IMG/VR virus record: IMGVR_UViG_3300047509_000125
Span: 1 to 64,000 of that record
Source: a virus
DNA: 64,000 nt
Reading direction: 5' to 3' (one strand)
The translations under genes and the position numbers were made by a program. Below the pieces are notes generated by a model. The model ran no database searches and was not told the origin of the DNA. It saw nothing but the letters and a program-made list of their open reading frames with translations. This document shows positions 1-64,000 of this stretch, piece by piece; the first letter of the stretch is position 1, and each line of letters starts with the position of its first letter.

Positions 1-180
1 TTCCTCCGCTCGCTTTTTCGCTATCCACTCCCTCTTATACGCCTTCCGCGCATCCACTTTCAACAACTTCTCTAAATCTTCCTTCCCAACATTCGGCCTG
101 TCCTCCCTAATCGGTAACTCAGGTTCCTTCTTCTCCACATACGTCCATCGCCTCTTCGGTGTGTAATTCTCAAATGCCAT
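1..180 (-). CDS. Hypothetical protein, partial (C-terminus beyond window)
   Basis: An open frame runs leftward from ATG at 180 to the window edge, 60 codons without a stop. The product is strongly charged, with many Lys, Arg and Glu. It contains a Trp-rich start (RRWTYVEKKE) and a basic helix near the end (RKAYKREWIAKK). The start codon overlaps the first copy of the TGTCTACA array, so the array lies exactly where this gene's translation start and promoter should be. I do not recognise the family. A DNA-binding role is possible from the basic composition but is only a guess. Confidence 0.6.
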   Translation of the reverse strand, partial: MAFENYTPKRRWTYVEKKEPELPIREDRPNVGKEDLEKLLKVDARKAYKREWIAKKRAEE

Positions 181-258
181 GTCTACACTGTCTACACATT
201 TCTGTCTACATGTCTACAGAAATGTCTACAAAATGTCTGCACTTGGATTTTGTAGACT
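180..258. repeat. TGTCTACA octamer array (iteron or operator cluster)
   Basis: Exact TGTCTACA copies sit at 180-187, 189-196, 203-210, 211-218 and 223-230. A one-base variant, TGTCTGCA, is at 234-241, and an inverted partial copy, TGTAGACT, at 251-258. Six direct copies in about 60 bp is far beyond chance. The array overlaps the start of the leftward gene at 180. Such arrays are typical of replication iterons or repeated operator sites. Confidence 0.8.
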
Positions 259-280
259 AAATTCGGAGAGGCCATCGCCA

Positions 281-335
281 CCCCTCGCCCCCAATACCAG
301 CGGGCCCTACCCCACCCACCACTGCCACCCTCCCC
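281..335 (-). other. C-rich tract with G-quadruplex potential on the minus strand
   Basis: The plus strand has runs of three to five C at 281-284, 288-292, 305-307, 310-313, 315-317, 328-330 and 332-335. The minus strand, which is the transcribed sense of both neighbouring leftward genes, therefore carries clustered G-runs separated mostly by 1-3 nt. This fills much of the gene gap 241-448, where I see no convincing coding frame. Folding is inferred from the run pattern only. Confidence 0.4.
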
Positions 336-448
336 AGGGCAAAAGAATTACTCTCCGCTACCCAAGCTAAGGGTGCCACGTCAGACAGGGCGCAGCGAGG
401 CGTACAGAGCGTGCAAGGGCTATTCTGGTGGATGGTCAGGAGACGTGG

Positions 449-988
449 TTACGCCTCGGGCTGATCGTTCCCTACGTTGAGGTAGGTGCGCTGGCTGAGG
501 ATGTTGATCGCCTGAGGGTTGAACGGGCCAACGTCCCGTCCTGATTGTTCCCAGCCCAGTACCACGCTCCCCGTCCCGGCTACGTCTTTCATTGCCCTAG
601 CCTGTTTGATGATCGCGGCTGGTTCAGATGTGGCGAGATGCTCGCTTGCCCTCAGTACCGCTTGGGATAATGCCAGCTTGGTTTTGTTACTTCTCTCGGT
701 CAGCGTTGAGCGGAGAGCATCGCTCGGGGACTGGGTGCTGATTGGGTGCGCGACTAATTGTGTTGGTTTAGCCTTATTCCATCCGTAGCGCAAGCTCCAT
801 GATTTGACAGTGTTTTCGGATAGTCCTGAGAGCCTTGCAGCTTCACGTTGGCCGTGGAGAGTGACCAGTGTTTTGATTGTTTCCTTATTGACCTTGGGAT
901 TAGTAGATAAGCCCATCCTGAGAGTGAATAGGTAGCGTGGATTGCAGTGATAGGCAAGCGTAAGGTTATTGAACGGCGGCTTTCTCAT
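449..988 (-). CDS. Helix-turn-helix protein, small-terminase-like
   Basis: The protein has 179 residues from ATG 988; a TTG at 1036 and an ATG at 916 are other possible starts. A helix-turn-helix is visible at about residues 36-68 (GQREAARLSGLSENTVKSW), in the style of phage TerS and transposase-like DNA-binding domains. The C-terminal half (KLALSQA...MKDVAG...LGWEQ) aligns without gaps to the C-terminal half of the protein at 58193-58651, with about 15 of 45 positions identical. That gene lies beside the large terminase. This one is divergent from the early operon and has repeated TTCTCA/TGAGAA boxes before it, so a regulatory role is as likely as a packaging role. Confidence 0.7.
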   Translation of the reverse strand: MRKPPFNNLTLAYHCNPRYLFTLRMGLSTNPKVNKETIKTLVTLHGQREAARLSGLSENTVKSWSLRYGWNKAKPTQLVAHPISTQSPSDALRSTLTERSNKTKLALSQAVLRASEHLATSEPAAIIKQARAMKDVAGTGSVVLGWEQSGRDVGPFNPQAINILSQRTYLNVGNDQPEA

Positions 989-1084
989 TGCTGATTCTTT
1001 CTCACCAGGATTGAGAACTGAGAATGTTTTTCTCAATCGAAGTGTACTACTCTCTCAAGATTGACCGATTATCATGCCTGAGAA
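982..1084. promoter_or_regulatory. Operator cluster of TTCTCA/TGAGAA boxes
   Basis: TTCTCA occurs at 982-987, 999-1004 and 1030-1035. TGAGAA occurs at 1012-1017, 1019-1024 and 1079-1084, and CTCTCA at 1052-1057. A perfect 9-bp inverted repeat (GATTGAGAA / TTCTCAATC) lies at 1009-1017 and 1030-1038. The cluster precedes the leftward HTH gene and lies upstream of the divergent early promoter, which fits a genetic switch. Confidence 0.65.
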
Positions 1085-1171
1085 CGCTCTAGGATGCCCG
1101 CTATCGCGTTTTGTTTAGCCGGTAGTATCAGAGTAGCGGACATATTTAGTTGCCTGATTTATTATTCGGGA

Positions 1172-1202
1172 TTGGCGATTGTGGCATGGCCATTGCTATA
1201 AT
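1172..1202 (+). promoter_or_regulatory. Early rightward promoter with extended -10
   Basis: A perfect TATAAT at 1197-1202 is preceded by TGC (1194-1196), which makes an extended -10 element. The -35 region is weak (TTGGCG at 1172-1177, spacing 19). The predicted start of transcription, about 7 nt after the -10, falls at about 1209. The first codon of the early operon is at 1211, so the transcript would be leaderless or nearly so. Confidence 0.65.
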
Positions 1203-1210
1203 GGATTGGC

Positions 1211-1522
1211 ATGAACACCCAAGCAAACCAGGATTACTTAAACAGAGCCTACGCTCGTGTGGCTGAGTCCGATGACAAAGCTATTGCCCGGGCATGGCGC
1301 ACTACACAACGAATCACTCCAACCGAGCATGAAAAGCGTGAATGGCGACGTATGGCTACAGCAGCCTATGATCTAGACCTTAATGACATTGGCCATCGCT
1401 GTTCGGCCTATGGCGCACTCAGAATAGGCGAATCTATACCAACACAAGCCTTCGATGAAATGCAGATCAATTACCGTGAATGGCTTATTACGGGATTCGG
1501 AAAACCCACAATCACACAATGA
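1211..1522 (+). CDS. Hypothetical early protein
   Basis: A 103-residue protein opens the long rightward early operon. It starts 9 nt after a TATAAT box and has no ribosome binding site. It is rich in charged and aromatic residues (ARAWRTTQRITPTEHEKREWRR near residues 26-47) and has no membrane segment. The stop overlaps the next start by ATGA. Family not recognised. Confidence 0.65.
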   Translation: MNTQANQDYLNRAYARVAESDDKAIARAWRTTQRITPTEHEKREWRRMATAAYDLDLNDIGHRCSAYGALRIGESIPTQAFDEMQINYREWLITGFGKPTITQ

Positions 1523-1806
1523 ACACAGAAAGCGAATACAACGAAGGGACAATAGGGCGGGAAGCAATCCAGTGTTGCGACCCGGACACGGGCGCGCATG
1601 GCACATTCTTACACACAGGCGACGATCATAACGTAGTTGGAACCAGGGTATCACCGATATTCTCGAACTACGGCGACTTGTGCGCTTGGTGCAAAGCTAA
1701 CGGCTGGCCGGAAGAGGCTGGCGTGCGTATCTACCACCGGGACAAAGATCATGCGTTTAACAAAGTTTTCGGCTACGACCCAACTGGCCGAATCGTAACC
1801 GAGTAA
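1519..1806 (+). CDS. Hypothetical early protein
   Basis: The protein has 95 residues from ATG 1519, chosen because it overlaps the previous stop by ATGA; an upstream non-ATG extension is unnecessary. It contains CCDPDTG and CAWCKANGW, possibly a small metal-binding or disulphide pair, and ends in a glycine-rich strand (GYDPTGRIVTE). Function unknown. Confidence 0.65.
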   Translation: MNTESEYNEGTIGREAIQCCDPDTGAHGTFLHTGDDHNVVGTRVSPIFSNYGDLCAWCKANGWPEEAGVRIYHRDKDHAFNKVFGYDPTGRIVTE

Positions 1807-1818
1807 GGAAATACAAAC

Positions 1819-2025
1819 ATGAAAACACTATTCGTAATGAACAGCAAGACCAACACAGCAGCTATCTTTAAGGCGTCATGCTTCGAGGAACTGCAAGCTA
1901 TGTTTCGTGTCGGCATCGGACTGCCGGACGGAACACCAGCTAATGGTATCGGGCGCTGTAAATCCGTCCAGGACTTCGAGCGCAAAGCTTTAGCCGGAGG
2001 GACACGCGTACAATCTTATGAGTGA
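1819..2025 (+). CDS. Hypothetical early protein
   Basis: A 68-residue protein with an AAGGAAA ribosome binding site before ATG 1819. It begins with a short beta strand (MKTLFVMNSKT) and has alternating strand/helix character like small phage accessory proteins. It overlaps the next gene by 8 nt. No recognisable family. Confidence 0.6.
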   Translation: MKTLFVMNSKTNTAAIFKASCFEELQAMFRVGIGLPDGTPANGIGRCKSVQDFERKALAGGTRVQSYE

Positions 2026-2368
2026 TATTCCTACCTTGCCACAAGGCGACTTTAACATGCCACCGGGTGTCCGAGCATCAGATATTCCAGGGACTGAAAT
2101 TGAGAAAGCAATTCGATCACCAGCTAGGGAAGCAGCTAACAGGAAACACGGTAAAACGCTGGGCAAGTATTGGTCTGGTGCCTCAATCCCGGCCAATACT
2201 GTTACTGAGCGCGAGATTTACACAGAATCAGCCGCACAAGACGCGCGCAAGTATAAATGGGAAGGATGGACGTGGAAGGATTACCAATCCGCTATTGTCC
2301 GACAGAATCATCGCATATCGCAACTGGAAGCTGGTCAGACTGAGGCAGCTAAATCCAATAAACCATGA
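2018..2368 (+). CDS. Hypothetical early protein
   Basis: A 116-residue hydrophilic protein whose C-terminal half looks like a helix pair (WTWKDYQSAIVRQNHRISQL, about residues 84-103). It overlaps the gene before it by 8 nt and the gene after it by ATGA. No domain recognised. Confidence 0.6.
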   Translation: MSDIPTLPQGDFNMPPGVRASDIPGTEIEKAIRSPAREAANRKHGKTLGKYWSGASIPANTVTEREIYTESAAQDARKYKWEGWTWKDYQSAIVRQNHRISQLEAGQTEAAKSNKP

Positions 2369-2649
2369 CGGCACTTCGATCACAATCTCACAACCTTGTC
2401 TACCTAATGAACACACTCACGCCTAATCAGATTGAAAAGCTGACAGCCGATAACAAGGCTGACATTGCCACGGCTAAGCACATCCTCGAAGCACTCAAGA
2501 TCAGGATAGACAGCGAGGCTAGTAAGCGCATCGGCGACACGCCTCAACAGCCGTGGTTTGATAAAGCCGTGGAGCGCATCGAATCCGAGGGACTACGCAA
2601 GCTGGAAACAATCGACAAAGTGATTGCAATGCTGGAGGTGCTGCAATGA
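2365..2649 (+). CDS. Hypothetical helical early protein
   Basis: The protein has 94 residues from the ATGA-overlap start at 2365; ATG 2407 (MNTLTPNQIEKL) is an equally plausible start giving 80 residues. It is almost entirely amphipathic helix (IATAKHILEALKIRIDSEAS, VIAMLEVLQ) and probably forms coiled coils. It overlaps the next gene by ATGA. Confidence 0.6.
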   Translation: MTALRSQSHNLVYLMNTLTPNQIEKLTADNKADIATAKHILEALKIRIDSEASKRIGDTPQQPWFDKAVERIESEGLRKLETIDKVIAMLEVLQ

Positions 2650-2807
2650 TTCTCTACCAATGGGAATGTCCCGATTGCGAGAGCGTAACTAATGGCAGTG
2701 AACCGCCGTCAACGTGCACCTACTGCGGGCAAGGTAACATCGTTCGCAACCTAGAGGCTGAAGAAGCGGAAACAGACAACGAAGCAATGGCAGAATTAAG
2801 CGTATGA
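2646..2807 (+). CDS. Small zinc-ribbon protein
   Basis: The frame encodes 53 residues between ATGA overlaps at both ends (2646-2649 and 2804-2807), which supports translation of a gene this short. The N-terminal half has CPDC near residue 8 and CTYCG near residue 27, a rubredoxin-like zinc ribbon. The C-terminal half is acidic (EAEEAETDNE). It may be an adaptor for a partner protein or nucleic acid; no exact family assigned. Confidence 0.6.
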   Translation: MILYQWECPDCESVTNGSEPPSTCTYCGQGNIVRNLEAEEAETDNEAMAELSV

Positions 2808-3013
2808 AAACTATCCTGATAGCTAAAGAAACATTCACTGAGGAGATACCGGCAAGCAAATTTCGTTTCGAGGATTGCTTTGGCCGTGACCTAGGCGAAG
2901 CCGTGACAATCCCGGCGCGGACGGCCACAACCTACAAGGGCGAGAAGTTTACGGCTCGTAACAAAGCTGAACTGCAAAGCGCACTTGCCACCGGGAAATG
3001 GGAGCGCCGATGA
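2804..3013 (+). CDS. Hypothetical early protein
   Basis: A 69-residue protein with beta-strand pattern (MKTILIAKETF, AVTIPARTATTY) and a basic C-terminal helix. Its start overlaps the zinc-ribbon gene's stop and its stop overlaps the next start, so it is part of the same coupled unit. Function unknown. Confidence 0.6.
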   Translation: MKTILIAKETFTEEIPASKFRFEDCFGRDLGEAVTIPARTATTYKGEKFTARNKAELQSALATGKWERR

Positions 3014-3408
3014 AGCCCGAACCTAAGATCATTGTCAGCCACAACCAATACAAAACATTCGCTTACATGAAAGAAAAACCTCTACCAGTAGGCTCCCAGC
3101 GATTGCCGTGCGGCTGTTACCATACAGACAATAGCGCGGGGCCGATCTATTGGAACCAGTTTAACAAAGTCGTGCAATGCCACAAGTGCGGAGCTACCTA
3201 CGGCACAATGCCAAGGCTCCCGGTTGATTGGAACGCTAAGCATCCTATCCGCTACCGCACATACCAGGATGCGATCTTAAACCGTAATCCTATTCACAAG
3301 GGAGATGGCGGCTATCGCAAGGCGCAATTCGAGCAGCGATTTATCCGAACTGACGGAGTGATAGTTGCACAGCTATTCTCTAAAAATCGAAATCCGAAAC
3401 CATTATGA
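3010..3408 (+). CDS. Hypothetical protein with zinc-binding motif
   Basis: The protein has 132 residues from ATG 3010 (ATGA overlap), rather than the non-ATG start 12 nt earlier. LPCGCYH near residue 33 and CHKCGATYG near residue 55 form a likely four-ligand zinc site. The C-terminal part is basic and aromatic. The family is unknown. Confidence 0.65.
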   Translation: MKPEPKIIVSHNQYKTFAYMKEKPLPVGSQRLPCGCYHTDNSAGPIYWNQFNKVVQCHKCGATYGTMPRLPVDWNAKHPIRYRTYQDAILNRNPIHKGDGGYRKAQFEQRFIRTDGVIVAQLFSKNRNPKPL

Positions 3409-3722
3409 GCGATATAACATGCAAGATTCACGTCGGACACTTTTTCCCTAAGGGATACGACCCGCTGGCTGAACCTTACCGTTCGATCATCAACGCTTGT
3501 AACAATTACGAGCGATTGGCGGAGCAATGCGACTACCTAACGCAGCAGAATACGGAACTACGCGAGGAACGCGATTACGCCGATGGCTGGCAATGGGCCG
3601 AAAAGCTGGCCGACGTAACCGAACTACTCATGATAAGTTGCTCAGATAAAGAATCGTGGGCGGAAGCAAATAGTACGCTGGGGTGGTACTACGCCGCCAA
3701 GAGACACGCTGAAACCCCATGA
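3405..3722 (+). CDS. Hypothetical early protein with coiled coil
   Basis: A 105-residue protein coupled by ATGA at both ends. A central helix (NNYERLAEQCDYLTQQNTEL) has a heptad-like pattern, and the C-terminus is rich in Trp, Tyr and Ala. No catalytic motif seen. Confidence 0.6.
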   Translation: MSDITCKIHVGHFFPKGYDPLAEPYRSIINACNNYERLAEQCDYLTQQNTELREERDYADGWQWAEKLADVTELLMISCSDKESWAEANSTLGWYYAAKRHAETP

Positions 3723-3913
3723 GCCTGTTTCCCGCATTGCCGATAGCTGTCGGTCTAATTCTCATGTCTCTACTGGCATGGCTGCGTAAACCGGGCAAGG
3801 GCGGCAAGGTTGGTCGCGTAATTCGTCACTCTGATTGGCTGTCATGGCAAAACGCAGTTGAGGAGCGAGAGCGCCAGCTTGAGGAATTAAAACGAGCCGA
3901 ACCAAGGATATGA
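3719..3913 (+). CDS. Small single-pass membrane protein
   Basis: A 64-residue protein with one N-terminal membrane segment (residues 2-21, ending LLAWLRKPGK). A basic stretch and a charged helix (EERERQLEELKRAE) follow and would face the cytoplasm. It is coupled by ATGA on both sides. The layout resembles small phage inner-membrane modulators; function unknown. Confidence 0.6.
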   Translation: MSLFPALPIAVGLILMSLLAWLRKPGKGGKVGRVIRHSDWLSWQNAVEERERQLEELKRAEPRI

Positions 3914-4371
3914 GCGAGCACAATCCCAACTGTAAACCAAGCGATAAAGAATTGATCTGGCTATGCCATGAGTGCGGCGGGCACGAATCCGCCATTGCAC
4001 TACTCGAAGCGAGCGAAGCATGGATTAAGCTATATGATCGAGGTACCTATAACGCTGAGGCCTACGATGCGCTAACAGCCGCCTTAGCTAAATCGCCTCT
4101 AGAAAAAGGATCTACCCGCGATTTACAAGATTTCATCCAGTTTCATCACAATCCCATTGTCGCACAACTGAACGAGGAAAAGAAACACCTAGCTAGCAAG
4201 CTCCTCAGGGTAGCCAAGGAACTGCGCGAAGCGTGCGCTGCCTGTTTCCGCGTGATTTGCGATCACGGCGCCATTGATGCGGTAGAAGCTGAATTAAAGC
4301 GTATCGGGATTAAAGACGGATTCGGGAAACGAGCACAAGACACAATCGCAGAGGTAGAAAATGGACTTTAA
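3910..4371 (+). CDS. Hypothetical early protein
   Basis: A 153-residue, mostly helical protein. An N-terminal CHECGGHE near residues 19-26 could bind metal, and the C-terminal half is amphipathic helix (SKLLRVAKELREACAACFRV). It overlaps the membrane-protein gene before it by ATGA. Family not recognised. Confidence 0.6.
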   Translation: MSEHNPNCKPSDKELIWLCHECGGHESAIALLEASEAWIKLYDRGTYNAEAYDALTAALAKSPLEKGSTRDLQDFIQFHHNPIVAQLNEEKKHLASKLLRVAKELREACAACFRVICDHGAIDAVEAELKRIGIKDGFGKRAQDTIAEVENGL

Positions 4372-4374
4372 ACA

Positions 4375-4647
4375 ATGAAAAATCTAACCGCTTCACAACT
4401 GAGCATATTCGCAGATTGGTACGATACGTTCGACCGAAAGGACGATCCTTTAGCGATGGCAAAAGAAGCGTTCAAATTCGGATTGCACATCGGCTCCAGG
4501 CGATGCGAAATAAACCAAGACTTGCTTACCGCGAGCGAAAATCTCTTATCCGAACAAAATAGATGGTACCCTGAAGCAGCTAAGGGTATGTACAGTATCG
4601 CGTTGAGAGACGCGATTGAGAAAGCCAAACGCACAAATGAACTTTAA
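4375..4647 (+). CDS. Hypothetical early protein
   Basis: A 90-residue helical protein (SQLSIFADWYDTFDRKDDPL, AKEAFKFGLHIG) with no clear family. It starts 3 nt after the previous stop and overlaps the next gene by 11 nt. Confidence 0.55.
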   Translation: MKNLTASQLSIFADWYDTFDRKDDPLAMAKEAFKFGLHIGSRRCEINQDLLTASENLLSEQNRWYPEAAKGMYSIALRDAIEKAKRTNEL

Positions 4648-4984
4648 TTACGACTGCAAGATTGAGGGATGCGGACGCGAATCGGTCAACGCTTCCGGTT
4701 ACTGCAAAAAACACATTAAGGCTTGGCTGAAAGAACCTTTCCATACAGAGGAAACGCCATTACCTCGCTCGATCTGGTGCAAGGGAAAGAATAGACCTAT
4801 CCCGAACGCTCTAGCCCTCCTTACCGATGCTGTAATTGACGAAGGCGAAGGATACTCCGCGCAAACCGTGATTGACCTCCGGGACAACCTAATCGCATCA
4901 CGCCACGAAACCCAGGAAGTCGCAGCACTATGCGTCCGATTCTGTACCGCCTTGCGGGAACTAGGAATATGGAAGGACTTATGA
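4637..4984 (+). CDS. Hypothetical protein with CxxxCGR zinc motif
   Basis: The protein has 115 residues from ATG 4637. CKIEGCGRE near residue 6 and GYCKKH near residue 21 match the small zinc knuckle found in many phage accessory and HNH-type proteins. The rest is helical (AQTVIDLRDNLIASRHE). No catalytic residues identified. Confidence 0.6.
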   Translation: MNFNYDCKIEGCGRESVNASGYCKKHIKAWLKEPFHTEETPLPRSIWCKGKNRPIPNALALLTDAVIDEGEGYSAQTVIDLRDNLIASRHETQEVAALCVRFCTALRELGIWKDL

Positions 4985-5100
4985 TTTTAACCACCGTGCT
5001 TGTCCTGGCCGAGTCGAATCCGGGGATGCGCGGACATCCTGGCGAAGTGCGAGAAGGACTGTCTGACGAAAGTCTGCAAAAGTTTCGCAGCGGTGGTTAA
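4981..5100 (+). CDS. Possible micro-protein
   Basis: A 39-codon frame starts inside the previous stop (ATGA at 4981-4984) and ends 6 nt before the next gene. It starts hydrophobic (MILTTVLVLAES) and ends polar. Position and coupling are the only support; it could be a spacer that keeps ribosomes moving. Confidence 0.4.
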   Translation: MILTTVLVLAESNPGMRGHPGEVREGLSDESLQKFRSGG

Positions 5101-5106
5101 AACTTT

Positions 5107-5481
5107 ATGCATCCTGAATGTCCACACTGCGGAAAGTGCCACAACGAATGGCACGGGTGCCCCACAAGCACGTATGACCCGAATCTTTACAGCGATTACA
5201 CCCCCGAAATGGCTGATGCTGCTTCGCTCCTGATGGTGGAAGCTGCCAAGCGAGGATGGTCAAAGCATTGGGTGTTTAAGGGACTGACCCCGTACGAATC
5301 TTTTTCAGAGATGCTGGGGCCGAATCTAAACGAGCTATCCGAATGGCGAGCCGTAGCTAAAGACTACGATTGCAAGACGCCGGATGATCTACTCATGCTC
5401 CTCGAAAGAGCGTGGAGTGGGCTACCCGAATTTCGTGCCCTGCTAATGCGTTTTGAAGCAAGAGGAACAGTAGGTAAATGA
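5107..5481 (+). CDS. Hypothetical protein with N-terminal zinc knuckle
   Basis: A 124-residue protein that starts MHPECPHCGKCHNEWHGC, a dense Cys/His cluster likely to bind zinc. A helical body follows (EMADAASLLMVEAAKRGWSK). It overlaps the next gene by ATGA. Function unknown; zinc knuckles recur in this operon. Confidence 0.6.
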   Translation: MHPECPHCGKCHNEWHGCPTSTYDPNLYSDYTPEMADAASLLMVEAAKRGWSKHWVFKGLTPYESFSEMLGPNLNELSEWRAVAKDYDCKTPDDLLMLLERAWSGLPEFRALLMRFEARGTVGK

Positions 5482-5696
5482 ACGACCTCCGTATAACCCT
5501 CCTGGAACGCTGGCCCAATGAGATCATCCGCCACTCTGTCCCTACCCCGATCACAGAACGCGCCCTAGACGTGCTGTGGCTCGACCAAAGGCTGCTCAAT
5601 TCTTTAACCCCAGGATACATTTTGAGATACCCAGAGCCACAAGGCCAATCCCCTCAGGATTACACAGACAACACGAAAGAACTAAACACATTATGA
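5478..5696 (+). CDS. Hypothetical early protein
   Basis: A 72-residue protein coupled by ATGA on both sides. It is rich in Pro, Leu and charged residues and has no membrane segment or motif that I recognise. Confidence 0.55.
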   Translation: MNDLRITLLERWPNEIIRHSVPTPITERALDVLWLDQRLLNSLTPGYILRYPEPQGQSPQDYTDNTKELNTL

Positions 5697-6187
5697 GAAC
5701 AGCACTTATGGAAGCATTACGGAAAACTGCAGATCAGATTGAGAAAGGCACCATTCGCTACAAATGGACTTCAACAATCCAGTGTAACTGCGGGACACTA
5801 CTCCAAGTCATAACCGGATATGATGACGAGGCACTCACTGAACCGCTTTATTCTTCGTACGATGCCCGCGATTATTACCCAATAGGCGATGTCCGCCATT
5901 CTCTCTACCATTGTTACAGTGCTCTTGCTGAAAAGTTAGGAGTCGAGATTACCCGCTGGGAACTAGTTGCATTAGAACAGTGCAATGATCCCGAAGTTTG
6001 CCGCCGAGTAAGGGGTTGGCGAATATGGAGGGTGATTCAGCGGAACAAACCTGCCAGCGTTATTCGCTACATGCGTACTTGGGCAGACATGCTTGAACGC
6101 GAAGGTCGTGACAACCTGATGCCACGCACTCATTTCATGCAACCCGTTATAAAATGCCCTCAACCAATACCACAGACAACCCGCTAG
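5693..6187 (+). CDS. Hypothetical early protein
   Basis: The protein has 164 residues from ATG 5693, chosen because it overlaps the previous stop; the longer upstream frame is an extension into that gene. It contains CNCG and several Cys (CNDPEVCRRVRGWRIWRV), possible metal ligands, and a basic aromatic C-terminus. Probably a soluble nucleic-acid or protein-binding factor; family unknown. Confidence 0.6.
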   Translation: MRTALMEALRKTADQIEKGTIRYKWTSTIQCNCGTLLQVITGYDDEALTEPLYSSYDARDYYPIGDVRHSLYHCYSALAEKLGVEITRWELVALEQCNDPEVCRRVRGWRIWRVIQRNKPASVIRYMRTWADMLEREGRDNLMPRTHFMQPVIKCPQPIPQTTR

Positions 6188-6201
6188 GAGAACAGAAGTA
6201 A

Positions 6202-6249
6202 ATGAAACAAAATCAATTAGTTGAATACCAAACCAATGACAAATCATAA
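6202..6249 (+). CDS. Possible 15-residue leader peptide
   Basis: ATG 6202 opens a 15-codon frame after AGGAG at 6187-6191 (spacing is long). It ends inside the beginning of the next gene (6236). It may feed ribosomes into that gene. Too short to support by coding signal alone. Confidence 0.25.
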   Translation: MKQNQLVEYQTNDKS

Positions 6250-6454
6250 ATCGCAAACCCAAGGTTACGCTGATCTAATTCTCACCGGCACACAAGAACA
6301 ACCCGACCACACAACCCAAACCCTGCGCTTAATCGTGGACCTTACCGGGGTAGTCGATAAAGCCCTGGACAGGGTTATTGAACTGGAACGGAAGGTGAAG
6401 AAGCTGGAGACGGTGGTGGATCGCATCAGGGAAATGGTGCCGAGCGTTGAATAG
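6236..6454 (+). CDS. Small coiled-coil protein
   Basis: The protein has 72 residues from ATG 6236. The C-terminal half is a clear heptad coiled coil (VDKALDRVIELERKVKKLET), and the N-terminus is polar and disordered. It lies directly before the replication-initiator-like gene, so a helper or oligomerisation role in replication is possible but unproven. Confidence 0.6.
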   Translation: MTNHKSQTQGYADLILTGTQEQPDHTTQTLRLIVDLTGVVDKALDRVIELERKVKKLETVVDRIREMVPSVE

Positions 6455-6456
6455 TT

Positions 6457-7020
6457 GTTGACAGTAAACAAACACGGTTGACAATATGATGCGGATGCAG
6501 GGTTATACAAAGCTGTTTGGTTCCATTGTGGCCTCCACCATTTGGCGCGAACCAAACGAAACCCGAATCCTGTGGATCACCATGCTAGCACTGAAAAACA
6601 AGGATGGGATAGTTGAGGGTTCTGTCCCCGGGTTAGCTGACCTTGCCCGGCTTAGTATCGAGGATACCGAAAAGGCTCTGCATTCCCTGCGCTCACCTGA
6701 CAAATATTCACGCACAAAGGAATTTGAAGGCCGTAGGATTCAGGACATTGAAGGCGGATGGTTGGTCCTAAACCATGAAAAGTGGCGCAAGAAGATGAGT
6801 GCAGACGAACGCCGGGAGTACCTCAAGATCAAACAGCGGGAACATCGCAACAGGGTACGTGAAACTGTCAACAGCCCTGTCAACACACGTATACACAAGT
6901 CAACAGAGTCAACACATACAGATAAAGATGAATATAAATATCCAAACGAAGATATTGGCGGGTAGGTGTACCTTTCTGTACATCAATACCTCTGGTACAT
7001 GGATACCCGACGCGTCAACA
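6457..7020. repeat. GTCAACA heptamer iterons; candidate replication origin
   Basis: GTCAACA lies at 6867-6873, 6879-6885, 6899-6905, 6908-6914 and 7014-7020. Inverted copies (TGTTGAC) lie at 6457-6462 as TGTTGACA and at about 6477-6483 as GGTTGACA, just before the initiator gene. Four copies sit in 48 bp inside the 3' part of that gene. Two are read in frame as Val-Asn and two in another frame as Ser-Thr, so protein sequence does not explain them. Iterons inside an initiator gene are known from lambda O. Confidence 0.6.
6486..6965 (+). CDS. Phage replication-initiator-like protein (DnaD/O-type N-terminal domain)
   Basis: A 159-residue protein. Residues 5-110 match the common phage winged-helix domain (YTKLFGSIVASTIWREPNET, LWITMLALKN, VPGLADLARLS, then GGWLVLNHEKWR). 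This domain occurs in O-like and DnaD-like initiators, which bind the origin and recruit a helicase. A basic helix (RREYLKIKQREHRNRVRE) and a polar tail follow. Iteron-like heptamers lie in the DNA encoding the tail, as in lambda O. TTGACA at 6458-6463 and 6478-6483 upstream could serve as -35 elements or binding sites. A helicase is encoded far downstream at 51381. Confidence 0.65.
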   Translation: MMRMQGYTKLFGSIVASTIWREPNETRILWITMLALKNKDGIVEGSVPGLADLARLSIEDTEKALHSLRSPDKYSRTKEFEGRRIQDIEGGWLVLNHEKWRKKMSADERREYLKIKQREHRNRVRETVNSPVNTRIHKSTESTHTDKDEYKYPNEDIGG

Positions 7021-7022
7021 TC

Positions 7023-7175
7023 ATGAACACAACCTACAAACAAGCCTGTTCTTCGCGCCAACCAAAACGCAAAAGAACCAAGGTAAAACCCTATGCCCTC
7101 AATGGTCCCGATGTTTTAACCTGCCCCAACTGCGGGTGCAGGTTCGTAACTCGAATATTATACCATGAACCTTAA
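7023..7175 (+). CDS. Small basic protein with CPNCG motif
   Basis: The protein has 50 residues from ATG 7023; GTG 6966 and ATG 6999 are other in-frame starts. It is very basic (RQPKRKRTKVK) and ends with CPNCGCRFV, half of a zinc ribbon. It could dimerise around zinc or bind nucleic acid. It overlaps the next gene by 11 nt. Confidence 0.5.
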   Translation: MNTTYKQACSSRQPKRKRTKVKPYALNGPDVLTCPNCGCRFVTRILYHEP

Positions 7176-7470
7176 ACACCGCGACTGCTGCATCACCAAA
7201 ACCTTCCTGATCCTGATTCTGCTGGTGGTTGCGCTTTACAATTTGAATGCCGTGCCTTTGCTGGCCGATCTTAACCGACCTGAATCGAGATCACTTCAAC
7301 ATCCTGTCGTGAGCGGCGAAGCGCGAGAGAGCATATCCTTACAAGACGAGCAGTGTGCCATGACAAGCACGACGCCCGACTCTCGCGGCGGCATTCAACT
7401 TTTCCAAACCGTGGAGATTTACCCGCCTCCGCGCCCAACTCCAACCCCGACACCCAAAGTTGCAATATGA
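7165..7470 (+). CDS. Small membrane-anchored or secreted protein
   Basis: A 101-residue protein with a hydrophobic segment at residues 11-28 (TKTFLILILLVVALYNLN), after a short basic N-terminus. The C-terminal part is polar and ends in a Pro/Thr tail (PPPRPTPTPTP), like the linkers of the giant proteins downstream. Coupled by ATGA to the next gene. Function unknown. Confidence 0.55.
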   Translation: MNLKHRDCCITKTFLILILLVVALYNLNAVPLLADLNRPESRSLQHPVVSGEARESISLQDEQCAMTSTTPDSRGGIQLFQTVEIYPPPRPTPTPTPKVAI

Positions 7471-7991
7471 CCGAAACAATTAACGGACTACTCACTCAAC
7501 GCCCCGAACGCCCGCCTGAAGCGGGCCAAATCAAATGCTTTACCGTAGAAAACCGAGTCTCCGCAGCCGGTAAACCGTGGATCAAAGTAAAGAACGCCAC
7601 CCCCGACAAAGGCGGAAGGGACTACCGGATACTCAACGTCCAACCAACGGACTTCACCGATGCCCACGGCAACGTGAGCTTCAACATCGAACTGGAGCAA
7701 GTAAACGGCCAACAGCTCCAACCCGCTACTTCTACCCTCCCAACCCATCAAAACCTCGTACAGGACCCCGTAGACGCTTGCAACAGGCATCTGTTCAGGG
7801 CTTGCCAAGCCATGATGTTGTGCTTGGACACGGCAAGCTCAATCGGGGAAATCTGGGAATCCAAACACAAACAGCAACTAACCCCCGACCAATTCCAAGC
7901 CATCACCTCCACCTTATTCATCAACCTAGATAAGTCCGGGCTTATTAACCAACTGCCCTCCGCGCCCATCGAGAAGGAGAAAGAGTTTTGA
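7467..7991 (+). CDS. Hypothetical protein, possible OB-fold ssDNA-binding protein
   Basis: The protein has 174 residues from ATG 7467 (ATGA overlap). Residues 20-80 alternate strand and turn (IKCFTVENRV, GKPWIKVKNA, FNIELEQ), as in OB folds. A helical C-terminal domain and an acidic end (EKEKEF) follow. The place between an initiator and a RecB-like nuclease suits a single-strand-binding protein, but no diagnostic motif was seen. Confidence 0.5.
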   Translation: MTETINGLLTQRPERPPEAGQIKCFTVENRVSAAGKPWIKVKNATPDKGGRDYRILNVQPTDFTDAHGNVSFNIELEQVNGQQLQPATSTLPTHQNLVQDPVDACNRHLFRACQAMMLCLDTASSIGEIWESKHKQQLTPDQFQAITSTLFINLDKSGLINQLPSAPIEKEKEF

Positions 7992-8179
7992 GCTGTGATC
8001 TTTATTTAACGCGGGCGAAACCTATGCGGATAGAGTTTGTTTGTTATGCCTGCGGGGAGCCAATCCACACTAATGTAGCAACCGGGAGGATTTACGGGCA
8101 TGAAAACTGCGAACGGGAACGAAACAAGAAATGGGTAATTCCCGCCAATATCGACGTTAGCAACCAAGAAGACCCATGA
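7988..8179 (+). CDS. Small zinc-binding protein
   Basis: The protein has 63 residues from TTG 7988, which overlaps the previous stop (TTGA); ATG 8024 would give 51 residues. CYACGE followed by HENCER forms a Cys3-His or Cys4-like zinc site. The C-terminus overlaps the nuclease gene by ATGA, so the two are probably coupled. Confidence 0.55.
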   Translation: MSCDLYLTRAKPMRIEFVCYACGEPIHTNVATGRIYGHENCERERNKKWVIPANIDVSNQEDP

Positions 8180-8964
8180 TTACAGCAACCATTGCATCGC
8201 AGTCAGGGCATTATTACGATTCTGTAACCGGGGAACCTAGGTACGCGGTCATAGGCAAAAACGGCAACGAACGTCCAACCCGCATCACCGATGCCAAGGC
8301 GAACAAATGGTATCCCTCGGTTACACTGATCCTCAAACTGATAGATAAACCGGGCTTACGGCAATACTTCCGCAAACAGATGTACGACGCCGCCTTCACT
8401 ACCCCTCGCACTCCCAAGATGACTGATGAAGAACATTTCGAGGAATGTTGCCATTGGGCTGATGAACATGCCGAACTAGCCAGAAGCTCGGGGAAAGAAC
8501 TTCACAAGGCAATCGAGGATTACATCAGGGGTCAGAGGTCTTTGATTTGGTTCGAGCATATCACGAACATCGAGGCCAAGCTGTCTTCGCTGGGCATAGA
8601 TTTAACCCAAGGCAACTCGGAACATTCATTCGCCTGCGACCTCGGGTATGGCGGTAAAACGGATTACGTGTGCAAAGATCCTGAAGTAATTCTCGACTTC
8701 AAAAACAAGAAGGTAATCGAGGAAAAGAAATTGAGCTACGATGAACACTTGATGCAACTGGCAGCCTACTCCCGTGGGCTCGGGATGCCGGACGCCCGCT
8801 GCCTGAACGTGTTCGTGGGCGTGGAAGATAAAAAGGTGGTTTGTCTGGAGTACGCCCAGGAAGATTTACAGAAGGCGTGGGGCATGTTCACTACTCTCTT
8901 GACTTTTTGGCAACTGAAGACCGGATACTTCCCAAATGAAAAAATCTCCACTCAAGCGAGTTAG
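8176..8964 (+). CDS. Cas4/RecB-like PD-(D/E)XK exonuclease
   Basis: A 262-residue protein. The nuclease core is visible as H110 and E114 (ELHKAIEDYI), E149, GGKTD with D163, VILDFKNKK with D174 and K176, and Q194-LAAY, the motif order of PDDEXK_1/RecB nucleases. No iron-sulphur cysteine set is seen, so it resembles phage exonucleases of the lambda/RecE class in size more than Cas4 proper. It would resect DNA ends for recombination or recycle host DNA. It overlaps the HNH gene by 29 nt. Confidence 0.8.
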   Translation: MITATIASQSGHYYDSVTGEPRYAVIGKNGNERPTRITDAKANKWYPSVTLILKLIDKPGLRQYFRKQMYDAAFTTPRTPKMTDEEHFEECCHWADEHAELARSSGKELHKAIEDYIRGQRSLIWFEHITNIEAKLSSLGIDLTQGNSEHSFACDLGYGGKTDYVCKDPEVILDFKNKKVIEEKKLSYDEHLMQLAAYSRGLGMPDARCLNVFVGVEDKKVVCLEYAQEDLQKAWGMFTTLLTFWQLKTGYFPNEKISTQAS

Positions 8965-9211
8965 CAAAAAGAAGGGTCAACAGGATCGTGCCTTCAGGAT
9001 ACTAAAACCCATCTACATACGGTCCCACCCGTACTGTGAAATGTTCGATGACTGCTTTAATGAAACTATTGACATCCATCACATGAAAGGGCAAGCCGGA
9101 GAACTGATGTGCGATGAGCGTTGGTTCAAAGCTACGTGCCGCCCTTGCCATGATTGGGTGGAAACTCACAAAAACAAAGCCCGCGCCATGGGTCTCATCC
9201 TCTACAAATGA
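8936..9211 (+). CDS. HNH-type zinc endonuclease-like protein
   Basis: A 91-residue protein with a basic N-terminus. CEMFDDC, IDIHHMKGQAG, then CRPCHDWVETHKNKAR match the short phage HNH-like proteins in which two CxxC pairs hold zinc and the HH pair forms the catalytic strand. The terminal N/H of the motif is HKNKA. Probably a DNA nicking or structure-specific nuclease that works beside the RecB-like enzyme. Confidence 0.7.
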   Translation: MKKSPLKRVSKKKGQQDRAFRILKPIYIRSHPYCEMFDDCFNETIDIHHMKGQAGELMCDERWFKATCRPCHDWVETHKNKARAMGLILYK

Positions 9212-9633
9212 CTGACCAAGAGCTAGAGCGGGTAGCCAGAGACCTTTGGATGCAATTAGCTCTCAGGCACTACGCCGTTGATCTGGATTACTCCTGTTCG
9301 CAATACGCCGAAGCGATCGGGCTCATCCTCTCCGCGTTAAAGCAGGTGCACAACTCGTTAGGGAAGCAGGAGAATTTGGTTGATTCCATTGCGGTTAAGC
9401 CACAGGGCCAGCAAAGCGAGGAGACTAAAGGCAACGCAACGGAGTTGAAGGGACTAACACGCGAGCAGTGGATTCGGAGCGTAGCTCACGAATTAGGCTT
9501 TGAGACCTGTACGGAGGAAGGTCAAAAGAACAGAATGGCCTACGCCGAGTCGTTAGCGCAATCCTACTACGACGACGATCCAACCGAATACACACCGCAC
9601 CAAGCATTATTGGAGGACGCTACCTATGCCTGA
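9208..9633 (+). CDS. Hypothetical early protein
   Basis: The protein has 141 residues from ATG 9208 (ATGA overlap). It is acidic and helical (QELERVARDLWMQLALRHYA; EGQKNRMAYAESLAQSYYD) and looks like a soluble phage accessory protein. No catalytic or metal motif seen. Confidence 0.6.
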   Translation: MTDQELERVARDLWMQLALRHYAVDLDYSCSQYAEAIGLILSALKQVHNSLGKQENLVDSIAVKPQGQQSEETKGNATELKGLTREQWIRSVAHELGFETCTEEGQKNRMAYAESLAQSYYDDDPTEYTPHQALLEDATYA

Positions 9634-9919
9634 TTCTGAGCAGGTACAGCCAAACAGGTGCAGGAAGTGGAAAGTTTGGGTTAATGATTATAATGACATC
9701 GCGTTGGAGCCTAGTGACAGCGAGCATCGCAAGGAAATAGTCGTCACCGAGCTTTCCGCTGAACACCAAGCCGACGAGCGAGTAGGACTGGAACCTCACG
9801 AAGAATGGAATGAAGTAAAAAGACAAATGGTCGAACGCATTGGAGCGAACCAAGCCGACGAGCGAGTAGAAGTGATAACCAGAGGACCAGACAGAGTTCC
9901 AAGGTGGAAAAAGAAATAA
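9626..9919 (+). CDS. Hypothetical protein with internal duplication
   Basis: A 97-residue, highly charged protein. QADERV occurs twice (near residues 48 and 76) because a 21-bp exact direct repeat (9765-9785, 9849-9869) lies 84 bp apart and in frame. This points to a recent segmental duplication. It ends with a TAATG overlap onto the next tiny gene. Confidence 0.55.
   Translation: MPDSEQVQPNRCRKWKVWVNDYNDIALEPSDSEHRKEIVVTELSAEHQADERVGLEPHEEWNEVKRQMVERIGANQADERVEVITRGPDRVPRWKKK
9765..9869. repeat. 21-bp direct repeat, two exact copies
   Basis: The same 21 bases, starting ACCAAGCCGACGAGCG, occur at 9765-9785 and 9849-9869. The 84-bp offset keeps reading frame inside the 97-residue gene. Confidence 0.85.
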
Positions 9920-9996
9920 TGAACTGGGAAATTTGGCTATCACTCTACCTCGCTTACAGCATTCTATTTGTCGTTTCGATGAGAAAGGGATTTTGA
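9919..9996 (+). CDS. 25-residue single-pass membrane peptide
   Basis: The start overlaps the previous stop (TAATG) and the stop overlaps the next TTG start. The peptide is one membrane helix (WLSLYLAYSILFVVSM) with a basic end (RKGF). Small size and coupling to two more membrane peptides suggest a membrane-acting cluster. Confidence 0.45.
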   Translation: MNWEIWLSLYLAYSILFVVSMRKGF

Positions 9997-10160
9997 ACCC
10001 CAAAATGTTACTGTTGATCCTTTTATTGGCCTTTACGCTGGTTCCTTCGACAACTTTCGGTGAGGCACTGCTTGAATGGGCAACCTTCCTCGGGTTTTGT
10101 TGGTGTGTTGCACAGAACCCACCCAAGGATGGGAGTAAACCTAAACAACAATCGGAATGA
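9993..10160 (+). CDS. Small membrane protein
   Basis: The protein has 55 residues from TTG 9993 (TTGA overlap), or 51 from ATG 10005. A hydrophobic segment (MLLLILLLAFTLVPSTTFG) resembles a signal peptide or membrane anchor, a second hydrophobic stretch (WATFLGFCWCVA) follows, and the tail is polar and basic. Second of three overlapping membrane micro-proteins. Confidence 0.5.
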   Translation: MNPKMLLLILLLAFTLVPSTTFGEALLEWATFLGFCWCVAQNPPKDGSKPKQQSE

Positions 10161-10270
10161 AATCGAGGCTAATTTGGCTGTTCTGGTTTTCGGTGTTTCT
10201 AATTACGCTCCCGCTGTGCTGGATAACCTTTGTCTCGGACCTAAATGCTTATGCCTTTGAACGAACATAA
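10157..10270 (+). CDS. 37-residue membrane peptide
   Basis: The start overlaps the previous stop by ATGA. A basic start (MKSRL) precedes one long hydrophobic helix (IWLFWFSVFLITLPLCWITF) and a short polar tail. Third of the overlapping membrane micro-proteins. Roles such as superinfection exclusion or membrane modulation are possible; none is shown. Confidence 0.45.
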   Translation: MKSRLIWLFWFSVFLITLPLCWITFVSDLNAYAFERT

Positions 10271-10337
10271 TCTCAAGGGCCGTGTGGAGGTATTGCGAGC
10301 AATGACTGAAGCCAAAGGCGACGCCTTACCTAAATAA
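10251..10337 (+). CDS. Possible 28-residue peptide
   Basis: ATG 10251 opens a short charged helical frame (KGRVEVLRAMTEAKGD) that overlaps the end of the preceding gene by 20 nt and ends 4 nt before the next start. Only position supports it. Confidence 0.25.
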   Translation: MPLNEHNLKGRVEVLRAMTEAKGDALPK

Positions 10338-10341
10338 AAAT

Positions 10342-10536
10342 ATGGGCCGACAAATCTACGATCCGGTCACCGTGGCAACCGCAGCCGTTGAATATCAAGA
10401 CCTAAAGCCCGGCAGCGGCCACCGCGTTACGTTGGCATCGGTGGCTAGGCACCACAGAATCAGTGTGGATTCGCTCTTCAATTTCCGCCGTTCGGGAAGC
10501 CCTAACAAGTTTGTGCCTAAAGGCAACACGCCATGA
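10342..10536 (+). CDS. Small helix-turn-helix-like protein
   Basis: A 64-residue basic protein. TLASVARHHRISVDSLFNFR (about residues 30-49) has the spacing of a helix-turn-helix, so it may bind DNA as an early regulator. Coupled by ATGA to the following gene. No exact family. Confidence 0.55.
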   Translation: MGRQIYDPVTVATAAVEYQDLKPGSGHRVTLASVARHHRISVDSLFNFRRSGSPNKFVPKGNTP

Positions 10537-10784
10537 ATAAGCTAAATCTTGATCTGGATGATGCCTTTGAAAATTTCATGCGGCAGGTTCATGGCGGTAA
10601 AGTAGCTGAGACTTCTGTGCAATGGAATGAATGCCGCCGAGTGTTTTTCTGTGGGGTTGAGCAGATGTTTTCATTTTCAATGCAACTAACCGCACTTCCC
10701 GACGACGAAGCAGAAGCAGGACTTGCGAATATCCAGCAACAACTGAGGGATTTCGCGCAGCGGCTAAAGGAGGACAAAGCGTAA
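10533..10784 (+). CDS. Hypothetical early protein
   Basis: An 83-residue, mostly helical acidic protein (DDAFENFMRQVHGGK; AEAGLANIQQQLRDFAQRLK). This is a frequent type in phage early operons with no assigned function. It abuts the next gene. Confidence 0.6.
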   Translation: MNKLNLDLDDAFENFMRQVHGGKVAETSVQWNECRRVFFCGVEQMFSFSMQLTALPDDEAEAGLANIQQQLRDFAQRLKEDKA

Positions 10785-10970
10785 ATGGATACACGAACAG
10801 GAATGATACTACCGGAAGATCACGTTCCCACAGGGCAACGACAGCACTTTGTAAAGGTTGAACGCGACTTGACGGCGAAGGAACGATGCGAGGCGCAGAT
10901 TCGCCTTTACGCTCCATGTGGTTGCGGAAGCGAAAAGAAATTCAAGTTCTGCTGCTACAAACCAAAATGA
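10785..10970 (+). CDS. SEC-C motif protein
   Basis: A 61-residue protein ending in PCGCGSEKKFKFCC, a textbook SEC-C zinc motif (CxCxSxxKxKxCC) as at the C-terminus of SecA. The N-terminal part is short and helical. SEC-C tags bind zinc and mediate protein contacts; here the partner is unknown. Confidence 0.65.
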   Translation: MDTRTGMILPEDHVPTGQRQHFVKVERDLTAKERCEAQIRLYAPCGCGSEKKFKFCCYKPK

Positions 10971-11368
10971 GCGACTCTGACTCCTTGTGTGCGGGTGATA
11001 AGAAAGTGTTCTATTTCGGCTGCATGAATGTGCCTGGACACTATCTCTACGGGCAGGATGGTCATTCGGTTCCGCATTATCGCGCCAGCGCAATTCTTCC
11101 ATTTAGATACGAAATACTCGACGGCGGATTGCTACCTCAAAATGGCCAGCAGGTTCAATCGGAGAAGCATCTGGCAATCATTAACGGTTGGACAATCGTA
11201 AGCATGTGGGATCGCACTGGTGACTCACGCGCAGGCTCTAATTCATCCTTCATCGCGGAGGGCATCCGAACACGCGAAGAAGTGCTGGACATAGCCAAAC
11301 TGGTGTTTCCGAACATCGTGAATCGAATCTTCTACATAACGGGTAAAGACGTAAACGTTGGTAACTAA
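10967..11368 (+). CDS. Hypothetical early protein
   Basis: The protein has 133 residues from ATG 10967 (ATGA overlap). It has mixed strand and helix with conserved-looking GCMNVPGHYLYG and LAIINGWTIVSMWDRTGDSR. No cofactor motif is evident. It belongs to the last part of the early operon. Confidence 0.6.
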   Translation: MSDSDSLCAGDKKVFYFGCMNVPGHYLYGQDGHSVPHYRASAILPFRYEILDGGLLPQNGQQVQSEKHLAIINGWTIVSMWDRTGDSRAGSNSSFIAEGIRTREEVLDIAKLVFPNIVNRIFYITGKDVNVGN

Positions 11369-11714
11369 GCAAATGGAGGTAACTAGCGCCGTGACAACTA
11401 ACCAAAACTGTGCGGGTGATAGGCTCAAAGCCGAAGCCAAAGAATACTTTGCTAAATGGGCAATGGGCCAATGTCCCTCAAGCACTCACGGAACCCGTCA
11501 TCACCAAAGATGGATTGGATTCTGGGCTGGCGTTGAATGGATGATGCAGCGGAACCGCCGCGTCCCCGAGCAGCAGCCCAACGCAGAGAAGATGCGAGAG
11601 GCGTTGGAGAAACTTGACGAATTAGCTACTAAATCCATCAAATACCCGACATCCGGCAAGGCTCTGTGGTCATGGGACGTCCGGGACATCGCTCGTGCCG
11701 CTCTCTCTGATTAG
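11358..11714 (+). CDS. Hypothetical early protein
   Basis: The protein has 118 residues from GTG 11358, or 113 from ATG 11373. AKEYFAKWAMGQCPSST and FWAGVEWMMQRNR are amphipathic, and a short C-terminal helix follows. It overlaps the next frame by 20 nt and closes the early small-gene run. Confidence 0.55.
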   Translation: MVTKQMEVTSAVTTNQNCAGDRLKAEAKEYFAKWAMGQCPSSTHGTRHHQRWIGFWAGVEWMMQRNRRVPEQQPNAEKMREALEKLDELATKSIKYPTSGKALWSWDVRDIARAALSD

Positions 11715-12942
11715 GAGAAGAAATGATCTGCCGCTCTTTCGATCACTTGTGACCGAGCCCGACCCGATACCGCCACTGGTTAGTCAGGCTCGCGCTCATA
11801 ACTGGCGAGCTGGTCAGTTCGATTTTAAGAAAGCGCTGCGACCCGGTATAACGTATCTCAACTGCGCGTTCGTTGAGCGCGATGACGGGCTCTGGTTAAT
11901 CACGCGCCAGAGTGAGGACCGAGTTGGTATGCCTTTCGGGTTTAATTCGCTGTGGGCATTCAAAATCAGTGAAGACGATCTCCAGCCGCTTTTCGGTAAG
12001 CACATGATATTTCAGGGCGCGCGGGACATGGAACAATTCGAAGATGGTCGTCCGATGTTTTTCAACGGGCAGACCTGGATTTCGTGCTGCAATTTTATCT
12101 GGTTTCCGGACGGAAGCTGGACCGGTGCGCATCAGACGATTGGGGTATTTGATTCGGACTGGAACTGTATGTGGCGCCATAACCCTGAGATTGGCGGGAA
12201 CGAAGAATCGGTTGAGACCAAAGTCACCGGGCCAAAGCACGAAAAGAATTGGGTGTTTTGGATACATAACGGCCGGCTACATTTGCTTTATAGCCAGGAA
12301 CCGTGGCTGGTGATCGAGTTTGGGAACAAGTGGTTTGAGCGGACGAATCACCGGGGGAACCGCTACGGGGTTAAGTACGACTATGGTCTTATCCGCGGTG
12401 GCACGCCGCCGATTTTGCATGATGGATTTTACTGGACGTTCTTTCATTCCTCCTTGCCGTGGGAGGGACGGTTACGCCGTTACTTTATGGGCGCGATCGG
12501 GTTCAAACCCGAGCCGCCGTTTACCCCGGTTCGTTACACCGTTAAACCGCTTTTGATTGGAAGCCGGAATGATACCTGGGCGCCGAACAAACCACTCGTG
12601 GTGTTTCCTTGTGGCGCGGTGTTGCGCGGCGATAAGTGGTTAATCAGCTATGGGATTAACGATCTGACCTGTGGTTGGGTTGAGATACCGCACTTCGATC
12701 TTTATCAGCGGACCGTGCCGGTCCCGAATTATTGTCGTGAACTCATGCTGTATCCGGACTGGTTCAAACCGGCGATGTCTTCAAATAATGGAGAAAAAAC
12801 CAACACGGACTTAACGCAGCGTCGCCGTGAACATGCAGCCAAGATTCGACAAATTCTGGCTGAGAAACGCGCTCGCGGTGAGGTCACAATTAAACGGCGT
12901 CGGAAACGGAAAAGGATTGCACGCAGGAGGGTTAGGGCGTAG
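11695..12942 (+). CDS. GH130-like five-bladed beta-propeller (mannoside phosphorylase family fold)
   Basis: The frame is 415 residues from GTG 11695; GTG 11749 is another start. The order of segments, EDRVGMPFGFN, an ARDME strand, GGTPPILHDGFYW, then FPCGAVLRGDKWLISYG near residue 301, matches glycoside hydrolase family 130-type propellers, which phosphorolyse or hydrolyse beta-mannosides. A lysine/arginine-rich tail of about 50 residues has no place in that fold and may bind nucleic acid. The gene opens the virion module, so it may modify glycans on the virion or cell. A good AGGAG (11713-11717) precedes an out-of-frame ATG at 11723, so the start, or a frameshift, needs checking. Confidence 0.6.
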   Translation: MPLSLIRRRNDLPLFRSLVTEPDPIPPLVSQARAHNWRAGQFDFKKALRPGITYLNCAFVERDDGLWLITRQSEDRVGMPFGFNSLWAFKISEDDLQPLFGKHMIFQGARDMEQFEDGRPMFFNGQTWISCCNFIWFPDGSWTGAHQTIGVFDSDWNCMWRHNPEIGGNEESVETKVTGPKHEKNWVFWIHNGRLHLLYSQEPWLVIEFGNKWFERTNHRGNRYGVKYDYGLIRGGTPPILHDGFYWTFFHSSLPWEGRLRRYFMGAIGFKPEPPFTPVRYTVKPLLIGSRNDTWAPNKPLVVFPCGAVLRGDKWLISYGINDLTCGWVEIPHFDLYQRTVPVPNYCRELMLYPDWFKPAMSSNNGEKTNTDLTQRRREHAAKIRQILAEKRARGEVTIKRRRKRKRIARRRVRA

Positions 12943-12953
12943 AAGGCGAAGCG

Positions 12954-14075
12954 GTGCCTACACGCGGCGAAACGAAAGCCCTTCTCGGCCGATACGTTGG
13001 GGCAAACAATAATCCCAACGACCGGATCGATCTTGTCCGCGAGCGCTACATCAGAGCTGGCAATTACAAGGGACTGAAAGAAACCGTTCGGTTCGTGGTG
13101 TATCCGGACGCGCAAGGTCGCGGAATGATAACCCTGCCGCGGCGATATTCCGGCATTATCGGCCTAACTATTGACGGGTTCTGCGGCGGATTGGCTCTAC
13201 CTGTTCGTAATCCGTGGTATGATTTTGCTCCCGGTGGAGCTAATCGGTTAGACGGATCAACCTTTGGTCGTGGAGCGATACCAATCGAAGGACGGTTCAC
13301 TACTTTTGCCGACTGGAATGTGCCACTCATGCTGCGGATTAAAGTCGAACAGCCCGAGAACCCAGGCACAATCATCTTTCGCGGGACACTAAACGGCCAG
13401 AAACTTTATTCCCTCAATTCCTCGGCGATGTGGATTGAAGGGGTTGCCCTCGATTTTTCAAACACCACTGCTACAACCGCGCAGGTGTTTGATGCGCCGC
13501 CGTATTCGGTCGTTAAACCAGTGACGCAAGGGCGAATTTTTCTCTACACCGTTGACGCGGACGGGCTCGAGACATTGGTAGCTATCTACGAACCGACCGA
13601 GACGTTACCGAAATGGCGCCGATACAAGGTGCCCGTCTTACCGTCGTTCGTAACCTCACCCCAGGCGCCGGTCCAAGTCCCGCCGAGCGGAACCGGCGGC
13701 GTCTTCTATACTAAGAGCGAGATCGACGCGATGTTTGGCGATGCCGGTGTACTCACGGTAAACACCGATGGCACTGACGATTTGTCAGCGGCTCTACCAT
13801 ACGCGCTTCGAACGATTCAGTTAATCGCTCAAGCCGGGGTCGGACCGTACACGCACAATTTCACGCTGAACCGGTTCCCGCCAAAAGTCGGAGCGATTTA
13901 CCGGATACGTTTACAGGTCGATCAATCGTCTAACCAAATCCTTGTGTTCTACGATCAGAACGTTGGTGGGACGCTACTTTACCAGGTCAACGGGGATTCG
14001 AGTAACCAATATTTCGTGACGTTAGTCTTCGAGTTTGACGGGAACTCCTGGCACTACAGCGGAACTGAACCATGA
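12954..14075 (+). CDS. Virion-associated protein, likely tail or neck
   Basis: The protein has 373 residues from GTG 12954. Beta-rich segments carry the phrase YTKSEIDAMF near residue 258, common as a linker in phage tail-fibre and baseplate proteins. The C-terminal 100 residues are beta-strand rich (YRIRLQVDQSSNQILVFYD). This suggests a structural or receptor-facing protein. No known enzyme motif. Confidence 0.55.
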   Translation: MPTRGETKALLGRYVGANNNPNDRIDLVRERYIRAGNYKGLKETVRFVVYPDAQGRGMITLPRRYSGIIGLTIDGFCGGLALPVRNPWYDFAPGGANRLDGSTFGRGAIPIEGRFTTFADWNVPLMLRIKVEQPENPGTIIFRGTLNGQKLYSLNSSAMWIEGVALDFSNTTATTAQVFDAPPYSVVKPVTQGRIFLYTVDADGLETLVAIYEPTETLPKWRRYKVPVLPSFVTSPQAPVQVPPSGTGGVFYTKSEIDAMFGDAGVLTVNTDGTDDLSAALPYALRTIQLIAQAGVGPYTHNFTLNRFPPKVGAIYRIRLQVDQSSNQILVFYDQNVGGTLLYQVNGDSSNQYFVTLVFEFDGNSWHYSGTEP

Positions 14076-14392
14076 GTACGCCTCCGTTCAATACGTTTAC
14101 CTGCATCTGCAAAATCGCTTACTTTCCGTTAGCCGATGACAACGATGAAGTGACCCCCGGCAATTTGGGTGCGATTCGGCTTGGGCTCGAAGCGCTACAA
14201 AAAGAGGACGCGGGGGATCTACTTCGGGCCGGTCAACTGTGGGATGAAGGCAGAAGATTATTAGCCGAAGAATCGGAAGACGATGTCGGCGCGGCGTCGG
14301 AAGGAAAAGTCCAGGTCGAAGACGATTTCGAACTTGGGTGTTTAGGTGGCGAAGGTGGCTGGGGTTATGGCGGATACGGCTATGAATGGTGA
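14072..14392 (+). CDS. Hypothetical virion-module protein
   Basis: A 106-residue protein, coupled by ATGA. A folded N-terminal half is followed by an acidic stretch (EESEDDVG) and a Gly/Tyr-rich end (GWGYGGYGYEW). It looks like a small structural or assembly factor. Confidence 0.5.
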   Translation: MSTPPFNTFTCICKIAYFPLADDNDEVTPGNLGAIRLGLEALQKEDAGDLLRAGQLWDEGRRLLAEESEDDVGAASEGKVQVEDDFELGCLGGEGGWGYGGYGYEW

Positions 14393-14822
14393 CGACGTTA
14401 GGAAACGATCCATGTCGCTAGCGGTCTTTCGGCAGATTGCTACCGGCTCGCCAACCGGCACCGATTTTGAAGCGACCTTTCGCCATAACGCTCCGTATAG
14501 TCCCAGCGGTACGAATTGGGCGAACACATTCCGGCAAACTACTGCGCCCGCAGCGGCACAGCCTAACTTGTCGGGTGGAACAAAACCGACAAACCAGCCT
14601 TACACGTTGGAACTGAGTCCATTTTCAAACCCGCCGAGAGTGACACCGGTCACTCCGAAACCTACGTTGACGCAGTTAGCTGATACATTCGAAGCGCCCA
14701 ATGCGATTGGAACGCCCTCCGCGGCAAGCGATACGTCTCTCACCACTTCTTTGGCGCCACACCCGTTGGCGACTCAGTACGGATTTATGAGCGACGGCGG
14801 CGAAGATGACGAAGAGGAATAA
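14367..14822 (+). CDS. Hypothetical virion-module protein
   Basis: The protein has 151 residues from ATG 14367; GTG 14346 and ATG 14382 are alternatives. It is rich in Thr, Pro, Ala and Ser with low-complexity stretches and an acidic end (GEDDEEE). FRHNAPYSPSGTNWANTFRQ suggests a repeat of ATFRHN/NTFRQT. Probably a flexible structural protein; no family known. Confidence 0.5.
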   Translation: MADTAMNGDDVRKRSMSLAVFRQIATGSPTGTDFEATFRHNAPYSPSGTNWANTFRQTTAPAAAQPNLSGGTKPTNQPYTLELSPFSNPPRVTPVTPKPTLTQLADTFEAPNAIGTPSAASDTSLTTSLAPHPLATQYGFMSDGGEDDEEE

Positions 14823-15866
14823 ATGCCTCCCCCGAATTTAGCCGTCGAACAATCAGACGATCTTAATCGCGCGATTGCGACAGCGGTTGCCAATCGGCCG
14901 CAGGGAGCCGCGCAACCTGCCCGAACAGTTCAGCCAACTGGCGCCGTTAGTGCCGCGCCAGCGACCGAACAATTTGCGGTTCCTCAACAGACCAGCGACC
15001 AACTGCGTTCAGGTCTAGACACAAGAGCACTGATTTCCAGCGCGGTCAGCCGCAGACAAATGATCGAAAGCGGCGTCGATCCGGATGCGCCAGCGTTGTA
15101 TCCGAGTCGTCAGAGACAACGTGGCGGTGGTCCGAGCCGATGGGAACAACTGCAACAGGAGCACCGAGAGTTAGGGTCCGACATCGAACATTATTCGTTG
15201 CTGGAAGCGCGACAGAATCACGAAAGTTATATTCAGAATCGAAACGCAGCCGCGGCACAGCAATTCTCAGGCATGGTTAACGAAATGGAACAGCTTACAT
15301 CGCCAATCGGTTCAAAAGAGCACGCCAAAGATGTGCTGGCGATTGCGGCGAAATATCCGGTGGGAGCGATGAGCACGGCTGGCCGGGAATTACTGCAACG
15401 ACATTCGACGATGCACGATTCGACGGCCGAATTACTCGATCAGATTCACCAAGCGTATCCGGAGCTGAAACTGAAACCTTCGCATATCGGGCCGGGAGGC
15501 GTGTCGTGGACGGTGGACAAGCCTACTGACGAGCCCGCTGGAGCCGACAAACGTCGTTATTCACGGTTACAAGCCTCGATTGAGCAGCACAAAACTCAAG
15601 CCGCAGCCGAAGCGCAGACTAACCGCAAAGCCGGACAAGAGAACGTCCCTTACAGCCAATCAGCGGAATGGGCTGGCGACCAAGCTGAACTCAAAGCGTT
15701 GGAGCAACAGTATCCGTCACTACGTCCGGCGCCGCCGGCGGGCAAAGAAGCTGCGCCAACAGCTACTCCACCATCCTCGGATAAAGAAGTTACACGGATG
15801 ACGAAGGATAACCGAAAAGCGGTATTCGATTCGGAAACGAAGAAGTTTTTGCGGTATGCCGAATGA
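14823..15866 (+). CDS. Putative internal virion or scaffold-like protein
   Basis: A 347-residue protein that starts one base after the previous stop. The N-terminus is Ala/Pro/Thr-rich and disordered; the middle and C-terminal parts are long charged helices (LLEARQNHESYIQNRNAAAA; QASIEQHKTQAAAEAQTN). It overlaps the giant protein gene by 11 nt. The composition resembles internal or ejected phage proteins. Confidence 0.5.
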   Translation: MPPPNLAVEQSDDLNRAIATAVANRPQGAAQPARTVQPTGAVSAAPATEQFAVPQQTSDQLRSGLDTRALISSAVSRRQMIESGVDPDAPALYPSRQRQRGGGPSRWEQLQQEHRELGSDIEHYSLLEARQNHESYIQNRNAAAAQQFSGMVNEMEQLTSPIGSKEHAKDVLAIAAKYPVGAMSTAGRELLQRHSTMHDSTAELLDQIHQAYPELKLKPSHIGPGGVSWTVDKPTDEPAGADKRRYSRLQASIEQHKTQAAAEAQTNRKAGQENVPYSQSAEWAGDQAELKALEQQYPSLRPAPPAGKEAAPTATPPSSDKEVTRMTKDNRKAVFDSETKKFLRYAE

Positions 15867-18800
15867 GCCGACCTGGGAGACCACAACCGAAGAAGCCCCA
15901 ACGTGGGACGCGACTACCGGGCCTGAGAGCCAGTCACGCAGGAGCACTTACGATCCAAACAAACTGCCGCCAGTTGGCGTAGCTGGGGTCGATATTACTC
16001 CGCCGCCGTCACCGGAAGTGATGGATCAACCGATTGTTTCGGTGCCGAAAATTGGAGAGATAGGTGGACAAAAGTCCGCACTTGCCCAAGTGGGAGCTGG
16101 CATTGTCAACACAGCCGCCAGAGCCGCAGAGGGGCTCGAGAGCGGAACCAATATCGCGCTTGCGCCAATCTTGGCGATGCCGGGTGTCGGTCGTGTTGCG
16201 GGCGCCGCGTTCGGTGTTCAACAATTCGCGGATGTTTCCGACGCGATCAAGGAAGCTCGTGCGCCGGGGAGAACGATTCAGCAACGGACTGAGTCGGTCG
16301 GCCGCGGTCTAACCGATATTTTATTTGGGATTCTCGGCGCTCGTTTTGCTGGCAAGGGCGTCGGAGAAGCAGCAAAACCAGGCGCCGCGGCTAAACCGGA
16401 AGTGGCAGCACCGGAAACTGAAACGCCAACCACAGATGCAGTAACAAAGGAGGTGACAAACGATGCCGTCCAGCCAAGTGATGCACAAATACAAACAGGG
16501 CAAGCTCCACTCGGGGAGCAAGCACGGCCAGCAGGTGAAGTCCCACGAACAAGCGGTGGCGATAATGTTGAGCGAAAAACGTCAGGAGCAGAAGCAGGGA
16601 GGCCATTACCACCGGAACGCGAGGCACCCACACAACAGCCGGTAGCACCGCCCCCTGCTCAGGTACAGGAGGTTCCTGCTTCAGAAATTGGTCGGTTAAG
16701 AGATTTACTCGGCGATCAGGTGCAAGGGCAAGCTGGCGGAATTCATGTGGTAATACGCAATAAGGAGGGAACACAAGTTAGGGCTATTTTCGTGGACAAG
16801 GATTTACCGACTAACGAGAAAGCTTCAATCGTTGAGCATGAACAAAGACACGCCCGGCTAGATCAGGATTCCTCGGCCCAGCGAAATGCTCAAGCAATCG
16901 TTGATGCGGTAAACGAAGATCCCGCACGCGATCCGTATCTCCACGAATTTATTCAGGCCGTACGCAAAGCTGGCTATCCCGAAGATGAGATAGCAAAGGA
17001 ACTAGTCGCTGAAGGTATCTTGTCATTTGAACACCTGAGTTCTGATCTACGGGACATTCAGGCTGGAAAAGGAAACGCTGGTAGGCGCCACCTAGAAAAT
17101 GTAGGAAGAAAGCGTGCCCAAGAAGAAATGGCGCATCCAGAACGCTTCATCGGTAACGTATTCGAACAGACAATTCCGCAATGGGCGCGCGACGAAATGG
17201 GTAGACGCGGTCTCTCACCAGGGCGCACATTCAACGATGTAGATCTTGGAAATCCGAGCGTCCAAGAAGCGATAAGGCTTGATCCAACTCTAACAAACGA
17301 ACAAAAATCCAGCCTACTGAGGATAGGCTCGCTGCCAGTTCCGGCCGTTCCGCAAGCCAAAGGGCAGGAACCGAAACCCGAACCGGCACCGGCCGTAACC
17401 CAGTTTGAAAATGTTCCAACGGTTGAACTACCGATTGACCAAATCAAGCTGAGTAAGGATGTGCCTAACTTCAAAGAAGGCGCTTCGGCTGAGACCGGCG
17501 TTGTCCCGCAGGAACAGTTAGCCGGTAAATACACTCGCCTTGGCACTGGCGCTATCACAGTTTGGGAACGCGCCAACGGCGATAAAGAGATTATCAGCGG
17601 GCGGCACCGGCTGGATTTAGCCAAGCGGAGCGGGGAAAAGACGATACCAACACAGGTAGTTCGGGAAGCGGACGGCTTTACCCGCGCCCAGGCGATAACG
17701 TTTGACGCCGAAGCCAATATTCGGGATGGTCAAGGGTCGGTTTCCGACTATGCCAACTACTTCCGCAACTCGGACATCACGCCCGAAGAAGCATCCGGCC
17801 GAGGGCTTCTTGCGCGAGACAAGGGCAGGAAGGGCTTCGCAATCGGCCGCAATGCCTCGGATGATCTCTACGCCCTCTATCGAGGCGGTAAGATTAATGA
17901 AACCCGAGCCGCCGCAATAGCGGAAGCCGCACCGGGCCAGCCTGAGCTTCAGGGCGTCGGGATTCGAGCTGCGAACGAAGGCGCGTCTCCCGCCGAGATT
18001 GCCGGCCGAATCGAAGCGGCCTCAAATGCTGCGCGAAGTGAAGCGCCCGCCAAACAAGGCGACTTTTTCGCTGACACGTCACAGGACGAGATTTGGAAAA
18101 AACAGGGGCAGTACGTCTCTCAACAGCGCCGCGCTTTACAAGACGTAATCACGACTCGCCGCGCGATTGTAAACCGATATGAAGCAGCAACAGCAACGGG
18201 CTCAATCAAAGCGGAACGGAGCCGAGCGGAAACGGAATTGGCCGATGCTCAAGCCCAACTCCAACGGTGGCAAAATTGGGCGACCGATCCGGATCTCCGC
18301 ACGCAGGTTGAAACTCTAGGCGCCGAAACCAAGGCGCCGGCTGCGGCAGAGCCACCCACACCACCCGAGCCAGCGGCAGCGGAGCCACAGTTACGCGCGG
18401 GTGAAGCGGGCACTGGCGATCTGTTCCAAGGCGGCGACCAGCCGTTCAATCTGGCCGGCGAAACTGGCGTCGATTACGGCGCACAACAAAAAGCCGCCGA
18501 AGCTGCCGCGGCCGAGCGTGCCAAAACTGCCGCGGATCATCCGACACTGAATTTTGGTGAACCAGAAAACCAGCCCGAAGCGGTTGAAAACGGTGTTGCA
18601 CCCGAGAAAACAGTAACGATCGGATCAACCGAACCGCGGGCAAATGAGATCAGTCCACAAGCGTTAGGCGTCACTCATCCGATGCCGGGATTCATCAAGG
18701 AAATTGCAGATTACTTCGTCAATTTCACGCCCTCGCAAATTGCGAATAGTCTGCGAAGTTCAATCAAAGCCGCGCTTGGCGAGACCTTCGCCAAAACCAC

Positions 18801-21051
18801 AATCGCCGATCGTGAATCGGGCGAACTTGGGGCGCGTTGGGTTTCAGCGCGAATCGCCGCGCCTCATTTGGCCGATTCGTTTGTAACGCAAGTGCTTGAG
18901 GGAACGAATGTCGATAAGATCAAATTCGGTGCTGCGCTGACCGAAGATAATTTGCGTTCCGTTCGGGCAGCGGCGGAAACACCAGAAGCCGCACAAGCTG
19001 TTACTTCGATTATCGGCGCTAAAAATTCTCCATTTAAAACCGAAGCTGAATATCAAGCGTTTCTGAATGATCCAGGGACAGCAAAAGCGATTGAACGGCA
19101 TCGCGCGTTATGGTCGGAAGTGATTGACCCGATGTTTCGAAAAGCGCAGCTGCTTGATCCAGACGTGGAACTGGCCTCCCGAGGCGAATCAAGCGGGGCG
19201 CGAATCAATTTGTTCAACGATGCTGAAGGCCGTGGTGGCTCCATTGTTAGCGGAACCGCTACCGGCAACCTGACGGCGACGTTTCGGAGAAAATCGCCGT
19301 TTGCGATCAGAGCTAAAGGGACCGGGCAAAACTACAACATCAATTACTCAGACATCATGGCGAACACCTTTGGGCGCCAACTCGAGATTGCTGCCAAAAA
19401 TGCATTCGAGCAAAGATTAGTGGATACGGGTAACGCCGTGATAGCAAAAGTCGGAGAGAAGCCGACGCTTCCAGATGGTGAAGACACGGTCGGATTTCCG
19501 CTTAAAAGAAAAAGCTCCGCAATCTTTACCAACGCCGAGGGCCAACCGCAAACCGTCCCGATCAATCAAAATATCTATGTCCGAAAGTCCATGGCTGGCG
19601 AATACCGACGCGGCGCCGATGTCGATTTGATAAAGGTGCCTGGCGCGGTGAAAGCGTTTACCAACGCTGCAAACCGAGCCGCGCTTGCCGGTCTAACTGA
19701 TGCCAGTGTTCACGTTCTTAATCTGAATACGGCGCTGCTGACGCGGCCATCAGTGACCGGCAGTCTCGTTGTCGATTCGCTGCTCTCTGCAACTGGCCGG
19801 GCCGATGTGCCCGTTATGCTCGCCAAAGTGCTCATCAAAGCGACCAAGGATAATCGGGCGCAAATGGCCGAGCTCGCCGAGATCGGGGCGTTACGTGGCG
19901 ACAGACCAACAGCCAATCCACTCGGGAACGTAATCAAGTGGTACGATAAAACTACCCGGCTAATGCTCGATGACGCGTATCAGAGCATGAGGAAAAGCGG
20001 GTTGGTCGAAGACAGCGAAACTGCGCGTCGAGAATTTATCAATCAGGTCGGTCAATATAATAAGAGAGCGCAAGGCGATCTTAGGCGCCTCGCTCGAGAT
20101 ACTGGTCTTGGTCCATTCGTTACCGCCGGCACAACCTTCAACACTCTCGGGCTACGCACACTGATTCTCGATCCTGGGGTGAAAGCCGCGTCTCCGATGG
20201 CTGCGGCCGCGATGCGCGCGAACGTTCTTTCAAAGTGGGTCGGCGCGGCCGTGTTTATCGGAACCGCGAATTATCTACTTACTCACAACAAAGGCGGGGG
20301 AGTTATGGGTCGTCCCGGCGTACCGATTGGACGATTGGATAGCGGGCTCAATGACGAAAACGGTCGGCCGCTGTCCGTGCCGGTATTCGACATATTGGGT
20401 CTCGGCCGAGCGTTGCGGGTAACAGGGGCGCGCGGATTTATCGAGTCACAGCGCAAAGGTTTAACTCTGGCCAACTCGTTTGATGCCGCGGCTCGAGACG
20501 CGTTCAACACCAACATCAGTCCGTTCACCGGGCCACCGTTACGATTTCTCAGCGTGGGAGCGACCGGTTATCAGCCGGCGGTCTCCGTTGGGCGCGAGTC
20601 GCGCGTGGTCCCGCCAGGCCAAAGTCAGTGGCAAGAGAATATGAAACAAGCGGTGCTCGACGCCAATCCTCTACTTCGATCCTTGCAGCTCTCCCGAACT
20701 TCGGGTGAAGGCGTCCGATCAGCCGTTCGCCAACAGATTCCGAGATTGTCGCTGCAACCGAGTCAATCGGCTGAATTTATGTCCAAGTATCCCGAAATCG
20801 TTCGCAAAGCGCAGGCGCGCGATTATGTGAACGACGTGATTGGACGGGCCAGGAAACTTAATCCACAGGACAAAGCTGCATTTGTTAAAGACGCACTTTC
20901 AAAACTGGCACCGGAAGACCGCGACAACGCGATTCGAACGATGAAATATTCGCGGATTTTGGACAAAAACGATCCGGCATTTCGGGAGTCTGGCACACCC
21001 AAAGGCAGGACCGGCCGCAGCCTGTTGCGTCGTAACCGAACTGGTCGATGA
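15856..21051 (+). CDS. Giant polyvalent, probably ejected virion protein (metallopeptidase-like, ParB/DdrB-like, C-terminal LPD-like)
   Basis: The protein has 1731 residues. Residues 60-180 are Gly/Ala-rich and could insert in membranes. HEQRH at 328-332 is an HExxH zinc-peptidase motif, followed by a KELVAEG helix as in phage polyvalent-protein peptidases. Residues about 515-640 form a ParB/Srx-like domain (LPIDQIKLS...ISGRHRLDLA near 580). Long Ala/Gln linkers follow, then a C-terminal region (about 1180-1600) of the large-polyvalent-protein type with a hydrophobic segment near 1461. Such proteins are packaged and enter the host with the DNA to protect or prepare it, as DarB and DdrB-like proteins do. 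The exact domain boundaries are inferred by eye. Confidence 0.7.
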   Translation: MPNEPTWETTTEEAPTWDATTGPESQSRRSTYDPNKLPPVGVAGVDITPPPSPEVMDQPIVSVPKIGEIGGQKSALAQVGAGIVNTAARAAEGLESGTNIALAPILAMPGVGRVAGAAFGVQQFADVSDAIKEARAPGRTIQQRTESVGRGLTDILFGILGARFAGKGVGEAAKPGAAAKPEVAAPETETPTTDAVTKEVTNDAVQPSDAQIQTGQAPLGEQARPAGEVPRTSGGDNVERKTSGAEAGRPLPPEREAPTQQPVAPPPAQVQEVPASEIGRLRDLLGDQVQGQAGGIHVVIRNKEGTQVRAIFVDKDLPTNEKASIVEHEQRHARLDQDSSAQRNAQAIVDAVNEDPARDPYLHEFIQAVRKAGYPEDEIAKELVAEGILSFEHLSSDLRDIQAGKGNAGRRHLENVGRKRAQEEMAHPERFIGNVFEQTIPQWARDEMGRRGLSPGRTFNDVDLGNPSVQEAIRLDPTLTNEQKSSLLRIGSLPVPAVPQAKGQEPKPEPAPAVTQFENVPTVELPIDQIKLSKDVPNFKEGASAETGVVPQEQLAGKYTRLGTGAITVWERANGDKEIISGRHRLDLAKRSGEKTIPTQVVREADGFTRAQAITFDAEANIRDGQGSVSDYANYFRNSDITPEEASGRGLLARDKGRKGFAIGRNASDDLYALYRGGKINETRAAAIAEAAPGQPELQGVGIRAANEGASPAEIAGRIEAASNAARSEAPAKQGDFFADTSQDEIWKKQGQYVSQQRRALQDVITTRRAIVNRYEAATATGSIKAERSRAETELADAQAQLQRWQNWATDPDLRTQVETLGAETKAPAAAEPPTPPEPAAAEPQLRAGEAGTGDLFQGGDQPFNLAGETGVDYGAQQKAAEAAAAERAKTAADHPTLNFGEPENQPEAVENGVAPEKTVTIGSTEPRANEISPQALGVTHPMPGFIKEIADYFVNFTPSQIANSLRSSIKAALGETFAKTTIADRESGELGARWVSARIAAPHLADSFVTQVLEGTNVDKIKFGAALTEDNLRSVRAAAETPEAAQAVTSIIGAKNSPFKTEAEYQAFLNDPGTAKAIERHRALWSEVIDPMFRKAQLLDPDVELASRGESSGARINLFNDAEGRGGSIVSGTATGNLTATFRRKSPFAIRAKGTGQNYNINYSDIMANTFGRQLEIAAKNAFEQRLVDTGNAVIAKVGEKPTLPDGEDTVGFPLKRKSSAIFTNAEGQPQTVPINQNIYVRKSMAGEYRRGADVDLIKVPGAVKAFTNAANRAALAGLTDASVHVLNLNTALLTRPSVTGSLVVDSLLSATGRADVPVMLAKVLIKATKDNRAQMAELAEIGALRGDRPTANPLGNVIKWYDKTTRLMLDDAYQSMRKSGLVEDSETARREFINQVGQYNKRAQGDLRRLARDTGLGPFVTAGTTFNTLGLRTLILDPGVKAASPMAAAAMRANVLSKWVGAAVFIGTANYLLTHNKGGGVMGRPGVPIGRLDSGLNDENGRPLSVPVFDILGLGRALRVTGARGFIESQRKGLTLANSFDAAARDAFNTNISPFTGPPLRFLSVGATGYQPAVSVGRESRVVPPGQSQWQENMKQAVLDANPLLRSLQLSRTSGEGVRSAVRQQIPRLSLQPSQSAEFMSKYPEIVRKAQARDYVNDVIGRARKLNPQDKAAFVKDALSKLAPEDRDNAIRTMKYSRILDKNDPAFRESGTPKGRTGRSLLRRNRTGR

Positions 21052-21128
21052 AACTTTTGCTTCTCTTAGTCCGACTATTTTGGAGTTGGGAATTTGCAGT
21101 TCTACCTAACGGATCACCAATACTGTGA
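21048..21128 (+). CDS. 26-residue hydrophobic peptide
   Basis: The frame is locked between an ATGA overlap with the giant gene and a GTGA overlap with the next gene. The product is a leucine-rich start (MKLLLLLVRLFWSW) and a short tail (EFAVLPNGSPIL). It may be only a coupling device, a membrane peptide, or a peptide substrate for the nearby ATP-grasp enzyme; the last is speculative. Confidence 0.4.
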   Translation: MKLLLLLVRLFWSWEFAVLPNGSPIL

Positions 21129-21547
21129 ACATCATTATCAAAGTCATTCCTGAATCTGAACAGCGGCCGGAAGTAAACGGCGCTGATTGGTTTTTTGATG
21201 AGAATGCAGATTTACAGGTACGGGTATCGCCGATGAGCGATTGGAGGTATGAAACACTACTTGCCATTCACGAAGCGGTTGAAGCGATCATGTGTAAGCA
21301 TAACGGCGTCACCGTCGAAGCGGTTGATGCCTTCGATCAGGAGTACGATAAAACTCACACGTTCGACGTGAATGCCGGGGATGAACCGAATGCGCCATAC
21401 ATGCGCGAACATTGCCTTGCAACAGCCATCGAGCGAATCTTGTGCGCCGAACTCGACGTAAATTGGGCTGAGTATGATCGTGAATTGGCTGAATCGTATC
21501 CAGGGCCGTCGAAGAAAATGATTCCGGTCAATTATCCCGGTGTATGA
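21125..21547 (+). CDS. Conserved phage protein with HExxE motif
   Basis: A 140-residue protein from GTG 21125 (GTGA overlap). The helix LAIHEAVEAIMCKHNG near residues 48-62 holds an HExxE pair, and MREHCLATAIERILCAELDV carries another His. Short phage proteins with this pattern are widespread, and metal binding is likely but not proven. It is directly coupled to the ATP-grasp gene, so the two may act together. Confidence 0.65.
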   Translation: MNIIIKVIPESEQRPEVNGADWFFDENADLQVRVSPMSDWRYETLLAIHEAVEAIMCKHNGVTVEAVDAFDQEYDKTHTFDVNAGDEPNAPYMREHCLATAIERILCAELDVNWAEYDRELAESYPGPSKKMIPVNYPGV

Positions 21548-22845
21548 AGGACGCCAAAGAAGTCGTAGCCTGCGTGATCGACTACGGCTACTTTATCTCG
21601 TTAGCCGACAAGCTCTCTGAAACTTTCGACACGGTTTACTATTATAGCCCGTTCGAGCACGAGTATCTGAATCTGAACGATTGTGTTGTTGGTGACGGTC
21701 TGGATCGAGTCGAACGGATGGACGAGTTTTTCGCGCCTGAGATATTTGACACGATTGACCTGTTCATATTTCCGGACATAGGGTTTGCACCACTACAGCA
21801 GCATTTACGCTCGTTAGGTAAAGCGGTTTGGGGATCGTTTGAAACCACCGAACTGGAAATGGTTCGAACCAAGTTTTTGGAAGTAATGAAAGAACTGGGA
21901 TTGCCATTAGCCAAGCATACGATCGCGGAAGGTATAACAGAACTGGCTGACCATCTTCGGAAGGTCGATGACAAGTGGATCAAGATAGATCGTTACCGCG
22001 GGGTCATGGAAACATGGCATCACCGGGATTGGCAGCACAGCGAACGTGAACTGGAGCGATTGGCTCTCACTCTAGGGGCAGCTAAAGAGTACGTGACCTT
22101 TGTCATTCAAGACCCAATTCCAACTGACATTGAGTTAGGATACGACGGGTGGTGCGTTGACGGCGAGTTTCCGTTTTCTTCTTTTCAGGGATACGAAAAT
22201 AAGAATGAACTTTACATCGGCGCCCTAAAGAAATATTCGGACATTCCCAAAGAAATCCAGATGGTTAACGAGGCGTTCGATCCGATTTTAACCAAAGCCG
22301 GCTACCGGAACTTTCTAGCAACTGAAGTTAGGATAAAAGATAAGGAGCCATACTTTATTGACCCGACGTTTCGAATGCCTGGACAGACTGGCGAACAACT
22401 GTTGGAGACATGCTCCAATCTTGCTGACGTGGTTTGGCACGGCGCCAACGGGCAAGTATTAGAGCCGAAGTTCAAATACAAGTTTTCGGTGAGTGCCACG
22501 CTGCATTACGACGCTTTGCCGGCCGATCAGTGGCGAGTACTCAATGTTCCCGAGAAAGTTAGGCAATGGGTGAAACTGATGTACTACTGCCAGATTAATG
22601 ACGTGTTCCATATCATCCCGAGTTTGAAGGACGAAGTCGGAGTGGTGCTTGGGGTTGGTAACACGATTCAAGAGACATTCGCTCATCTAAAAAAGAACTT
22701 GGACATTCTCTCGGTGGAACCAATTTCCTGTCAGTTAGATGGATTTTTTGATTTGCTTGATTCAATTCGCGCGGCCGAAAAGCGCGGGATGAAATTCAGT
22801 GACCAACGTACTCCGACCGATCAGGAAATACTGAAGTTAATGTAA
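21544..22845 (+). CDS. ATP-grasp ligase-like protein
   Basis: A 433-residue protein. The N-terminal domain looks like a PreATP-grasp fold (DLFIFPDIG at 72-80, GKAVWGS at 92-98). The ATP-grasp core follows: TKFLEVMKELGLPLAKH (109-125), the lysine strand WIKIDRYRGVMETW (145-158), and YFIDPTFRMPGQTGE (270-284) in the place of the metal-binding Glu/Asn motif. It resembles PurD/carboxylate-amine ligases, which make acyl-phosphate intermediates and join a carboxylate to an amine. The substrate is unknown. Location inside the virion module suggests it modifies a virion protein, a peptide, or a host wall or nucleotide target. Confidence 0.65.
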   Translation: MKDAKEVVACVIDYGYFISLADKLSETFDTVYYYSPFEHEYLNLNDCVVGDGLDRVERMDEFFAPEIFDTIDLFIFPDIGFAPLQQHLRSLGKAVWGSFETTELEMVRTKFLEVMKELGLPLAKHTIAEGITELADHLRKVDDKWIKIDRYRGVMETWHHRDWQHSERELERLALTLGAAKEYVTFVIQDPIPTDIELGYDGWCVDGEFPFSSFQGYENKNELYIGALKKYSDIPKEIQMVNEAFDPILTKAGYRNFLATEVRIKDKEPYFIDPTFRMPGQTGEQLLETCSNLADVVWHGANGQVLEPKFKYKFSVSATLHYDALPADQWRVLNVPEKVRQWVKLMYYCQINDVFHIIPSLKDEVGVVLGVGNTIQETFAHLKKNLDILSVEPISCQLDGFFDLLDSIRAAEKRGMKFSDQRTPTDQEILKLM

Positions 22846-24725
22846 TGCCTACGCCGAGACCCCTATTGCCCCCGCCAGGCACGCCGGTTCGATCTACCTA
22901 CGCGACCGATGGCGCGCCGGCCGAATACATCGAGCGGGTTGATTCTTCCTCCACCGAATATCAGAAATATCCGCGCGGTACACTCTATTCGACGCTGCCC
23001 AACGCTGACCAACGGATCATTGACGCGTATCCGGACCTGTTCCTGTTACGGGAAACTAACGAGCCGACTCAGTATCCATTCACGTTCAGAGTTTGGTCAA
23101 CGCAACCGCGTCTTGTTACCCAAAAGATAGGCCAGGAAAATCTGACGCCCGCGAAGTATCGCCGGTTAGTCCGTAACATCGAGACAAACGAACTGGTCAG
23201 CGCTGACTACCAATTCCCAGTTAACCTGAGTGGCGACCAAACCGAAGTCGAGCTGCAACAACAAACGATCGAAGAAGCCCGGCTAAAGACGATCGAGGAA
23301 ATCATCAACGTTGGCGGTGACGCGCTTCTCGGTGGTGAAGTCGGCGAGTACGGCCAACTGGCAATTTATGAGAGTGTGGTGCCGGAAGGTACGCCGGTTG
23401 ACGAAGGTTTCTTTGTTGTCCGTTCGACGGTCACGCCGTTTGGGAACGGGAAAGCAGTCAAGATCACGGCCAAATACGCCCAGTTTTATCAGGTCGCTAC
23501 GATCAAGATCACGAGCGGCGGATCAGGCTACACGACGCCTCCTACGGTAACGATAACGGGTGGGGGCGGGACCGGAGCAACGGCGGTAGCGGTTGTCGAG
23601 GGCGATCAGGTTAGCCGGGTCGATGTGACTAATCCAGGGAGCAATTACACTTCGATCCCAACAGTGGCGTTCTCGTCTGGTGCGGCGACCGCCGTAGCGA
23701 TAATGACAATCGCGCGGTTACTCGGGCAGGATTACGACGAAGTTCTCGATGTTGGTATCCCGTATTTCCAAGCGGATGTCGCGGCTGGCACAACGGGCCT
23801 TAACCGTAGCGATGTTAGACCGATTGATTATCTCCGGAGCCGGATCAAGTCGATCGACATTACTGCGGCCAAGACCGTGCTGGACAATTATCTGCTATCG
23901 TTTCCGAGCACGACCAATATTGATGCGCCAGATATTCTTAATGACATCCTAATCGGGTTCGAGGACTCGGTCGGCGCAGGTTCTTCTACCGATGAAATAA
24001 CTACCTACGGCTGGAGCGGCAACCATTCGTTCACATTCCCCTCCAGAGCGACCGCGCAAGGCAGTTCAGGTCTGACTGGCGACGTTATCCCAATGATAAC
24101 CCCGTTCTACGGGATCAAGCGGCATGTGACCAATTACCTATTTTTCATGCCCGCACCGGTAACATCGGACCAGATCGTGGCGAGACTCGAAGCGTTGACT
24201 GGACTAACTGTTACCGATTGGTCCGATTTCCATCCTACGAACATTACAGTCACACTCATTTCGACCAAACTATCCGCACGCGTTGAAGCAGGATTCACGA
24301 CTCATCACAGCGTGAGCGATTCGGGAAACGCAGATGTCGAGAGCACAAGCACCGGTACATCGAAGGAAGTGACAGTGGTAATTAAAACCGTTCGCATCCC
24401 GCCTACAGTTCACGGCGATGTTATCCCGAAGAAACTGGAGGACAACACCTCTCTGTTTAGCGGAAGCCACATTGACGGTATGGATTTAACTTACGACTCG
24501 GCCGGCGCAACAGTGGAAGCTCACGCGGCCGGCGCCGGTCCGCATGCTGATGCCTCGGTAAACATAGTCGGCACGATGCGGGTGATAGCCCGAGGTTTAT
24601 CCGCTACCAGTGGCCCAACGAGCCTGCCGGATACAGGACTTTTAATCGTTAACACCAACGCTGCTCCCTACAAATATGGATACGTCAGAATCCACGCCGA
24701 AGTCATCGACGCTAGTACGCTTTGA
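22845..24725 (+). CDS. Structural protein with glycine-rich strand repeats
   Basis: A 626-residue protein starting at a TAATG overlap. Residues about 220-285 contain two copies of a Gly-rich beta element (ITSGGSGYTTPPTVTITGGG and VDVTNPGSNYTSIPTVAFSS), found in many phage tail and surface proteins. The flanks are beta-rich without cysteine clusters. Likely a tail, spike-base or decoration protein. Confidence 0.55.
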   Translation: MPTPRPLLPPPGTPVRSTYATDGAPAEYIERVDSSSTEYQKYPRGTLYSTLPNADQRIIDAYPDLFLLRETNEPTQYPFTFRVWSTQPRLVTQKIGQENLTPAKYRRLVRNIETNELVSADYQFPVNLSGDQTEVELQQQTIEEARLKTIEEIINVGGDALLGGEVGEYGQLAIYESVVPEGTPVDEGFFVVRSTVTPFGNGKAVKITAKYAQFYQVATIKITSGGSGYTTPPTVTITGGGGTGATAVAVVEGDQVSRVDVTNPGSNYTSIPTVAFSSGAATAVAIMTIARLLGQDYDEVLDVGIPYFQADVAAGTTGLNRSDVRPIDYLRSRIKSIDITAAKTVLDNYLLSFPSTTNIDAPDILNDILIGFEDSVGAGSSTDEITTYGWSGNHSFTFPSRATAQGSSGLTGDVIPMITPFYGIKRHVTNYLFFMPAPVTSDQIVARLEALTGLTVTDWSDFHPTNITVTLISTKLSARVEAGFTTHHSVSDSGNADVESTSTGTSKEVTVVIKTVRIPPTVHGDVIPKKLEDNTSLFSGSHIDGMDLTYDSAGATVEAHAAGAGPHADASVNIVGTMRVIARGLSATSGPTSLPDTGLLIVNTNAAPYKYGYVRIHAEVIDASTL

Positions 24726-24864
24726 GGAAGAATTGGACCGGGACATGATGCAGTGGTTCGATGAACTGCAACGGAACAAGAAGCCGATCCAAGAACACAA
24801 AATCCAAGTTGAAATTCAAACGTTCAAAGTAAAACCCGATGGAAATTCAGGTCGAGGAAATTGA
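24676..24864 (+). CDS. Small hypothetical protein
   Basis: A 62-residue charged protein starting inside the end of the preceding gene (50-nt overlap) and overlapping the next by 26 nt. Acidic helix (RFEEELDRDMMQWFDELQRN) then basic tail. Long overlaps reduce certainty, but no other frame explains the 24726-24838 interval. Confidence 0.5.
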   Translation: MDTSESTPKSSTLVRFEEELDRDMMQWFDELQRNKKPIQEHKIQVEIQTFKVKPDGNSGRGN

Positions 24865-25372
24865 GATACCGGCAGTACCGTTTGAAGGGTTTGAACTGCC
24901 TTTCTTTGTTCCTCGGGTGATCGAGGGCACTGGAACCGGATCGGGCGATTTTGAGGGTGATTACACTGGTGGCGACGAGGAACTAGTAAATGTAAACATA
25001 AGTCTTCCATCGGACATAACGATTGTGTGGATGGAGCTTAACGGAACTCCAACTTTAGCAAACACTAATCTACAGGTAGGGCCAATGGGGGCGACATCAA
25101 CATTCGTGGATTTTTACCACCTTGACGGGATGGGTTCACCAGTGGATGAAGGAACGGAAATCGCGCAAACTTCTTCCGTAGTCAGGCACTTGTGTCATCA
25201 ATTCGTCCCCGCAGGTGGGTTCATTTTGCTTAACATAGGAGACTGGGAAGATCCGGCCCTTGATATAGGAACCTCTCACTACAAAATCCACTACACCACC
25301 GGGGCATCGGACACTACCGAATACGATCTACTGTATCTACGTGAACCAACGTTTGGTCCGTTCTTCTCTTGA
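24839..25372 (+). CDS. Hypothetical virion protein
   Basis: A 177-residue beta-rich protein (LVNVNISLPSDITIVWME; GFILLNIGDW) with few basic residues, consistent with a tail or head surface component. It is followed by a 34-nt gap. No family recognised. Confidence 0.5.
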   Translation: MEIQVEEIEIPAVPFEGFELPFFVPRVIEGTGTGSGDFEGDYTGGDEELVNVNISLPSDITIVWMELNGTPTLANTNLQVGPMGATSTFVDFYHLDGMGSPVDEGTEIAQTSSVVRHLCHQFVPAGGFILLNIGDWEDPALDIGTSHYKIHYTTGASDTTEYDLLYLREPTFGPFFS

Positions 25373-25406
25373 ATAAACAACGATCGCAACGTAGCCTCGC
25401 TTTTTA

Positions 25407-25757
25407 ATGGCCGCAGATGTAAAACCCGTAACCTACTTCGGTGCAGGCTATGCAGCCGATGGCACGAATCATCTTGTTAAACTCAACAACCATGACGCGG
25501 GTAGCAATAAGCTGCTCAAACACCTAACGGATGCTCAGTCTGATCCGACAACCGGCGACAGTAGACAGATCCTCCTAGCTCTGTTTGAAATGGCTTATGA
25601 AGCCTATATCGCGCAGGTCAACGCCAACAATCGGCCGAAACAGATGAGCCTTCAGCGAAACGTATCGACCGATGCCAGCGGCAATTTCACGATCCAAATT
25701 TCCGGTACGTTCACCTTTGTCGAGGACGGAACCTGGACCATGACGGCGGAAATTTGA
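25407..25757 (+). CDS. Hypothetical virion protein
   Basis: A 116-residue protein with a helical N-terminal half and a beta C-terminus (GNFTIQISGTFTFVEDGTWT). Size and place between tail-like and portal genes suggest a head-tail joining or decoration protein; this is inference from position. Confidence 0.5.
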   Translation: MAADVKPVTYFGAGYAADGTNHLVKLNNHDAGSNKLLKHLTDAQSDPTTGDSRQILLALFEMAYEAYIAQVNANNRPKQMSLQRNVSTDASGNFTIQISGTFTFVEDGTWTMTAEI

Positions 25758-25760
25758 TCC

Positions 25761-26069
25761 GTGCTGTGGATCAAAGACACCTCGACTGTTCCGCCTAGCG
25801 ATTGGGTCTATCACGTCGAGGCCACTAACTACGATGTTCGGGTAAAGAATTACGCGATCCTCTACCCCGAAATCGTTAAGCATTGTCGGTCGAACAATGT
25901 TCCTGTTCCGAGCCAAGAGGATGTGATTCGCCAACTGTGCGAGCGGCTGTATATTCCGTGCGTGGAGGGCACTCAACCACTGGTCAATACTTGGACGCAG
26001 AGACTACCGCCTCCGGCGCCTAAAGGTTGTTGCGGACAGGGAATGGTTATACCCCGGCGTCAACCGTGA
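25761..26069 (+). CDS. Hypothetical virion-module protein
   Basis: A 102-residue protein from GTG 25761. The middle (IVKHCRSNNVPVPSQEDVIR) is helical, and the end holds a Cys pair (KGCCGQGM). GTGA overlap with the next gene. Function unknown. Confidence 0.5.
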   Translation: MLWIKDTSTVPPSDWVYHVEATNYDVRVKNYAILYPEIVKHCRSNNVPVPSQEDVIRQLCERLYIPCVEGTQPLVNTWTQRLPPPAPKGCCGQGMVIPRRQP

Positions 26070-26374
26070 CCGTTTTCCACTTTATCATTCTCTCCCTTGC
26101 CACGTATCGTCTCACCGTTCTTGTCGCAAGAGACCTTGGACCGTTTAACGTTTTCTGGAACCTGCGGCACACCGGCCGCCCCTTCGATCATTTCCTGTCT
26201 TGCCCGTTCTGCGTCTCGGTTTGGATCTCGGCTGGCGTAAACCTGGCCTACTATTTCTATTGTGTGAAAAGTCCCTTGGTCTTATTACTGGCCCTAATCT
26301 TTGCCATGTCAGCGATCACAATCTTCTGTCATAGGGCCTTCACCGTGGATCACGCTCCAACTCCTCCGCACTAA
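26066..26374 (+). CDS. DUF1360-like membrane protein
   Basis: The protein has 102 residues from GTG 26066. ILSLATYRLTVLVARD, then FLSCPFCVSVWISAG and a further hydrophobic segment match DUF1360 (sporulation- and phage-associated membrane proteins with the CPFC motif). Two or three membrane helices. Known only as a conserved family; no function is assigned to it. Confidence 0.65.
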   Translation: MTVFHFIILSLATYRLTVLVARDLGPFNVFWNLRHTGRPFDHFLSCPFCVSVWISAGVNLAYYFYCVKSPLVLLLALIFAMSAITIFCHRAFTVDHAPTPPH

Positions 26375-26380
26375 ATAGAT

Positions 26381-28669
26381 ATGTCAGCCGGCGAAATTCC
26401 ACGCGGCATAATTCAGGGACCAAAGGGAAAACCGGAACTGCCAGAGGAACGCTTCGCGGACGCCGAAGAAGTCCGTCAACTGTGCCGGAACATGATCTGG
26501 TACGACCGCGATTTTCGGGCTCCAGCGCGAGCACGCATTGACGGTCTGTTTGCGGGCAACCCGACCTTCTCCCTTCAAAAGCTGAAACAAAAAGGGTTCG
26601 GCTGGTTGCCTAGGGTAAACTATCGGGAGGGCGAAGCGGATTTAGCGGCTCTCCAAACGCCGTTGTACGACTTGGTCAGCGAAGTCGATCATCAGATAGA
26701 AGTCACTCTAGACATTGATAACGTTACCCAAACCGAACTGGACGCGTACGAAAACGCGATTCAACAACATTTTACCTGGCTCAATTTCACCCGTAGCCGA
26801 ACCGATTTTAATTTCAACATGCTCGTTAGTCAGAGGGAAATGTTGCTGCACGGTCTCGGCTACAATGTCCGGCTAAACGATAATTGGATGGGCCGTGTTC
26901 CGATCTCCGGCCGGATCTTGTTTCCCGAAACTTGCCCGCTCAATTTCAAGCGGGACGGCAAATACTTTTTGCTGCGCGAGTTTGTTCCCGGCGAAGATGT
27001 TTACGGCTATATCCGGAACGAGAAAGCCGCTCGCGCCGACGGCTGGCTACCGGACAACCTTTGGCAAGCCTTGGTTCTCTCTACTAAACCGGATCGTTAC
27101 CCGCAAAATACCGATCTACAGGAGATTCAGCGTAACATGCGCCGAGGCGACATCGGGTGGAGTAGCAGCACCCAGGCGGGTCTATGGCTCAATCACCTTA
27201 TCACGGCCGAATACGAAGGCGGGTTCTCTCATTATATAGTGGAAGAAAATGTCTCGGTGAACGCGGAAAAAGACGCCAAAGGTTATCTCTACCGCAACCG
27301 CTACAAATTCGACTCGTGGCCGTTAACCATCTACAACTTCGACATCGGCGACGGCGGTTTTATCCATTCCGTTCGCGGTTTGGGGATGCGCTCGAAGGAT
27401 TTCTACGAACTGTCCAATCGCCTGAAAAACGCGATGGCGGCACAGGTATTAATTGGCGCCTTTCCGATGGTGAAACTGAACGGGCAAACCGTCGATCAAG
27501 ACAAATTACGGCTGTGGCGTATGGGCGCGCTCTCTCTTATCCCGCAGGGAGTGGAGCCGACCATGATCCAATTTCCGCCGCTTGCCCAAGGACCGTTGGC
27601 GCTGGACAAATCGTTGCGCGAAACGCTCGAGCGAAACAGTAAATCGTCCACACCGACTACACCCGAAGCGAAGGACCGAGAAACCGCTTACTCATTTTCG
27701 ATGCGCGCCCAGGATGCGGCTCGAATCAGTAACGGGATGCAAAGCCTCTATGAAAGCAATCTGCAACAGGATTACGACATGCAGTTGCGAATGGTGGTTA
27801 AGACACCGAAAGGGCCGCGTGATTATCAAAAGATGGCCCAAGAATTTCGTGACCGATGCGAGAAAACGCCGCGGCTAGATAAAAAGGTGTGGGCCGACAT
27901 CTGGCGCCGGCCGGGAGCGATTGCTGAAGTGCGCGAGAATACCAGTACCGGCGCTGGTAGTGCGGCAACCCGGCTCAATGCGCTTCTGGCACTGATGCAA
28001 TACATCTATCCCAATACGGATGAGGGCCGCAAAATCACGATTGAACGCGACCTGGTTTCAACGCTCATGGGCGGCTCCAAGGTCGATCGTTATGCTCGTA
28101 ACCCGGCCGACATCGAGTTACCCGACAGTGACGATTCGTTGGCAGCGGTAGAAAGCGACGCGCTTGTTCTCGGTGGCGATGCGGTAGTGTCATCGAAACA
28201 AAACCACGTCAAACATTCTAAGGCGCATCTTGGAAAAGCGTTGGAGATCGTCCAAGCGGTTCAGAACGGTGAAATGCCTCCGGAACAAGCCTTAGCCGCT
28301 ATCCGTAAACTCGGGCAGCACACGGCGGATCACCTACAGCAGATCCAAAATAATCCGATGCGGAAAGCTGAATTTGACGAGCTCTATCAAGAGTGGCAAG
28401 CACTCGGAAAAATCTCGAAAAAGCTCGAGAGCCAGATACAAGCGCAGAGTCGCCAGCAAGAGCGCGGCCAACAAATGTCGGAGCAATCACAGATTAAGGA
28501 TAAGGTCGCGCAGTCCGACATCGCCCGAAAAGACCGGAAAGCTGATGCCGACATTGTTCGCCAATTCCGAAAAGACGCTGTTAAAAACCGGCTGGCTGAC
28601 GCCTCGACCGCGGCGAAGATCTCAAGGCAAGGGACTAACGGCAATCGGCAACCTGCTTCTGCTGCTTGA
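26381..28669 (+). CDS. Portal protein (head-tail connector)
   Basis: A 762-residue protein placed before scaffold- and capsid-like genes, the usual order. It has the size and mixed alpha/beta profile of podovirus-type portals. The C-terminal 200 residues are a long charged, Gln-rich helical region (SQIQAQSRQQERGQQMSEQS), like the helical barrel that extends into the head. The portal is the ring through which DNA is packed by the terminase and ejected. No sequence motif is diagnostic, so the call rests on size, profile and order. Confidence 0.65.
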   Translation: MSAGEIPRGIIQGPKGKPELPEERFADAEEVRQLCRNMIWYDRDFRAPARARIDGLFAGNPTFSLQKLKQKGFGWLPRVNYREGEADLAALQTPLYDLVSEVDHQIEVTLDIDNVTQTELDAYENAIQQHFTWLNFTRSRTDFNFNMLVSQREMLLHGLGYNVRLNDNWMGRVPISGRILFPETCPLNFKRDGKYFLLREFVPGEDVYGYIRNEKAARADGWLPDNLWQALVLSTKPDRYPQNTDLQEIQRNMRRGDIGWSSSTQAGLWLNHLITAEYEGGFSHYIVEENVSVNAEKDAKGYLYRNRYKFDSWPLTIYNFDIGDGGFIHSVRGLGMRSKDFYELSNRLKNAMAAQVLIGAFPMVKLNGQTVDQDKLRLWRMGALSLIPQGVEPTMIQFPPLAQGPLALDKSLRETLERNSKSSTPTTPEAKDRETAYSFSMRAQDAARISNGMQSLYESNLQQDYDMQLRMVVKTPKGPRDYQKMAQEFRDRCEKTPRLDKKVWADIWRRPGAIAEVRENTSTGAGSAATRLNALLALMQYIYPNTDEGRKITIERDLVSTLMGGSKVDRYARNPADIELPDSDDSLAAVESDALVLGGDAVVSSKQNHVKHSKAHLGKALEIVQAVQNGEMPPEQALAAIRKLGQHTADHLQQIQNNPMRKAEFDELYQEWQALGKISKKLESQIQAQSRQQERGQQMSEQSQIKDKVAQSDIARKDRKADADIVRQFRKDAVKNRLADASTAAKISRQGTNGNRQPASAA

Positions 28670-28992
28670 GCGCAATCACCGATTTCCAGACCGAGCACGG
28701 CGAAGCGTGGCTTAAAATTGTTAAATCGCCCGCGTTCATGGCTGCGATGCAGCACTTGAACCAGGTGAAGATTAACGAAATTATTGGGCTCGAGCCCGAA
28801 GCCATCACCAACCATAGCCGCGAAATACTGAGTGAACTACAAGGGCATCTTCGGCACGAAAACGATTTGATTAGCCTAGCGACGGCAAAGGAACTTGATT
28901 TTGAAAGTTTACCTGATGAAACCTATCCCGATCCTAACGAGGAACTAGCACCACCACCGAAGAAGCGTTCAACCACAAAACGAAAGAAGTAG
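28666..28992 (+). CDS. Hypothetical head protein
   Basis: The protein has 108 residues from TTG 28666 (TTGA overlap with the portal gene). It is helical, with an acidic middle and a very basic C-terminal tail (KKRSTTKRKK). The gene lies between portal and scaffold; possibly a minor head or assembly protein. Confidence 0.5.
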   Translation: MSAITDFQTEHGEAWLKIVKSPAFMAAMQHLNQVKINEIIGLEPEAITNHSREILSELQGHLRHENDLISLATAKELDFESLPDETYPDPNEELAPPPKKRSTTKRKK

Positions 28993-28995
28993 TTT

Positions 28996-30210
28996 ATGGC
29001 CGACTCAGCCGTTCAAGACCCGCCAGCACCACCACCGGCGACCACATCGTTCGCAGACAAATTCAACGCTGCTATGGAGCAGAACAAGACCACTGAGCCC
29101 GTAAAGGCAAAGGGTGAGGACAAAACCAAGCAGCCAGAGCCGAAAAAGAAAGGTGCGCTTGATGTAGCTATTGAAGGCAAAAAGCCCGAGACCGCAACCA
29201 CCACTACGGTACCGGACAACGACGCTGATGCCTTTCTGAAAGATCACCCCGAAGACGCCAAAAACGTTAACTGGTCGCGGGCGCGAAAACTGATCGAGAC
29301 GCAAAAAACTCTCATTGGAGAATTGACCAAGAGCAAAACCGACACGGAAAGTCGGTTAGGCGAATACAAGGATTACGGCGACATTAAAACCAAGGCGGAA
29401 CGAGCCGCGGCGATTGAAGCGGAAAACAAGGAACTGCGCGAAGCTATCACCGCAATCAACGTCGAATACGAGCCCGGCTTTCGCTCGAAATATGTCGAGG
29501 GCCGACAAAAACTTCTCGATAAAGCGGTTGCCCGAGTGAAGGAATACGGCGGGAACGTCGATCTCTTTAATGACGCCCTGGCCCAAACCGGCAAAACCCG
29601 AACGGCAACGCTCAAAGAAGCGCTCACCGACGTAGACGAACTGGACCGGCCACGGATCATTTCCGTGCTCGACCAGGTGCAAGCCTTGGACGACGAACGA
29701 GCCGATTTACAGAAAGACCCTCAAAAAGCCTGGGAAACACTGCAAGCCCGGCAATCCGAACAGAATCGGACCAACGCTGAGAAAGAAGCTCGCCGCAAAG
29801 AAGACGCGTTTGAACGGATCGTGATGGCGATTGCCGACGATAACCCGACACTTCGGACTGTCGATGACACGACCGAAGGCGCCGCGGACTGGAATCAGCC
29901 AATTAAAGAGGCGCTAACCAAGGGCAAAGCGTTGTTCCTCGGTAACGGCGAAATTGAGACCAAAGATTTAATCCTGGCCTCGATTTACCGTTACGATTAT
30001 CCGCGGATCTCAAAAATGTTGCTGGACACCTATTCCGAACTCCAGACCGCCAAACAACGATTAGCTGAAATTGACGCAGCCCAACCCGATTTCAGAGGCG
30101 GTAAAGGGCCAGCTGCTACGGCTGCTACTGCAAATCAACCGGAAAAGAAACGCTCTGAGGTTTATCAGGACGCGCTCCGAAACATCGAGCAAGGTGTCGC
30201 CAACGAATAA
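28996..30210 (+). CDS. Scaffolding-like protein
   Basis: A 404-residue protein with a Pro/Lys/Glu-rich disordered start, a central coiled coil (AERAAAIEAENKELREAITA near residues 134-153), and Ala/Gln-rich helices. It lies directly before the capsid gene. Scaffold proteins form the core for head assembly and then leave. No protease was found beside it. Identification rests on coiled-coil content and order. Confidence 0.6.
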   Translation: MADSAVQDPPAPPPATTSFADKFNAAMEQNKTTEPVKAKGEDKTKQPEPKKKGALDVAIEGKKPETATTTTVPDNDADAFLKDHPEDAKNVNWSRARKLIETQKTLIGELTKSKTDTESRLGEYKDYGDIKTKAERAAAIEAENKELREAITAINVEYEPGFRSKYVEGRQKLLDKAVARVKEYGGNVDLFNDALAQTGKTRTATLKEALTDVDELDRPRIISVLDQVQALDDERADLQKDPQKAWETLQARQSEQNRTNAEKEARRKEDAFERIVMAIADDNPTLRTVDDTTEGAADWNQPIKEALTKGKALFLGNGEIETKDLILASIYRYDYPRISKMLLDTYSELQTAKQRLAEIDAAQPDFRGGKGPAATAATANQPEKKRSEVYQDALRNIEQGVANE

Positions 30211-30216
30211 TTCCCA

Positions 30217-30245
30217 TTGACACCGTAGCGGTTTGGTCCCATAAG
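30217..30245 (+). promoter_or_regulatory. Candidate promoter for the capsid gene
   Basis: A perfect TTGACA at 30217-30222 is followed 17 nt later by CATAAG (30240-30245; four of six to TATAAT). It lies in the 214-bp gap before the capsid gene, one of the longest in the virion module. Nothing else coding is visible in this gap. Strong separate transcription of the capsid gene is expected. Confidence 0.5.
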
Positions 30246-30424
30246 AGCATCGCTGCGACATATTTTACCGAAAGGTAAGCCGGACATCAGCAATTCGGTT
30301 ACGGGCGTTAAAAGTGGGTTCGCCACCGCCGGACGAGCAAACCAGCACGACATCGTTGTGCGCTTCGCTTGCCGTCTGGAAAATAAAAAGCGCCAATTAA
30401 AAACCGAACAAGAAAGAAAACTTT

Positions 30425-31642
30425 ATGGCAGATACATGCCCCGAACTCGCTGCATTCCGTATCGCGGTGGAATCGCTCGAGGATAATGTTCTACGCAGTC
30501 CGCAATTCGCTCGCGCCAATTATTTCCGAAACATGTTCCCGATGGGCGAGTTTGTCCGAAATCAGGGAACGACACGGTCCAACTTCACGATCAAAGCTTC
30601 CGCGCCGTCGGATGACCAGTCCAAGTGGGCTCCGGTCTCAATCAATCCGAACGCGAGTGGCCTAACCATTCCCGGTTGTAACCCAGTGTACGAAGACATC
30701 GGAGTAGGTTTCTTCGAGCGCACCTGGAGCCCGCAACGGCGCGACTTCCGCGGGCCGATCGTGTGTAAGGAACACTTCCAGTTCCAGCACAGCATCGCGC
30801 AATTCATCGACGGTTATGTGGCCGCGATGAGACAATGGCTCGCGTTGACCTGGGAATTTGGTCTGCGCGGTAACACAATGGCGCTTGGCGACTGGTTCGT
30901 TGACGGGGTCAAATACGTCGGTCCCAATGCAGCCGCGTCCGCTCCTCGGGCGTACCAGGGTTTGACCCAGGACATCTTGGACGACGTTGCCCAGGACCGA
31001 ATCAATATCGGTGTCCAGGTGGGTGAAGAAAACGGCGATTACGTAGTCAACGGGAACGCCGGCCCGATTTACCCACTCTTTATTAATATGCGGGAAAGCG
31101 GCAACATTCTCCGCGCTAACCATGACATCCGAGACGATGCCCGGTCTGCCTCGATGGGATGGGACGGCGAAGGAAACTTCTCGCTCTGGAAAGCCCTTGG
31201 CTCGACTCGGACAATCGGCAACTTCCGGCACGTTTCCACCAACGTCGAACCCAGGTTTAATTATACGGCTTCGGGCTACCAAACCGTGCCACCGTATAAG
31301 GACATTACGGTTGTCGGAACCGACCAGGAAATTATCACCGACGCCTACAAGAACGCGCCGTTCCGCGCAGCGATCATGGCCGTGCCGTCGGGATTCGCGA
31401 TTGAAGCGGTGCGGCCACAGACAGCTGGCCTCAACTTCAAACCGCAGGATTACAACGGCGATCTTGAGTTTATCACGGGCGGCTACCGGATCTGTGATCC
31501 ACCGATTCACGATCCGCGGGAAGAAAAAGGGCGGCACTACGCGTCAATCCAGTACGCCGCGGCGCCGAAGTACCCGCACTCCATGGCTGTCATTATTTCA
31601 AAAATTTGCCCTGTCGATAGGCAAACGGTGTTCTGCAGTTGA
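30425..31642 (+). CDS. Major capsid protein
   Basis: A 405-residue protein with its own upstream gap and promoter and a terminator just after it, which implies a separately controlled, abundant product. Sequence is typical of capsid folds: an N-terminal helix (LAAFRIAVESLEDNVLRSP), long beta regions, and no enzyme motifs. Follows portal and scaffold. The fold (likely HK97-type) is inferred; residues 1-60 are not obviously a cleaved scaffold. Confidence 0.7.
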   Translation: MADTCPELAAFRIAVESLEDNVLRSPQFARANYFRNMFPMGEFVRNQGTTRSNFTIKASAPSDDQSKWAPVSINPNASGLTIPGCNPVYEDIGVGFFERTWSPQRRDFRGPIVCKEHFQFQHSIAQFIDGYVAAMRQWLALTWEFGLRGNTMALGDWFVDGVKYVGPNAAASAPRAYQGLTQDILDDVAQDRINIGVQVGEENGDYVVNGNAGPIYPLFINMRESGNILRANHDIRDDARSASMGWDGEGNFSLWKALGSTRTIGNFRHVSTNVEPRFNYTASGYQTVPPYKDITVVGTDQEIITDAYKNAPFRAAIMAVPSGFAIEAVRPQTAGLNFKPQDYNGDLEFITGGYRICDPPIHDPREEKGRHYASIQYAAAPKYPHSMAVIISKICPVDRQTVFCS

Positions 31643-31681
31643 TCTGGTCGTTAGACTGATACAGAGAGGTGTATGTGGTTG

Positions 31682-31732
31682 GTCCGGCGTTATGAGACTA
31701 ACTATCTTCGTAACGCCGGACTTTCTCTTTTT
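31682..31732 (+). terminator. Rho-independent terminator after the capsid gene
   Basis: A perfect 11-bp stem (GTCCGGCGTTA at 31682-31692 with TAACGCCGGAC at 31711-31721), loop 18 nt, is followed by TTTCTCTTTTT up to 31732. The next gene starts at 31733, so read-through or a new promoter must supply the fibre genes. Confidence 0.8.
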
Positions 31733-32023
31733 ATGAAACGATTACTTTGTTTGTTCATCATCGCCCTAACGTGTTCCTTTGCCGCGGCTGATCAGTTCGG
31801 CCAGCGACAGGTCAGCGTTCATCCCCTTACTGGCACCGGCACGATTAAGCATGGGTGTCGCTACGTGTTGTTCGATCTCGTCGGATTCAGCGGTTCAATC
31901 GGGAACGTAACGTTTTCGAGCATAACCAAATTGCTCCCAATTCCGGCGCAGAGTCAGGACACACTCGGCGACATTCCTTACACCGTGACTGGTGGAACAT
32001 TAAACGTCATTGAGGAACGGTGA
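31733..32023 (+). CDS. Hypothetical exported protein
   Basis: The protein has 96 residues from ATG 31733, next to the terminator's T-tract. A classical Sec signal peptide is visible (MKRLLCLFIIALTCSFAAAD, cleavage probably after the AAA). A small beta-rich mature domain of about 75 residues follows. A phage structural gene should not need a signal peptide, so the product may work in the periplasm or on the cell surface. Confidence 0.55.
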   Translation: MKRLLCLFIIALTCSFAAADQFGQRQVSVHPLTGTGTIKHGCRYVLFDLVGFSGSIGNVTFSSITKLLPIPAQSQDTLGDIPYTVTGGTLNVIEER

Positions 32024-35000
32024 AAATATGGCGCACATGGGCGTTCCTGCTGCTGACGGCTGGCTTGCTCTATTCTGATCCGCCGCCTTTTCCACCGGCC
32101 AAACCGCTCACCTATTCTCCCGACGGGACGGTTCTCCCGACTTCGGTTAACGGGCAACCGTTAAAACTCCCGCAAGGCACCGAAGTTTTCTACTTAGGTA
32201 GCTATGTACCCATCAATCCGATTGGTGGAGGTGGCGGCGATGTTGCCAGCGAACAATTAAACTCGAGCCCAAACGCGACCGTAAACTGGAACGGCGGTAA
32301 AAAGTTCCTTCGTCAGACAGTCGCGCTCACTCAAAGCGTTCCTGGCCATCTTCCACCGGCCAACAGTTTTGTTGCTGGCACAATCATTACTTACACCGAT
32401 CCGGTTACGGCCGACACGCTGACCTACAGTGTAGCTTGGACGCCACAGGGCGCGGACACTCTCAACGGCGGGACCACTCCCTACAGCTTCTTTTTTGGCG
32501 GGGGCACGGTACAACTCGAAACCGACGGCGTAAGCGCGTGGACATCGTTACCGCGTCACCTGTCGATAAATCAGATTCAGGACACAGGAAATCCACTAAT
32601 CAAAGTCGCTTTCGATGTGAGTCTGATGCCGACTGGAGTAAGTATAATTCCCGTTACGCCCAATTCCCCATTAGGCGTGTTCGATGATCCTGGCCACGAT
32701 TTCGTATCTATATTTAAGACCGCCGACAAATTTTATCGGGTAGCGATCGGTACCGGCCTCAATATCACCGGTGCCTCCCCGAACTATACGTTAAACGCGA
32801 CCGCCTCAGCACCAGCCAGCATCGCTTCGTTCATGGGCACGAGCACGGTTCGTGGCATGAACAATGATGTCTATATCGCGATCCGGACCGACGGGAAACC
32901 CGGCACCGGAACGGCTGAAGATCCGTTCGACGGAAGTACAGCAGTTAAGTTCGATGCAATCATGGATGGGGTTGCAGCCGGTACTCGCGTCATTCTTCAA
33001 AAGAACACGATTTTTCTGACTAACGGTGTGAAATGGCCGGATAACTCCAAGGGATGGACGGTTAAAGATTCAGAATATATCCAGGGTAATGGCGCTACCC
33101 TGAAACTAGCCACCTACCCAAATTCATGGGACGGCGTAACTGCCAACCAAAAAACGGCCGTAGTGGGAAACAGATATTTCGAAGCCCCGGTTAACGACGT
33201 CGTAATTGAGAATATCACGATCGATTGTAACTGGGGGACGATCGGTCAAGCCGGAACCATCCAATCGCCTTGGACTAATAAAGCAGCGATGGCCGCATTC
33301 ATCTATGGATCGAACTGGCATTACATTCGTTGCACGCACATAAATTCCTATGGCGACATAACTAGCGGCACCGAATGCTTCGCGTTAGGCGGTCAGGTTC
33401 CCGACCAGACTCATAATCCAGGCGCAGTTTGCGACACGCCATGGATTCAGGATTGCGTGGGACTCAATCCTCATGGTGGATACGTCGATGGGTTTTTTAT
33501 CTTCGGAGTTGATAACACGCACCTCGCTACGAATGGACGAATGACGGGATGTCGGACAGTCGGTGACTTTCATCCGGGTTGTTATCACTGGGCCTATGTT
33601 AAGGATCTAGAGATCGCGAACAACCTGTCCAATGGGGGTGGCGGGTGCTATACCGATACCGGAATGACGGATGGAGTCCGGGTAATCGGAAACAACCTTT
33701 ACTGTAACGAACTTGGAATAGGGATGGTTCAGGTTGACGGAGTCCCCCAGAGACGGATATGGATTGAGAATAACCGAATTCGTTATGCTTCAAACACGGT
33801 TTACGAGGGAATAGCCATTAACGCTACAGCAGGGCAGGGCGATGATGTGATGATAAGTCACAATAAGATTGGACCTCGAACTGATGTTGAAATCCCCACT
33901 GGCGGTCAAGCTGCGATCGACATCGCAAACGGAATTACAAATGTCAAAATCATCCAGAACGAGATCAGTCGCTCTGCCGGATTCGAAATCTACGCAGGGA
34001 CATCTCAGCCTAACGGTTACTTAGTCGCTCATAATATCAAGCCGAGCGGGGCACCGGTGAGCCTGGTTAACAATATCACCAATATTCCGATTGATCCGAT
34101 GACGGGAGGCGGGGGCGTGGACAATCAGTTTAATCGCAATTCATCACTGACCGGAGCACTCCGGATTACTGGCACGTATCCCGGCGACATTGACCGGGTG
34201 ATATTCTATTATTTTCCATCCAGCTACGTCATTCAAGCTGGCGACACGTTTCAGTATGAAGTTTTCAGCGAGGAAAGTAACGCGCGCTGGTATCCGAGCA
34301 CTTGGATTAGGTTTACCGACGTAACGGATACCGGGGCGAGCGTTGACCAAAACGGCGTCGCTAACTATCAGGGAGATATTCCTAACTACGGACGAGGACG
34401 ATGGTATTTTCGGAAAACAGATATGACGCCATATGTAGGTAAGACGATCCAGCGGGTTATCGTGGGTGCCAATAGTGGCGCAAGTGAGGTGTTAACCGAA
34501 TACTGGCGCAACGTGCGGATCGTGGATGTAAACGGGAAAACAGCCGCCATGTTTTACGAGGATAACGGACCCATTCCTTCAGTGCATTACGTTACCTCAA
34601 TCACCAATCCGTCTGCGGTGGCCGTCCCTCCTCCTCTTTATTCTTACGACGGCACCGCAGGCGCATCCGCAACCACTGGCGGCGCGACGTTCAAGAACGG
34701 TCTTTACACCAGCGGCTCTATTTCCGCTGGCAGCACAATCGCCACCGACCCGATCTGGGCTGCGCTTGGTGACACGGTCTACGGGACGGGCGCGAGCACA
34801 GGCGCGAAGCTTTCGGGTAACACAACCGCAACCCGTAAGTTTTTGCGTCAGACCGGCAATGGGAGTGTGTCAGCCGCGCCCGCCTGGGACACGTTGGTTG
34901 CAGGTGATATACCTGATCTTAGCGCGACCTACGAGGTAGTCGGCACCACTGCCGGGCTAATCTCCGACACGGCTTACAACGCAACCACATGGGACGGTGA

Positions 35001-37275
35001 CACGACTCATGCGCCATCGAAAAACGCGGTTCGGGATAAGATTGAGTCTTTGGCGTTTGTCAATTCCGTCACGACCGTCAACGGTATCAGCGGCACAAAC
35101 ACGGCTGGCGCCCTGACTCTCTCGCTTGGGGCGATTACACCGACGAGTATAACAACTGACGGCGAGGCTTCGGCAGCAGCGCAAGCTACAGGCGGTGCAG
35201 GCACAGAGGGGAGTCCGTATACTTCATCCGATAACACTGGTGGGATTCAGACTGCGGTTAATAACCTAGCTGCGCTTCGAGGTGGTCTGGTCAATCTCGG
35301 AGCTTCACGTTTCAACGTGACAGCCGCCGACGGCGTTAGAGTCACAACTCCTGCGATCACGATAGCAGGTAAAGCCACTGCATTCAACGTTGACCCGAAC
35401 GGAGTAGCTGAAGGCATCAACGGACCGAAGATCAAGTCTACAACTCACGGCATTCGTTTTGGGTTGGCGGCTAATAAGCTAGGCGGATTGGGTGCTCGTG
35501 ACCTGTATCTTTATGGCCCGTCAAAAAGCACGACCAAAGACGGAATCACGGTAGATCAGAACGTTGACCAGATTCGATTTAGCAACCTCCAGATCACGAA
35601 TTTTCAGTATGGTTTTGATTTCAGTGCTTCGCAAACCGATGCCGGATATATAACGGACAGTAGTGTGCTTGGGTGTGGGGAAGCGATACACGCGCCGGGC
35701 GACGTTTCTTACCTCAAGGTTGCGAATTGCGAGTTTAGCGACAATGACCGGATTGGGATAAATATTTCAGGTTCAAATTGGGTGCGGCTCATCAACTGCA
35801 CGATCGTTCGCAACGCAGCCAACGCTGGACTTAGTAATTCTTCAAACGTCTATCTGGGCGCGAGTAACTCAGTAATTTCTGACTGTGTGATTAGAAACGC
35901 TGGTGCGTCGGAAACTGGCGGCGCAGCGAGCGTTGGTGATGGCATTATTCTACATGGCAATAATAACTTAGTCTCTGCGTGCCAGATTCTACTGAACGAC
36001 AAAGGAGCCGGAATACGAATCCAGGGTAATAACAACACAATCGCTGCCGGAAACAATTTCGCCGGGAACGCGACCGATATTATCCTCGATTCAGGAGCTT
36101 CTGGAAACGTTATATATGCAGCCTCGACCGTCAGCATTACCGACAATAGCGGCAACTCCACAAACCAGATTATTCGTTCGGGATTTAATGCCAGCACAGT
36201 GCCAAACCTACAGTTATGGCTAAGGTCTGATACACTCGCCCTAACTGATGGTGCCGCAGTTGCGTCTTGGGCTGATTCAAGTGGGAACGGAAACACCGCC
36301 GCTCAGGCAACGGGCGGTAGCCAGCCAATATTTAAAACTGCCCAAGTCAATGGCAGTCCGGTAGTCCGGTTCAACGGATCGAGTCAATTTCTAGCAACAT
36401 CGGGGAATCTTATCCAGGTTGGAACCGCAGATTTTGCGGTATTCCTTGCCGTAAAAGCCAGCGGGGACTCTGCTGCAAACCATACTGTAGTAGGAGATTT
36501 ACAGTCCGGTAGCCCGTTTGGTGGCTTTGTCTTAAAAACTAATATCGCAAGTGCTGGTGGCCCGAGTGAAACGGCCACTAGAGATACAACTAGCGGAAGT
36601 GACACGATAGACGCAGCTTCCGTGACTGGGTGGCAAATTTTAGAAGCGGTTAGGGTAAACGGTGTTCTTAAACTTTATCGAACAGGAGTAAGCATCGGGA
36701 CATCAGCTTCGACGCACACGATTAGCTCCGCAGCACCATTAGCAATCGGCAAAGACCGCACCGGCGGCAGTGAGTATTTCGACAGTGATCTAGCGGAGGT
36801 CTTGGTTTTCAATTCGACTATCACACCGCAACAGCGCAACACGGTCGAGCAATATTTGGCAACAAAATATGGATTGACCCTTCCTTCGATTGGTTCAACT
36901 CCGGTCATCGTATCGCGTGAACGCCTAATAGCACAGACTGGAGCGGTAACGGTTTCATCTTATCCGGTCGGTTCCTCGGATGGATCGTTTTATGTCTCTA
37001 TGAACATGAACGTAACTGCAGCAATAGCTGTTTCGACAAGCATGAACTGTGGTTACACGGACGAGACGAATACTGGCCGCGTAATGATTCTCCCAGTTAC
37101 CGGACTAGCTGGAACATACTTAGCCGGAGGTTTAGTGACAACGACCGGGCCATTTGAAAGTTCGGTTATGCACATTCGATGCAAGGCCGGAACTAATATC
37201 AATCTCACGATCGCGAGCGGAACCTTCACTTCAACCACGTTCAACGCTGAGGGTATTATTCAGCAGCTACAGTGA
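32020..37275 (+). CDS. Giant tail-fibre/spike protein with beta-helices and LamG-like domain
   Basis: The protein has 1751 residues from GTG 32020 (GTGA overlap), with a signal-peptide-like start (KIWRTWAFLLLTAGLLYS). Residues about 267-690 are a right-handed beta-helix of the pectate-lyase type. Residues 700-854 look like a lectin/CBM domain. A short linker has the fibre phrase PSKNAVRDKIESL, and 1070-1383 form a second beta-helix. Residues 1388-1625 are a LamG/concanavalin-like domain (LQLWLRSDTL...GLTLPS), and the last 120 residues a beta C-terminal tip. Beta-helices with such tips are usual in tailspikes that cut surface glycans. No catalytic residues could be assigned. Confidence 0.7.
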   Translation: MKIWRTWAFLLLTAGLLYSDPPPFPPAKPLTYSPDGTVLPTSVNGQPLKLPQGTEVFYLGSYVPINPIGGGGGDVASEQLNSSPNATVNWNGGKKFLRQTVALTQSVPGHLPPANSFVAGTIITYTDPVTADTLTYSVAWTPQGADTLNGGTTPYSFFFGGGTVQLETDGVSAWTSLPRHLSINQIQDTGNPLIKVAFDVSLMPTGVSIIPVTPNSPLGVFDDPGHDFVSIFKTADKFYRVAIGTGLNITGASPNYTLNATASAPASIASFMGTSTVRGMNNDVYIAIRTDGKPGTGTAEDPFDGSTAVKFDAIMDGVAAGTRVILQKNTIFLTNGVKWPDNSKGWTVKDSEYIQGNGATLKLATYPNSWDGVTANQKTAVVGNRYFEAPVNDVVIENITIDCNWGTIGQAGTIQSPWTNKAAMAAFIYGSNWHYIRCTHINSYGDITSGTECFALGGQVPDQTHNPGAVCDTPWIQDCVGLNPHGGYVDGFFIFGVDNTHLATNGRMTGCRTVGDFHPGCYHWAYVKDLEIANNLSNGGGGCYTDTGMTDGVRVIGNNLYCNELGIGMVQVDGVPQRRIWIENNRIRYASNTVYEGIAINATAGQGDDVMISHNKIGPRTDVEIPTGGQAAIDIANGITNVKIIQNEISRSAGFEIYAGTSQPNGYLVAHNIKPSGAPVSLVNNITNIPIDPMTGGGGVDNQFNRNSSLTGALRITGTYPGDIDRVIFYYFPSSYVIQAGDTFQYEVFSEESNARWYPSTWIRFTDVTDTGASVDQNGVANYQGDIPNYGRGRWYFRKTDMTPYVGKTIQRVIVGANSGASEVLTEYWRNVRIVDVNGKTAAMFYEDNGPIPSVHYVTSITNPSAVAVPPPLYSYDGTAGASATTGGATFKNGLYTSGSISAGSTIATDPIWAALGDTVYGTGASTGAKLSGNTTATRKFLRQTGNGSVSAAPAWDTLVAGDIPDLSATYEVVGTTAGLISDTAYNATTWDGDTTHAPSKNAVRDKIESLAFVNSVTTVNGISGTNTAGALTLSLGAITPTSITTDGEASAAAQATGGAGTEGSPYTSSDNTGGIQTAVNNLAALRGGLVNLGASRFNVTAADGVRVTTPAITIAGKATAFNVDPNGVAEGINGPKIKSTTHGIRFGLAANKLGGLGARDLYLYGPSKSTTKDGITVDQNVDQIRFSNLQITNFQYGFDFSASQTDAGYITDSSVLGCGEAIHAPGDVSYLKVANCEFSDNDRIGINISGSNWVRLINCTIVRNAANAGLSNSSNVYLGASNSVISDCVIRNAGASETGGAASVGDGIILHGNNNLVSACQILLNDKGAGIRIQGNNNTIAAGNNFAGNATDIILDSGASGNVIYAASTVSITDNSGNSTNQIIRSGFNASTVPNLQLWLRSDTLALTDGAAVASWADSSGNGNTAAQATGGSQPIFKTAQVNGSPVVRFNGSSQFLATSGNLIQVGTADFAVFLAVKASGDSAANHTVVGDLQSGSPFGGFVLKTNIASAGGPSETATRDTTSGSDTIDAASVTGWQILEAVRVNGVLKLYRTGVSIGTSASTHTISSAAPLAIGKDRTGGSEYFDSDLAEVLVFNSTITPQQRNTVEQYLATKYGLTLPSIGSTPVIVSRERLIAQTGAVTVSSYPVGSSDGSFYVSMNMNVTAAIAVSTSMNCGYTDETNTGRVMILPVTGLAGTYLAGGLVTTTGPFESSVMHIRCKAGTNINLTIASGTFTSTTFNAEGIIQQLQ

Positions 37276-40200
37276 TGATGCCCAACTCCTCGCACCCGAA
37301 AAGGCCCTGTGGAACCAAGTGTTTCGGTGACTTACATGAGCAATTCAAACGGAAATGGCCGGGCAAATTGAGAATATTTTGCCTAACCGTTTGTCTATCC
37401 TGGCTATTCGTTAGCCAGCTGTTTGGCGCGATTTATTATATTGACTCCGTAGGCGGCTCTGACGCGAACAACGGCACATCCCAGTCTACCCCCTGGGCGC
37501 ACGCGCCTGGCATGTCTAACTGGACGGGCTCACACGTCCCAGTGAGCGGCGACGTGTTTGATTTTAAGGGTGGGTCGAGTTGGGTAATCAGTTCGACGTG
37601 GAATATTTCGTGGTCTAACACGACATGGAAATCGGACTGGGGAACAGGTAGAGCGGTGTTTGATGGACAATTCGCCGTCGCCAGTGGCTTGGTAAACATT
37701 AGCGTATCAAACGTTACTTTCGGAAGTGGTCTTGACGTTGGTAAAATGACGTTCCCGGCCAACCCGAATTTTGGCATTGGAGTTGTACGCGCTTCTGGCA
37801 ACAGCCGAATTACTAACTGCATAATCCATGATTGGGCGTTTCAGTCGCAGTCTGACGCCCTCAATCAATCAGGAGGATGTGGCGGAACTTTTGCGACTTC
37901 TTTTGTCGATCACTGCGAATTTCATCAGTTGAACGCCGGGCAAATATCGGGGTCGGCAACCATAAATACGTTCAATAGTTCGTTTAACGACATTCACGAT
38001 ACCAATACCGCGTTTCAGGTGGGGTTTGTCTCAGGAGCAACCTTCAGATCCGATCACGATCACATCCATAACTGCCCTCGGTCGTGGAACCCTAGCGACC
38101 ACGCGAATGCCTACTCGATCTCATGTCCGACCGCGATAATCTCTAACGCTTGGGTCCATGACCTATCGTATAACAACGGACCGGTTAACCTTCAGGCCGG
38201 AACGGGTAGGCATACCACTATCTATAATTCCCTATTCTACAGGACTGGCGGAACGCTGAGTGGAACAGCCCAAAACATTGTCTATCAACGGTCACAGTCC
38301 TCGAACACGATCGACATTTATAACTGCACTTTCGTAGCTCCTGCTTGTGAGCCCGCCATTACCAACAATCCGTCGATCATTAGAACGGTCCAAGACACTG
38401 GCACGACACAGTTTGGCATCCTGACGATTCGTAATTGCCATTTTATCACTAACGGTGGAGGGACTGTCTCATTCGATTCCGGAACAACCCCACTTCAATA
38501 TTTTAACGACAACAACACCACGCAACCACTCGCTACCGCAAACGCGCAGGGTTACGTGCTTACCAATCTTTATCAGCCGAGTTCTGGCGGCGACACGATC
38601 AACCACGGTTCACAAACCTTCACTAACGGACCGGTCACAGACCTAACAACACTTTTCACTACCGACCGGCTTAGTGCTGCGCGCACGCCACCTTGGGACA
38701 CTGGTGCCTACGAGTTTGGCGGAATAATCACACCTACCCCTACACCAACTCCAAGCGGCACCCCGACGCCAACACCCACCCCAACCCCGACGCCTACCCC
38801 GACGCCGAGCCCTGGGATTGTTCATACCTATGGCGCTGGTTCCGGTGGCAGCGGAAGCGAGTTTGTTCCTAACGGAGCGGTTCAGGGTTTCTTTGAGGTT
38901 TGGGGAGGTGGTGCTGGCGGAGGCTACAGTAACACCGGATCGGTTGGACGCGGAGGTGGCGGCGGCGCCTACACATTCAAAGCGCTTCCCTTAACGTTTG
39001 GCGACTGGGGAAAGAACGTTCCTTGGGTTAAAGGGACTGCCGTATCGGGTGTGACTGGTGGCGCGAGTGTTCCCGGCACTGATGGCAATGATACTCTGAT
39101 TGACGCAAGTCTGCTTCACTGGGGCGCACAAGCCTCGGTATACGCACATGGCGGCGCCCACGGTTCGATTGCTACGAGTGGTGCGGGCGGCACTGGCGGA
39201 ATTGGTAGCGGCGGCGATTTCTCACTTGCGGGTGTCTCGGGCGATACGACTGGGCAAGGTGGCGCTGGAGCAAACGGTGGAGCCGGTGGTGGACTTCCAG
39301 ACACGGTTGGGAAAAACGGAACGAATCCCGGTGGCGGCGGCGGTGGCGGTTGGACAACTTCCGGCGCGGCGGGCGGTGGAGCGGCCGGACAGGTTCGTTA
39401 CACATGGAACTTTGTAGCGATCCCGACACCAACCCCCCCTCGGTTTACGACCGTCACGCATCAAGGCGAACAATGGTATATCAACGGCGTTGAAACATTT
39501 AACACGAACCCGAAACTAGCGGGCCTATTGCCTAACGTCCGAACGGTTAACGCTACGTTCGAAGACGCCACTAACGCTTTTTCTCTTACTTACCCGTCGC
39601 CGAGTCCAGCGTATGATCCAATCCGGCAAACCAACGAGTTCTGTAACGCTTTGCACAGTTGGAAACTTAAAGGCGTGCTCGCCGTCACTCTTAATATGCA
39701 AGGCGGCAATCCGGTTAACGGAACTTCACTGGTCTGGAGTAATAGCGCGTACAACTCGGATAGCAGTCTTAAACCCAATTACATGACGCGGGTCCAGCAA
39801 TGTATCGACAAACTGGATTCAGAAGGCATGGTTGCCATTCTCGGGTTGTTCTACGGACCACAAGCGACTTCGCTTACTTCAACTCAGATAACGAATGATC
39901 TGGTCTCAGCGGTGGATTGGGTAGTCGATCACGGTTACACCAACGTCATCATCGAAGTCGCTAACGAGATAAATCAGACGAATCCAGGTGGCTCACCGTG
40001 GTATCCCTCATTCATGTTGGAAGGCGGCAATCCCGGCATCGAATATTTTATGAACTTGGTCACAAGCGAATCGACCAGCCGCGGCCGGCGCCTCATGGTT
40101 ACGGAAGATATGACTGGCGGCAATTATCCGTCGGACGCGATGATCGCCGCGGAAGACTTGATTGTTTTGCATGGCAACAATCAAACCGCGCAATGGATCG

Positions 40201-42179
40201 TACAAGCCGTTGGCGCGATGCGAGCGAAGAACACGAACAAGCCTATCGTGTTCAATGAAGACAGCGACGGTGGCCCGGCATCGAGTCTATATCCCGGTTC
40301 AACTATTCCTAACTATCTTGCGGCAAGAGACAATGGCGCGTCGTGGGGGTTTCATCCCAATTACCTGAACGATTACATAACTGGTTTCCAAGGTCCGCCG
40401 ACAAATTGGGCCAACATCAATACCAGTTCGCCAACACCGACCAGCTCGCCTAAAGCTACCTGGTTCAACCAGCTCGCCGCTGACGTAGCCCTAACCCCGA
40501 CACCCACGCCAACAATCGGTCCATTCGTCAATGGCAGCTTCGAATCTGATTACACCGGTTGGCAGACACATACCGGCAATCAGAACATCAACACTATCGC
40601 CAATTACCCGGTCACGGACGGCACTAAAGATGTCCAATTTAACGGTCAACAGCTTCCGGTAAACGGGGTTTTGTCCCAAACGTTTACGACTACGCCTACC
40701 CAGCCGCTAACCATGTGGTTCGATCTTGGCGTGTTCTCATTTAACGCCAGCAACCAAATGGGCTTGAACGTCAAAGTCGTTAGTAATAGTTCAACCCTGG
40801 TTAACCAAAATTTCACTAAGAACGGTGCGGGAAATGTCGGTGGCGTAACCGCTTGGAACACGAATCAATCGGTTAATTTCACGCCAGCCGGGGCCACTAC
40901 AACGGTCACGTTCACGGATGTATCGACCGCCACGACTAACATTGATGTCTTTCTGGATAACGTCCGCATTGGCACTCCAACCCCTACGCCTACCCCAACT
41001 CCCACTCCCACACCTACCCCGACCCCCACACCGACTCCAACGCCTACACCGACGCCAACCCCGACCCCAACACCTACGCCCACGCCAACCCCGACTCCAA
41101 CGCCGGCTGTAGTCACCTCGGCCGCTACCAACATTGGCGTAACTACTGCAACTCTTAACGGCGCAGTTAATCCCGAAGGCGCCGCTACAAATTATCTTTT
41201 CAATTACGGTCTAACTACGGGTTACGGATCGACCACGGCGACCAATAACGCCGGATCTGGAAATGCACCGCTGACTCAGAGTGTTGGTGTAACCGGGCTT
41301 TCACCAGCGACCGTCTATCACTACCAAATTTCAGCGACCAACGGAGGCGGAACAGCGTTAGGTGCCGATGTCAGTTTCACGACTTCGCCCACTCCCACGC
41401 CGACGCCAACGCCGACCGTGCCAGCGACGCCTACCCCGACGCCCACTCCGACCCCAGCAATCCTGAATATAACGACATCAACAATCAATTTCGGCACGGT
41501 TCTCGTTAACAGCACACCGGCTGACATAAATATGGTTGTCGCCAATACCGGATCAGTTTCAGGAAACCGCACACTGACAGCGTTGTCTGCTCCGTTTTCC
41601 TTGGTTAACGGTACCAACTACACGTTCAATGTCGGGAATACCAATGTGCCGATCCGGTTCCGGCCAACCTCGGCCAATAGCTATATGGCGACGGTAACGG
41701 TAGACAACAGTACCGCCGTAATTGAGGGCGTTGCGGTTACGCCTACGCCAACACCTACTCCAACACCCACGCCGACACCTACTCCGACACCCACGCCAAC
41801 ACCGACACCGACTCCCACGCCCACGCCGACCCCTACGCCAACTCCGACCCCGACGCCGACGCCGACGCCCACACCGACCCCCACGCCAACACCCCTTCCG
41901 GCGCTAACAATCGTTATTAACGAAGCCATCACGGTTGGACCGGTGCCGCTGCCAGTGACCTTTACCACTTCAGGTGTCGGGACTCCGACTACTTGGGCGT
42001 GGACTTTCGGCGATGGCGGGACTTCAACCTCGGCTTCGACTGTGAACCATAATTACACGAACCCCGGCACTTACCCCGTTACCCTGGCGGTGACTGACGC
42101 GAATGGCACACGCGCGACCGCCGCGGCGCAAGTGACTACGATGACCGCGCCATCGAAATCAATTATTATCGTGAAATGA
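37272..42179 (+). CDS. Giant multidomain exported glycosidase/adhesin with PT linkers
   Basis: The protein has 1635 residues from GTG 37272. Residues 34-53 are a membrane/signal anchor. A parallel beta-helix (54-480), a Gly-rich domain (515-714) and a GH5-like cellulase-fold domain (about 720-1073) follow. The last has N898-E899 (EVANEIN) as acid/base and E996 (VFNED) as probable nucleophile. Then come a DUF642-like sugar-binding module (1082-1234), a fibronectin-like module (1279-1372), a choice-of-anchor-D-like module (1396-1489) and a PKD domain (1542-1629), separated by Pro-Thr linkers. Likely attaches to and cuts a cell-surface polysaccharide. Linkers of this type are common in Verrucomicrobia-like proteomes. 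Confidence 0.65.
38730..38812. repeat. Pro-Thr codon tract
   Basis: About 83 bp of alternating CCN-ACN codons encoding the first PT linker in the giant exported protein; synonymous codons vary, so it is not an exact tandem repeat. A shorter tract is at 41388-41457. Confidence 0.8.
40974..41105. repeat. Long Pro-Thr codon tract
   Basis: About 130 bp of hexamer-like CCNACN repeats encoding a long PT linker before the fibronectin-like module. Such tracts recombine and vary in length between isolates. Confidence 0.85.
41738..41895. repeat. Longest Pro-Thr codon tract
   Basis: About 158 bp of CCNACN units encoding a PT linker of roughly 52 residues before the PKD domain. The unrelated antisense Val-Gly frame over it is an artefact. 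Confidence 0.85.
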
Positions 42180-42871
42180 AACTTCTACGCCTAATTAAAC
42201 GAAAGCTGGACGACTGGTTCGGGGAAGGTCAGCCGTCAGTAAAAGAAGTAATTGGTTCTTCTATCGGAGCATTCATCGCGGTAGGAATATTCGCGGCCGC
42301 GCTATTTTTTGTTCAGCTAGTCTTCGGCGAAGATTACCCCAAACCCGACCCGGTCATGTATGTGAAGGAGCGTGACAACAACATGACTCTCTACGTGGCG
42401 ATTATCGCTACCATCGTGTCTCCTTCAATCCTCGCGTTTTTCAACAATCGCGCCCGACGTAAAGAAAAACAGGCAGAATGGGAACGAGAGGACAAGGTTA
42501 AAAAGCAAGAGAGAGAGGAAAGGGCGGCAGCAGCCTCAGCAATAGCAACAGCGGCAGAGCTAGTGAAAAAGACCTTAGCGGCAAACGAACTAGCGACCAA
42601 GAACACGTTAGCCGGAATCGTTGATACCGGAAACAAGGTCCACATCCTAACCAATAACAATATGGAGATCAGCTTGACAAACACGGTCGAGTCACGAAGA
42701 GCGGGCTTGGTTTCTTTACAGCGGATAGCCAAATTAACAAAAGACCCAGTGGACTCAGAACTTGCTCGGTTAGGAGATGTGGCGCTGAAAGATGCAGAGA
42801 AAAAGCTTGAGGAGCACAGAAAGAAACAAGCCAAGGTGGATTCAATGCCCCACCCCCCTATAGTGGAATAG
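42176..42871 (+). CDS. Membrane-anchored coiled-coil protein
   Basis: A 231-residue protein. Two membrane helices (about 27-49, GAFIAVGIFAAALFFVQLVF; and 71-88, LYVAIIATIVSPSILAFF) precede a long charged coiled coil (EWEREDKVKKQEREERAAAA) and an Ala/Glu-rich end. Phage genes of this type lie among lysis genes. A spanin-like or holin-accessory function is possible but not proven. Confidence 0.55.
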   Translation: MKLLRLIKRKLDDWFGEGQPSVKEVIGSSIGAFIAVGIFAAALFFVQLVFGEDYPKPDPVMYVKERDNNMTLYVAIIATIVSPSILAFFNNRARRKEKQAEWEREDKVKKQEREERAAAASAIATAAELVKKTLAANELATKNTLAGIVDTGNKVHILTNNNMEISLTNTVESRRAGLVSLQRIAKLTKDPVDSELARLGDVALKDAEKKLEEHRKKQAKVDSMPHPPIVE

Positions 42872-42910
42872 CTTGACAAAGATGAAAAGAGTCCGACACG
42901 CTCATTGGCC

Positions 42911-43144
42911 ATGAAGCTCCTGATTCTACAGGGGGCACTTTTCACGATTATAGGTGCCCTTACCCCGGTAGTGACAACGTTAGGCAGCGACAGCCCGATA
43001 ACTCAGCGCACGATCGTAGTTATAGTCGTGGGAGGCATCTTGTCCGGCTGTAATAGTCTCAAAAGTTTTTTGAGCACTACATACGGAGATTCGCAGGCTA
43101 ATCCCCGGAATCAACATCCGCCAGAGCCGCCAAAGTGGCCATGA
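42911..43144 (+). CDS. Holin-like small membrane protein
   Basis: The protein has 77 residues from ATG 42911. Two hydrophobic helices (LLILQGALFTIIGALTPVV; TIVVIVVGGILSGCNSL) lie close together, then a polar tail with many Pro. The two-helix layout is that of class II holins, which release the endolysin. No antiholin start was found. The GIY-YIG gene follows by ATGA overlap. Confidence 0.55.
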   Translation: MKLLILQGALFTIIGALTPVVTTLGSDSPITQRTIVVIVVGGILSGCNSLKSFLSTTYGDSQANPRNQHPPEPPKWP

Positions 43145-43821
43145 CAGCTTGCGTTTATAGTATTCTGAATCTGCTTAACGGTCATCGTTATATCGGCAGC
43201 GCCAAAAACTTCAGGAAGCGAAAATGGGCACATACCTCCATGTTGAATTGCGGCACGCATCCGAATATCAAGCTTCAGCGCGCATGGAGAAAGTACGGCT
43301 CATCCGCATTTCGGTTCGTTGTCCTAAGTGTAATTCGGTGCATGGACAATCTCCTAGAATCGGAGCAGGCATGGCTGGACGGATACGATCCTGAATATAA
43401 CATCGCCAAGTCCTCTACGGCGCCAATGCGAGGCAGATTGCATAGCGAAGACACGAAACTCCGAATAAGCCTGTTCTGGAGGGGTAAGACGCGTTCCAAA
43501 GAAACTCGCCGGAAAATGAGCGAGGCTAATCTAGGTAAGGTTTATTCGTCGGAAACACTCGCCCGAATGAGTGCTGCGCAAAAAGGCAAGAAACAATCGC
43601 CAGAGTTGATAGAGAAGAAGCGCCAAGGAAATTTGCGGTATTGGAAGGATCACAAACATTCTCGATTATCTCTAACCTGCAAAAATCCGAAGTGCGGAAA
43701 AGTGTTCGAACGCCTGCCTTGTCAATTAACTCACCCTAACTCCGGTAGCTTCTGTTCTGTTTCGTGCCGAGGCCAAGTGATTGGCTGTCGGCCTTGGCAG
43801 AAAGTTCAAATAGAAAACTAA
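43141..43821 (+). CDS. Free-standing GIY-YIG homing endonuclease with NUMOD3 motifs
   Basis: The protein has 226 residues from ATG 43141. The GIY-YIG core is visible (VYSILN at 5-10, YIGSA at 18-22, R25 and a downstream Glu in LLESEQAW). Three tandem NUMOD3-like DNA-binding repeats follow (HSEDTKLRISL, RSKETRRKMSE, SSETLARMSA), then a Cys4 zinc motif (CKNPKC...FCSVSC). Such genes spread by cutting an allele that lacks them. It lies between a holin-like and a papain-like gene, so it is an insertion in a lysis/surface region. Confidence 0.8.
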   Translation: MTACVYSILNLLNGHRYIGSAKNFRKRKWAHTSMLNCGTHPNIKLQRAWRKYGSSAFRFVVLSVIRCMDNLLESEQAWLDGYDPEYNIAKSSTAPMRGRLHSEDTKLRISLFWRGKTRSKETRRKMSEANLGKVYSSETLARMSAAQKGKKQSPELIEKKRQGNLRYWKDHKHSRLSLTCKNPKCGKVFERLPCQLTHPNSGSFCSVSCRGQVIGCRPWQKVQIEN

Positions 43822-43827
43822 TCCCTA

Positions 43828-44601
43828 ATGCAATACAAATTCGGTCTAATCCCATACAAGCCTCGCCTAACCGATCTCCAGTTCGGCAAGTATAGAACTG
43901 CTGCGCCCCTGGCCCCTCATCCATTGCAATTCGGACACGAATCGTTAGTCGCCGATTGGGGAATGAACGGCAACGATCAATACGGTTGTTGTGCCCCAGC
44001 CGGTGCCGGACACCAGACCATGCTCAACACGGCGATTGGTGGACATCCCGCCATCGTTACAACCGAAAACACGCTGGCGGATTATGGGGCGATTACGGGT
44101 TTTTCGCCCGATGATCCAGCCAGCGATCAAGGAACCGACCCCCACGAGCTTTTCAAATACTGGCAGACCACCGGCATGGTGGACTCCGCTGGCAACAGAC
44201 ATAAAATCCTAGCCTATTTATTCTCCGATCCGACTAACTACGACCAATTCTTGGAAGCAATCTATCTGTTTGGTTCAGTTGGACTCGCGATTGCCGTTCC
44301 GCAGTCAGCGATGGATCAGTTTAATGCAGGACAACCCTGGCACGTTGTTCCAGGCTGGCATTGGCAGGGCCGACAGATAATTGGTTATCATTACGTGCCC
44401 GCAGTAGCAGACCGTGCTACCCCGGTCGTGATAACGTGGGGAAAAACGCAAGGTTTAACCGTCGATTTCTTCCGCAAATACGTCCAGATGGTCGCCGTTC
44501 CACTATCAACAGAAATACTCACGTCAGGAATCAGCCTTGAAGGTTTTAACATCAGTCAGCTACAATCAGACCTCAACGACCTACAACAACAGCCAGCATG
44601 A
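43828..44601 (+). CDS. Papain-like cysteine peptidase family protein
   Basis: A 257-residue protein. NDQYGCCAPAGAGHQ at 49-63 holds the likely catalytic Cys (C54 or C55). The later IIGYHYVPAV and VITWGKTQG supply the His and the Asn/Trp-type segment. The motif order fits the papain-like/C39 superfamily seen in many phage lysis and surface genes. It could cut peptidoglycan peptides (endolysin) or host proteins. No export signal or wall-binding domain is visible. Overlaps the next gene by ATGA. Confidence 0.55.
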   Translation: MQYKFGLIPYKPRLTDLQFGKYRTAAPLAPHPLQFGHESLVADWGMNGNDQYGCCAPAGAGHQTMLNTAIGGHPAIVTTENTLADYGAITGFSPDDPASDQGTDPHELFKYWQTTGMVDSAGNRHKILAYLFSDPTNYDQFLEAIYLFGSVGLAIAVPQSAMDQFNAGQPWHVVPGWHWQGRQIIGYHYVPAVADRATPVVITWGKTQGLTVDFFRKYVQMVAVPLSTEILTSGISLEGFNISQLQSDLNDLQQQPA

Positions 44602-45263
44602 AAACAATTCTCACATCCTTAATCTGCCTAACGGCATCACTCGCACTAGCTGGACCTGTTCTCGAACAGGCCCCGGCGCCAACTCCAGCCGCCTACTTCA
44701 AAGCTGGCGAGTTTGATTTCAACCTTGGCGGTCTCGGATCATATACCCAGACCGATTACAAGAACGATCGCTACTTTGGCCTCGACCACGCATTCGGCGG
44801 AACGCTCAACGCTCTTTACTACCCCTGGCTCAACTTCGGTGGTGGCATTTCGTTCAGCGGTTACGACGCGCGCAATTCCAATTCAATCCAGACCGGGTTC
44901 CTTGGGCAGAAACTACCCGGTGCATTACTCGCAACCGGGACTAGCGGATTTGTCGGCGACGTTTTGGTTAGGTTAGTAGCACGGTACCCCATTGGTCAGA
45001 TCGCGCCGTACGCCTTCCTCAGCGGCGGCGCGATCTTCAATGGCGGAAACTCAACCGTCACTACTCCGAGCGGCACGATTGGTAAAAAGGTAGAAGCCAA
45101 CCTAATATCGCACGACGTAAAGATGCTTGGGGAAGCTGGAGCCGGGGTTGAATACCGGTTTACGCCTAACTTTGGAGCGTTCGCCGAGGGCGCGTTCGAT
45201 AAGATCGACCGGCCGCAATCCAATTTCTGGTCAATCCGTAGCGGCTTAACCGTCGCGTTTTAA
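44598..45263 (+). CDS. Outer-membrane beta-barrel protein
   Basis: A 221-residue protein with a Sec signal peptide (MKTILTSLICLTASLALAG) and repeated amphipathic strands. It ends with a C-terminal Phe (SGLTVAF), the Bam signature of outer-membrane proteins. The family is that of small eight-stranded barrels (OmpW/OmpA-like size). Its presence tells us the host has an outer membrane. In phages such proteins (for example lambda Lom) alter the host surface or block other phages. The function here is inferred from type. Confidence 0.7.
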   Translation: MKTILTSLICLTASLALAGPVLEQAPAPTPAAYFKAGEFDFNLGGLGSYTQTDYKNDRYFGLDHAFGGTLNALYYPWLNFGGGISFSGYDARNSNSIQTGFLGQKLPGALLATGTSGFVGDVLVRLVARYPIGQIAPYAFLSGGAIFNGGNSTVTTPSGTIGKKVEANLISHDVKMLGEAGAGVEYRFTPNFGAFAEGAFDKIDRPQSNFWSIRSGLTVAF

Positions 45264-45269
45264 ACTTCA

Positions 45270-45548
45270 ATGTGGCCTTTCAACGACAAAAAGCAGCTAG
45301 ACAGAATCGAACAAAACACCAAACAAATTATGATAAACCAAGCACAATTCGACACCGACCTTGCCGGCTTCCTAACCGCATTCGGCAATCTCATCACCGC
45401 AGTTGACAACTACATATCGTCTCAGACGCCAGCGGACCTAACGGCTGAGGACAACCAGTTGCTCACCGCCGCGCAAACCGCCGCGACTGAGTTAAACAAG
45501 CTGAACCCGCCGGCACCGGTTCCAGTTCCTCCGACCCCGACACCTTAA
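45270..45548 (+). CDS. Small helical protein with Pro/Val tail
   Basis: A 92-residue protein with an amphipathic coiled N-terminal half (LDRIEQNTKQIMINQAQFD) and a Pro-Val-Pro tail (PAPVPVPPTPTP). Short proteins of this layout occur between phage lysis genes. Function unknown. Confidence 0.5.
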   Translation: MWPFNDKKQLDRIEQNTKQIMINQAQFDTDLAGFLTAFGNLITAVDNYISSQTPADLTAEDNQLLTAAQTAATELNKLNPPAPVPVPPTPTP

Positions 45549-45553
45549 AATCC

Positions 45554-45928
45554 GTGAGAGCGTTGGCCGCTCTGTTAATCCTGTCGATCGCAGGATGCGT
45601 TGACACGCGCACCCGCGTTTACGAGGGAGGCAGTCTGGTTTTGTCTACCGGAGCGGACATGCAGAGCGTCTCATTCCGTACTCCAGGCGGGACACAGCTA
45701 ACCGGTGTCGGGGTTAATCATTCAACGCCGATTCTGGCCAATGGCACAGCCGTAGCGACAATTCTTGACGCGGCCGGTCGGCTCGCGGGCGTCGTTGGCG
45801 CCGCGGTAGTTGGCGGGATTTTGGCCGTGCCTCACCCGGCCGCGGCTGCGACATCCGCCGTTGTGCCAGCAGCCGCCAGCCACGTCAACGGCATGGTGAA
45901 TCCGCCGTCGAAGGTCGTTCACCCATGA
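45554..45928 (+). CDS. Predicted lipoprotein
   Basis: The protein has 124 residues from GTG 45554. A lipobox (LSIAGC, Cys at about residue 15) follows a short hydrophobic stretch, so it should be a lipid-anchored periplasmic protein. Gly/Ala/Val-rich mature part and a Pro-rich end. Could belong to the spanin group; not proven. Confidence 0.6.
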   Translation: MRALAALLILSIAGCVDTRTRVYEGGSLVLSTGADMQSVSFRTPGGTQLTGVGVNHSTPILANGTAVATILDAAGRLAGVVGAAVVGGILAVPHPAAAATSAVVPAAASHVNGMVNPPSKVVHP

Positions 45929-46428
45929 TTGGGTTTCAGGGTGAAGTAACTCTGATCCCGTTAAGCAAGTGGGACATTCAGAGAAGGGGATTGCCCGTTC
46001 GGTTCTATGGAGAGTTCCAGTCAGATTTGGTATGTGAGTCTGCCTTTTGCGGCACCTTCACGATCCCAAAAGGATTTCTCAGTGACGGCGCAACAATCCC
46101 TAAGCTGTTCTGGAATTTACTGAGCGACACCGATCCAAATATCTTTTATCCGAGTCTGGCGCACGACTTCGGATATTCCACGCACGGGAACATCGGACCA
46201 AGAATAGTGACCAAGGACCAGGTCGATCAAATGTTGCGAGAACAGATGAAAGCAGTTGGCGCACCCGCTTGGCAATATGACCAGGTCTATTGGGCAGTTC
46301 ACTGGTTCGGAGGGTTCGCCTCAACCGCACGGCTCGTTGGAATAAAGCAGGGCTGGAATGAAACCACTCACCCGGCCAAACTCCGTAACACCGAATACAA
46401 CTTCAAACCGCAAGTGAGATCGCCTTGA
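45925..46428 (+). CDS. DUF1353 family protein
   Basis: A 167-residue protein. FTIPKGFLSDGATIPKLFWN, then LAHDFGYSTHG and a C-terminal AVHWFGGF match DUF1353, common in phages next to lysis and tail genes. Conserved Asp and His residues suggest a metal site, and some members lie by peptidoglycan-acting genes. Function not settled. Overlaps the next gene by TTGA. Confidence 0.7.
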   Translation: MIGFQGEVTLIPLSKWDIQRRGLPVRFYGEFQSDLVCESAFCGTFTIPKGFLSDGATIPKLFWNLLSDTDPNIFYPSLAHDFGYSTHGNIGPRIVTKDQVDQMLREQMKAVGAPAWQYDQVYWAVHWFGGFASTARLVGIKQGWNETTHPAKLRNTEYNFKPQVRSP

Positions 46429-46556
46429 CTAAACTGGTGCTAATTCTGGCCGCACTATGCCTAACAAGTTGCCGATACTTCGATCCTGGCACCGAAATCG
46501 AGTTTGATTGGAAACACATTTGCTACCCAACTCCACACCCAACCCCTCACAAATGA
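46425..46556 (+). CDS. Small lipoprotein, outer-spanin-like
   Basis: A 43-residue frame from TTG 46425 (TTGA overlap). Leu-rich start, then the lipobox LCLTSC (Cys 16), then a short periplasmic tail with Pro (PTPHPTPHK). The size and layout match Rz1-type outer-membrane spanins, which pair with an inner-membrane spanin to fuse the membranes at lysis. The next gene, a single-pass membrane protein, could be its partner. Confidence 0.5.
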   Translation: MTKLVLILAALCLTSCRYFDPGTEIEFDWKHICYPTPHPTPHK

Positions 46557-46699
46557 AGACAAGTCCGTTTTGGATGGCCCACCGCGCTTTTGACGCCGAA
46601 CTCGCCAAGGAACGAAAACGCCGAATGTGGATAGGTATTGCCCGGCTCCTATTTTTTGGAGCTGGCCTACTCGCTTTCTACCTGTTGCTTAAATCGTGA
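46553..46699 (+). CDS. Small membrane protein
   Basis: The protein has 48 residues from ATG 46553 (ATGA overlap with the lipoprotein gene). A basic N-terminus (ERKRRMW) precedes one hydrophobic helix (IARLLFFGAGLLAFYLLL). It has no long periplasmic coiled coil, so if it is an inner spanin partner it is atypical. Confidence 0.5.
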   Translation: MKTSPFWMAHRAFDAELAKERKRRMWIGIARLLFFGAGLLAFYLLLKS

Positions 46700-47058
46700 C
46701 CAAGGCGCGGGCGACGAGTTTTTCGGGACTTTCTGACTTGCGCGCGTACATCAAGTGCCGCGATGCCGGCGGCAGTCCAGAGCACTGCCTTAGCGTCGGC
46801 GATAACGGTTTGGGCGCTTTTGGTCAAGTCATGGCCACGCTCAAAGTGGCGTATGTCGCGCTACCTCGGGGCGTGGCGGTTGAGGGTAAAATGGTAACAG
46901 TAACACTCAACGGCATGGGTCACGGCAACCCGTTTACCTGTATCGTCGGCGACATCGCACCAGCCGGCGTAGTGGATCTCAATCCTGGCGCCCTCATCGC
47001 TGCCGGACTTCCTAGTGACACGGAGCTTGATTGCCCGGCCCAATGGGACTGGGCATAA
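46696..47058 (+). CDS. Hypothetical protein, possibly a double-psi barrel
   Basis: The protein has 120 residues from GTG 46696 (GTGA overlap). GDNGLGAFG, KMVTVTLNGMG and CIVGDIAPAGVVDLNPGA have the spacing of small beta-barrel (RlpA-like double-psi) domains. It closes the lysis/surface block, so a peptidoglycan-related role is possible. No catalytic residue is assigned. Confidence 0.45.
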   Translation: MTKARATSFSGLSDLRAYIKCRDAGGSPEHCLSVGDNGLGAFGQVMATLKVAYVALPRGVAVEGKMVTVTLNGMGHGNPFTCIVGDIAPAGVVDLNPGALIAAGLPSDTELDCPAQWDWA

Positions 47059-47077
47059 AATAGCCAAAAGATTTTTC

Positions 47078-47106
47078 TTGCGCTCAAGTTGCAACTTGGG
47101 TATGCA
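47078..47106 (+). promoter_or_regulatory. Promoter and palindromic operator of the RHH gene
   Basis: TTGCGC (47078-47083) and TATGCA (47101-47106) are 17 nt apart. Between them lies a perfect 14-bp palindrome, CAAGTTGCAACTTG (47085-47098). A repressor bound there would block RNA polymerase. The gene it precedes encodes a ribbon-helix-helix-like protein, so autorepression is likely. Confidence 0.6.
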
Positions 47107-47114
47107 TTGTCTTG

Positions 47115-47288
47115 ATGTCAGCACCAAGACTTGAAAAAGAAGCGATCGTGGTTCGGGTAAAACGAACCGTCCGCAGGGATTTGGACAGATTGGCCCCCAA
47201 ACAGAATGAACCAACTGGTAATTCTCTAGCTGCGAAAATCATCACCGATGCCGTCGCAAGGTTGGTGCGGAAGTTTCAACTCCGATGA
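47115..47288 (+). CDS. Ribbon-helix-helix (Arc/CopG-like) regulator
   Basis: A 57-residue basic protein. An N-terminal strand (EAIVVRVKRTVRRDLDRLA) and two helices (SLAAKIITDAVARLVRKFQ) match the Arc/CopG fold, which dimerises so that two strands read palindromic DNA. The perfect palindrome 17 nt upstream is a likely target. The gene opens the recombination/replication operon. It overlaps the next gene by ATGA. Confidence 0.6.
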   Translation: MSAPRLEKEAIVVRVKRTVRRDLDRLAPKQNEPTGNSLAAKIITDAVARLVRKFQLR

Positions 47289-47638
47289 GCCAAGAGACTA
47301 AATCTACTTTTGATGAATGGGCGTTGGTCGAGCTATTCGGCCATGCGCGTATCGTCGGCAAAGTCACCGAGGCCACAATCTCAGGCGGGGCGTTCATTCG
47401 TGTCGATGTTCCAGATAAAGACGGCAACACCGTTTTCACAAGGTTCTTCGGACCTGGAGCGATTTATTCGATGTCTCCAATCGACCGAGACACGGCGATT
47501 GCGCTAGCGCAACGGCAAAGTGCCGAGCCGGTGAAACAATACGAACTACCTGCGCCACGATTGGCAACACCAGACCCCGATGAACAGGTATTCACCGGCC
47601 ATCCAGATGAAGAGCAGGACGACGACGGAGTATTTTGA
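47285..47638 (+). CDS. Hypothetical protein in the recombination operon
   Basis: A 117-residue protein: EWALVELFGHARIVGKVTEA and FTRFFGPGAIYSMSPIDRD are strands of a small beta-barrel, followed by an acidic tail (DEEQDDDGVF). Similar short proteins often precede RecT/Bet genes in phages. An acidic tail is common in ssDNA-binding partners. Function not established. Confidence 0.6.
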   Translation: MSQETKSTFDEWALVELFGHARIVGKVTEATISGGAFIRVDVPDKDGNTVFTRFFGPGAIYSMSPIDRDTAIALAQRQSAEPVKQYELPAPRLATPDPDEQVFTGHPDEEQDDDGVF

Positions 47639-47663
47639 AAATCAACACACCAAAAACCACAAA

Positions 47664-48665
47664 ATGAATACTGAAAACGCAATTACTGTACCTACTGACG
47701 AAAAATCCACTGTGGAAATCGTGCCGTTTGGCACCGATGAACGAATCCGGCTCAGTATAAAAATGGTTCGCGATTTAATCGCGCAACCGACCAGATCGGG
47801 AAAACTGCCGGATGACAGGCAGTGCATTAAATTCATCATGCTGTGTAAAGCGCGGCATCTAAATCCGTACGAAGGCGATTCGTTTTTGCTTGGGTACGAC
47901 ACTCAGAGCGGGCCGCAATTCTCCCTGATTACGGCCCATCAAGTTTTCTTGAAGCGCGCGGAAGCCAGTCAGGGGTTTAACGGAATGCAGTCCGGCGTCA
48001 TTATTAAGACCGAAGATGGCCAAGTCACCGAGCGCGAAGGCGACATCGTTTTCGAAGGCGAGAAATTACTTGGTGGTTGGGCGAAGGTTTTTCGCAAGGA
48101 TCGGGAAATTCCGTTTTATCGGCGGCTGAAACTCGAAACGTTTTCTACCGGGCAATCCAGGTGGGCTAAGGATGGCGCCGGCATGATCGTAAAATGCGCG
48201 GAAGCGGATTCGCTCCGAAGCGCGTTCCCGACGCATTTAGGAGGACTCTATGTCGCTGAAGAAGCGCCACCGATTGATGTAACCGCCGCCCAGGTTCCGA
48301 TACCGCGGCCACAGATCGGCAACGGCAAAGCGACAGCCGTAGTCGCCGAAGCTGAACCAGAGCCACAGCCCGAGAAACCTACAAAACGCCCGCGCCGGCC
48401 GCGAGAAACAGCGCCAGCTAAAGCAGAAACGCCAGCCGCGTCGCCCCCGCCACCGGAAACCAACGCGCAAAAAATCGCTGCCCGTCTTGAACTGACGGGG
48501 AAACATAAGGTCACGGACCTACTGAAACTGGCGAGGAAGATGGAGTGGGTTGACGAACCGACCTCGCCCGAGGGGTTAACGCTGGAAAATGTCGGTGAGG
48601 ATAAACTGGCGATCTGGCTCGAGGATTGGACAACGGTCGTGGAACTGCTCGACGCGCAAAAATGA
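47664..48665 (+). CDS. RecT/Bet-family single-strand annealing protein
   Basis: The protein has 333 residues from ATG 47664. LCKARHLNPYEGDSFLLGYD, then FSLITAHQVFLKRAEA, GGWAKVFRKDREIPFYRR, and MIVKCAEADSLRSAFPTHLG (near residues 170-190) are the hallmark segments of phage Bet/RecT. These proteins pair complementary single strands in lambda Red-type recombination and need a partner exonuclease, here perhaps the DUF2800 or the early Cas4-like nuclease. The C-terminal third is Pro/Ala/Lys-rich and includes KPTKRPRRPRE. Confidence 0.85.
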   Translation: MNTENAITVPTDEKSTVEIVPFGTDERIRLSIKMVRDLIAQPTRSGKLPDDRQCIKFIMLCKARHLNPYEGDSFLLGYDTQSGPQFSLITAHQVFLKRAEASQGFNGMQSGVIIKTEDGQVTEREGDIVFEGEKLLGGWAKVFRKDREIPFYRRLKLETFSTGQSRWAKDGAGMIVKCAEADSLRSAFPTHLGGLYVAEEAPPIDVTAAQVPIPRPQIGNGKATAVVAEAEPEPQPEKPTKRPRRPRETAPAKAETPAASPPPPETNAQKIAARLELTGKHKVTDLLKLARKMEWVDEPTSPEGLTLENVGEDKLAIWLEDWTTVVELLDAQK

Positions 48666-48907
48666 CAGCAATAATGGGTTGGCTGCTTGTCGTCATTGGT
48701 GGATTGGTGCTGCTGTTAACGGGGGCATACAACCTTGCCGAATGCATTGCAGATCGGTACGACAAACCCGAGACGGTCCAAGTTGGTCAGTGCATCTTTA
48801 TCTACCGTAACCACAACGACGCTCAGATCATGCGCGATGCGCTGGCCAAGCACCCCGACGCTGTAGTTCGGACAGAAATAACCAACACGCCAAACGTGTC
48901 GCCATGA
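48662..48907 (+). CDS. Small membrane protein
   Basis: The protein has 81 residues from ATG 48662 (ATGA overlap with the annealing protein). One N-terminal hydrophobic helix (IMGWLLVVIGGLVLLLTGAY) and a soluble tail. Odd in a recombination operon; function unknown. Confidence 0.55.
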   Translation: MTAIMGWLLVVIGGLVLLLTGAYNLAECIADRYDKPETVQVGQCIFIYRNHNDAQIMRDALAKHPDAVVRTEITNTPNVSP

Positions 48908-50052
48908 TGCGCCCAGTCACGTCGGCGTCGAATATTCACAGAAGATTTTTATGCGCGGGAAGTGAGCGCATGGAAGCGAACTGTCCCGATGATAATTCAT
49001 CCGATGACGCCAAGATGGGCCAGTTATTACACGGCTACTACGCCAATCCAAAGCTCGATAGGTTGGTATTGAAACCCGCGCACCGGGATCTTCTAAAGAT
49101 TGCGGACGACATCGACACATTCATTTTCCAACGTGTAGCCGAACAGTTTCAAATCGCGGATAACGAACCGTTCGAGGAGGGGCGTGAGGATAGAGAATTA
49201 GTTGCATTGGCCGGCACCGAGGTTGCAACTCCCGGTCACTGCGATCGTTGGCGGCTGTATCCCGAGAAAAAAATTCTTGTCATAATTGATCTGAAAACCG
49301 GGTTTAAGGAAGTCACTCCAGCCGCGGCCAATTACCAACTACGCACGTATTGTATTGGTGGGGCCGAAGAATGGGACGCCGAACAAATTGTCGTCGCTAT
49401 TTCACAACCGCGGTTGTCATTCGATCGCCGTGTGACTATGGCCGCGTATTCGCGTCAGGATGTCTTTGACGCGTCGGCTGAACTGACTTCTATCCGAGCC
49501 GCATCAGCGCGCAAGGATGCGCCGCTTGTGGCCGGCGACGAACAATGCCGATGGTGCCGCGCCAAACTCGTATGTCCCGCTTATCAAGCCGCCATTAACG
49601 ATGGGATGGCGCTGGTCCAAATCGAACCTGGGACACCGACTAAGCGAGAGGCTGATGCGCGGGAAATCGTCGCAAATTGCTCCGACGAACAACTGGACCG
49701 ACTTTTGGTTGCGATTCAATTCGCTGGCTACGTGGCAGATCCAGCCAAAGACGAAGCGCGCAAACGTAAAACGGAAAACCCCGACCGTTTACCGGAATGG
49801 AAACTGGGTAAGGACAGCGCAATCCGTGAAATAGCGGATACGAAACGAGCGGTTAGCCTGTTATCGCTCCGTGGCGAACTCAGCAAGGATCAGATTTTTG
49901 ATTGCGCCTCTCTGGCCATCGGTAAACTGGAAGAACTTTACCGGCAAAAAACCGGGTGTACTTGGAAAGAAGCCAGGGACGTGATTGAGAAAACGATCGG
50001 AGCAGTGATCGAACTCAAACCTAAACGAGGTAGCCTAACTAGAGTGAAATGA
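48904..50052 (+). CDS. DUF2800 family PD-(D/E)XK nuclease
   Basis: A 382-residue protein. N-terminal SASNIHRRFLCAGSERM and GQLLHGYY fit the DUF2800 start. GTEVATPGHCDRW, LVIIDLKTG and YQLRTYC give the catalytic Asp-(Glu/Asp)-x-Lys core, and CRWCRAKLVCPAY holds paired Cys as in Cas4-type iron-sulphur nucleases. In phages DUF2800 often pairs with an annealing protein as the 5'-3' exonuclease. Overlaps genes before and after by ATGA. Confidence 0.75.
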   Translation: MMRPVTSASNIHRRFLCAGSERMEANCPDDNSSDDAKMGQLLHGYYANPKLDRLVLKPAHRDLLKIADDIDTFIFQRVAEQFQIADNEPFEEGREDRELVALAGTEVATPGHCDRWRLYPEKKILVIIDLKTGFKEVTPAAANYQLRTYCIGGAEEWDAEQIVVAISQPRLSFDRRVTMAAYSRQDVFDASAELTSIRAASARKDAPLVAGDEQCRWCRAKLVCPAYQAAINDGMALVQIEPGTPTKREADAREIVANCSDEQLDRLLVAIQFAGYVADPAKDEARKRKTENPDRLPEWKLGKDSAIREIADTKRAVSLLSLRGELSKDQIFDCASLAIGKLEELYRQKTGCTWKEARDVIEKTIGAVIELKPKRGSLTRVK

Positions 50053-50180
50053 CGCGAGCCCAACAGATAGCCATCGAGAATCACTGCCGACTGGCCGCGG
50101 AAACAATCCGACAACTGTTCGCTAACAAGATGTCGCGGGGATTGACTCGTATCCTAACGGTTAATACCGGTTATGAGTGA
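50049..50180 (+). CDS. Small hypothetical protein
   Basis: A 43-residue helical basic frame, coupled by ATGA to the nuclease gene (50049-50052) and ending in an 8-nt overlap with the next. RQLFANKMSRGLTRIL could be a nucleic-acid-binding helix. Supported by position only. Confidence 0.45.
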   Translation: MTRAQQIAIENHCRLAAETIRQLFANKMSRGLTRILTVNTGYE

Positions 50181-50241
50181 ATCGAAGAAAACTTTGGCGG
50201 GCCGGTCTGGCACGTCTCGATTTGCGATCACCGGGGGATGA
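50173..50241 (+). CDS. Possible 22-residue peptide
   Basis: ATG 50173 to TGA 50241; the stop overlaps the next start by ATGA. Basic Ser/Gly/Lys peptide. Could only be a coupling step. Confidence 0.3.
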   Translation: MSESKKTLAGRSGTSRFAITGG

Positions 50242-50474
50242 CGACGCGATTGGAACGTCGGCTGATTGCCAACCAGCAGCTTGACGGGGTTGGTGACGCT
50301 TCGCTTGGCGAGTGGATCGAGGAAAACGGGCCTTTCGTCCATCTGCGCCGACGCCTCAACCGTGAAGAAGAAAAGATCACCGGCCCTGTGGTCGATATTC
50401 GCAGCGATTCGTCGGAAGTTAAGCGGCGACTACAGCCGATTAAACACTTGCTGCCGGTAGGGTATCGCGAATGA
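50238..50474 (+). CDS. Hypothetical protein
   Basis: A 78-residue, strongly charged helical protein (LERRLIANQQLDGVGDASLG; EEKITGPVVDIRSD). Coupled by ATGA both ways. No family. Confidence 0.55.
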   Translation: MTTRLERRLIANQQLDGVGDASLGEWIEENGPFVHLRRRLNREEEKITGPVVDIRSDSSEVKRRLQPIKHLLPVGYRE

Positions 50475-50758
50475 GCGCATCATTCGTCCTGGTCTGGCGA
50501 GTTGTTCCGCCCTCGGACGTGACGTTAATGGTACGGTCCGGCGCGAGTGTATTCGATGCGTACCACTCCAAATGGCGTAACGAGTGGTTTGCGCTTGTCC
50601 CAGGCGGCCTCGAGGAACGCGTTCCGGAACCACAATTTTGGTGGTGCGAAGATGAGTACGCCAAGACTCATCAACGCGATATTGCGCCGCCAATCGCCAA
50701 GCACAGCCCGCGGTTACGCCGCAGCAAAAAGCCGCAGCAAATGGCGCTCAATTTATGA
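50471..50758 (+). CDS. Hypothetical protein
   Basis: A 95-residue protein with a beta-like N-terminus (FVLVWRVVPPSDVTLMVRSG), an aromatic middle (FWWCEDEYAK) and a basic C-terminus (RLRRSKKPQQ). Coupled by ATGA both ways. Function unknown. Confidence 0.55.
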   Translation: MSASFVLVWRVVPPSDVTLMVRSGASVFDAYHSKWRNEWFALVPGGLEERVPEPQFWWCEDEYAKTHQRDIAPPIAKHSPRLRRSKKPQQMALNL

Positions 50759-51255
50759 AAAACGAAAATAAAAAGAATTTCTTCGGTCAGGACGGAATGA
50801 AGCCGATGCTGATTCTTCCGCCCAACGCCGTCAGTGCGGCTGACATCGAAAAACTCAACGACAACGGAATTTGCACCGTGGTCGCTAAGAACCCCCGCGC
50901 TCTCAAATTCGTTGACCCAATTCCGTCAATCATGCAGCGCACCAAGATTGAGGATACCGCGATCAAATTCTCCCGCAAAATCCTGAACCGTGGCACCGGG
51001 TATTTCCCTTATGATAGCTACGAAAGGGCATCAAAGTCGGATTTGTGCGTGTTATTCGTCAACTTGTTAGTCGATGGCACGCCGCTTGATCCAGATGGCA
51101 CGATCGAAGAACAACAGCAGGCGGTTTTTGATGAGGCGAAGAGAGATGAACTGCGGCGGCTGGCTCGAGAAGAAGCCAGAGCCGAACGAGTCGCCAAAAA
51201 GAAAGAAGCTACTGGCCTGAAAAAATCGTTGACTCCTGTTCTTCCGACAGCGTAA
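50755..51255 (+). CDS. Hypothetical protein
   Basis: A 166-residue protein with a mixed N-terminal domain (LNDNGICTVVAKNPRALKF) and a long basic coiled C-terminal helix (REEARAERVAKKKEATGL). It lies directly before the helicase gene, so it may be an accessory replication factor; inference from position only. Confidence 0.55.
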   Translation: MKNENKKNFFGQDGMKPMLILPPNAVSAADIEKLNDNGICTVVAKNPRALKFVDPIPSIMQRTKIEDTAIKFSRKILNRGTGYFPYDSYERASKSDLCVLFVNLLVDGTPLDPDGTIEEQQQAVFDEAKRDELRRLAREEARAERVAKKKEATGLKKSLTPVLPTA

Positions 51256-51372
51256 ACATTTTAGTTCCGTCCCGAAATGTTTGGCCTACGACTCTCCAAT
51301 GCTGCATCTGACCACGCTTCCAGCCTCAGGGTTGTGAGCGGGCCAAACTGGTGCGGGTGCAGCACTGGAGGG
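51254..51372 (+). promoter_or_regulatory. Structured leader of the helicase gene
   Basis: In the 125-bp gap before the helicase, AAACATTT (51254-51261) pairs with AAATGTTT (51275-51282), and TGCTGCA (51300-51306) pairs with TGCAGCA (51358-51364). GGAGGG (51367-51372) lies 8 nt before GTG 51381. The second stem ends next to this ribosome binding site, so it could limit initiation. No T-run follows the first stem, so it is not a clear terminator. Confidence 0.4.
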
Positions 51373-51380
51373 TTGTTTGG

Positions 51381-53090
51381 GTGAGTCTTTCAGCCTCCGA
51401 AATCCGCGCGCAACTGCGTGCTAAAAAGGCCCCACCGCCGCCGGAACAGATTAGAGAAGCCGGGTTAGACAACGGATTAGAAAAACCGGTTAGAAAAGAG
51501 ACCCCGCTTCTCGACCGGGCGCAGCGTAGCACTTCGAAACCCAAAAAGAGCGTATTCGAAGTCAAAAACATCGAGGCTGACCAAGTCGAAGTCGCTGTTC
51601 TGTCGGCCCTCTACACGCAGCCGGAAAAGAGCTTCGAGATATTCGCTCAGGAACACGGTCGCCGGGAATTTCTGGCCAACCCGATTTGTCGCGCCTTTTT
51701 CGATGAACTGACCTCCTACTACAAAGCCCATCACGGCATTGATCCAACGGCGTTTGTCCAGAATTTGCATGACACTGGGAAAGAACAAAACCTGGGCGGT
51801 TCGGCCTTTCTCGGTCAGGTTATCTCGTTTGTTGTGCCGCCAAGCGCGCTGCCGCTACACCTTGGGATTTTACGGGACAAATATATTGCGCGTGAAATGG
51901 TCCGGTCAGCCGCGGTGCTGGCTGGTCGCGTCTCGGCTGGTGGCGCCGAAGATATGTGGGCTGCGATCGAGGAGCATGAACAAAAAATCATCAAACTGCG
52001 CTCGTTCGCGGACACAACCGAAGGCGCGGAGAATTTCGGGTTTGATGATCTGACCAACTTCAATTCGCGGAGTGATCCGAACTGTCTGATTGGCCACAGG
52101 TGGGTGTCGCGCGGTACGACTACGATTTGGGCTGCTGCATCCGGCGCTGGCAAGAGTACTTTGGAAATGCAGCTCGCTCTGTATTGGGCCATTGGCGCGC
52201 CGTGCTTTGGCCTAAAACCCGTCCGGCCGCTGAAAAGCCTCATTGTCCAGGCTGAAAACGATCTAGGCGATACAGCCGAGCAATTCCAAGGGGTTCTCGC
52301 CGGCATCAAAGCCACTGGTGACGTGAATCTCAACGGCGAAGTTGAGAAGATGGTGAGCATAAACCGTGTTATCGGCGTGGCTGGAACCGAATTTTTGCGC
52401 GTCCTGACCGCCCTCATCAAAACCCATCGGCCAGACATAGTCTGGATTGATCCGTTCCACGCCTTTGCCGGGGTTAATTTACTCGATGCCAAGGAAGTCG
52501 GGTCGTTCCTCCGAGAAGGTCTGATACCAATCGCCATCGAATACGGCGTCGGAGTACAGGTCATTCATCACGCTGGGAAAAGCAGCCAGGATAGCAAAGC
52601 GAAATCCCATTGGGCCGAAATCGACTTTCAATACTTAGGATTCGGCTCGAGCGAGATTCAGAACGCGTTTCGCGCCGTAAACGTCCTTGTGCCAATCTCG
52701 GGCCACGAAGGTAATTGGCGCCTGATCTTCTCCAAGCGCGGCGAACGTGCCGGCGCCAAAGACACCGAGGGCCATCCGGCCAAAAGCATATACCTGTCAC
52801 ATTCGAAAACGGGCTGTTGCTGGCTCCAGGTCGATAAACCCGAAGACCCGGTTAAATCCAATGCTAGTGCGGCCACGCAATTCCAGGCGAAATTCAACGA
52901 AGACTCGGTTTTGGAGGAAATGAGCGCGATCGACGAACTGACCACAACTCAACTTTCCAAACACGTGATGGGCGAAACCGGTATGTCTCGGATCACATTT
53001 TTCCGGCTGTTCAAAGAACTGAAAAAAAACGGCCGCATCCGCATCCGAGACAAAGGTTGGGTCAAAACCCCGCGCGCTGAATTGCCCTAA
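51381..53090 (+). CDS. Replicative helicase: DnaB-N domain fused to RecA/RepA-like ATPase
   Basis: The protein has 569 residues from GTG 51381, chosen over GTG 51351 because GGAGGG lies 8 nt upstream. Residues 68-150 are a DnaB N-terminal domain (VAVLSALYTQPEKSFEIF; FLGQVISFV). The ATPase core has Walker A ASGAGKST at 253-260, Walker B IVWIDP at 353-358 and VQVIHHAGKSS at 393-402, of the RepA/AAA_25 type. A C-terminal winged helix (TTQLSKHVMGETGMSRITFF) may contact the initiator or origin. It would unwind DNA for phage replication. The AAA_25/RepA core is unlike a classical DnaB core. Confidence 0.8.
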   Translation: MSLSASEIRAQLRAKKAPPPPEQIREAGLDNGLEKPVRKETPLLDRAQRSTSKPKKSVFEVKNIEADQVEVAVLSALYTQPEKSFEIFAQEHGRREFLANPICRAFFDELTSYYKAHHGIDPTAFVQNLHDTGKEQNLGGSAFLGQVISFVVPPSALPLHLGILRDKYIAREMVRSAAVLAGRVSAGGAEDMWAAIEEHEQKIIKLRSFADTTEGAENFGFDDLTNFNSRSDPNCLIGHRWVSRGTTTIWAAASGAGKSTLEMQLALYWAIGAPCFGLKPVRPLKSLIVQAENDLGDTAEQFQGVLAGIKATGDVNLNGEVEKMVSINRVIGVAGTEFLRVLTALIKTHRPDIVWIDPFHAFAGVNLLDAKEVGSFLREGLIPIAIEYGVGVQVIHHAGKSSQDSKAKSHWAEIDFQYLGFGSSEIQNAFRAVNVLVPISGHEGNWRLIFSKRGERAGAKDTEGHPAKSIYLSHSKTGCCWLQVDKPEDPVKSNASAATQFQAKFNEDSVLEEMSAIDELTTTQLSKHVMGETGMSRITFFRLFKELKKNGRIRIRDKGWVKTPRAELP

Positions 53091-53114
53091 AAATGAACCC
53101 AAAAACGGCAGTTG

Positions 53115-53250
53115 GTATCACGGGGTTTCAACGGCACAAGTATCAAGGCCCTGATACTGGGCAGTATCAAGGGGGATACTCTATAAGAGTATATTCCCCC
53201 CATGATACTTTACCGCCAGTATCAGATATCACGCGCCCATGAAACGATAC
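53115..53250. promoter_or_regulatory. GTATCA-box cluster with nested hairpin
   Basis: GTATCA is at 53115-53120, 53140-53145, 53164-53169 and 53219-53224. TGATAC is at 53152-53157 and 53203-53208, with GATAC at 53175 and 53246. AGTATCA (53139-53145) and TGATACT (53152-53158) form a perfect 7-bp inverted repeat. AGTATCA, GGGGG and ATACTCT (53163-53182) pair with AGAGTAT, CCCCC and TGATACT (53186-53209) as one 19-bp bulged hairpin with a 3-nt loop. It lies between the helicase and nuclease genes and may be an origin or operator region. It fills the 170-bp gap 53091-53260. Confidence 0.65.
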
Positions 53251-53260
53251 CAAAAATAAT

Positions 53261-53548
53261 ATGAGCAAAAAACGAGAAACCAAAGCATACAAAGCCGTCG
53301 CCCGAATGCCGGCTGGCATGTCGCATAATCCGCACAACCGAAAATATCCGGACTTCGACCTTGCCGAATCGGAAGTAATCCAATGGATCATCAAACAGCC
53401 GCCGGTCCTCCAAATGCTGTACGACTATTACCGCTTGAACAAAGCCATCGTATTCGATCCGGAAACGAAAACATGGAGCGGCACCGACGGAGCTGGCGCC
53501 GAAAGCGATACGGGAGCGCCTGAGGCGCAGGAAACGACATTCCCATGA
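53261..53548 (+). CDS. Hypothetical protein
   Basis: A 95-residue basic protein with a helix (ESEVIQWIIKQPPVLQMLYD) and an acidic Gly-rich C-terminus (GTDGAGAESDTG). First gene after the GTATCA region, coupled to the nuclease by ATGA. Function unknown. Confidence 0.55.
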   Translation: MSKKRETKAYKAVARMPAGMSHNPHNRKYPDFDLAESEVIQWIIKQPPVLQMLYDYYRLNKAIVFDPETKTWSGTDGAGAESDTGAPEAQETTFP

Positions 53549-53997
53549 AGAGTGAGACTCGCCGATTATCGCGGGAAGAACTCGGCCGGATGTTCCCGCG
53601 GGCCAGTAAAACGTTTTTCCAAGCGAACGTTGACCCTGTCCTGCTGCCACCAGCTCCGCCAGTCAACGGCAAAGTCGAAGTCCAAGTCAAACCGCCGCGC
53701 GCTATGAACGGGACCGAGCGCAGTTTTGCTGACATACTCGAAGCCCGCTGGCGCAAAGGCGAAATCATCGCCTGGGTTTACGAAGGGCTGCGGCTCAAGT
53801 GGGGTGATTCAATGCACTACAAACCCGACTTTGTCGTGCTGGCAGAAGACAAACCCATTACGCTAATCGAAGTGAAAGGCGCCCACATCTGGCCGCGGGA
53901 TCTCGTTCGGTTCAAAGGTTGCGCCGCGGAATGGAAACAGTGGTTTCACTTTCAAATATGGCAAAGGGTGAAGGGCGTATGGACGCAACTCCGGTAG
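53545..53997 (+). CDS. PD-(D/E)XK nuclease, DUF1064-like
   Basis: A 150-residue protein. GTERSFADIL (E58), the strand YKPDFVVLAED with D95, and LIEVKGAHIW with E109 and K111 make a complete nuclease site. The DUF1064-type phage family has this order and size and is thought to act on DNA structures such as junctions. The terminal RVKGVWTQLR is basic. A good candidate for resolving recombination or packaging intermediates. Confidence 0.7.
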   Translation: MKSETRRLSREELGRMFPRASKTFFQANVDPVLLPPAPPVNGKVEVQVKPPRAMNGTERSFADILEARWRKGEIIAWVYEGLRLKWGDSMHYKPDFVVLAEDKPITLIEVKGAHIWPRDLVRFKGCAAEWKQWFHFQIWQRVKGVWTQLR

Positions 53998-54206
53998 TTA
54001 TGCCGCATAAAGGCGAAACAGGACGGATGAGCGAAGCGCGGCGGCACGATCGAACTTGGCAACGCTACGAATCAGCCAGCGGTAAACGCGCGTTACTGGA
54101 TACCTGGACGAAGCTGATGGGGTCGCCAGTGTTCGATTACGAGTATGTGCGGGATCTGGAGAAGCGCGTGGTTAAAGCCGAGGAACGGATTCGAAACGGG
54201 TTGTGA
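53979..54206 (+). CDS. Small basic protein
   Basis: The protein has 75 residues from ATG 53979 (AAGGG upstream); ATG 53958 or 54027 are alternatives. It overlaps the nuclease gene by 19 nt. Basic and helical (RRHDRTWQRYESASGKRALL; LEKRVVKAEERIRNGL). It ends 16 nt before the convergent ASCH gene. Confidence 0.5.
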   Translation: MDATPVVMPHKGETGRMSEARRHDRTWQRYESASGKRALLDTWTKLMGSPVFDYEYVRDLEKRVVKAEERIRNGL

Positions 54207-54222
54207 AAAGAAATATCCGGTG

Positions 54223-54597
54223 TCATTTCGTCCAGTGAATCAAAAAGCCCTCGAATGGAAGACCGTGATTCGCGGCGAACCATTGACGCATTTCGAGCCA
54301 ATTCGCGAAGCCGTCGGCTCGAGCGACCTTCTTTGAATCGAGTCGCGGTCGAGCGGAAAGGTCCGGCCGGTAAATTCCATGAGCCGACACAATGACCGGA
54401 AAGACGAACTTCACCACGCGCTGGCAAATCTCGCGCTGTTTAGATCGATACGGCTTTCCCTTCCAAACCCGAAGCGACACTCGCTCTCCCGGTCGCGCGT
54501 TCGGCTTCCCGTCTTTCCGCTTAGGCCGAATCGTTGTGTCTTTTGTCTCGGCGGCGATTGTCGGTTCGAATCGCGACTGAAAGAGAATCACCCTCAT
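54223..54597 (-). CDS. ASCH-domain protein
   Basis: The protein has 124 residues from ATG 54597 (the longer upstream frame overlaps the gene before it). MRVILFQSRFEPTIAAETKD, TTIRPKRKDGK, SLRVWKGKPYRSKQREI and ADGFANWLEMRQWFAANHGL are the standard segments of phage ASCH proteins, which have a PUA-like fold that binds RNA or modified nucleotides. Some act as RNA decapping or acetylcytidine hydrolases. Last gene of the leftward accessory block. Confidence 0.8.
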   Translation of the reverse strand: MRVILFQSRFEPTIAAETKDTTIRPKRKDGKPNARPGERVSLRVWKGKPYRSKQREICQRVVKFVFPVIVSAHGIYRPDLSARPRLDSKKVARADGFANWLEMRQWFAANHGLPFEGFLIHWTK

Positions 54598-54604
54598 GTA
54601 ACTT

Positions 54605-54829
54605 TCATCGCTCCAAACCCCATCCGTAAAACCGATGCCTGAACTCTTGGCGCCGGTTAAGGATGTAACCGTAAACCCGGTTCTTACGCCACCAATCCAA
54701 CTTGAAAGGGCGATCGTTAAGCCGGTAGAACCCGCTGACGGGATATTCCCGCAGCTTGTGGTCAACGTCGTGGATTGCCAAAAGAGTCTGGGCCGGTGGC
54801 GCTTTCGCCGCTGAGTTTATTTTAGGCAT
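54605..54829 (-). CDS. Hypothetical protein
   Basis: A 74-residue basic and aromatic protein (REYPVSGFYRLNDRPFKLDW; GYILNRRQEFRHRFYGWGL). It ends 7 nt before the ASCH start and overlaps the membrane gene before it. No family found. Confidence 0.55.
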   Translation of the reverse strand: MPKINSAAKAPPAQTLLAIHDVDHKLREYPVSGFYRLNDRPFKLDWWRKNRVYGYILNRRQEFRHRFYGWGLER

Positions 54830-54926
54830 AAAGTGCGATCATAACGGCGGTTAGTAGGAGAGCCAAAATCTGCAAGACTTTAATCAGGCAGAGACGGCGA
54901 TAGGTGATGTTTTTATGTGTGTTCAC
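54822..54926 (-). CDS. 34-residue membrane peptide
   Basis: A GTG start at 54926 gives a basic N-terminus (KNITYRRLCLIK) and one membrane helix (VLQILALLLTAVMIALYA). The stop overlaps the next start by 8 nt. A 7-bp GC stem (54931-54937 with 54953-54959) lies just upstream of the start. Tentative. Confidence 0.4.
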   Translation of the reverse strand: MNTHKNITYRRLCLIKVLQILALLLTAVMIALYA

Positions 54927-54973
54927 ATTTCGCGGCGCCTCGTTCGCGAAGACGCCGCGCCTACGCGAACACG

Positions 54974-55375
54974 CTAAGACGTAGGAACGTCGTTTACATC
55001 CCAATGGCAAACCGGGCATACGAAACTCGAATAGCCTAACCAGCCGTCGTAATACACCAGTTCCCGGTCAGGATGCGATGGGCATCTAGCTTGCGGTTTC
55101 TGCTCCTCCTCCGGTTTAACCGGCTCGGGCATACTCAGCCCAAAGCCGATCTCGTTTAGGTCGCAGATGGTGTCATAAAGGAAATTCTCGCGCTCGTTGC
55201 GCGTGTGGGTTTCCTCCAGGTGATCGAAATCAATCACCTCGATGTCGGCGCGCTCCAAGTCGGTGTAAACCGATTGAACAACTCCGCCTTCAACGTGGAT
55301 TCTGATCTTGGGCAGTGGTGGTGCGCTTACTGCCGGCGCCGTGGCCTTGTGTGTTGTTGTTGTTTGCGTATTCAT
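54974..55375 (-). CDS. Hypothetical protein with C-terminal zinc motif
   Basis: A 133-residue protein. Basic Thr/Ala-rich N-terminus, beta strands (IRIHVEGGVVQSVYTDLE), an acidic helix, then CPSHPDRELVYYDGW with CPVCHWD: a zinc-ribbon-like C-terminus. Common accessory type in phages; function unknown. Confidence 0.6.
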   Translation of the reverse strand: MNTQTTTTHKATAPAVSAPPLPKIRIHVEGGVVQSVYTDLERADIEVIDFDHLEETHTRNERENFLYDTICDLNEIGFGLSMPEPVKPEEEQKPQARCPSHPDRELVYYDGWLGYSSFVCPVCHWDVNDVPTS

Positions 55376-55417
55376 ATCAGCGCAGCCGCGGGCTTGAACC
55401 GTGGCCGCGCGGTATAA

Positions 55418-56074
55418 TCACGACTCGTTAGCGAAAGCTGCGGTAACTAAGGATTGGAATTGTTTACGTTGTTTCGATTCCGCAGCGGCCCGTGCAGCGG
55501 CCCATGCAGCGGCCCATGCAGCGGCCCATGCAGCGGCCCGCGCAGCGGCCCATGCAGCGTCCCGCGCAGCGGCCCATGCAGCGTCCCGCGCAGCGGCCCA
55601 TGCAGCGGCCCGCGCAGCGGCCCATGCAGCGTCCCATGCAGCGGCCCGCGCAGCGGCCCATGCAGCGTCCCATGCAGCGGCCCGCGCAGCGTCCCGTAAT
55701 TCTTCCTTACCCGTTTCGAGGTATTCTTTAACTACTGCGGGAGCATCCCAAAGGTGGATAACCGATAGGGCGCACCAACGGGCGAAGTTACGCAGAACCG
55801 TTTCGGCGTTTATTGAGGCAATGATTTTGCGTTCGCGTCCAACCCACTTGTCGATTGGGTTGTCGTGGCTCACTAAATCGCCTCGAAGTACAACTTTATG
55901 CAGTAGGTTGCCAGGGGCGTATTTCAGGGCATCGAAGGGATGTTGCGAAGCATGGAGACCTGCCACGCACGGTTCAATCGCGCCATCGTGTTTCAACCAT
56001 TCACCGACCAGCGGAATAGATTGACCATTTCGTAAAGTGTCACCTGTGAAGTGGAATCCTGTTATTTGTTTCAT
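55418..56074 (-). CDS. DUF7666-like protein with Ala-rich tetrapeptide repeats
   Basis: A 218-residue protein. Residues 1-100 (FHFTGDTLRNGQSIPLVGEW; EPCVAGLHASQHPFDALKYA; IASINAETVLRN) match the phage protein type now grouped as DUF7666. Residues about 125-197 are [AD]AA[WR] units repeated 18 times, from a 12-bp DNA tandem repeat. The repeats should form a long helix with Trp/Arg at regular spacing. It is coupled by ATGA to a short coiled-coil gene. Function unknown. Confidence 0.6.
   Translation of the reverse strand: MKQITGFHFTGDTLRNGQSIPLVGEWLKHDGAIEPCVAGLHASQHPFDALKYAPGNLLHKVVLRGDLVSHDNPIDKWVGRERKIIASINAETVLRNFARWCALSVIHLWDAPAVVKEYLETGKEELRDAARAAAWDAAWAAARAAAWDAAWAAARAAAWAAARDAAWAAARDAAWAAARAAAWAAAWAAAWAAARAAAESKQRKQFQSLVTAAFANES
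55482..55697. repeat. 12-bp tandem repeat, 18 units
   Basis: Units are GCAGCGGCCCAT with variants at position 7 (G/T) and positions 11-12 (AT/GC/GT), 18 in a row with no gaps. They encode Ala-rich tetrapeptides on the minus strand. Variants alternate in blocks, as expected of unequal crossing-over or slippage. Confidence 0.9.
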
Positions 56075-56244
56075 TGTGTCACCTCGCTTTCCTGTTCAAC
56101 CGCGCGCCGTAACTCCTCTTTGCGCGCTTTGAATTGTTCCTTCACTTGTTCCAGCCGACGCCGACGTTCATCAGCCGCGCGTTGTATCGCGGCTTGAGCG
56201 CTTGGCGTCTGCCACCATTTCGAGAGTGCAATGGTGTCACTCAT
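56071..56244 (-). CDS. Small coiled-coil protein
   Basis: The frame encodes 57 residues with ATGA overlaps at both ends (56071-56074 and 56241-56244). It is an amphipathic, very charged helix (ERRRRLEQVKEQFKARKEEL). Likely expressed because of the overlaps; function unknown. Confidence 0.5.
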   Translation of the reverse strand: MSDTIALSKWWQTPSAQAAIQRAADERRRRLEQVKEQFKARKEELRRAVEQESEVTQ

Positions 56245-56984
56245 ATTCCAAGCCTCCCTTGTCCGCTGCCCAGCCTTCCGCTACTCCCGCGAAGGTTGAT
56301 CGAGGCGCCAGCCCGCCGTCCCGCGTCCCTCGCGCTTTCGTTGTAGGTCGTCCGATGCGAACCACCCGAACGCAGCCGCATATTCTTTTTCGTCCATTCG
56401 TCTACCTCGGCCGCGCGCTGAACCATTAACGCAGCCGATTTCTCAACGATCATCAGCGCATGCTGCCCGCCAGTCTGGAATGCCTCGCTTTTAACCGCGG
56501 CGATTGTTTCAGTTGCCGACTCGCGCAACCGCTTGGCGACCGACTCAACCGCGCCAAGTCTGAAATTGTTCCAGTAGGTGCGCCCGGCTCCTTTGCAATC
56601 GCGCGCAGCCAGCCGTTCAATCTCCCGCACTAACCAAGCGAACATGTACCGGACGGTCTGAACGTCCGACGCGCGCCCAATTAAGCAGATTCCGCCATTG
56701 CCGAGATAGACCCGGCACTGATTGGCCTTAGCGATACTGACTGACAACTGAGTTTTCCAACGGTCAACCTTAGTCGCGCGTTCCAGTGGATCGAAATCGA
56801 AATTGGCAATCGGTTCGTCACTGTGGACCTCGCTCCCGGCGCCATTAACCGCGTCAGCGGATAACTTGAACCTGTCCATGATTTCCTGCGCGCGACTCAG
56901 CGCAAGCGCCGCTTCGTGCGGATTAGAGGAAGTTGAGAGGCGAAGGAGTTTCGCCGCTTTTTGTAATGCTTCGGCATGATTCAT
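56241..56984 (-). CDS. DUF2786 family protein
   Basis: A 247-residue protein. LQKAAKLLRLSTSSNPHEAA, LALSRAQEIMDRFKLSADAV and TYWNNFRLGAVESVAKRL match DUF2786-type phage and plasmid proteins, with a helical N-domain and a C-terminal domain. Function is not assigned, though these genes often travel with ArdC-like genes, as here. Confidence 0.7.
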   Translation of the reverse strand: MNHAEALQKAAKLLRLSTSSNPHEAALALSRAQEIMDRFKLSADAVNGAGSEVHSDEPIANFDFDPLERATKVDRWKTQLSVSIAKANQCRVYLGNGGICLIGRASDVQTVRYMFAWLVREIERLAARDCKGAGRTYWNNFRLGAVESVAKRLRESATETIAAVKSEAFQTGGQHALMIVEKSAALMVQRAAEVDEWTKKNMRLRSGGSHRTTYNESARDAGRRAGASINLRGSSGRLGSGQGRLGI

Positions 56985-57412
56985 TGCGCCACCTCCGCTT
57001 TCTCGCCGGTCTCAATTTCATGCGTCTGACCTATGTCAAACACCGTTCCCAGGATGAAACCAGTCTTCTCGTCCAGTTCACCCGTCTCCTTATCCTTCCG
57101 CCCAATCGGAACCCATATAATTGAACCGTGCTGGCCTTTGGTGACGCATCGCCCATGCTTCAACCATTGCCGGAACCCGCCCACAACCGACGCAACCGGG
57201 TTCTGCATAGCGATCATGATCTGATTCCGTAACGTCAAGCCGCGGCCGTCAATGGTCGTAATCCCAACCCGTGCCGCCCATGCCGCCAATTCCGTCTCAC
57301 TCAGCGCTTTGATCTGTTGCGCATACTGCCCCGCCAGCGCTCGCCGGGCAGACCCGCGGGAAGTCTTTTCAGGCGCTTCCGTGCCGTTATCGTTTTCTTG
57401 TTGCGTGTTCAT
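56981..57412 (-). CDS. ArdC N-terminal-domain protein
   Basis: The protein has 143 residues from ATG 57412. LRNQIMIAMQNPVASVVGGF, then WLKHGRCVTKGQHGSIIWVP and FILGTVFDIGQTHE match the ArdC N-domain, which binds single-stranded DNA in antirestriction proteins of conjugative plasmids and phages. The zinc-protease domain of full ArdC is absent, so this is an N-domain-only protein, as seen in other phages. Confidence 0.75.
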   Translation of the reverse strand: MNTQQENDNGTEAPEKTSRGSARRALAGQYAQQIKALSETELAAWAARVGITTIDGRGLTLRNQIMIAMQNPVASVVGGFRQWLKHGRCVTKGQHGSIIWVPIGRKDKETGELDEKTGFILGTVFDIGQTHEIETGEKAEVAQ

Positions 57413-57462
57413 CAGACCGGCCGGCGGCGCCTCCAACGCTCCGGCCGGGTTTGTTAAACGCG

Positions 57463-57876
57463 CTATGCTCCAAAACAGGCATTCGACGCATCCGAGCCGC
57501 GCGCCTCATGCGGCCGGCGCGCGGGTTTGGGCTCAGCTCTGGCGATAGCTGCGCGCGCACATTCAATCTCGGGCTGCATAGGGCTGTAGGGATTGCCGAG
57601 CGGGTCGTTGGCGATCGCCAACAGCGCCTTGCATGACTCAAGTAACAAATTGCGCTGTTCGATCATGCCTGTGAGCTGGCGCACGTAGTCCTCGAGCTGC
57701 CCGCGAAGCTCATCGGCTCGCCGCGCGTTCATTAGCGCGCGCCGGCGCCAATCCTCAAGCTCACTCTGTAGCCGCTCTTCCCGAAGCAAGGCTTCGTGTA
57801 ATTTGATGCTCGCATATTCCGCAGCGGTAACTTCTTTCCCCGCGGCCATTGCTTCCGGTTGCGTGTTCTTCTTCAT
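57463..57876 (-). CDS. Hypothetical coiled-coil protein
   Basis: The protein has 137 residues from ATG 57876. A long heptad helix (REERLQSELEDWRRRALMNA; ELRGQLEDYVRQLTGMIEQR) covers the first two thirds, then a Pro-rich tail (AEPKPARRPHEARG). No family. A 64-bp gap upstream may hold its promoter. Confidence 0.55.
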   Translation of the reverse strand: MKKNTQPEAMAAGKEVTAAEYASIKLHEALLREERLQSELEDWRRRALMNARRADELRGQLEDYVRQLTGMIEQRNLLLESCKALLAIANDPLGNPYSPMQPEIECARAAIARAEPKPARRPHEARGSDASNACFGA

Positions 57877-57940
57877 GCCAGCAGTAGACAGCATGCAAGC
57901 AAGATACGCAACCAACTATTTGCGCCAAACGAAATAAACC

Positions 57941-58105
57941 CTATTCTGGCACGCTCTGTGCTACTTGCTTGCAAGATGCTTTCCGCTTCGCTTGCCACGC
58001 TTTACCAGCTTTCCGCGCGATCTCCGCCCGCCTCTCCGCCGTCAAACTCTCCGCTCGCGCTTTCCCGCCCTTCGCCGCAAATTGTTTCAACGTCATCCCA
58101 CTCAT
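57941..58105 (-). CDS. Small basic DNA-binding-like protein
   Basis: The protein has 54 residues from ATG 58105, or 51 from ATG 58096. GGKARAESLTAERRAEIARK is the Lys/Arg/Ala helix of short stress/KGG-type or HTH-like proteins that recur in phages and bacteria. Likely binds nucleic acid. It is divergent from the TerS-like gene, with a shared 87-bp gap. Confidence 0.5.
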   Translation of the reverse strand: MSGMTLKQFAAKGGKARAESLTAERRAEIARKAGKAWQAKRKASCKQVAQSVPE

Positions 58106-58192
58106 AATTAGAAACAAGCTAGCAAGATCAACCGCAATCGTCAACGCTTGACTATCAGCCCGATTCAACGTAAGCCTTTACGCACGTCTTCC

Positions 58193-58651
58193 ATGCCTCA
58201 AGATCAGATCGACTGGCCAGGTATCAGAGCCGCGGCCGTCGTTGCCGGTGTTCGTAGAGCTGCCCGCGAAGCTGCCGGCGATTTGCCTCCAACAGAAGTG
58301 CGGACATTCGTAAATCGTGTTATGCGACGTGCCAGCCGCGAACATTGGCTAGATAAAGCTAACAGCGCGAAAGATTTAACTCCCGCCGGTAAGCCGATGT
58401 CCGCACCAGTCCGCACTGGTGCCCGTTCCCTCGAAAATCTGCTACAGCGTGATAATCACGAAACAAAATTTGCGCTCTCGACCGCCGCTCGCAAGGGTGC
58501 GCAGACCTTAGCTAAGATGCCTGGCGGGAAGGTCTTAGACCGTAGCAAAGAGCTGAAAGACGTGACCTCGGCCGCGTCCCAGGTGCACGGATGGGACCAA
58601 CGGTTTACCGGCGTGACGATTCAGCTCAACGTGTTGAATGTCGAACGCTAA
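58193..58651 (+). CDS. Terminase small-subunit-like protein
   Basis: The protein has 152 residues from ATG 58193; TTG 58148 is an alternative. A helical N-domain (PGIRAAAVVAGVRRAAREAA) and a C-terminal part (KFALSTAARKG...KELKDV...HGWDQ) that aligns with the protein at 449-988. It is the only candidate small subunit near the large terminase, which is on the opposite strand. The large subunit cuts and packs DNA; the small one recognises the packaging site. Identification rests on paralogy and location. Confidence 0.5.
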   Translation: MPQDQIDWPGIRAAAVVAGVRRAAREAAGDLPPTEVRTFVNRVMRRASREHWLDKANSAKDLTPAGKPMSAPVRTGARSLENLLQRDNHETKFALSTAARKGAQTLAKMPGGKVLDRSKELKDVTSAASQVHGWDQRFTGVTIQLNVLNVER

Positions 58652-58777
58652 GTGCCTCAGTATCAACGGCCGCCAATTCGGATTTGTTATGGTGGCTGTA
58701 GCTGAGAATGATACACGCTAACGATCTCGCGACCAGCTACTTGCGATAACATCAGACAATGGTCCATCATATAAAGT

Positions 58778-58793
58778 TGTTCCACATGGAACA
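58778..58793. promoter_or_regulatory. parS-like site
   Basis: TGTTCCACATGGAACA matches the broadly conserved chromosomal parS consensus (TGTTCCACGTGGAACA) at 15 of 16 positions; only the ninth base differs, and it breaks the central symmetry. It sits in the 255-bp gap 58652-58906 between the terminase genes, which has no convincing coding frame. ParB proteins bind parS and load as sliding clamps. Confidence 0.55.
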
Positions 58794-58829
58794 TGATCGA
58801 AGCATTCTTTCTCTCTCAGCGCTCGCGGC

Positions 58830-58885
58830 CGGCACCCCGGCAGACCCCCCAGGCGGCACCCACGATGATATAAGGTGCCGTCGTG
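58830..58885 (+). other. Hairpin region before the tRNA-like element
   Basis: CGGCACC at 58830-58836 and again at 58854-58860 can each pair with GGTGCCG at 58874-58880. CACGA (58861-58865) can also pair with TCGTG (58881-58885). The sequence AAATTTTCCC follows, so a weak terminator or a switch between alternative hairpins is possible. Confidence 0.35.
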
Positions 58886-58906
58886 AAATTTTCCCTCCAA
58901 AAAAAG

Positions 58907-59023
58907 GTGAGCAGCGTTGTGGACGGGGACACAATAAAGGTTGGACGACTTGAACCTACAAGTCGGAGCGTCAAGTATGACGAGTCATAAAACTACAGCG
59001 GGTTCAATTCCCGCCTGCTCACG
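58907..59023 (+). tRNA. tRNA-like element, non-canonical
   Basis: GTGAGCAG (58907-58914) pairs perfectly with CTGCTCAC (59015-59022) as an 8-bp acceptor stem. A T-arm (GCGGG, loop TTCAATT, CCCGC; 58998-59014) abuts it. A D-arm-like hairpin (TTGTG/CACAA) lies at 58917-58934. Two further hairpins (CGACTTG/CAAGTCG about 58947-58966; CGTCA/TGACG about 58969-58982) occupy the anticodon and variable positions. At 117 nt it is too long for a normal tRNA. Stem 8+5 recalls tRNA-Sec, but no TCA anticodon in a 7-nt loop is seen. Confidence 0.35.
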
Positions 59024-59085
59024 CCCTCCAAAAAAAGAGTGGTTAGGGCGAGAAGGTGTGATAGTGTTACGGCCCAAGACTGGAG

Positions 59086-59259
59086 GTGATTCGTATCTCT
59101 TTACTGAATCTATTATACTGGGTTTTGCTGGTGTTAGGGTTGGTGATCCTATTTGTGCCGATGTCGATGTATGCAGGGCATCCGTATGTGCCTGGGCTGC
59201 TGTGGGTGGCACTCTTTGTGATAATCGGGTTGAAGAGTTTTCGGACGCCGTTGAGTTGA
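59086..59259 (+). CDS. Small two-helix membrane protein
   Basis: A 57-residue frame from GTG 59086; a stop at 59062-59064 prevents a longer one. Two hydrophobic helices (LYWVLLVLGLVILFVPMSMY; GLLWVALFVIIGL) with a basic end. GGAGG overlaps the start, too close for ideal initiation, so the exact start is uncertain. Ends 7 nt before the next ATG. Could be a holin-like or envelope protein. Confidence 0.45.
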   Translation: MIRISLLNLLYWVLLVLGLVILFVPMSMYAGHPYVPGLLWVALFVIIGLKSFRTPLS

Positions 59260-59266
59260 AACGACA

Positions 59267-59488
59267 ATGCCCGCAAAAATAACGGATTTGAACCTAAAAC
59301 ACCGGAGCGACTGCCCGCTTCATTTGGCGCAGTTACAGAGACGACTTCGAGTTAAGCGAGGTGGAAGCGTTGCTGAATACCGGGTGCAATGTCCGAATTG
59401 CGGGATGTCCGTACCATTTCATCCCCCGCCACTTGGAACAGAACACCTTACTGGGAATCGCTGGCGAGACATTGAGATCAAAACATAG
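59267..59488 (+). CDS. Small zinc-binding protein
   Basis: A 73-residue protein: basic N-terminus (KHRSDCPLHLAQLQRRLRVK), then CPNCGMSVPF. Likely zinc ribbon. It overlaps the convergent large-terminase gene's end by 11 nt. Function unknown. Confidence 0.5.
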   Translation: MPAKITDLNLKHRSDCPLHLAQLQRRLRVKRGGSVAEYRVQCPNCGMSVPFHPPPLGTEHLTGNRWRDIEIKT

Positions 59489-61451
59489 CGTCCTCGGATT
59501 CGAGGGCGTAAGAGTCTGAGTAGGAGTTTTCGTCGGAATCGAAATCGAGTTCGCGGGCAGCTTTTTCGAAGGATTGGGTAGCGGCTTGGGTGGTGGTGGT
59601 GACAATGGCGGCGTTGATTTGTTTTTCCTGGCGTAGGAGGTCGATACCAGCGGCGAGCGCGTCCATTTCGTTTGGGGAAGGGATACCGCGGGATTTCATG
59701 TCCTCCTTTTTTTCGACGGATATTTTTCGGCCTTTGAGGTCGTGGAGGCGTGAACAGAGTTGGGCGGCGGTTTTTTCGTCGAGCCCTCGGATCATGTCCG
59801 CTTCGATGAAGAGTTTGATGGAGAAACAGAGTTCGGTGATACGTCGATCATAACGCTCTTTGGCGGGGGTAGGATCTTGGTCGGAAGTAATGGAATCGGA
59901 TGGAGCTCCGCCTTCTTCGCAGGTGTGGATAAGTTGGGAATATTCTCGTTTGAGGACAGCAGCAGCACCTCTTCCAGTACCGGTGGACGCGATAACGAAT
60001 TCGTCTGGGGGAATGGATCTGGACTGATTGAGTTCCTGAACTTTACGCGCGATTTGGTATTCGGCTGGGTTATTCGGGTCATCAGCGTTGATGGGTATCT
60101 GAATAACTTCATCGAGCATTACTCGGAGTTTGAGGAGAGAATGATCGGTTTCCTCGAGGTTAAGAGAGAGGCCGCGTTTGAAGGTACGATAGATACATGG
60201 ATCGCCGCCGAACCCTGGGTCGAGCATGGCGGAGGTGATAAACGATGAGTGCCACTTCACTTTGTCGCGGCAACGGAAGCGAGAGATCATGGCTTCGGAA
60301 CAGATGGTGTTATCGGCGCCTTCAGGGGGTTCGAGGCCGCGGTACATGATCCAGATGATTGGGGCGTTGGGGGAACCGGCGTCACGCACGGCTGAATCGA
60401 TGTCACATTGGCGGACGATCCCGGTCCACTTGTTATTGTCGCGGAGATTGGGGCTATCCCAGGCATCGAACCGGAGACATTTGACGCCAGTGGTGGATAG
60501 CCAGGATTTGTGGGAGACCGTGACGGGTTTACCTGGGCTTGGTTCCATGAGTTTACCGAGGGGATTGAACATCGATGGTCTATTCCCGAGCCAGATACAT
60601 TGGAACTCTTTTGTGCCTGAGCGGAGATTGGCGCGGGAATCGGGCACGGCTTGGGTGATGGAATCGGTTTCATCCCCGATTAGGAGGATTCGTTTGGCGT
60701 GGAACCCCTTTACCTTATTGATTTGGGTTTCGAGATCGCCTTCACCTACGCCGATGATATGGATACCGTGACCTTCGTCCCGTTGGGAGTTGGCCAGGAG
60801 TGGACAGATTGAGGGCACGGGGGAACCCAACATCCGACTTTCGTTGTACCCGGTTTTGCGGACGAACTCGGAGAAGTAAGCCGAGACCGATTTCCATATC
60901 CGCATTTTCGCGCCTTTGATGGTGTTGGAGACGATAATGACGGCGGTTTGGGCGGTGTTACAGAGGTAGAACGTGAGACCGTAGAGGCCGGCTGAAGTGG
61001 ATTTAGAGGACGTGGTACAGCCACAGATGGCGGTTTGTTCGTTGGAACAGAAATCTTCGGTGGCTCTGGCTGACCAGTCCTGAAACTCGAACGTGTGGGG
61101 GAACGCGAGTTGACAGAATTGGCGGAAATGTTGGTAACGACCGGTACCGGTGTAAGAGCGTTTTGGATCGTCTTGCGGGAACGGCCAGGAGAAGGGATCT
61201 TGTTCGAGTTGGGGAGCGAACCGGAATAGGCCGAGGATACAGGTGACATCGGGCCACGCGGAATCGAACGCGATCCCGTCAATAATTTTCCAGTCGCGCG
61301 GCGGTTTTGTGTTGCGCTGGGGTTGTTTCGGTGGTTTAACCTTAGGCGTAGGAGAGATCATCGGAGTTGGGTGAGATGAAATCAAACCGTAAAGAGCACG
61401 GCAGTACTTGTGACCGAGGCGACAGGCTCCCGTTTGTTGACCTTGGGACAT
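59478..61451 (-). CDS. Terminase large subunit
   Basis: A 657-residue protein. Walker-A-like CTTSSKST at 145-152 and Walker B RILLIGDE at 254-261 are the packaging ATPase. D411 in MLDPGFGGD and a C-terminal DALAAGID segment belong to the RNase H-like nuclease that cuts concatemers. Length and motif order fit TerL. It runs opposite to the TerS-like gene, portal and capsid, which is uncommon. The first 30 residues (CRLGHKYCRALYG) precede the domain and may be an extension; an alternative start is ATG 61361. Confidence 0.8.
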   Translation of the reverse strand: MSQGQQTGACRLGHKYCRALYGLISSHPTPMISPTPKVKPPKQPQRNTKPPRDWKIIDGIAFDSAWPDVTCILGLFRFAPQLEQDPFSWPFPQDDPKRSYTGTGRYQHFRQFCQLAFPHTFEFQDWSARATEDFCSNEQTAICGCTTSSKSTSAGLYGLTFYLCNTAQTAVIIVSNTIKGAKMRIWKSVSAYFSEFVRKTGYNESRMLGSPVPSICPLLANSQRDEGHGIHIIGVGEGDLETQINKVKGFHAKRILLIGDETDSITQAVPDSRANLRSGTKEFQCIWLGNRPSMFNPLGKLMEPSPGKPVTVSHKSWLSTTGVKCLRFDAWDSPNLRDNNKWTGIVRQCDIDSAVRDAGSPNAPIIWIMYRGLEPPEGADNTICSEAMISRFRCRDKVKWHSSFITSAMLDPGFGGDPCIYRTFKRGLSLNLEETDHSLLKLRVMLDEVIQIPINADDPNNPAEYQIARKVQELNQSRSIPPDEFVIASTGTGRGAAAVLKREYSQLIHTCEEGGAPSDSITSDQDPTPAKERYDRRITELCFSIKLFIEADMIRGLDEKTAAQLCSRLHDLKGRKISVEKKEDMKSRGIPSPNEMDALAAGIDLLRQEKQINAAIVTTTTQAATQSFEKAARELDFDSDENSYSDSYALESEDAMF

Positions 61452-61507
61452 CTCACCCAGATGATCGATCCCGCAAGATACTGTCGTGCCTTTTGCGGTT
61501 AGGTTGA

Positions 61508-62422
61508 ATGAGCAGCTTGACCTTAGCGTACATCACGGCCCGCGAAGAACCACATAGCGAATGGTTTTTCAGTTCGTTGCGACATCAGTTAGGCGAGAAC
61601 GACCCGTTACCGAAAGTGATGGTGGTTGATCGACTGTTCGACCCGATAAATCGTTTCCCGCACGGTGCTGGTTACGTTGGCCCGATGCAGCGGACAGCGC
61701 CAAAACCGACGGTGTGGCAAGGACCGCATCGGTTGACCAAGGAAGACTGGTTTGCGATGGCCAACGCGCGGAACACTGCACTATGTTTGTGCGATACCGA
61801 TTGGATTGCCTATGTGGATGATCTATCCGTGTTAATGCCGGCGTGGTTAGGGTGCGTGAAAGAGGCAATCAGTGGCAGCTACAACGTCGCGGGCGCTTAC
61901 CGGAAAGTGAAACAGTTAGTTGTGGAAGAAGGGATCGTAAAATCCTTTATTCCGTATTCGGATGATGTCCGGATCAGGTTATCGATGGGTTATAAGGTAC
62001 CATGTGACTGTGACGGTGGCTGGCTATACGGTTGTTCGTGCGCGTTTCGGGTGGAAGATTTATTGGCGGTAGGCGGTTGGCCCGAGATTTGTGACGGGAT
62101 TGGGAGCGAAGATTACTGCCTTGGGATCGCGCTTAAAAACGCCGGGAAACCGTTGATGTATGACCGGAGAATGATGACCTTTGAAGCCGAAGATTTACAT
62201 GGGATTGGGACACCGTTACGTCGGACGGACAAAGGGATTTCACCTAACGACAAGAGTCACGCGTTACTCGGTATAGCGCGATCGAGTGTTTATTACCCGA
62301 ACTATTTCCCGAGTGGCGGGATAAAAGCGGAACGTGAACGGGTGTTAAGTGGGAAACATTTTACGCTTGTCCAGATTCCAGATCGAGACTGGTATGATGG
62401 ACAGTTGTTAGCGGAAATGTGA
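61508..62422 (+). CDS. GT-A-type glycosyltransferase
   Basis: A 304-residue protein. The N-terminal strand and loop (LTLAYITAREEPHSEW), the DTDWIAYVDDL segment near residues 98-108 with a DxD-like acidic pair, and WLYGCSCAFRVEDLLAVGGW fit family 2-like GT-A enzymes that transfer sugar from a nucleotide donor. In phages they decorate DNA, capsid or host glycans. It is divergent from TerL with a 56-bp gap. Confidence 0.65.
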   Translation: MSSLTLAYITAREEPHSEWFFSSLRHQLGENDPLPKVMVVDRLFDPINRFPHGAGYVGPMQRTAPKPTVWQGPHRLTKEDWFAMANARNTALCLCDTDWIAYVDDLSVLMPAWLGCVKEAISGSYNVAGAYRKVKQLVVEEGIVKSFIPYSDDVRIRLSMGYKVPCDCDGGWLYGCSCAFRVEDLLAVGGWPEICDGIGSEDYCLGIALKNAGKPLMYDRRMMTFEAEDLHGIGTPLRRTDKGISPNDKSHALLGIARSSVYYPNYFPSGGIKAERERVLSGKHFTLVQIPDRDWYDGQLLAEM

Positions 62423-62423
62423 A

Positions 62424-62591
62424 ATGAAATGGCAGCACCTATTAGGACTATCAATCATACTTTTGGTGTTTGGATTTTTTGTATATCAGATGGCAAGGGA
62501 CATCGGATGGGCGATGACGATTAAGTTATGGGCAGTAATCTTATGCGCGAGTATTCTTATATCAATCGCAATTACACTGCTAGCCACATGA
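62424..62591 (+). CDS. Small two-helix membrane protein
   Basis: A 55-residue frame, starting 1 nt after the glycosyltransferase stop and ending in an ATGA overlap with the GroES-like gene. Two hydrophobic helices (LLGLSIILLVFGFFVY; LWAVILCASILISIAITLL). Likely translated because of its coupling. Function unknown. Confidence 0.55.
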   Translation: MKWQHLLGLSIILLVFGFFVYQMARDIGWAMTIKLWAVILCASILISIAITLLAT

Positions 62592-62869
62592 CAAATTTCA
62601 CTCCGTTAGGCGACATCGTGATGGTGAAAGAAATCGTTTACGATGAGATCCGCGGGTTCAAGTTACCGGATGAATGCGCGGAGAAACGGTTTCCGGACAA
62701 AGGGACAGTTGTAGCGATTGGGACCGGAAAAGCGGTTAAAGCGTTGGGATTGAATATCGGTGACGAAATCATTCTGCCAACGGCCGCGCCACATACCTAC
62801 ATGGAGTTAGGAGGGAACCGTTACCGGCTGGTCCGGAGTGAGCGCGTGATTGGGAAGATTGAGCGATGA
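62588..62869 (+). CDS. GroES-like co-chaperonin
   Basis: The protein has 93 residues from ATG 62588 (ATGA overlap). FTPLGDIVMVKE, a mobile-loop region (YDEIRGFKLPDECAEKRF), KGTVVAIGTGKAV, then LNIGDEIILP and YRLVRSERVIGKIE match the Cpn10 fold with little change. Phage cochaperonins such as T4 gp31 replace host GroES on GroEL so that a large capsid protein fits. The FKL hydrophobic triple should contact GroEL. No GroEL is present, so it must use the host's. Confidence 0.8.
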   Translation: MTNFTPLGDIVMVKEIVYDEIRGFKLPDECAEKRFPDKGTVVAIGTGKAVKALGLNIGDEIILPTAAPHTYMELGGNRYRLVRSERVIGKIER

Positions 62870-63414
62870 GACGGCTACATACCCACGGCCAGTACGCAGA
62901 GGATGGCAAGGAGCGTCGGCTAAAGGTCCGCGAGGAAGCTGGCCATCGTTGTATTCGATGTCACCATCCGTTCGAGACCGGTAAACACGGCAAAGGCGAA
63001 TGGTCGCCATGCGATAGTCAGTGTGTTCACGGCGGGCCGATTCGTTACGGTGTTGAAGGCGGCAAGACCAGAATATCGACTGCGGTAGACGAGGCGAATA
63101 AAGAAGGAGTCAGGGCATTACTGGCAGTTGGGTTTAAGGTCGAAGCCCAATGGCGCATCCTAACGGTTCATCATTTTGATGGCGATAAGGCGAATGACGC
63201 ATGGTGGAACACAATTGCGCTCTGTCAGCGGTGTCATTTACAGATTCAATGTAACGTCGATCCTGACATTCCGTTTTTCTTGGAACACACCGAATGGGCG
63301 AAACCATACGTCGCGGGTTTCTACGCCTTCAAGTATGAGGGGCGCATGATTGACCGGGATGAAGCGATTAGGCGAATGGACGAGTTGTTAGCCTACGAAA
63401 ACATGGAAGCGTAG
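62866..63414 (+). CDS. HNH endonuclease
   Basis: A 182-residue protein. CIRCHHPF and SQCVHGGP hold zinc-type Cys; LTVHHFDGDKANDAWWNTIA followed by LCQRCH gives the HNH catalytic strand and helix. It is likely a DNA nicking enzyme, and packaging-region HNH genes are common helpers of TerL. Coupled by ATGA to the GroES-like gene. Confidence 0.7.
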   Translation: MRRLHTHGQYAEDGKERRLKVREEAGHRCIRCHHPFETGKHGKGEWSPCDSQCVHGGPIRYGVEGGKTRISTAVDEANKEGVRALLAVGFKVEAQWRILTVHHFDGDKANDAWWNTIALCQRCHLQIQCNVDPDIPFFLEHTEWAKPYVAGFYAFKYEGRMIDRDEAIRRMDELLAYENMEA

Positions 63415-63416
63415 CG

Positions 63417-63632
63417 ATGAGTATTAAAAACGAACCACTAGCGACTGAAAACAAGGACAAAGAAATATGGAGAAAGAAGGTTGGCGATTTTTATTCCCCT
63501 AGCATCCACGTTACGGAACACGGAAACATAGGGATAAACTGCGGTGGCCATGTGATCGTTATGTCGGTTGAGAAATGGCACGCAGCAGGCAGGCTTAGAA
63601 TCGCTCTCGATGATCTTTTGAATCCGCGATGA
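63417..63632 (+). CDS. Hypothetical protein
   Basis: A 71-residue protein with a basic charged start and beta pattern (IHVTEHGNIGINCGGHVIVM). It starts 2 nt after the HNH stop and overlaps the next by ATGA. Function unknown. Confidence 0.55.
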   Translation: MSIKNEPLATENKDKEIWRKKVGDFYSPSIHVTEHGNIGINCGGHVIVMSVEKWHAAGRLRIALDDLLNPR

Positions 63633-63775
63633 GAAAAACGACAGTCAAACTACTTCGGCGCACGCATCCTAGGTTGCCTAAACCAGCGTTTCGGAAACTG
63701 AAAAAGATGTGGAACCTATTGCCGATTCCGGCGTCACATCGCATGGCGAAATCACTTCGGGCACAACTTGAATGA
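63629..63775 (+). CDS. Small very basic protein
   Basis: A 48-residue frame with an ATGA overlap at its start. Rich in Arg, Lys, Leu and Pro (VKLLRRTHPRLPKPAFRKLK). May bind DNA or RNA. Identified only by position and coupling. Confidence 0.5.
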   Translation: MRKTTVKLLRRTHPRLPKPAFRKLKKMWNLLPIPASHRMAKSLRAQLE

Positions 63776-63778
63776 CAT

Positions 63779-63985
63779 ATGAAAAAAGAAATTGGATACG
63801 ATAAGCGACCACGGTTTGGTTGGTGCGATGATCTAGACAAACAACCGCAGAAGATTGTCGAGAACAAGTCTCCGATTTATTCTCATCCCGTAGTCGTTAT
63901 ACCGTTGCCCTTTATGTCGCCGAAAACCAAAGCGCTATTCCGCGAGTTTACCAAAGGTTTTTGGAGCAAATTCAGGAAAATCTGA
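63779..63985 (+). CDS. Hypothetical protein
   Basis: A 68-residue basic protein with an aromatic Pro-rich middle (SPIYSHPVVVIPLPFMSPK) and a basic helical end (LFREFTKGFWSKFRKI). It is the last complete gene. ATG codons at 63988 and 63991 may open a further gene outside the window. Confidence 0.5.
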   Translation: MKKEIGYDKRPRFGWCDDLDKQPQKIVENKSPIYSHPVVVIPLPFMSPKTKALFREFTKGFWSKFRKI

Positions 63986-64000
63986 AAATGATGTTACCCG

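Follow-up and report, generated by a model that had tools for sequence, protein, structure and literature searches.

The window, a stretch of 64,000 nucleotides from the virus record IMGVR_UViG_3300047509_000125 (66,018 bp), carries a short open frame followed by genes for a small protein with an HExxE motif and for a putative ATP-grasp ligase (Table 1). The first-pass annotation had described these as a coupled trio lying between structural genes. The coupling was borne out for the two larger genes, which overlap by 4 bases and represent conserved families, but not for the 26-residue peptide, which has no counterpart in relatives. The frame overlaps both of its neighbours, sharing ATGA with the stop of the upstream gene (1731 AA) and GTGA with the start of the HExxE gene, and the next gene downstream of the ligase begins at 22845. 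As to the surroundings, the sole match of the gene downstream of the pair was to a repeat common to virion structural proteins, and further downstream, candidates for portal, scaffold and capsid genes were named by eye and from their resemblance to the gene order of relatives; the upstream gene had no family match. The description as lying between structural genes thus holds loosely.

Table 1. Features of the ligase locus in the window
Feature	Position	Strand	Basis or remark
26-codon frame MKLLLLLVRLFWSWEFAVLPNGSPIL	21048..21128	+	Fills the gap before the HExxE gene
HExxE protein (140 AA), zincin-like fold and metal binding predicted	21125..21547	+	Relatives, AF2, weak Foldseek matches; GTG start at 21125, stop at 21547
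HEAVE motif of the HExxE protein (residues 49-53)	21269..21283	+	H49 and E53 invariant; E50 97%
Second predicted metal-site pair of the HExxE protein (H96 to E103)	21410..21433	+	Invariant, 98 sequences
GARS(PurD)-like ATP-grasp carboxylate-amine ligase (predicted), 433 AA	21544..22845	+	AF2, Foldseek, profile match; ATG start at 21544, stop at 22845
K147 of the ligase, invariant ATP-site lysine	21982..21984	+	100% in 91 sequences
E261, R263, D273 and R277 of the ligase, predicted Mg-/phosphate-site residues	22324..22374	+	100% in 91 sequences

No peptide similar to the 26-codon frame was found at the same slot in relatives. Of the relatives that share the gene order, L003 and L007 have nothing at this place, and L002 and L019 have unrelated frames of 66 and 56 codons, respectively. 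In dinucleotide-preserving shuffles of the gap the frame was open by chance 27% of the time. The frame is probably non-functional as a peptide; it is possibly a translational-coupling mini-cistron at most, its coding status being unproven. The earlier guess that the 26-mer serves as the substrate is unsupported because the frame is not conserved. A RiPP-like system built on it, for which the frame's existence and its overlaps with both neighbours could be cited, is scarcely credible on these results, and assignment to the graspetide clusters, in which a conserved precursor peptide stands beside the ligase, was rejected on the same ground. The enzyme system proposed below does not include the peptide.

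The AlphaFold (AF2) model of the window ligase (pLDDT 95.2, pTM 0.92) gave 498 PDB matches at E<=0.001 in Foldseek, GAR synthetase (GARS/PurD) being the first of them (1vkz, E=3.5e-20) and the L-amino acid ligase 3vot also being matched (E=2.9e-15). Direct searches with the window sequence returned no match in Pfam, PHROG, NCBIfam or PDB, and a profile of 25 ligase sequences reached GAR synthetase 2yw2 (E=3.9e-5). All 91 sequences share K147, R152, E197, D201, E218, K220, E261, R263, D273 and R277; we take E261, D273 and R277, matched by eye, to be the equivalents of biotin carboxylase E276, E288 and R292, its Mg ligands and catalytic Arg. The protein combines the ATP-grasp fold with a conserved ATP-binding Lys, acidic Mg ligands and a phosphate-binding Arg. 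By its predicted structure and conserved residues it is an ATP-grasp enzyme, GARS-like and with an intact nucleotide/Mg site, in agreement with the first-pass annotation on the enzyme class; the ATP-binding residues are not missing.

Given that its closest fold and profile relatives are PurD proteins, the ligase could be a purine-synthesis auxiliary enzyme, i.e., a phage PurD making glycinamide ribonucleotide. Yet the GGREH loop of the PurD N-domain, which holds phosphoribosylamine, is missing in all 106 ligase homologues, the window protein matches neither Pfam GARS_A/N/C nor NCBIfam purD, and the gene partners are HExxE and, in relatives, SpeD-like genes. PurD membership was thus rejected and a phage PurD is highly improbable; since the loop is absent, the enzyme would work like a GARS-type enzyme without being a PurD.

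The small protein, in which the HExxE motif had been noted earlier, proved to belong to a conserved family. Seven positions (H49, E53, D71, P91, Y92, H96 and E103) are invariant in 98 non-redundant relatives, and E50, the equivalent of the zincin base, is replaced by A or S in three members. The AF2 model (pLDDT 89.7) has four helices, two of which bear H49/E53 and H96/E103, and three strands. Foldseek matches were weak and not significant (best E 0.026 among viral structures and 0.32 in PDB), and most of them fell on domains of peptidase type, SprT and IrrE included. With the SprT and IrrE minimal zincins the protein shares strands followed by a helix with HE, but it differs from them in the replaceable base Glu and in having HExxE in place of HExxH, the latter motif being absent as E53 is invariant in all 98 sequences. 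Because the base Glu is dispensable while the ligand-like residues are invariant, conservation argues for a metal site first and classical proteolysis second.

Searching viral contigs with the single ligase protein gave nothing, and alignment queries were required; these showed that at least 249 viral stretches encode a ligase relative. By tblastn with five queries no match was obtained in the 50,697 GenBank phage records of INPHARED at the sensitivity used. The HExxE gene directly adjoins the ligase in 36 of the 78 non-redundant ATP-grasp loci, 24 times upstream and 12 times downstream, mostly overlapping, and the overlap is exactly 4 bases in 19 of these 36 pairs. When the neighbours of 106 ligases were clustered, HExxE was the only frequent direct neighbour (64 loci); as this set includes loci found via HExxE, the figure from the 78 loci, for which the ligase was the query, is the unbiased one. 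Mapped on the ligase tree, the presence of HExxE upstream switches at least 11 times along branches with strong support, and HExxE genes also abut divergent ATP-grasps closer to PurD, whose Pfam GARS_A scores reach or come near the cut-off. Inherited gene order alone hardly explains a pairing in which the order varies, members have been gained or lost repeatedly and one partner is common to two branches of ATP-grasps. At the same time, 29 of 67 HExxE loci abut a ligase and 28 of 67 have no ATP-grasp in the stretch examined, which rejects an obligate tie, and about half of the 78 ATP-grasp loci have no adjacent HExxE. The HExxE protein is a recurrent, non-obligate partner of the ligase. Of the trio, then, the pair recurs in relatives and the peptide does not, and the ligase occurs elsewhere both with and without an adjacent HExxE gene.

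Many uncultured bacterial viruses carry the linked ligase-HExxE pair, often among particle-building genes. In many phages it lies 3′ of the portal gene and 5′ of the scaffold and capsid genes (names assigned by eye), and in relatives the cassette often adjoins portal, scaffold or very large structural genes. This setting would suit a protein-modifying pair, the ATP-grasp enzyme attaching amino acids or amines to a protein of the virion or the host and a zincin-like HExxE peptidase trimming or removing them. Pairing of a ligase with a hydrolase is an established pattern in RimK-like systems, and the weak SprT/IrrE-type fold matches point the same way. However, in one clade with the ligase first the pair is located near replication-type genes instead of structural ones, so that position alone does not make the target a virion protein; the ligase fold is GARS-like and not RimK- or R2K-like, and the zincin base is lost in the three members named above. 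We regard protein modification as rather unlikely.

Another line of evidence comes from the sister clade, in which eight ligases are directly preceded by a small gene of the AdoMet-decarboxylase family (SpeD-like, PF02675) and one ligase is followed by a pyruvoyl-dependent arginine decarboxylase gene (PvlArgDC, PF01862, E=5e-45). A search with the SpeD-like query alone, a five-row alignment as the eight-row one was too variable, returned 31 loci; a ligase was nearby in 29 of the 31, mostly as the next gene, nearby meaning anywhere in the fetched stretch (downstream up to ~1 kb, or with a larger overlap). Within 150 bases of the SpeD-like gene a ligase was present at 16 non-duplicate loci. An element with a SpeD-like gene and the ligase also occurs in Bradyrhizobium sp. 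YR681 (L190). Three phages (L069, L086 and L090) have the order HExxE, SpeD-like, ligase, and among 36 virus records SpeD-like or PvlArgDC genes were seen only in those where they stand beside the ligase. Since the record of the window has neither a SpeD-like nor a PvlArgDC gene, the amine link is carried over to it from the sister clade. The SpeD-like proteins retain the equivalents of T. maritima S63 (the pyruvoyl serine) and C83; seven of the eight aligned proteins, L111 for one, have Asp where T. maritima has H68, which makes their activity uncertain, while L102 keeps the His. Phage SpeD homologues have been found to decarboxylate arginine or ornithine (PMC9992855, PMC10407285). Judged by its neighbours in related phages, the ligase would take an amine of the decarboxylated-amino-acid type as co-substrate. 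The tie to decarboxylases narrows the amines worth trying to a short list and so opens the identity of the substrate to testing.

Such an amine might end up on nucleic acid, the ligase contributing to a DNA or nucleotide hypermodification in which phage DNA receives a group that carries an amine. Polyamine-modified phage DNA has a precedent in alpha-putrescinylthymine, and the SpeD or arginine decarboxylase partners and the clade with the pair near replication-type genes would fit; still, neighbour clustering revealed no recurrent base-modification gene beside the pair, and we consider DNA hypermodification very unlikely. The ATP-grasp enzymes also include Ddl-type ligases, and the ligase could instead alter peptidoglycan stem peptides or another surface component of the host and so exclude other phages. 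A host-envelope role of this sort has been proposed for phage amidoligase cassettes of the phiEco32 type (as cited in PMC10580990). Against it, neighbour clustering disclosed no recurrent envelope gene beside the ligase, an amidoligase partner was rejected as PF12224 is absent from the 66-kb record of the window, and the SpeD linkage indicates an amine pool instead; envelope modification is therefore distinctly unlikely.

Our preferred reading, held tentatively and with somewhat less than even confidence, is that the ligase is a carboxylate-amine ligase conjugating an amino-acid-derived amine to a carboxylate, with the HExxE protein as a metal-dependent accessory. The two conserved genes would form a phage enzyme cassette. 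We infer an ATP-dependent reaction in which the ATP-grasp enzyme phosphorylates a carboxylate and then passes it on to a small amine, so that an amide is formed. In the sister clade the amine (agmatine/putrescine class) would be supplied by the phage-encoded SpeD-like or pyruvoyl arginine decarboxylase, and in the clade of the window it may be drawn from the host pool. The HExxE protein would bind a divalent metal via H49, E53, H96 and possibly E103 and D71, and may serve as an accessory hydrolase or a processing protein for the substrate or the product. Candidates for the carboxylate partner are a small acid, a virion protein or a host envelope component; we lean towards a small molecule or polyamine-type conjugate. 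A broader version is doubtful, namely a widespread and so far undescribed phage pathway in which a GARS-derived ligase, HExxE as a new metalloprotein family and, in some phages, a SpeD-derived decarboxylase together decorate a target in the virion, a nucleic acid or the host with a conjugate of polyamine or agmatine type.

As first supposed, the system appears to be undescribed: the pair defines two linked protein families covered by no family library used, and no description of it was found in openly licensed papers. None of the phage amide-forming cassettes and bacterial operons compared below is described with this GARS-like ligase branch or with an HExxE partner. GAR synthetase (PurD) itself has the N, ATP-grasp and C domain layout in common with the predicted structure of the window ligase, and the similarity is detectable at profile level; the differences are the missing GGREH loop, the lack of Pfam/NCBIfam membership and the other gene partners. 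R2K ATP-grasps occur in jumbo phages (PMC7824862), and the polyvalent-protein literature gave no link to the ATP-grasp described here. Published phage SpeD-derived arginine and ornithine decarboxylases belong to the same PF02675 family as the SpeD-like neighbours and the pyruvoyl serine is retained in the latter, most of which differ in having Asp as the H68 equivalent; the published paper on phage polyamines makes no mention of an ATP-grasp. In bacteria, AdoMet decarboxylase operons associate with a glutathionylspermidine-synthetase-like (GspS-like) ATP-grasp (PMC11237479), so that a SpeD-family decarboxylase is linked to an ATP-grasp ligase in both cases. Yet the bacterial ATP-grasp is GspS-related whereas the phage-borne one is GARS-like, and none of the PspA, DUF350 and lipoprotein partners of the bacterial operons was seen beside the phage ligase. 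The phiEco32-type cassette, which comprises an ATP-grasp, an amidoligase and a glutamine amidotransferase, resembles the pair in being a phage cassette built on amide-forming enzymes. It differs in its PF12224 amidoligase, the partners here being HExxE and, in relatives, SpeD-like proteins, and tblastn of the window ligase against all INPHARED phage records gave no match. If confirmed, the system would show that phages can conjugate amines covalently by a route other than that of the amidoligase cassettes described to date.

The HExxE gene (predicted metal-binding product) also occurs without an ATP-grasp gene: in four related loci (L033, L160, L171 and L186) it lies immediately 5′ of a gene for a large protein whose start, by eye, is uracil-DNA glycosylase-like, which suggests a second partnership for HExxE. 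In L002, a relative with the gene order of the window, a 66-codon frame begins (MNITIKTIP) like HExxE and is perhaps a partial duplication of it. On each of two viral contigs (L082/L095 and L083/L094) the ligase gene is present twice, at widely separated positions, with HExxE downstream of at least one of the copies.

SpeD-like (PF02675 decarboxylase family) and ligase genes were found on a contig of cultured Bradyrhizobium sp. YR681 (L190, NZ_AKIY01000059.1), probably a prophage or phage contig and a tractable source. GroES-like genes are close to the ligase in L028 (Pfam match) and to HExxE in L140 and L163 (by eye). In the window, the terminase candidate adjoins the glycosyltransferase-2-like gene.

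Features of the window and of L002
Feature	Position	Basis
1731-aa protein, 5′ of the HExxE–ligase pair	window 15856-21051	HEQRH and ParB-like stretch, by eye
Glycosyltransferase-2-like protein	window 61508-62422	weak Pfam match
GroES-like co-chaperonin gene	window 62528-62869	Cpn10 match, E=4e-7
66-codon frame, portal–HExxE interval	L002:5804-6004	

The 1731-aa protein, for which searches of Pfam and PHROG gave no match, resembles an injected polyvalent protein.
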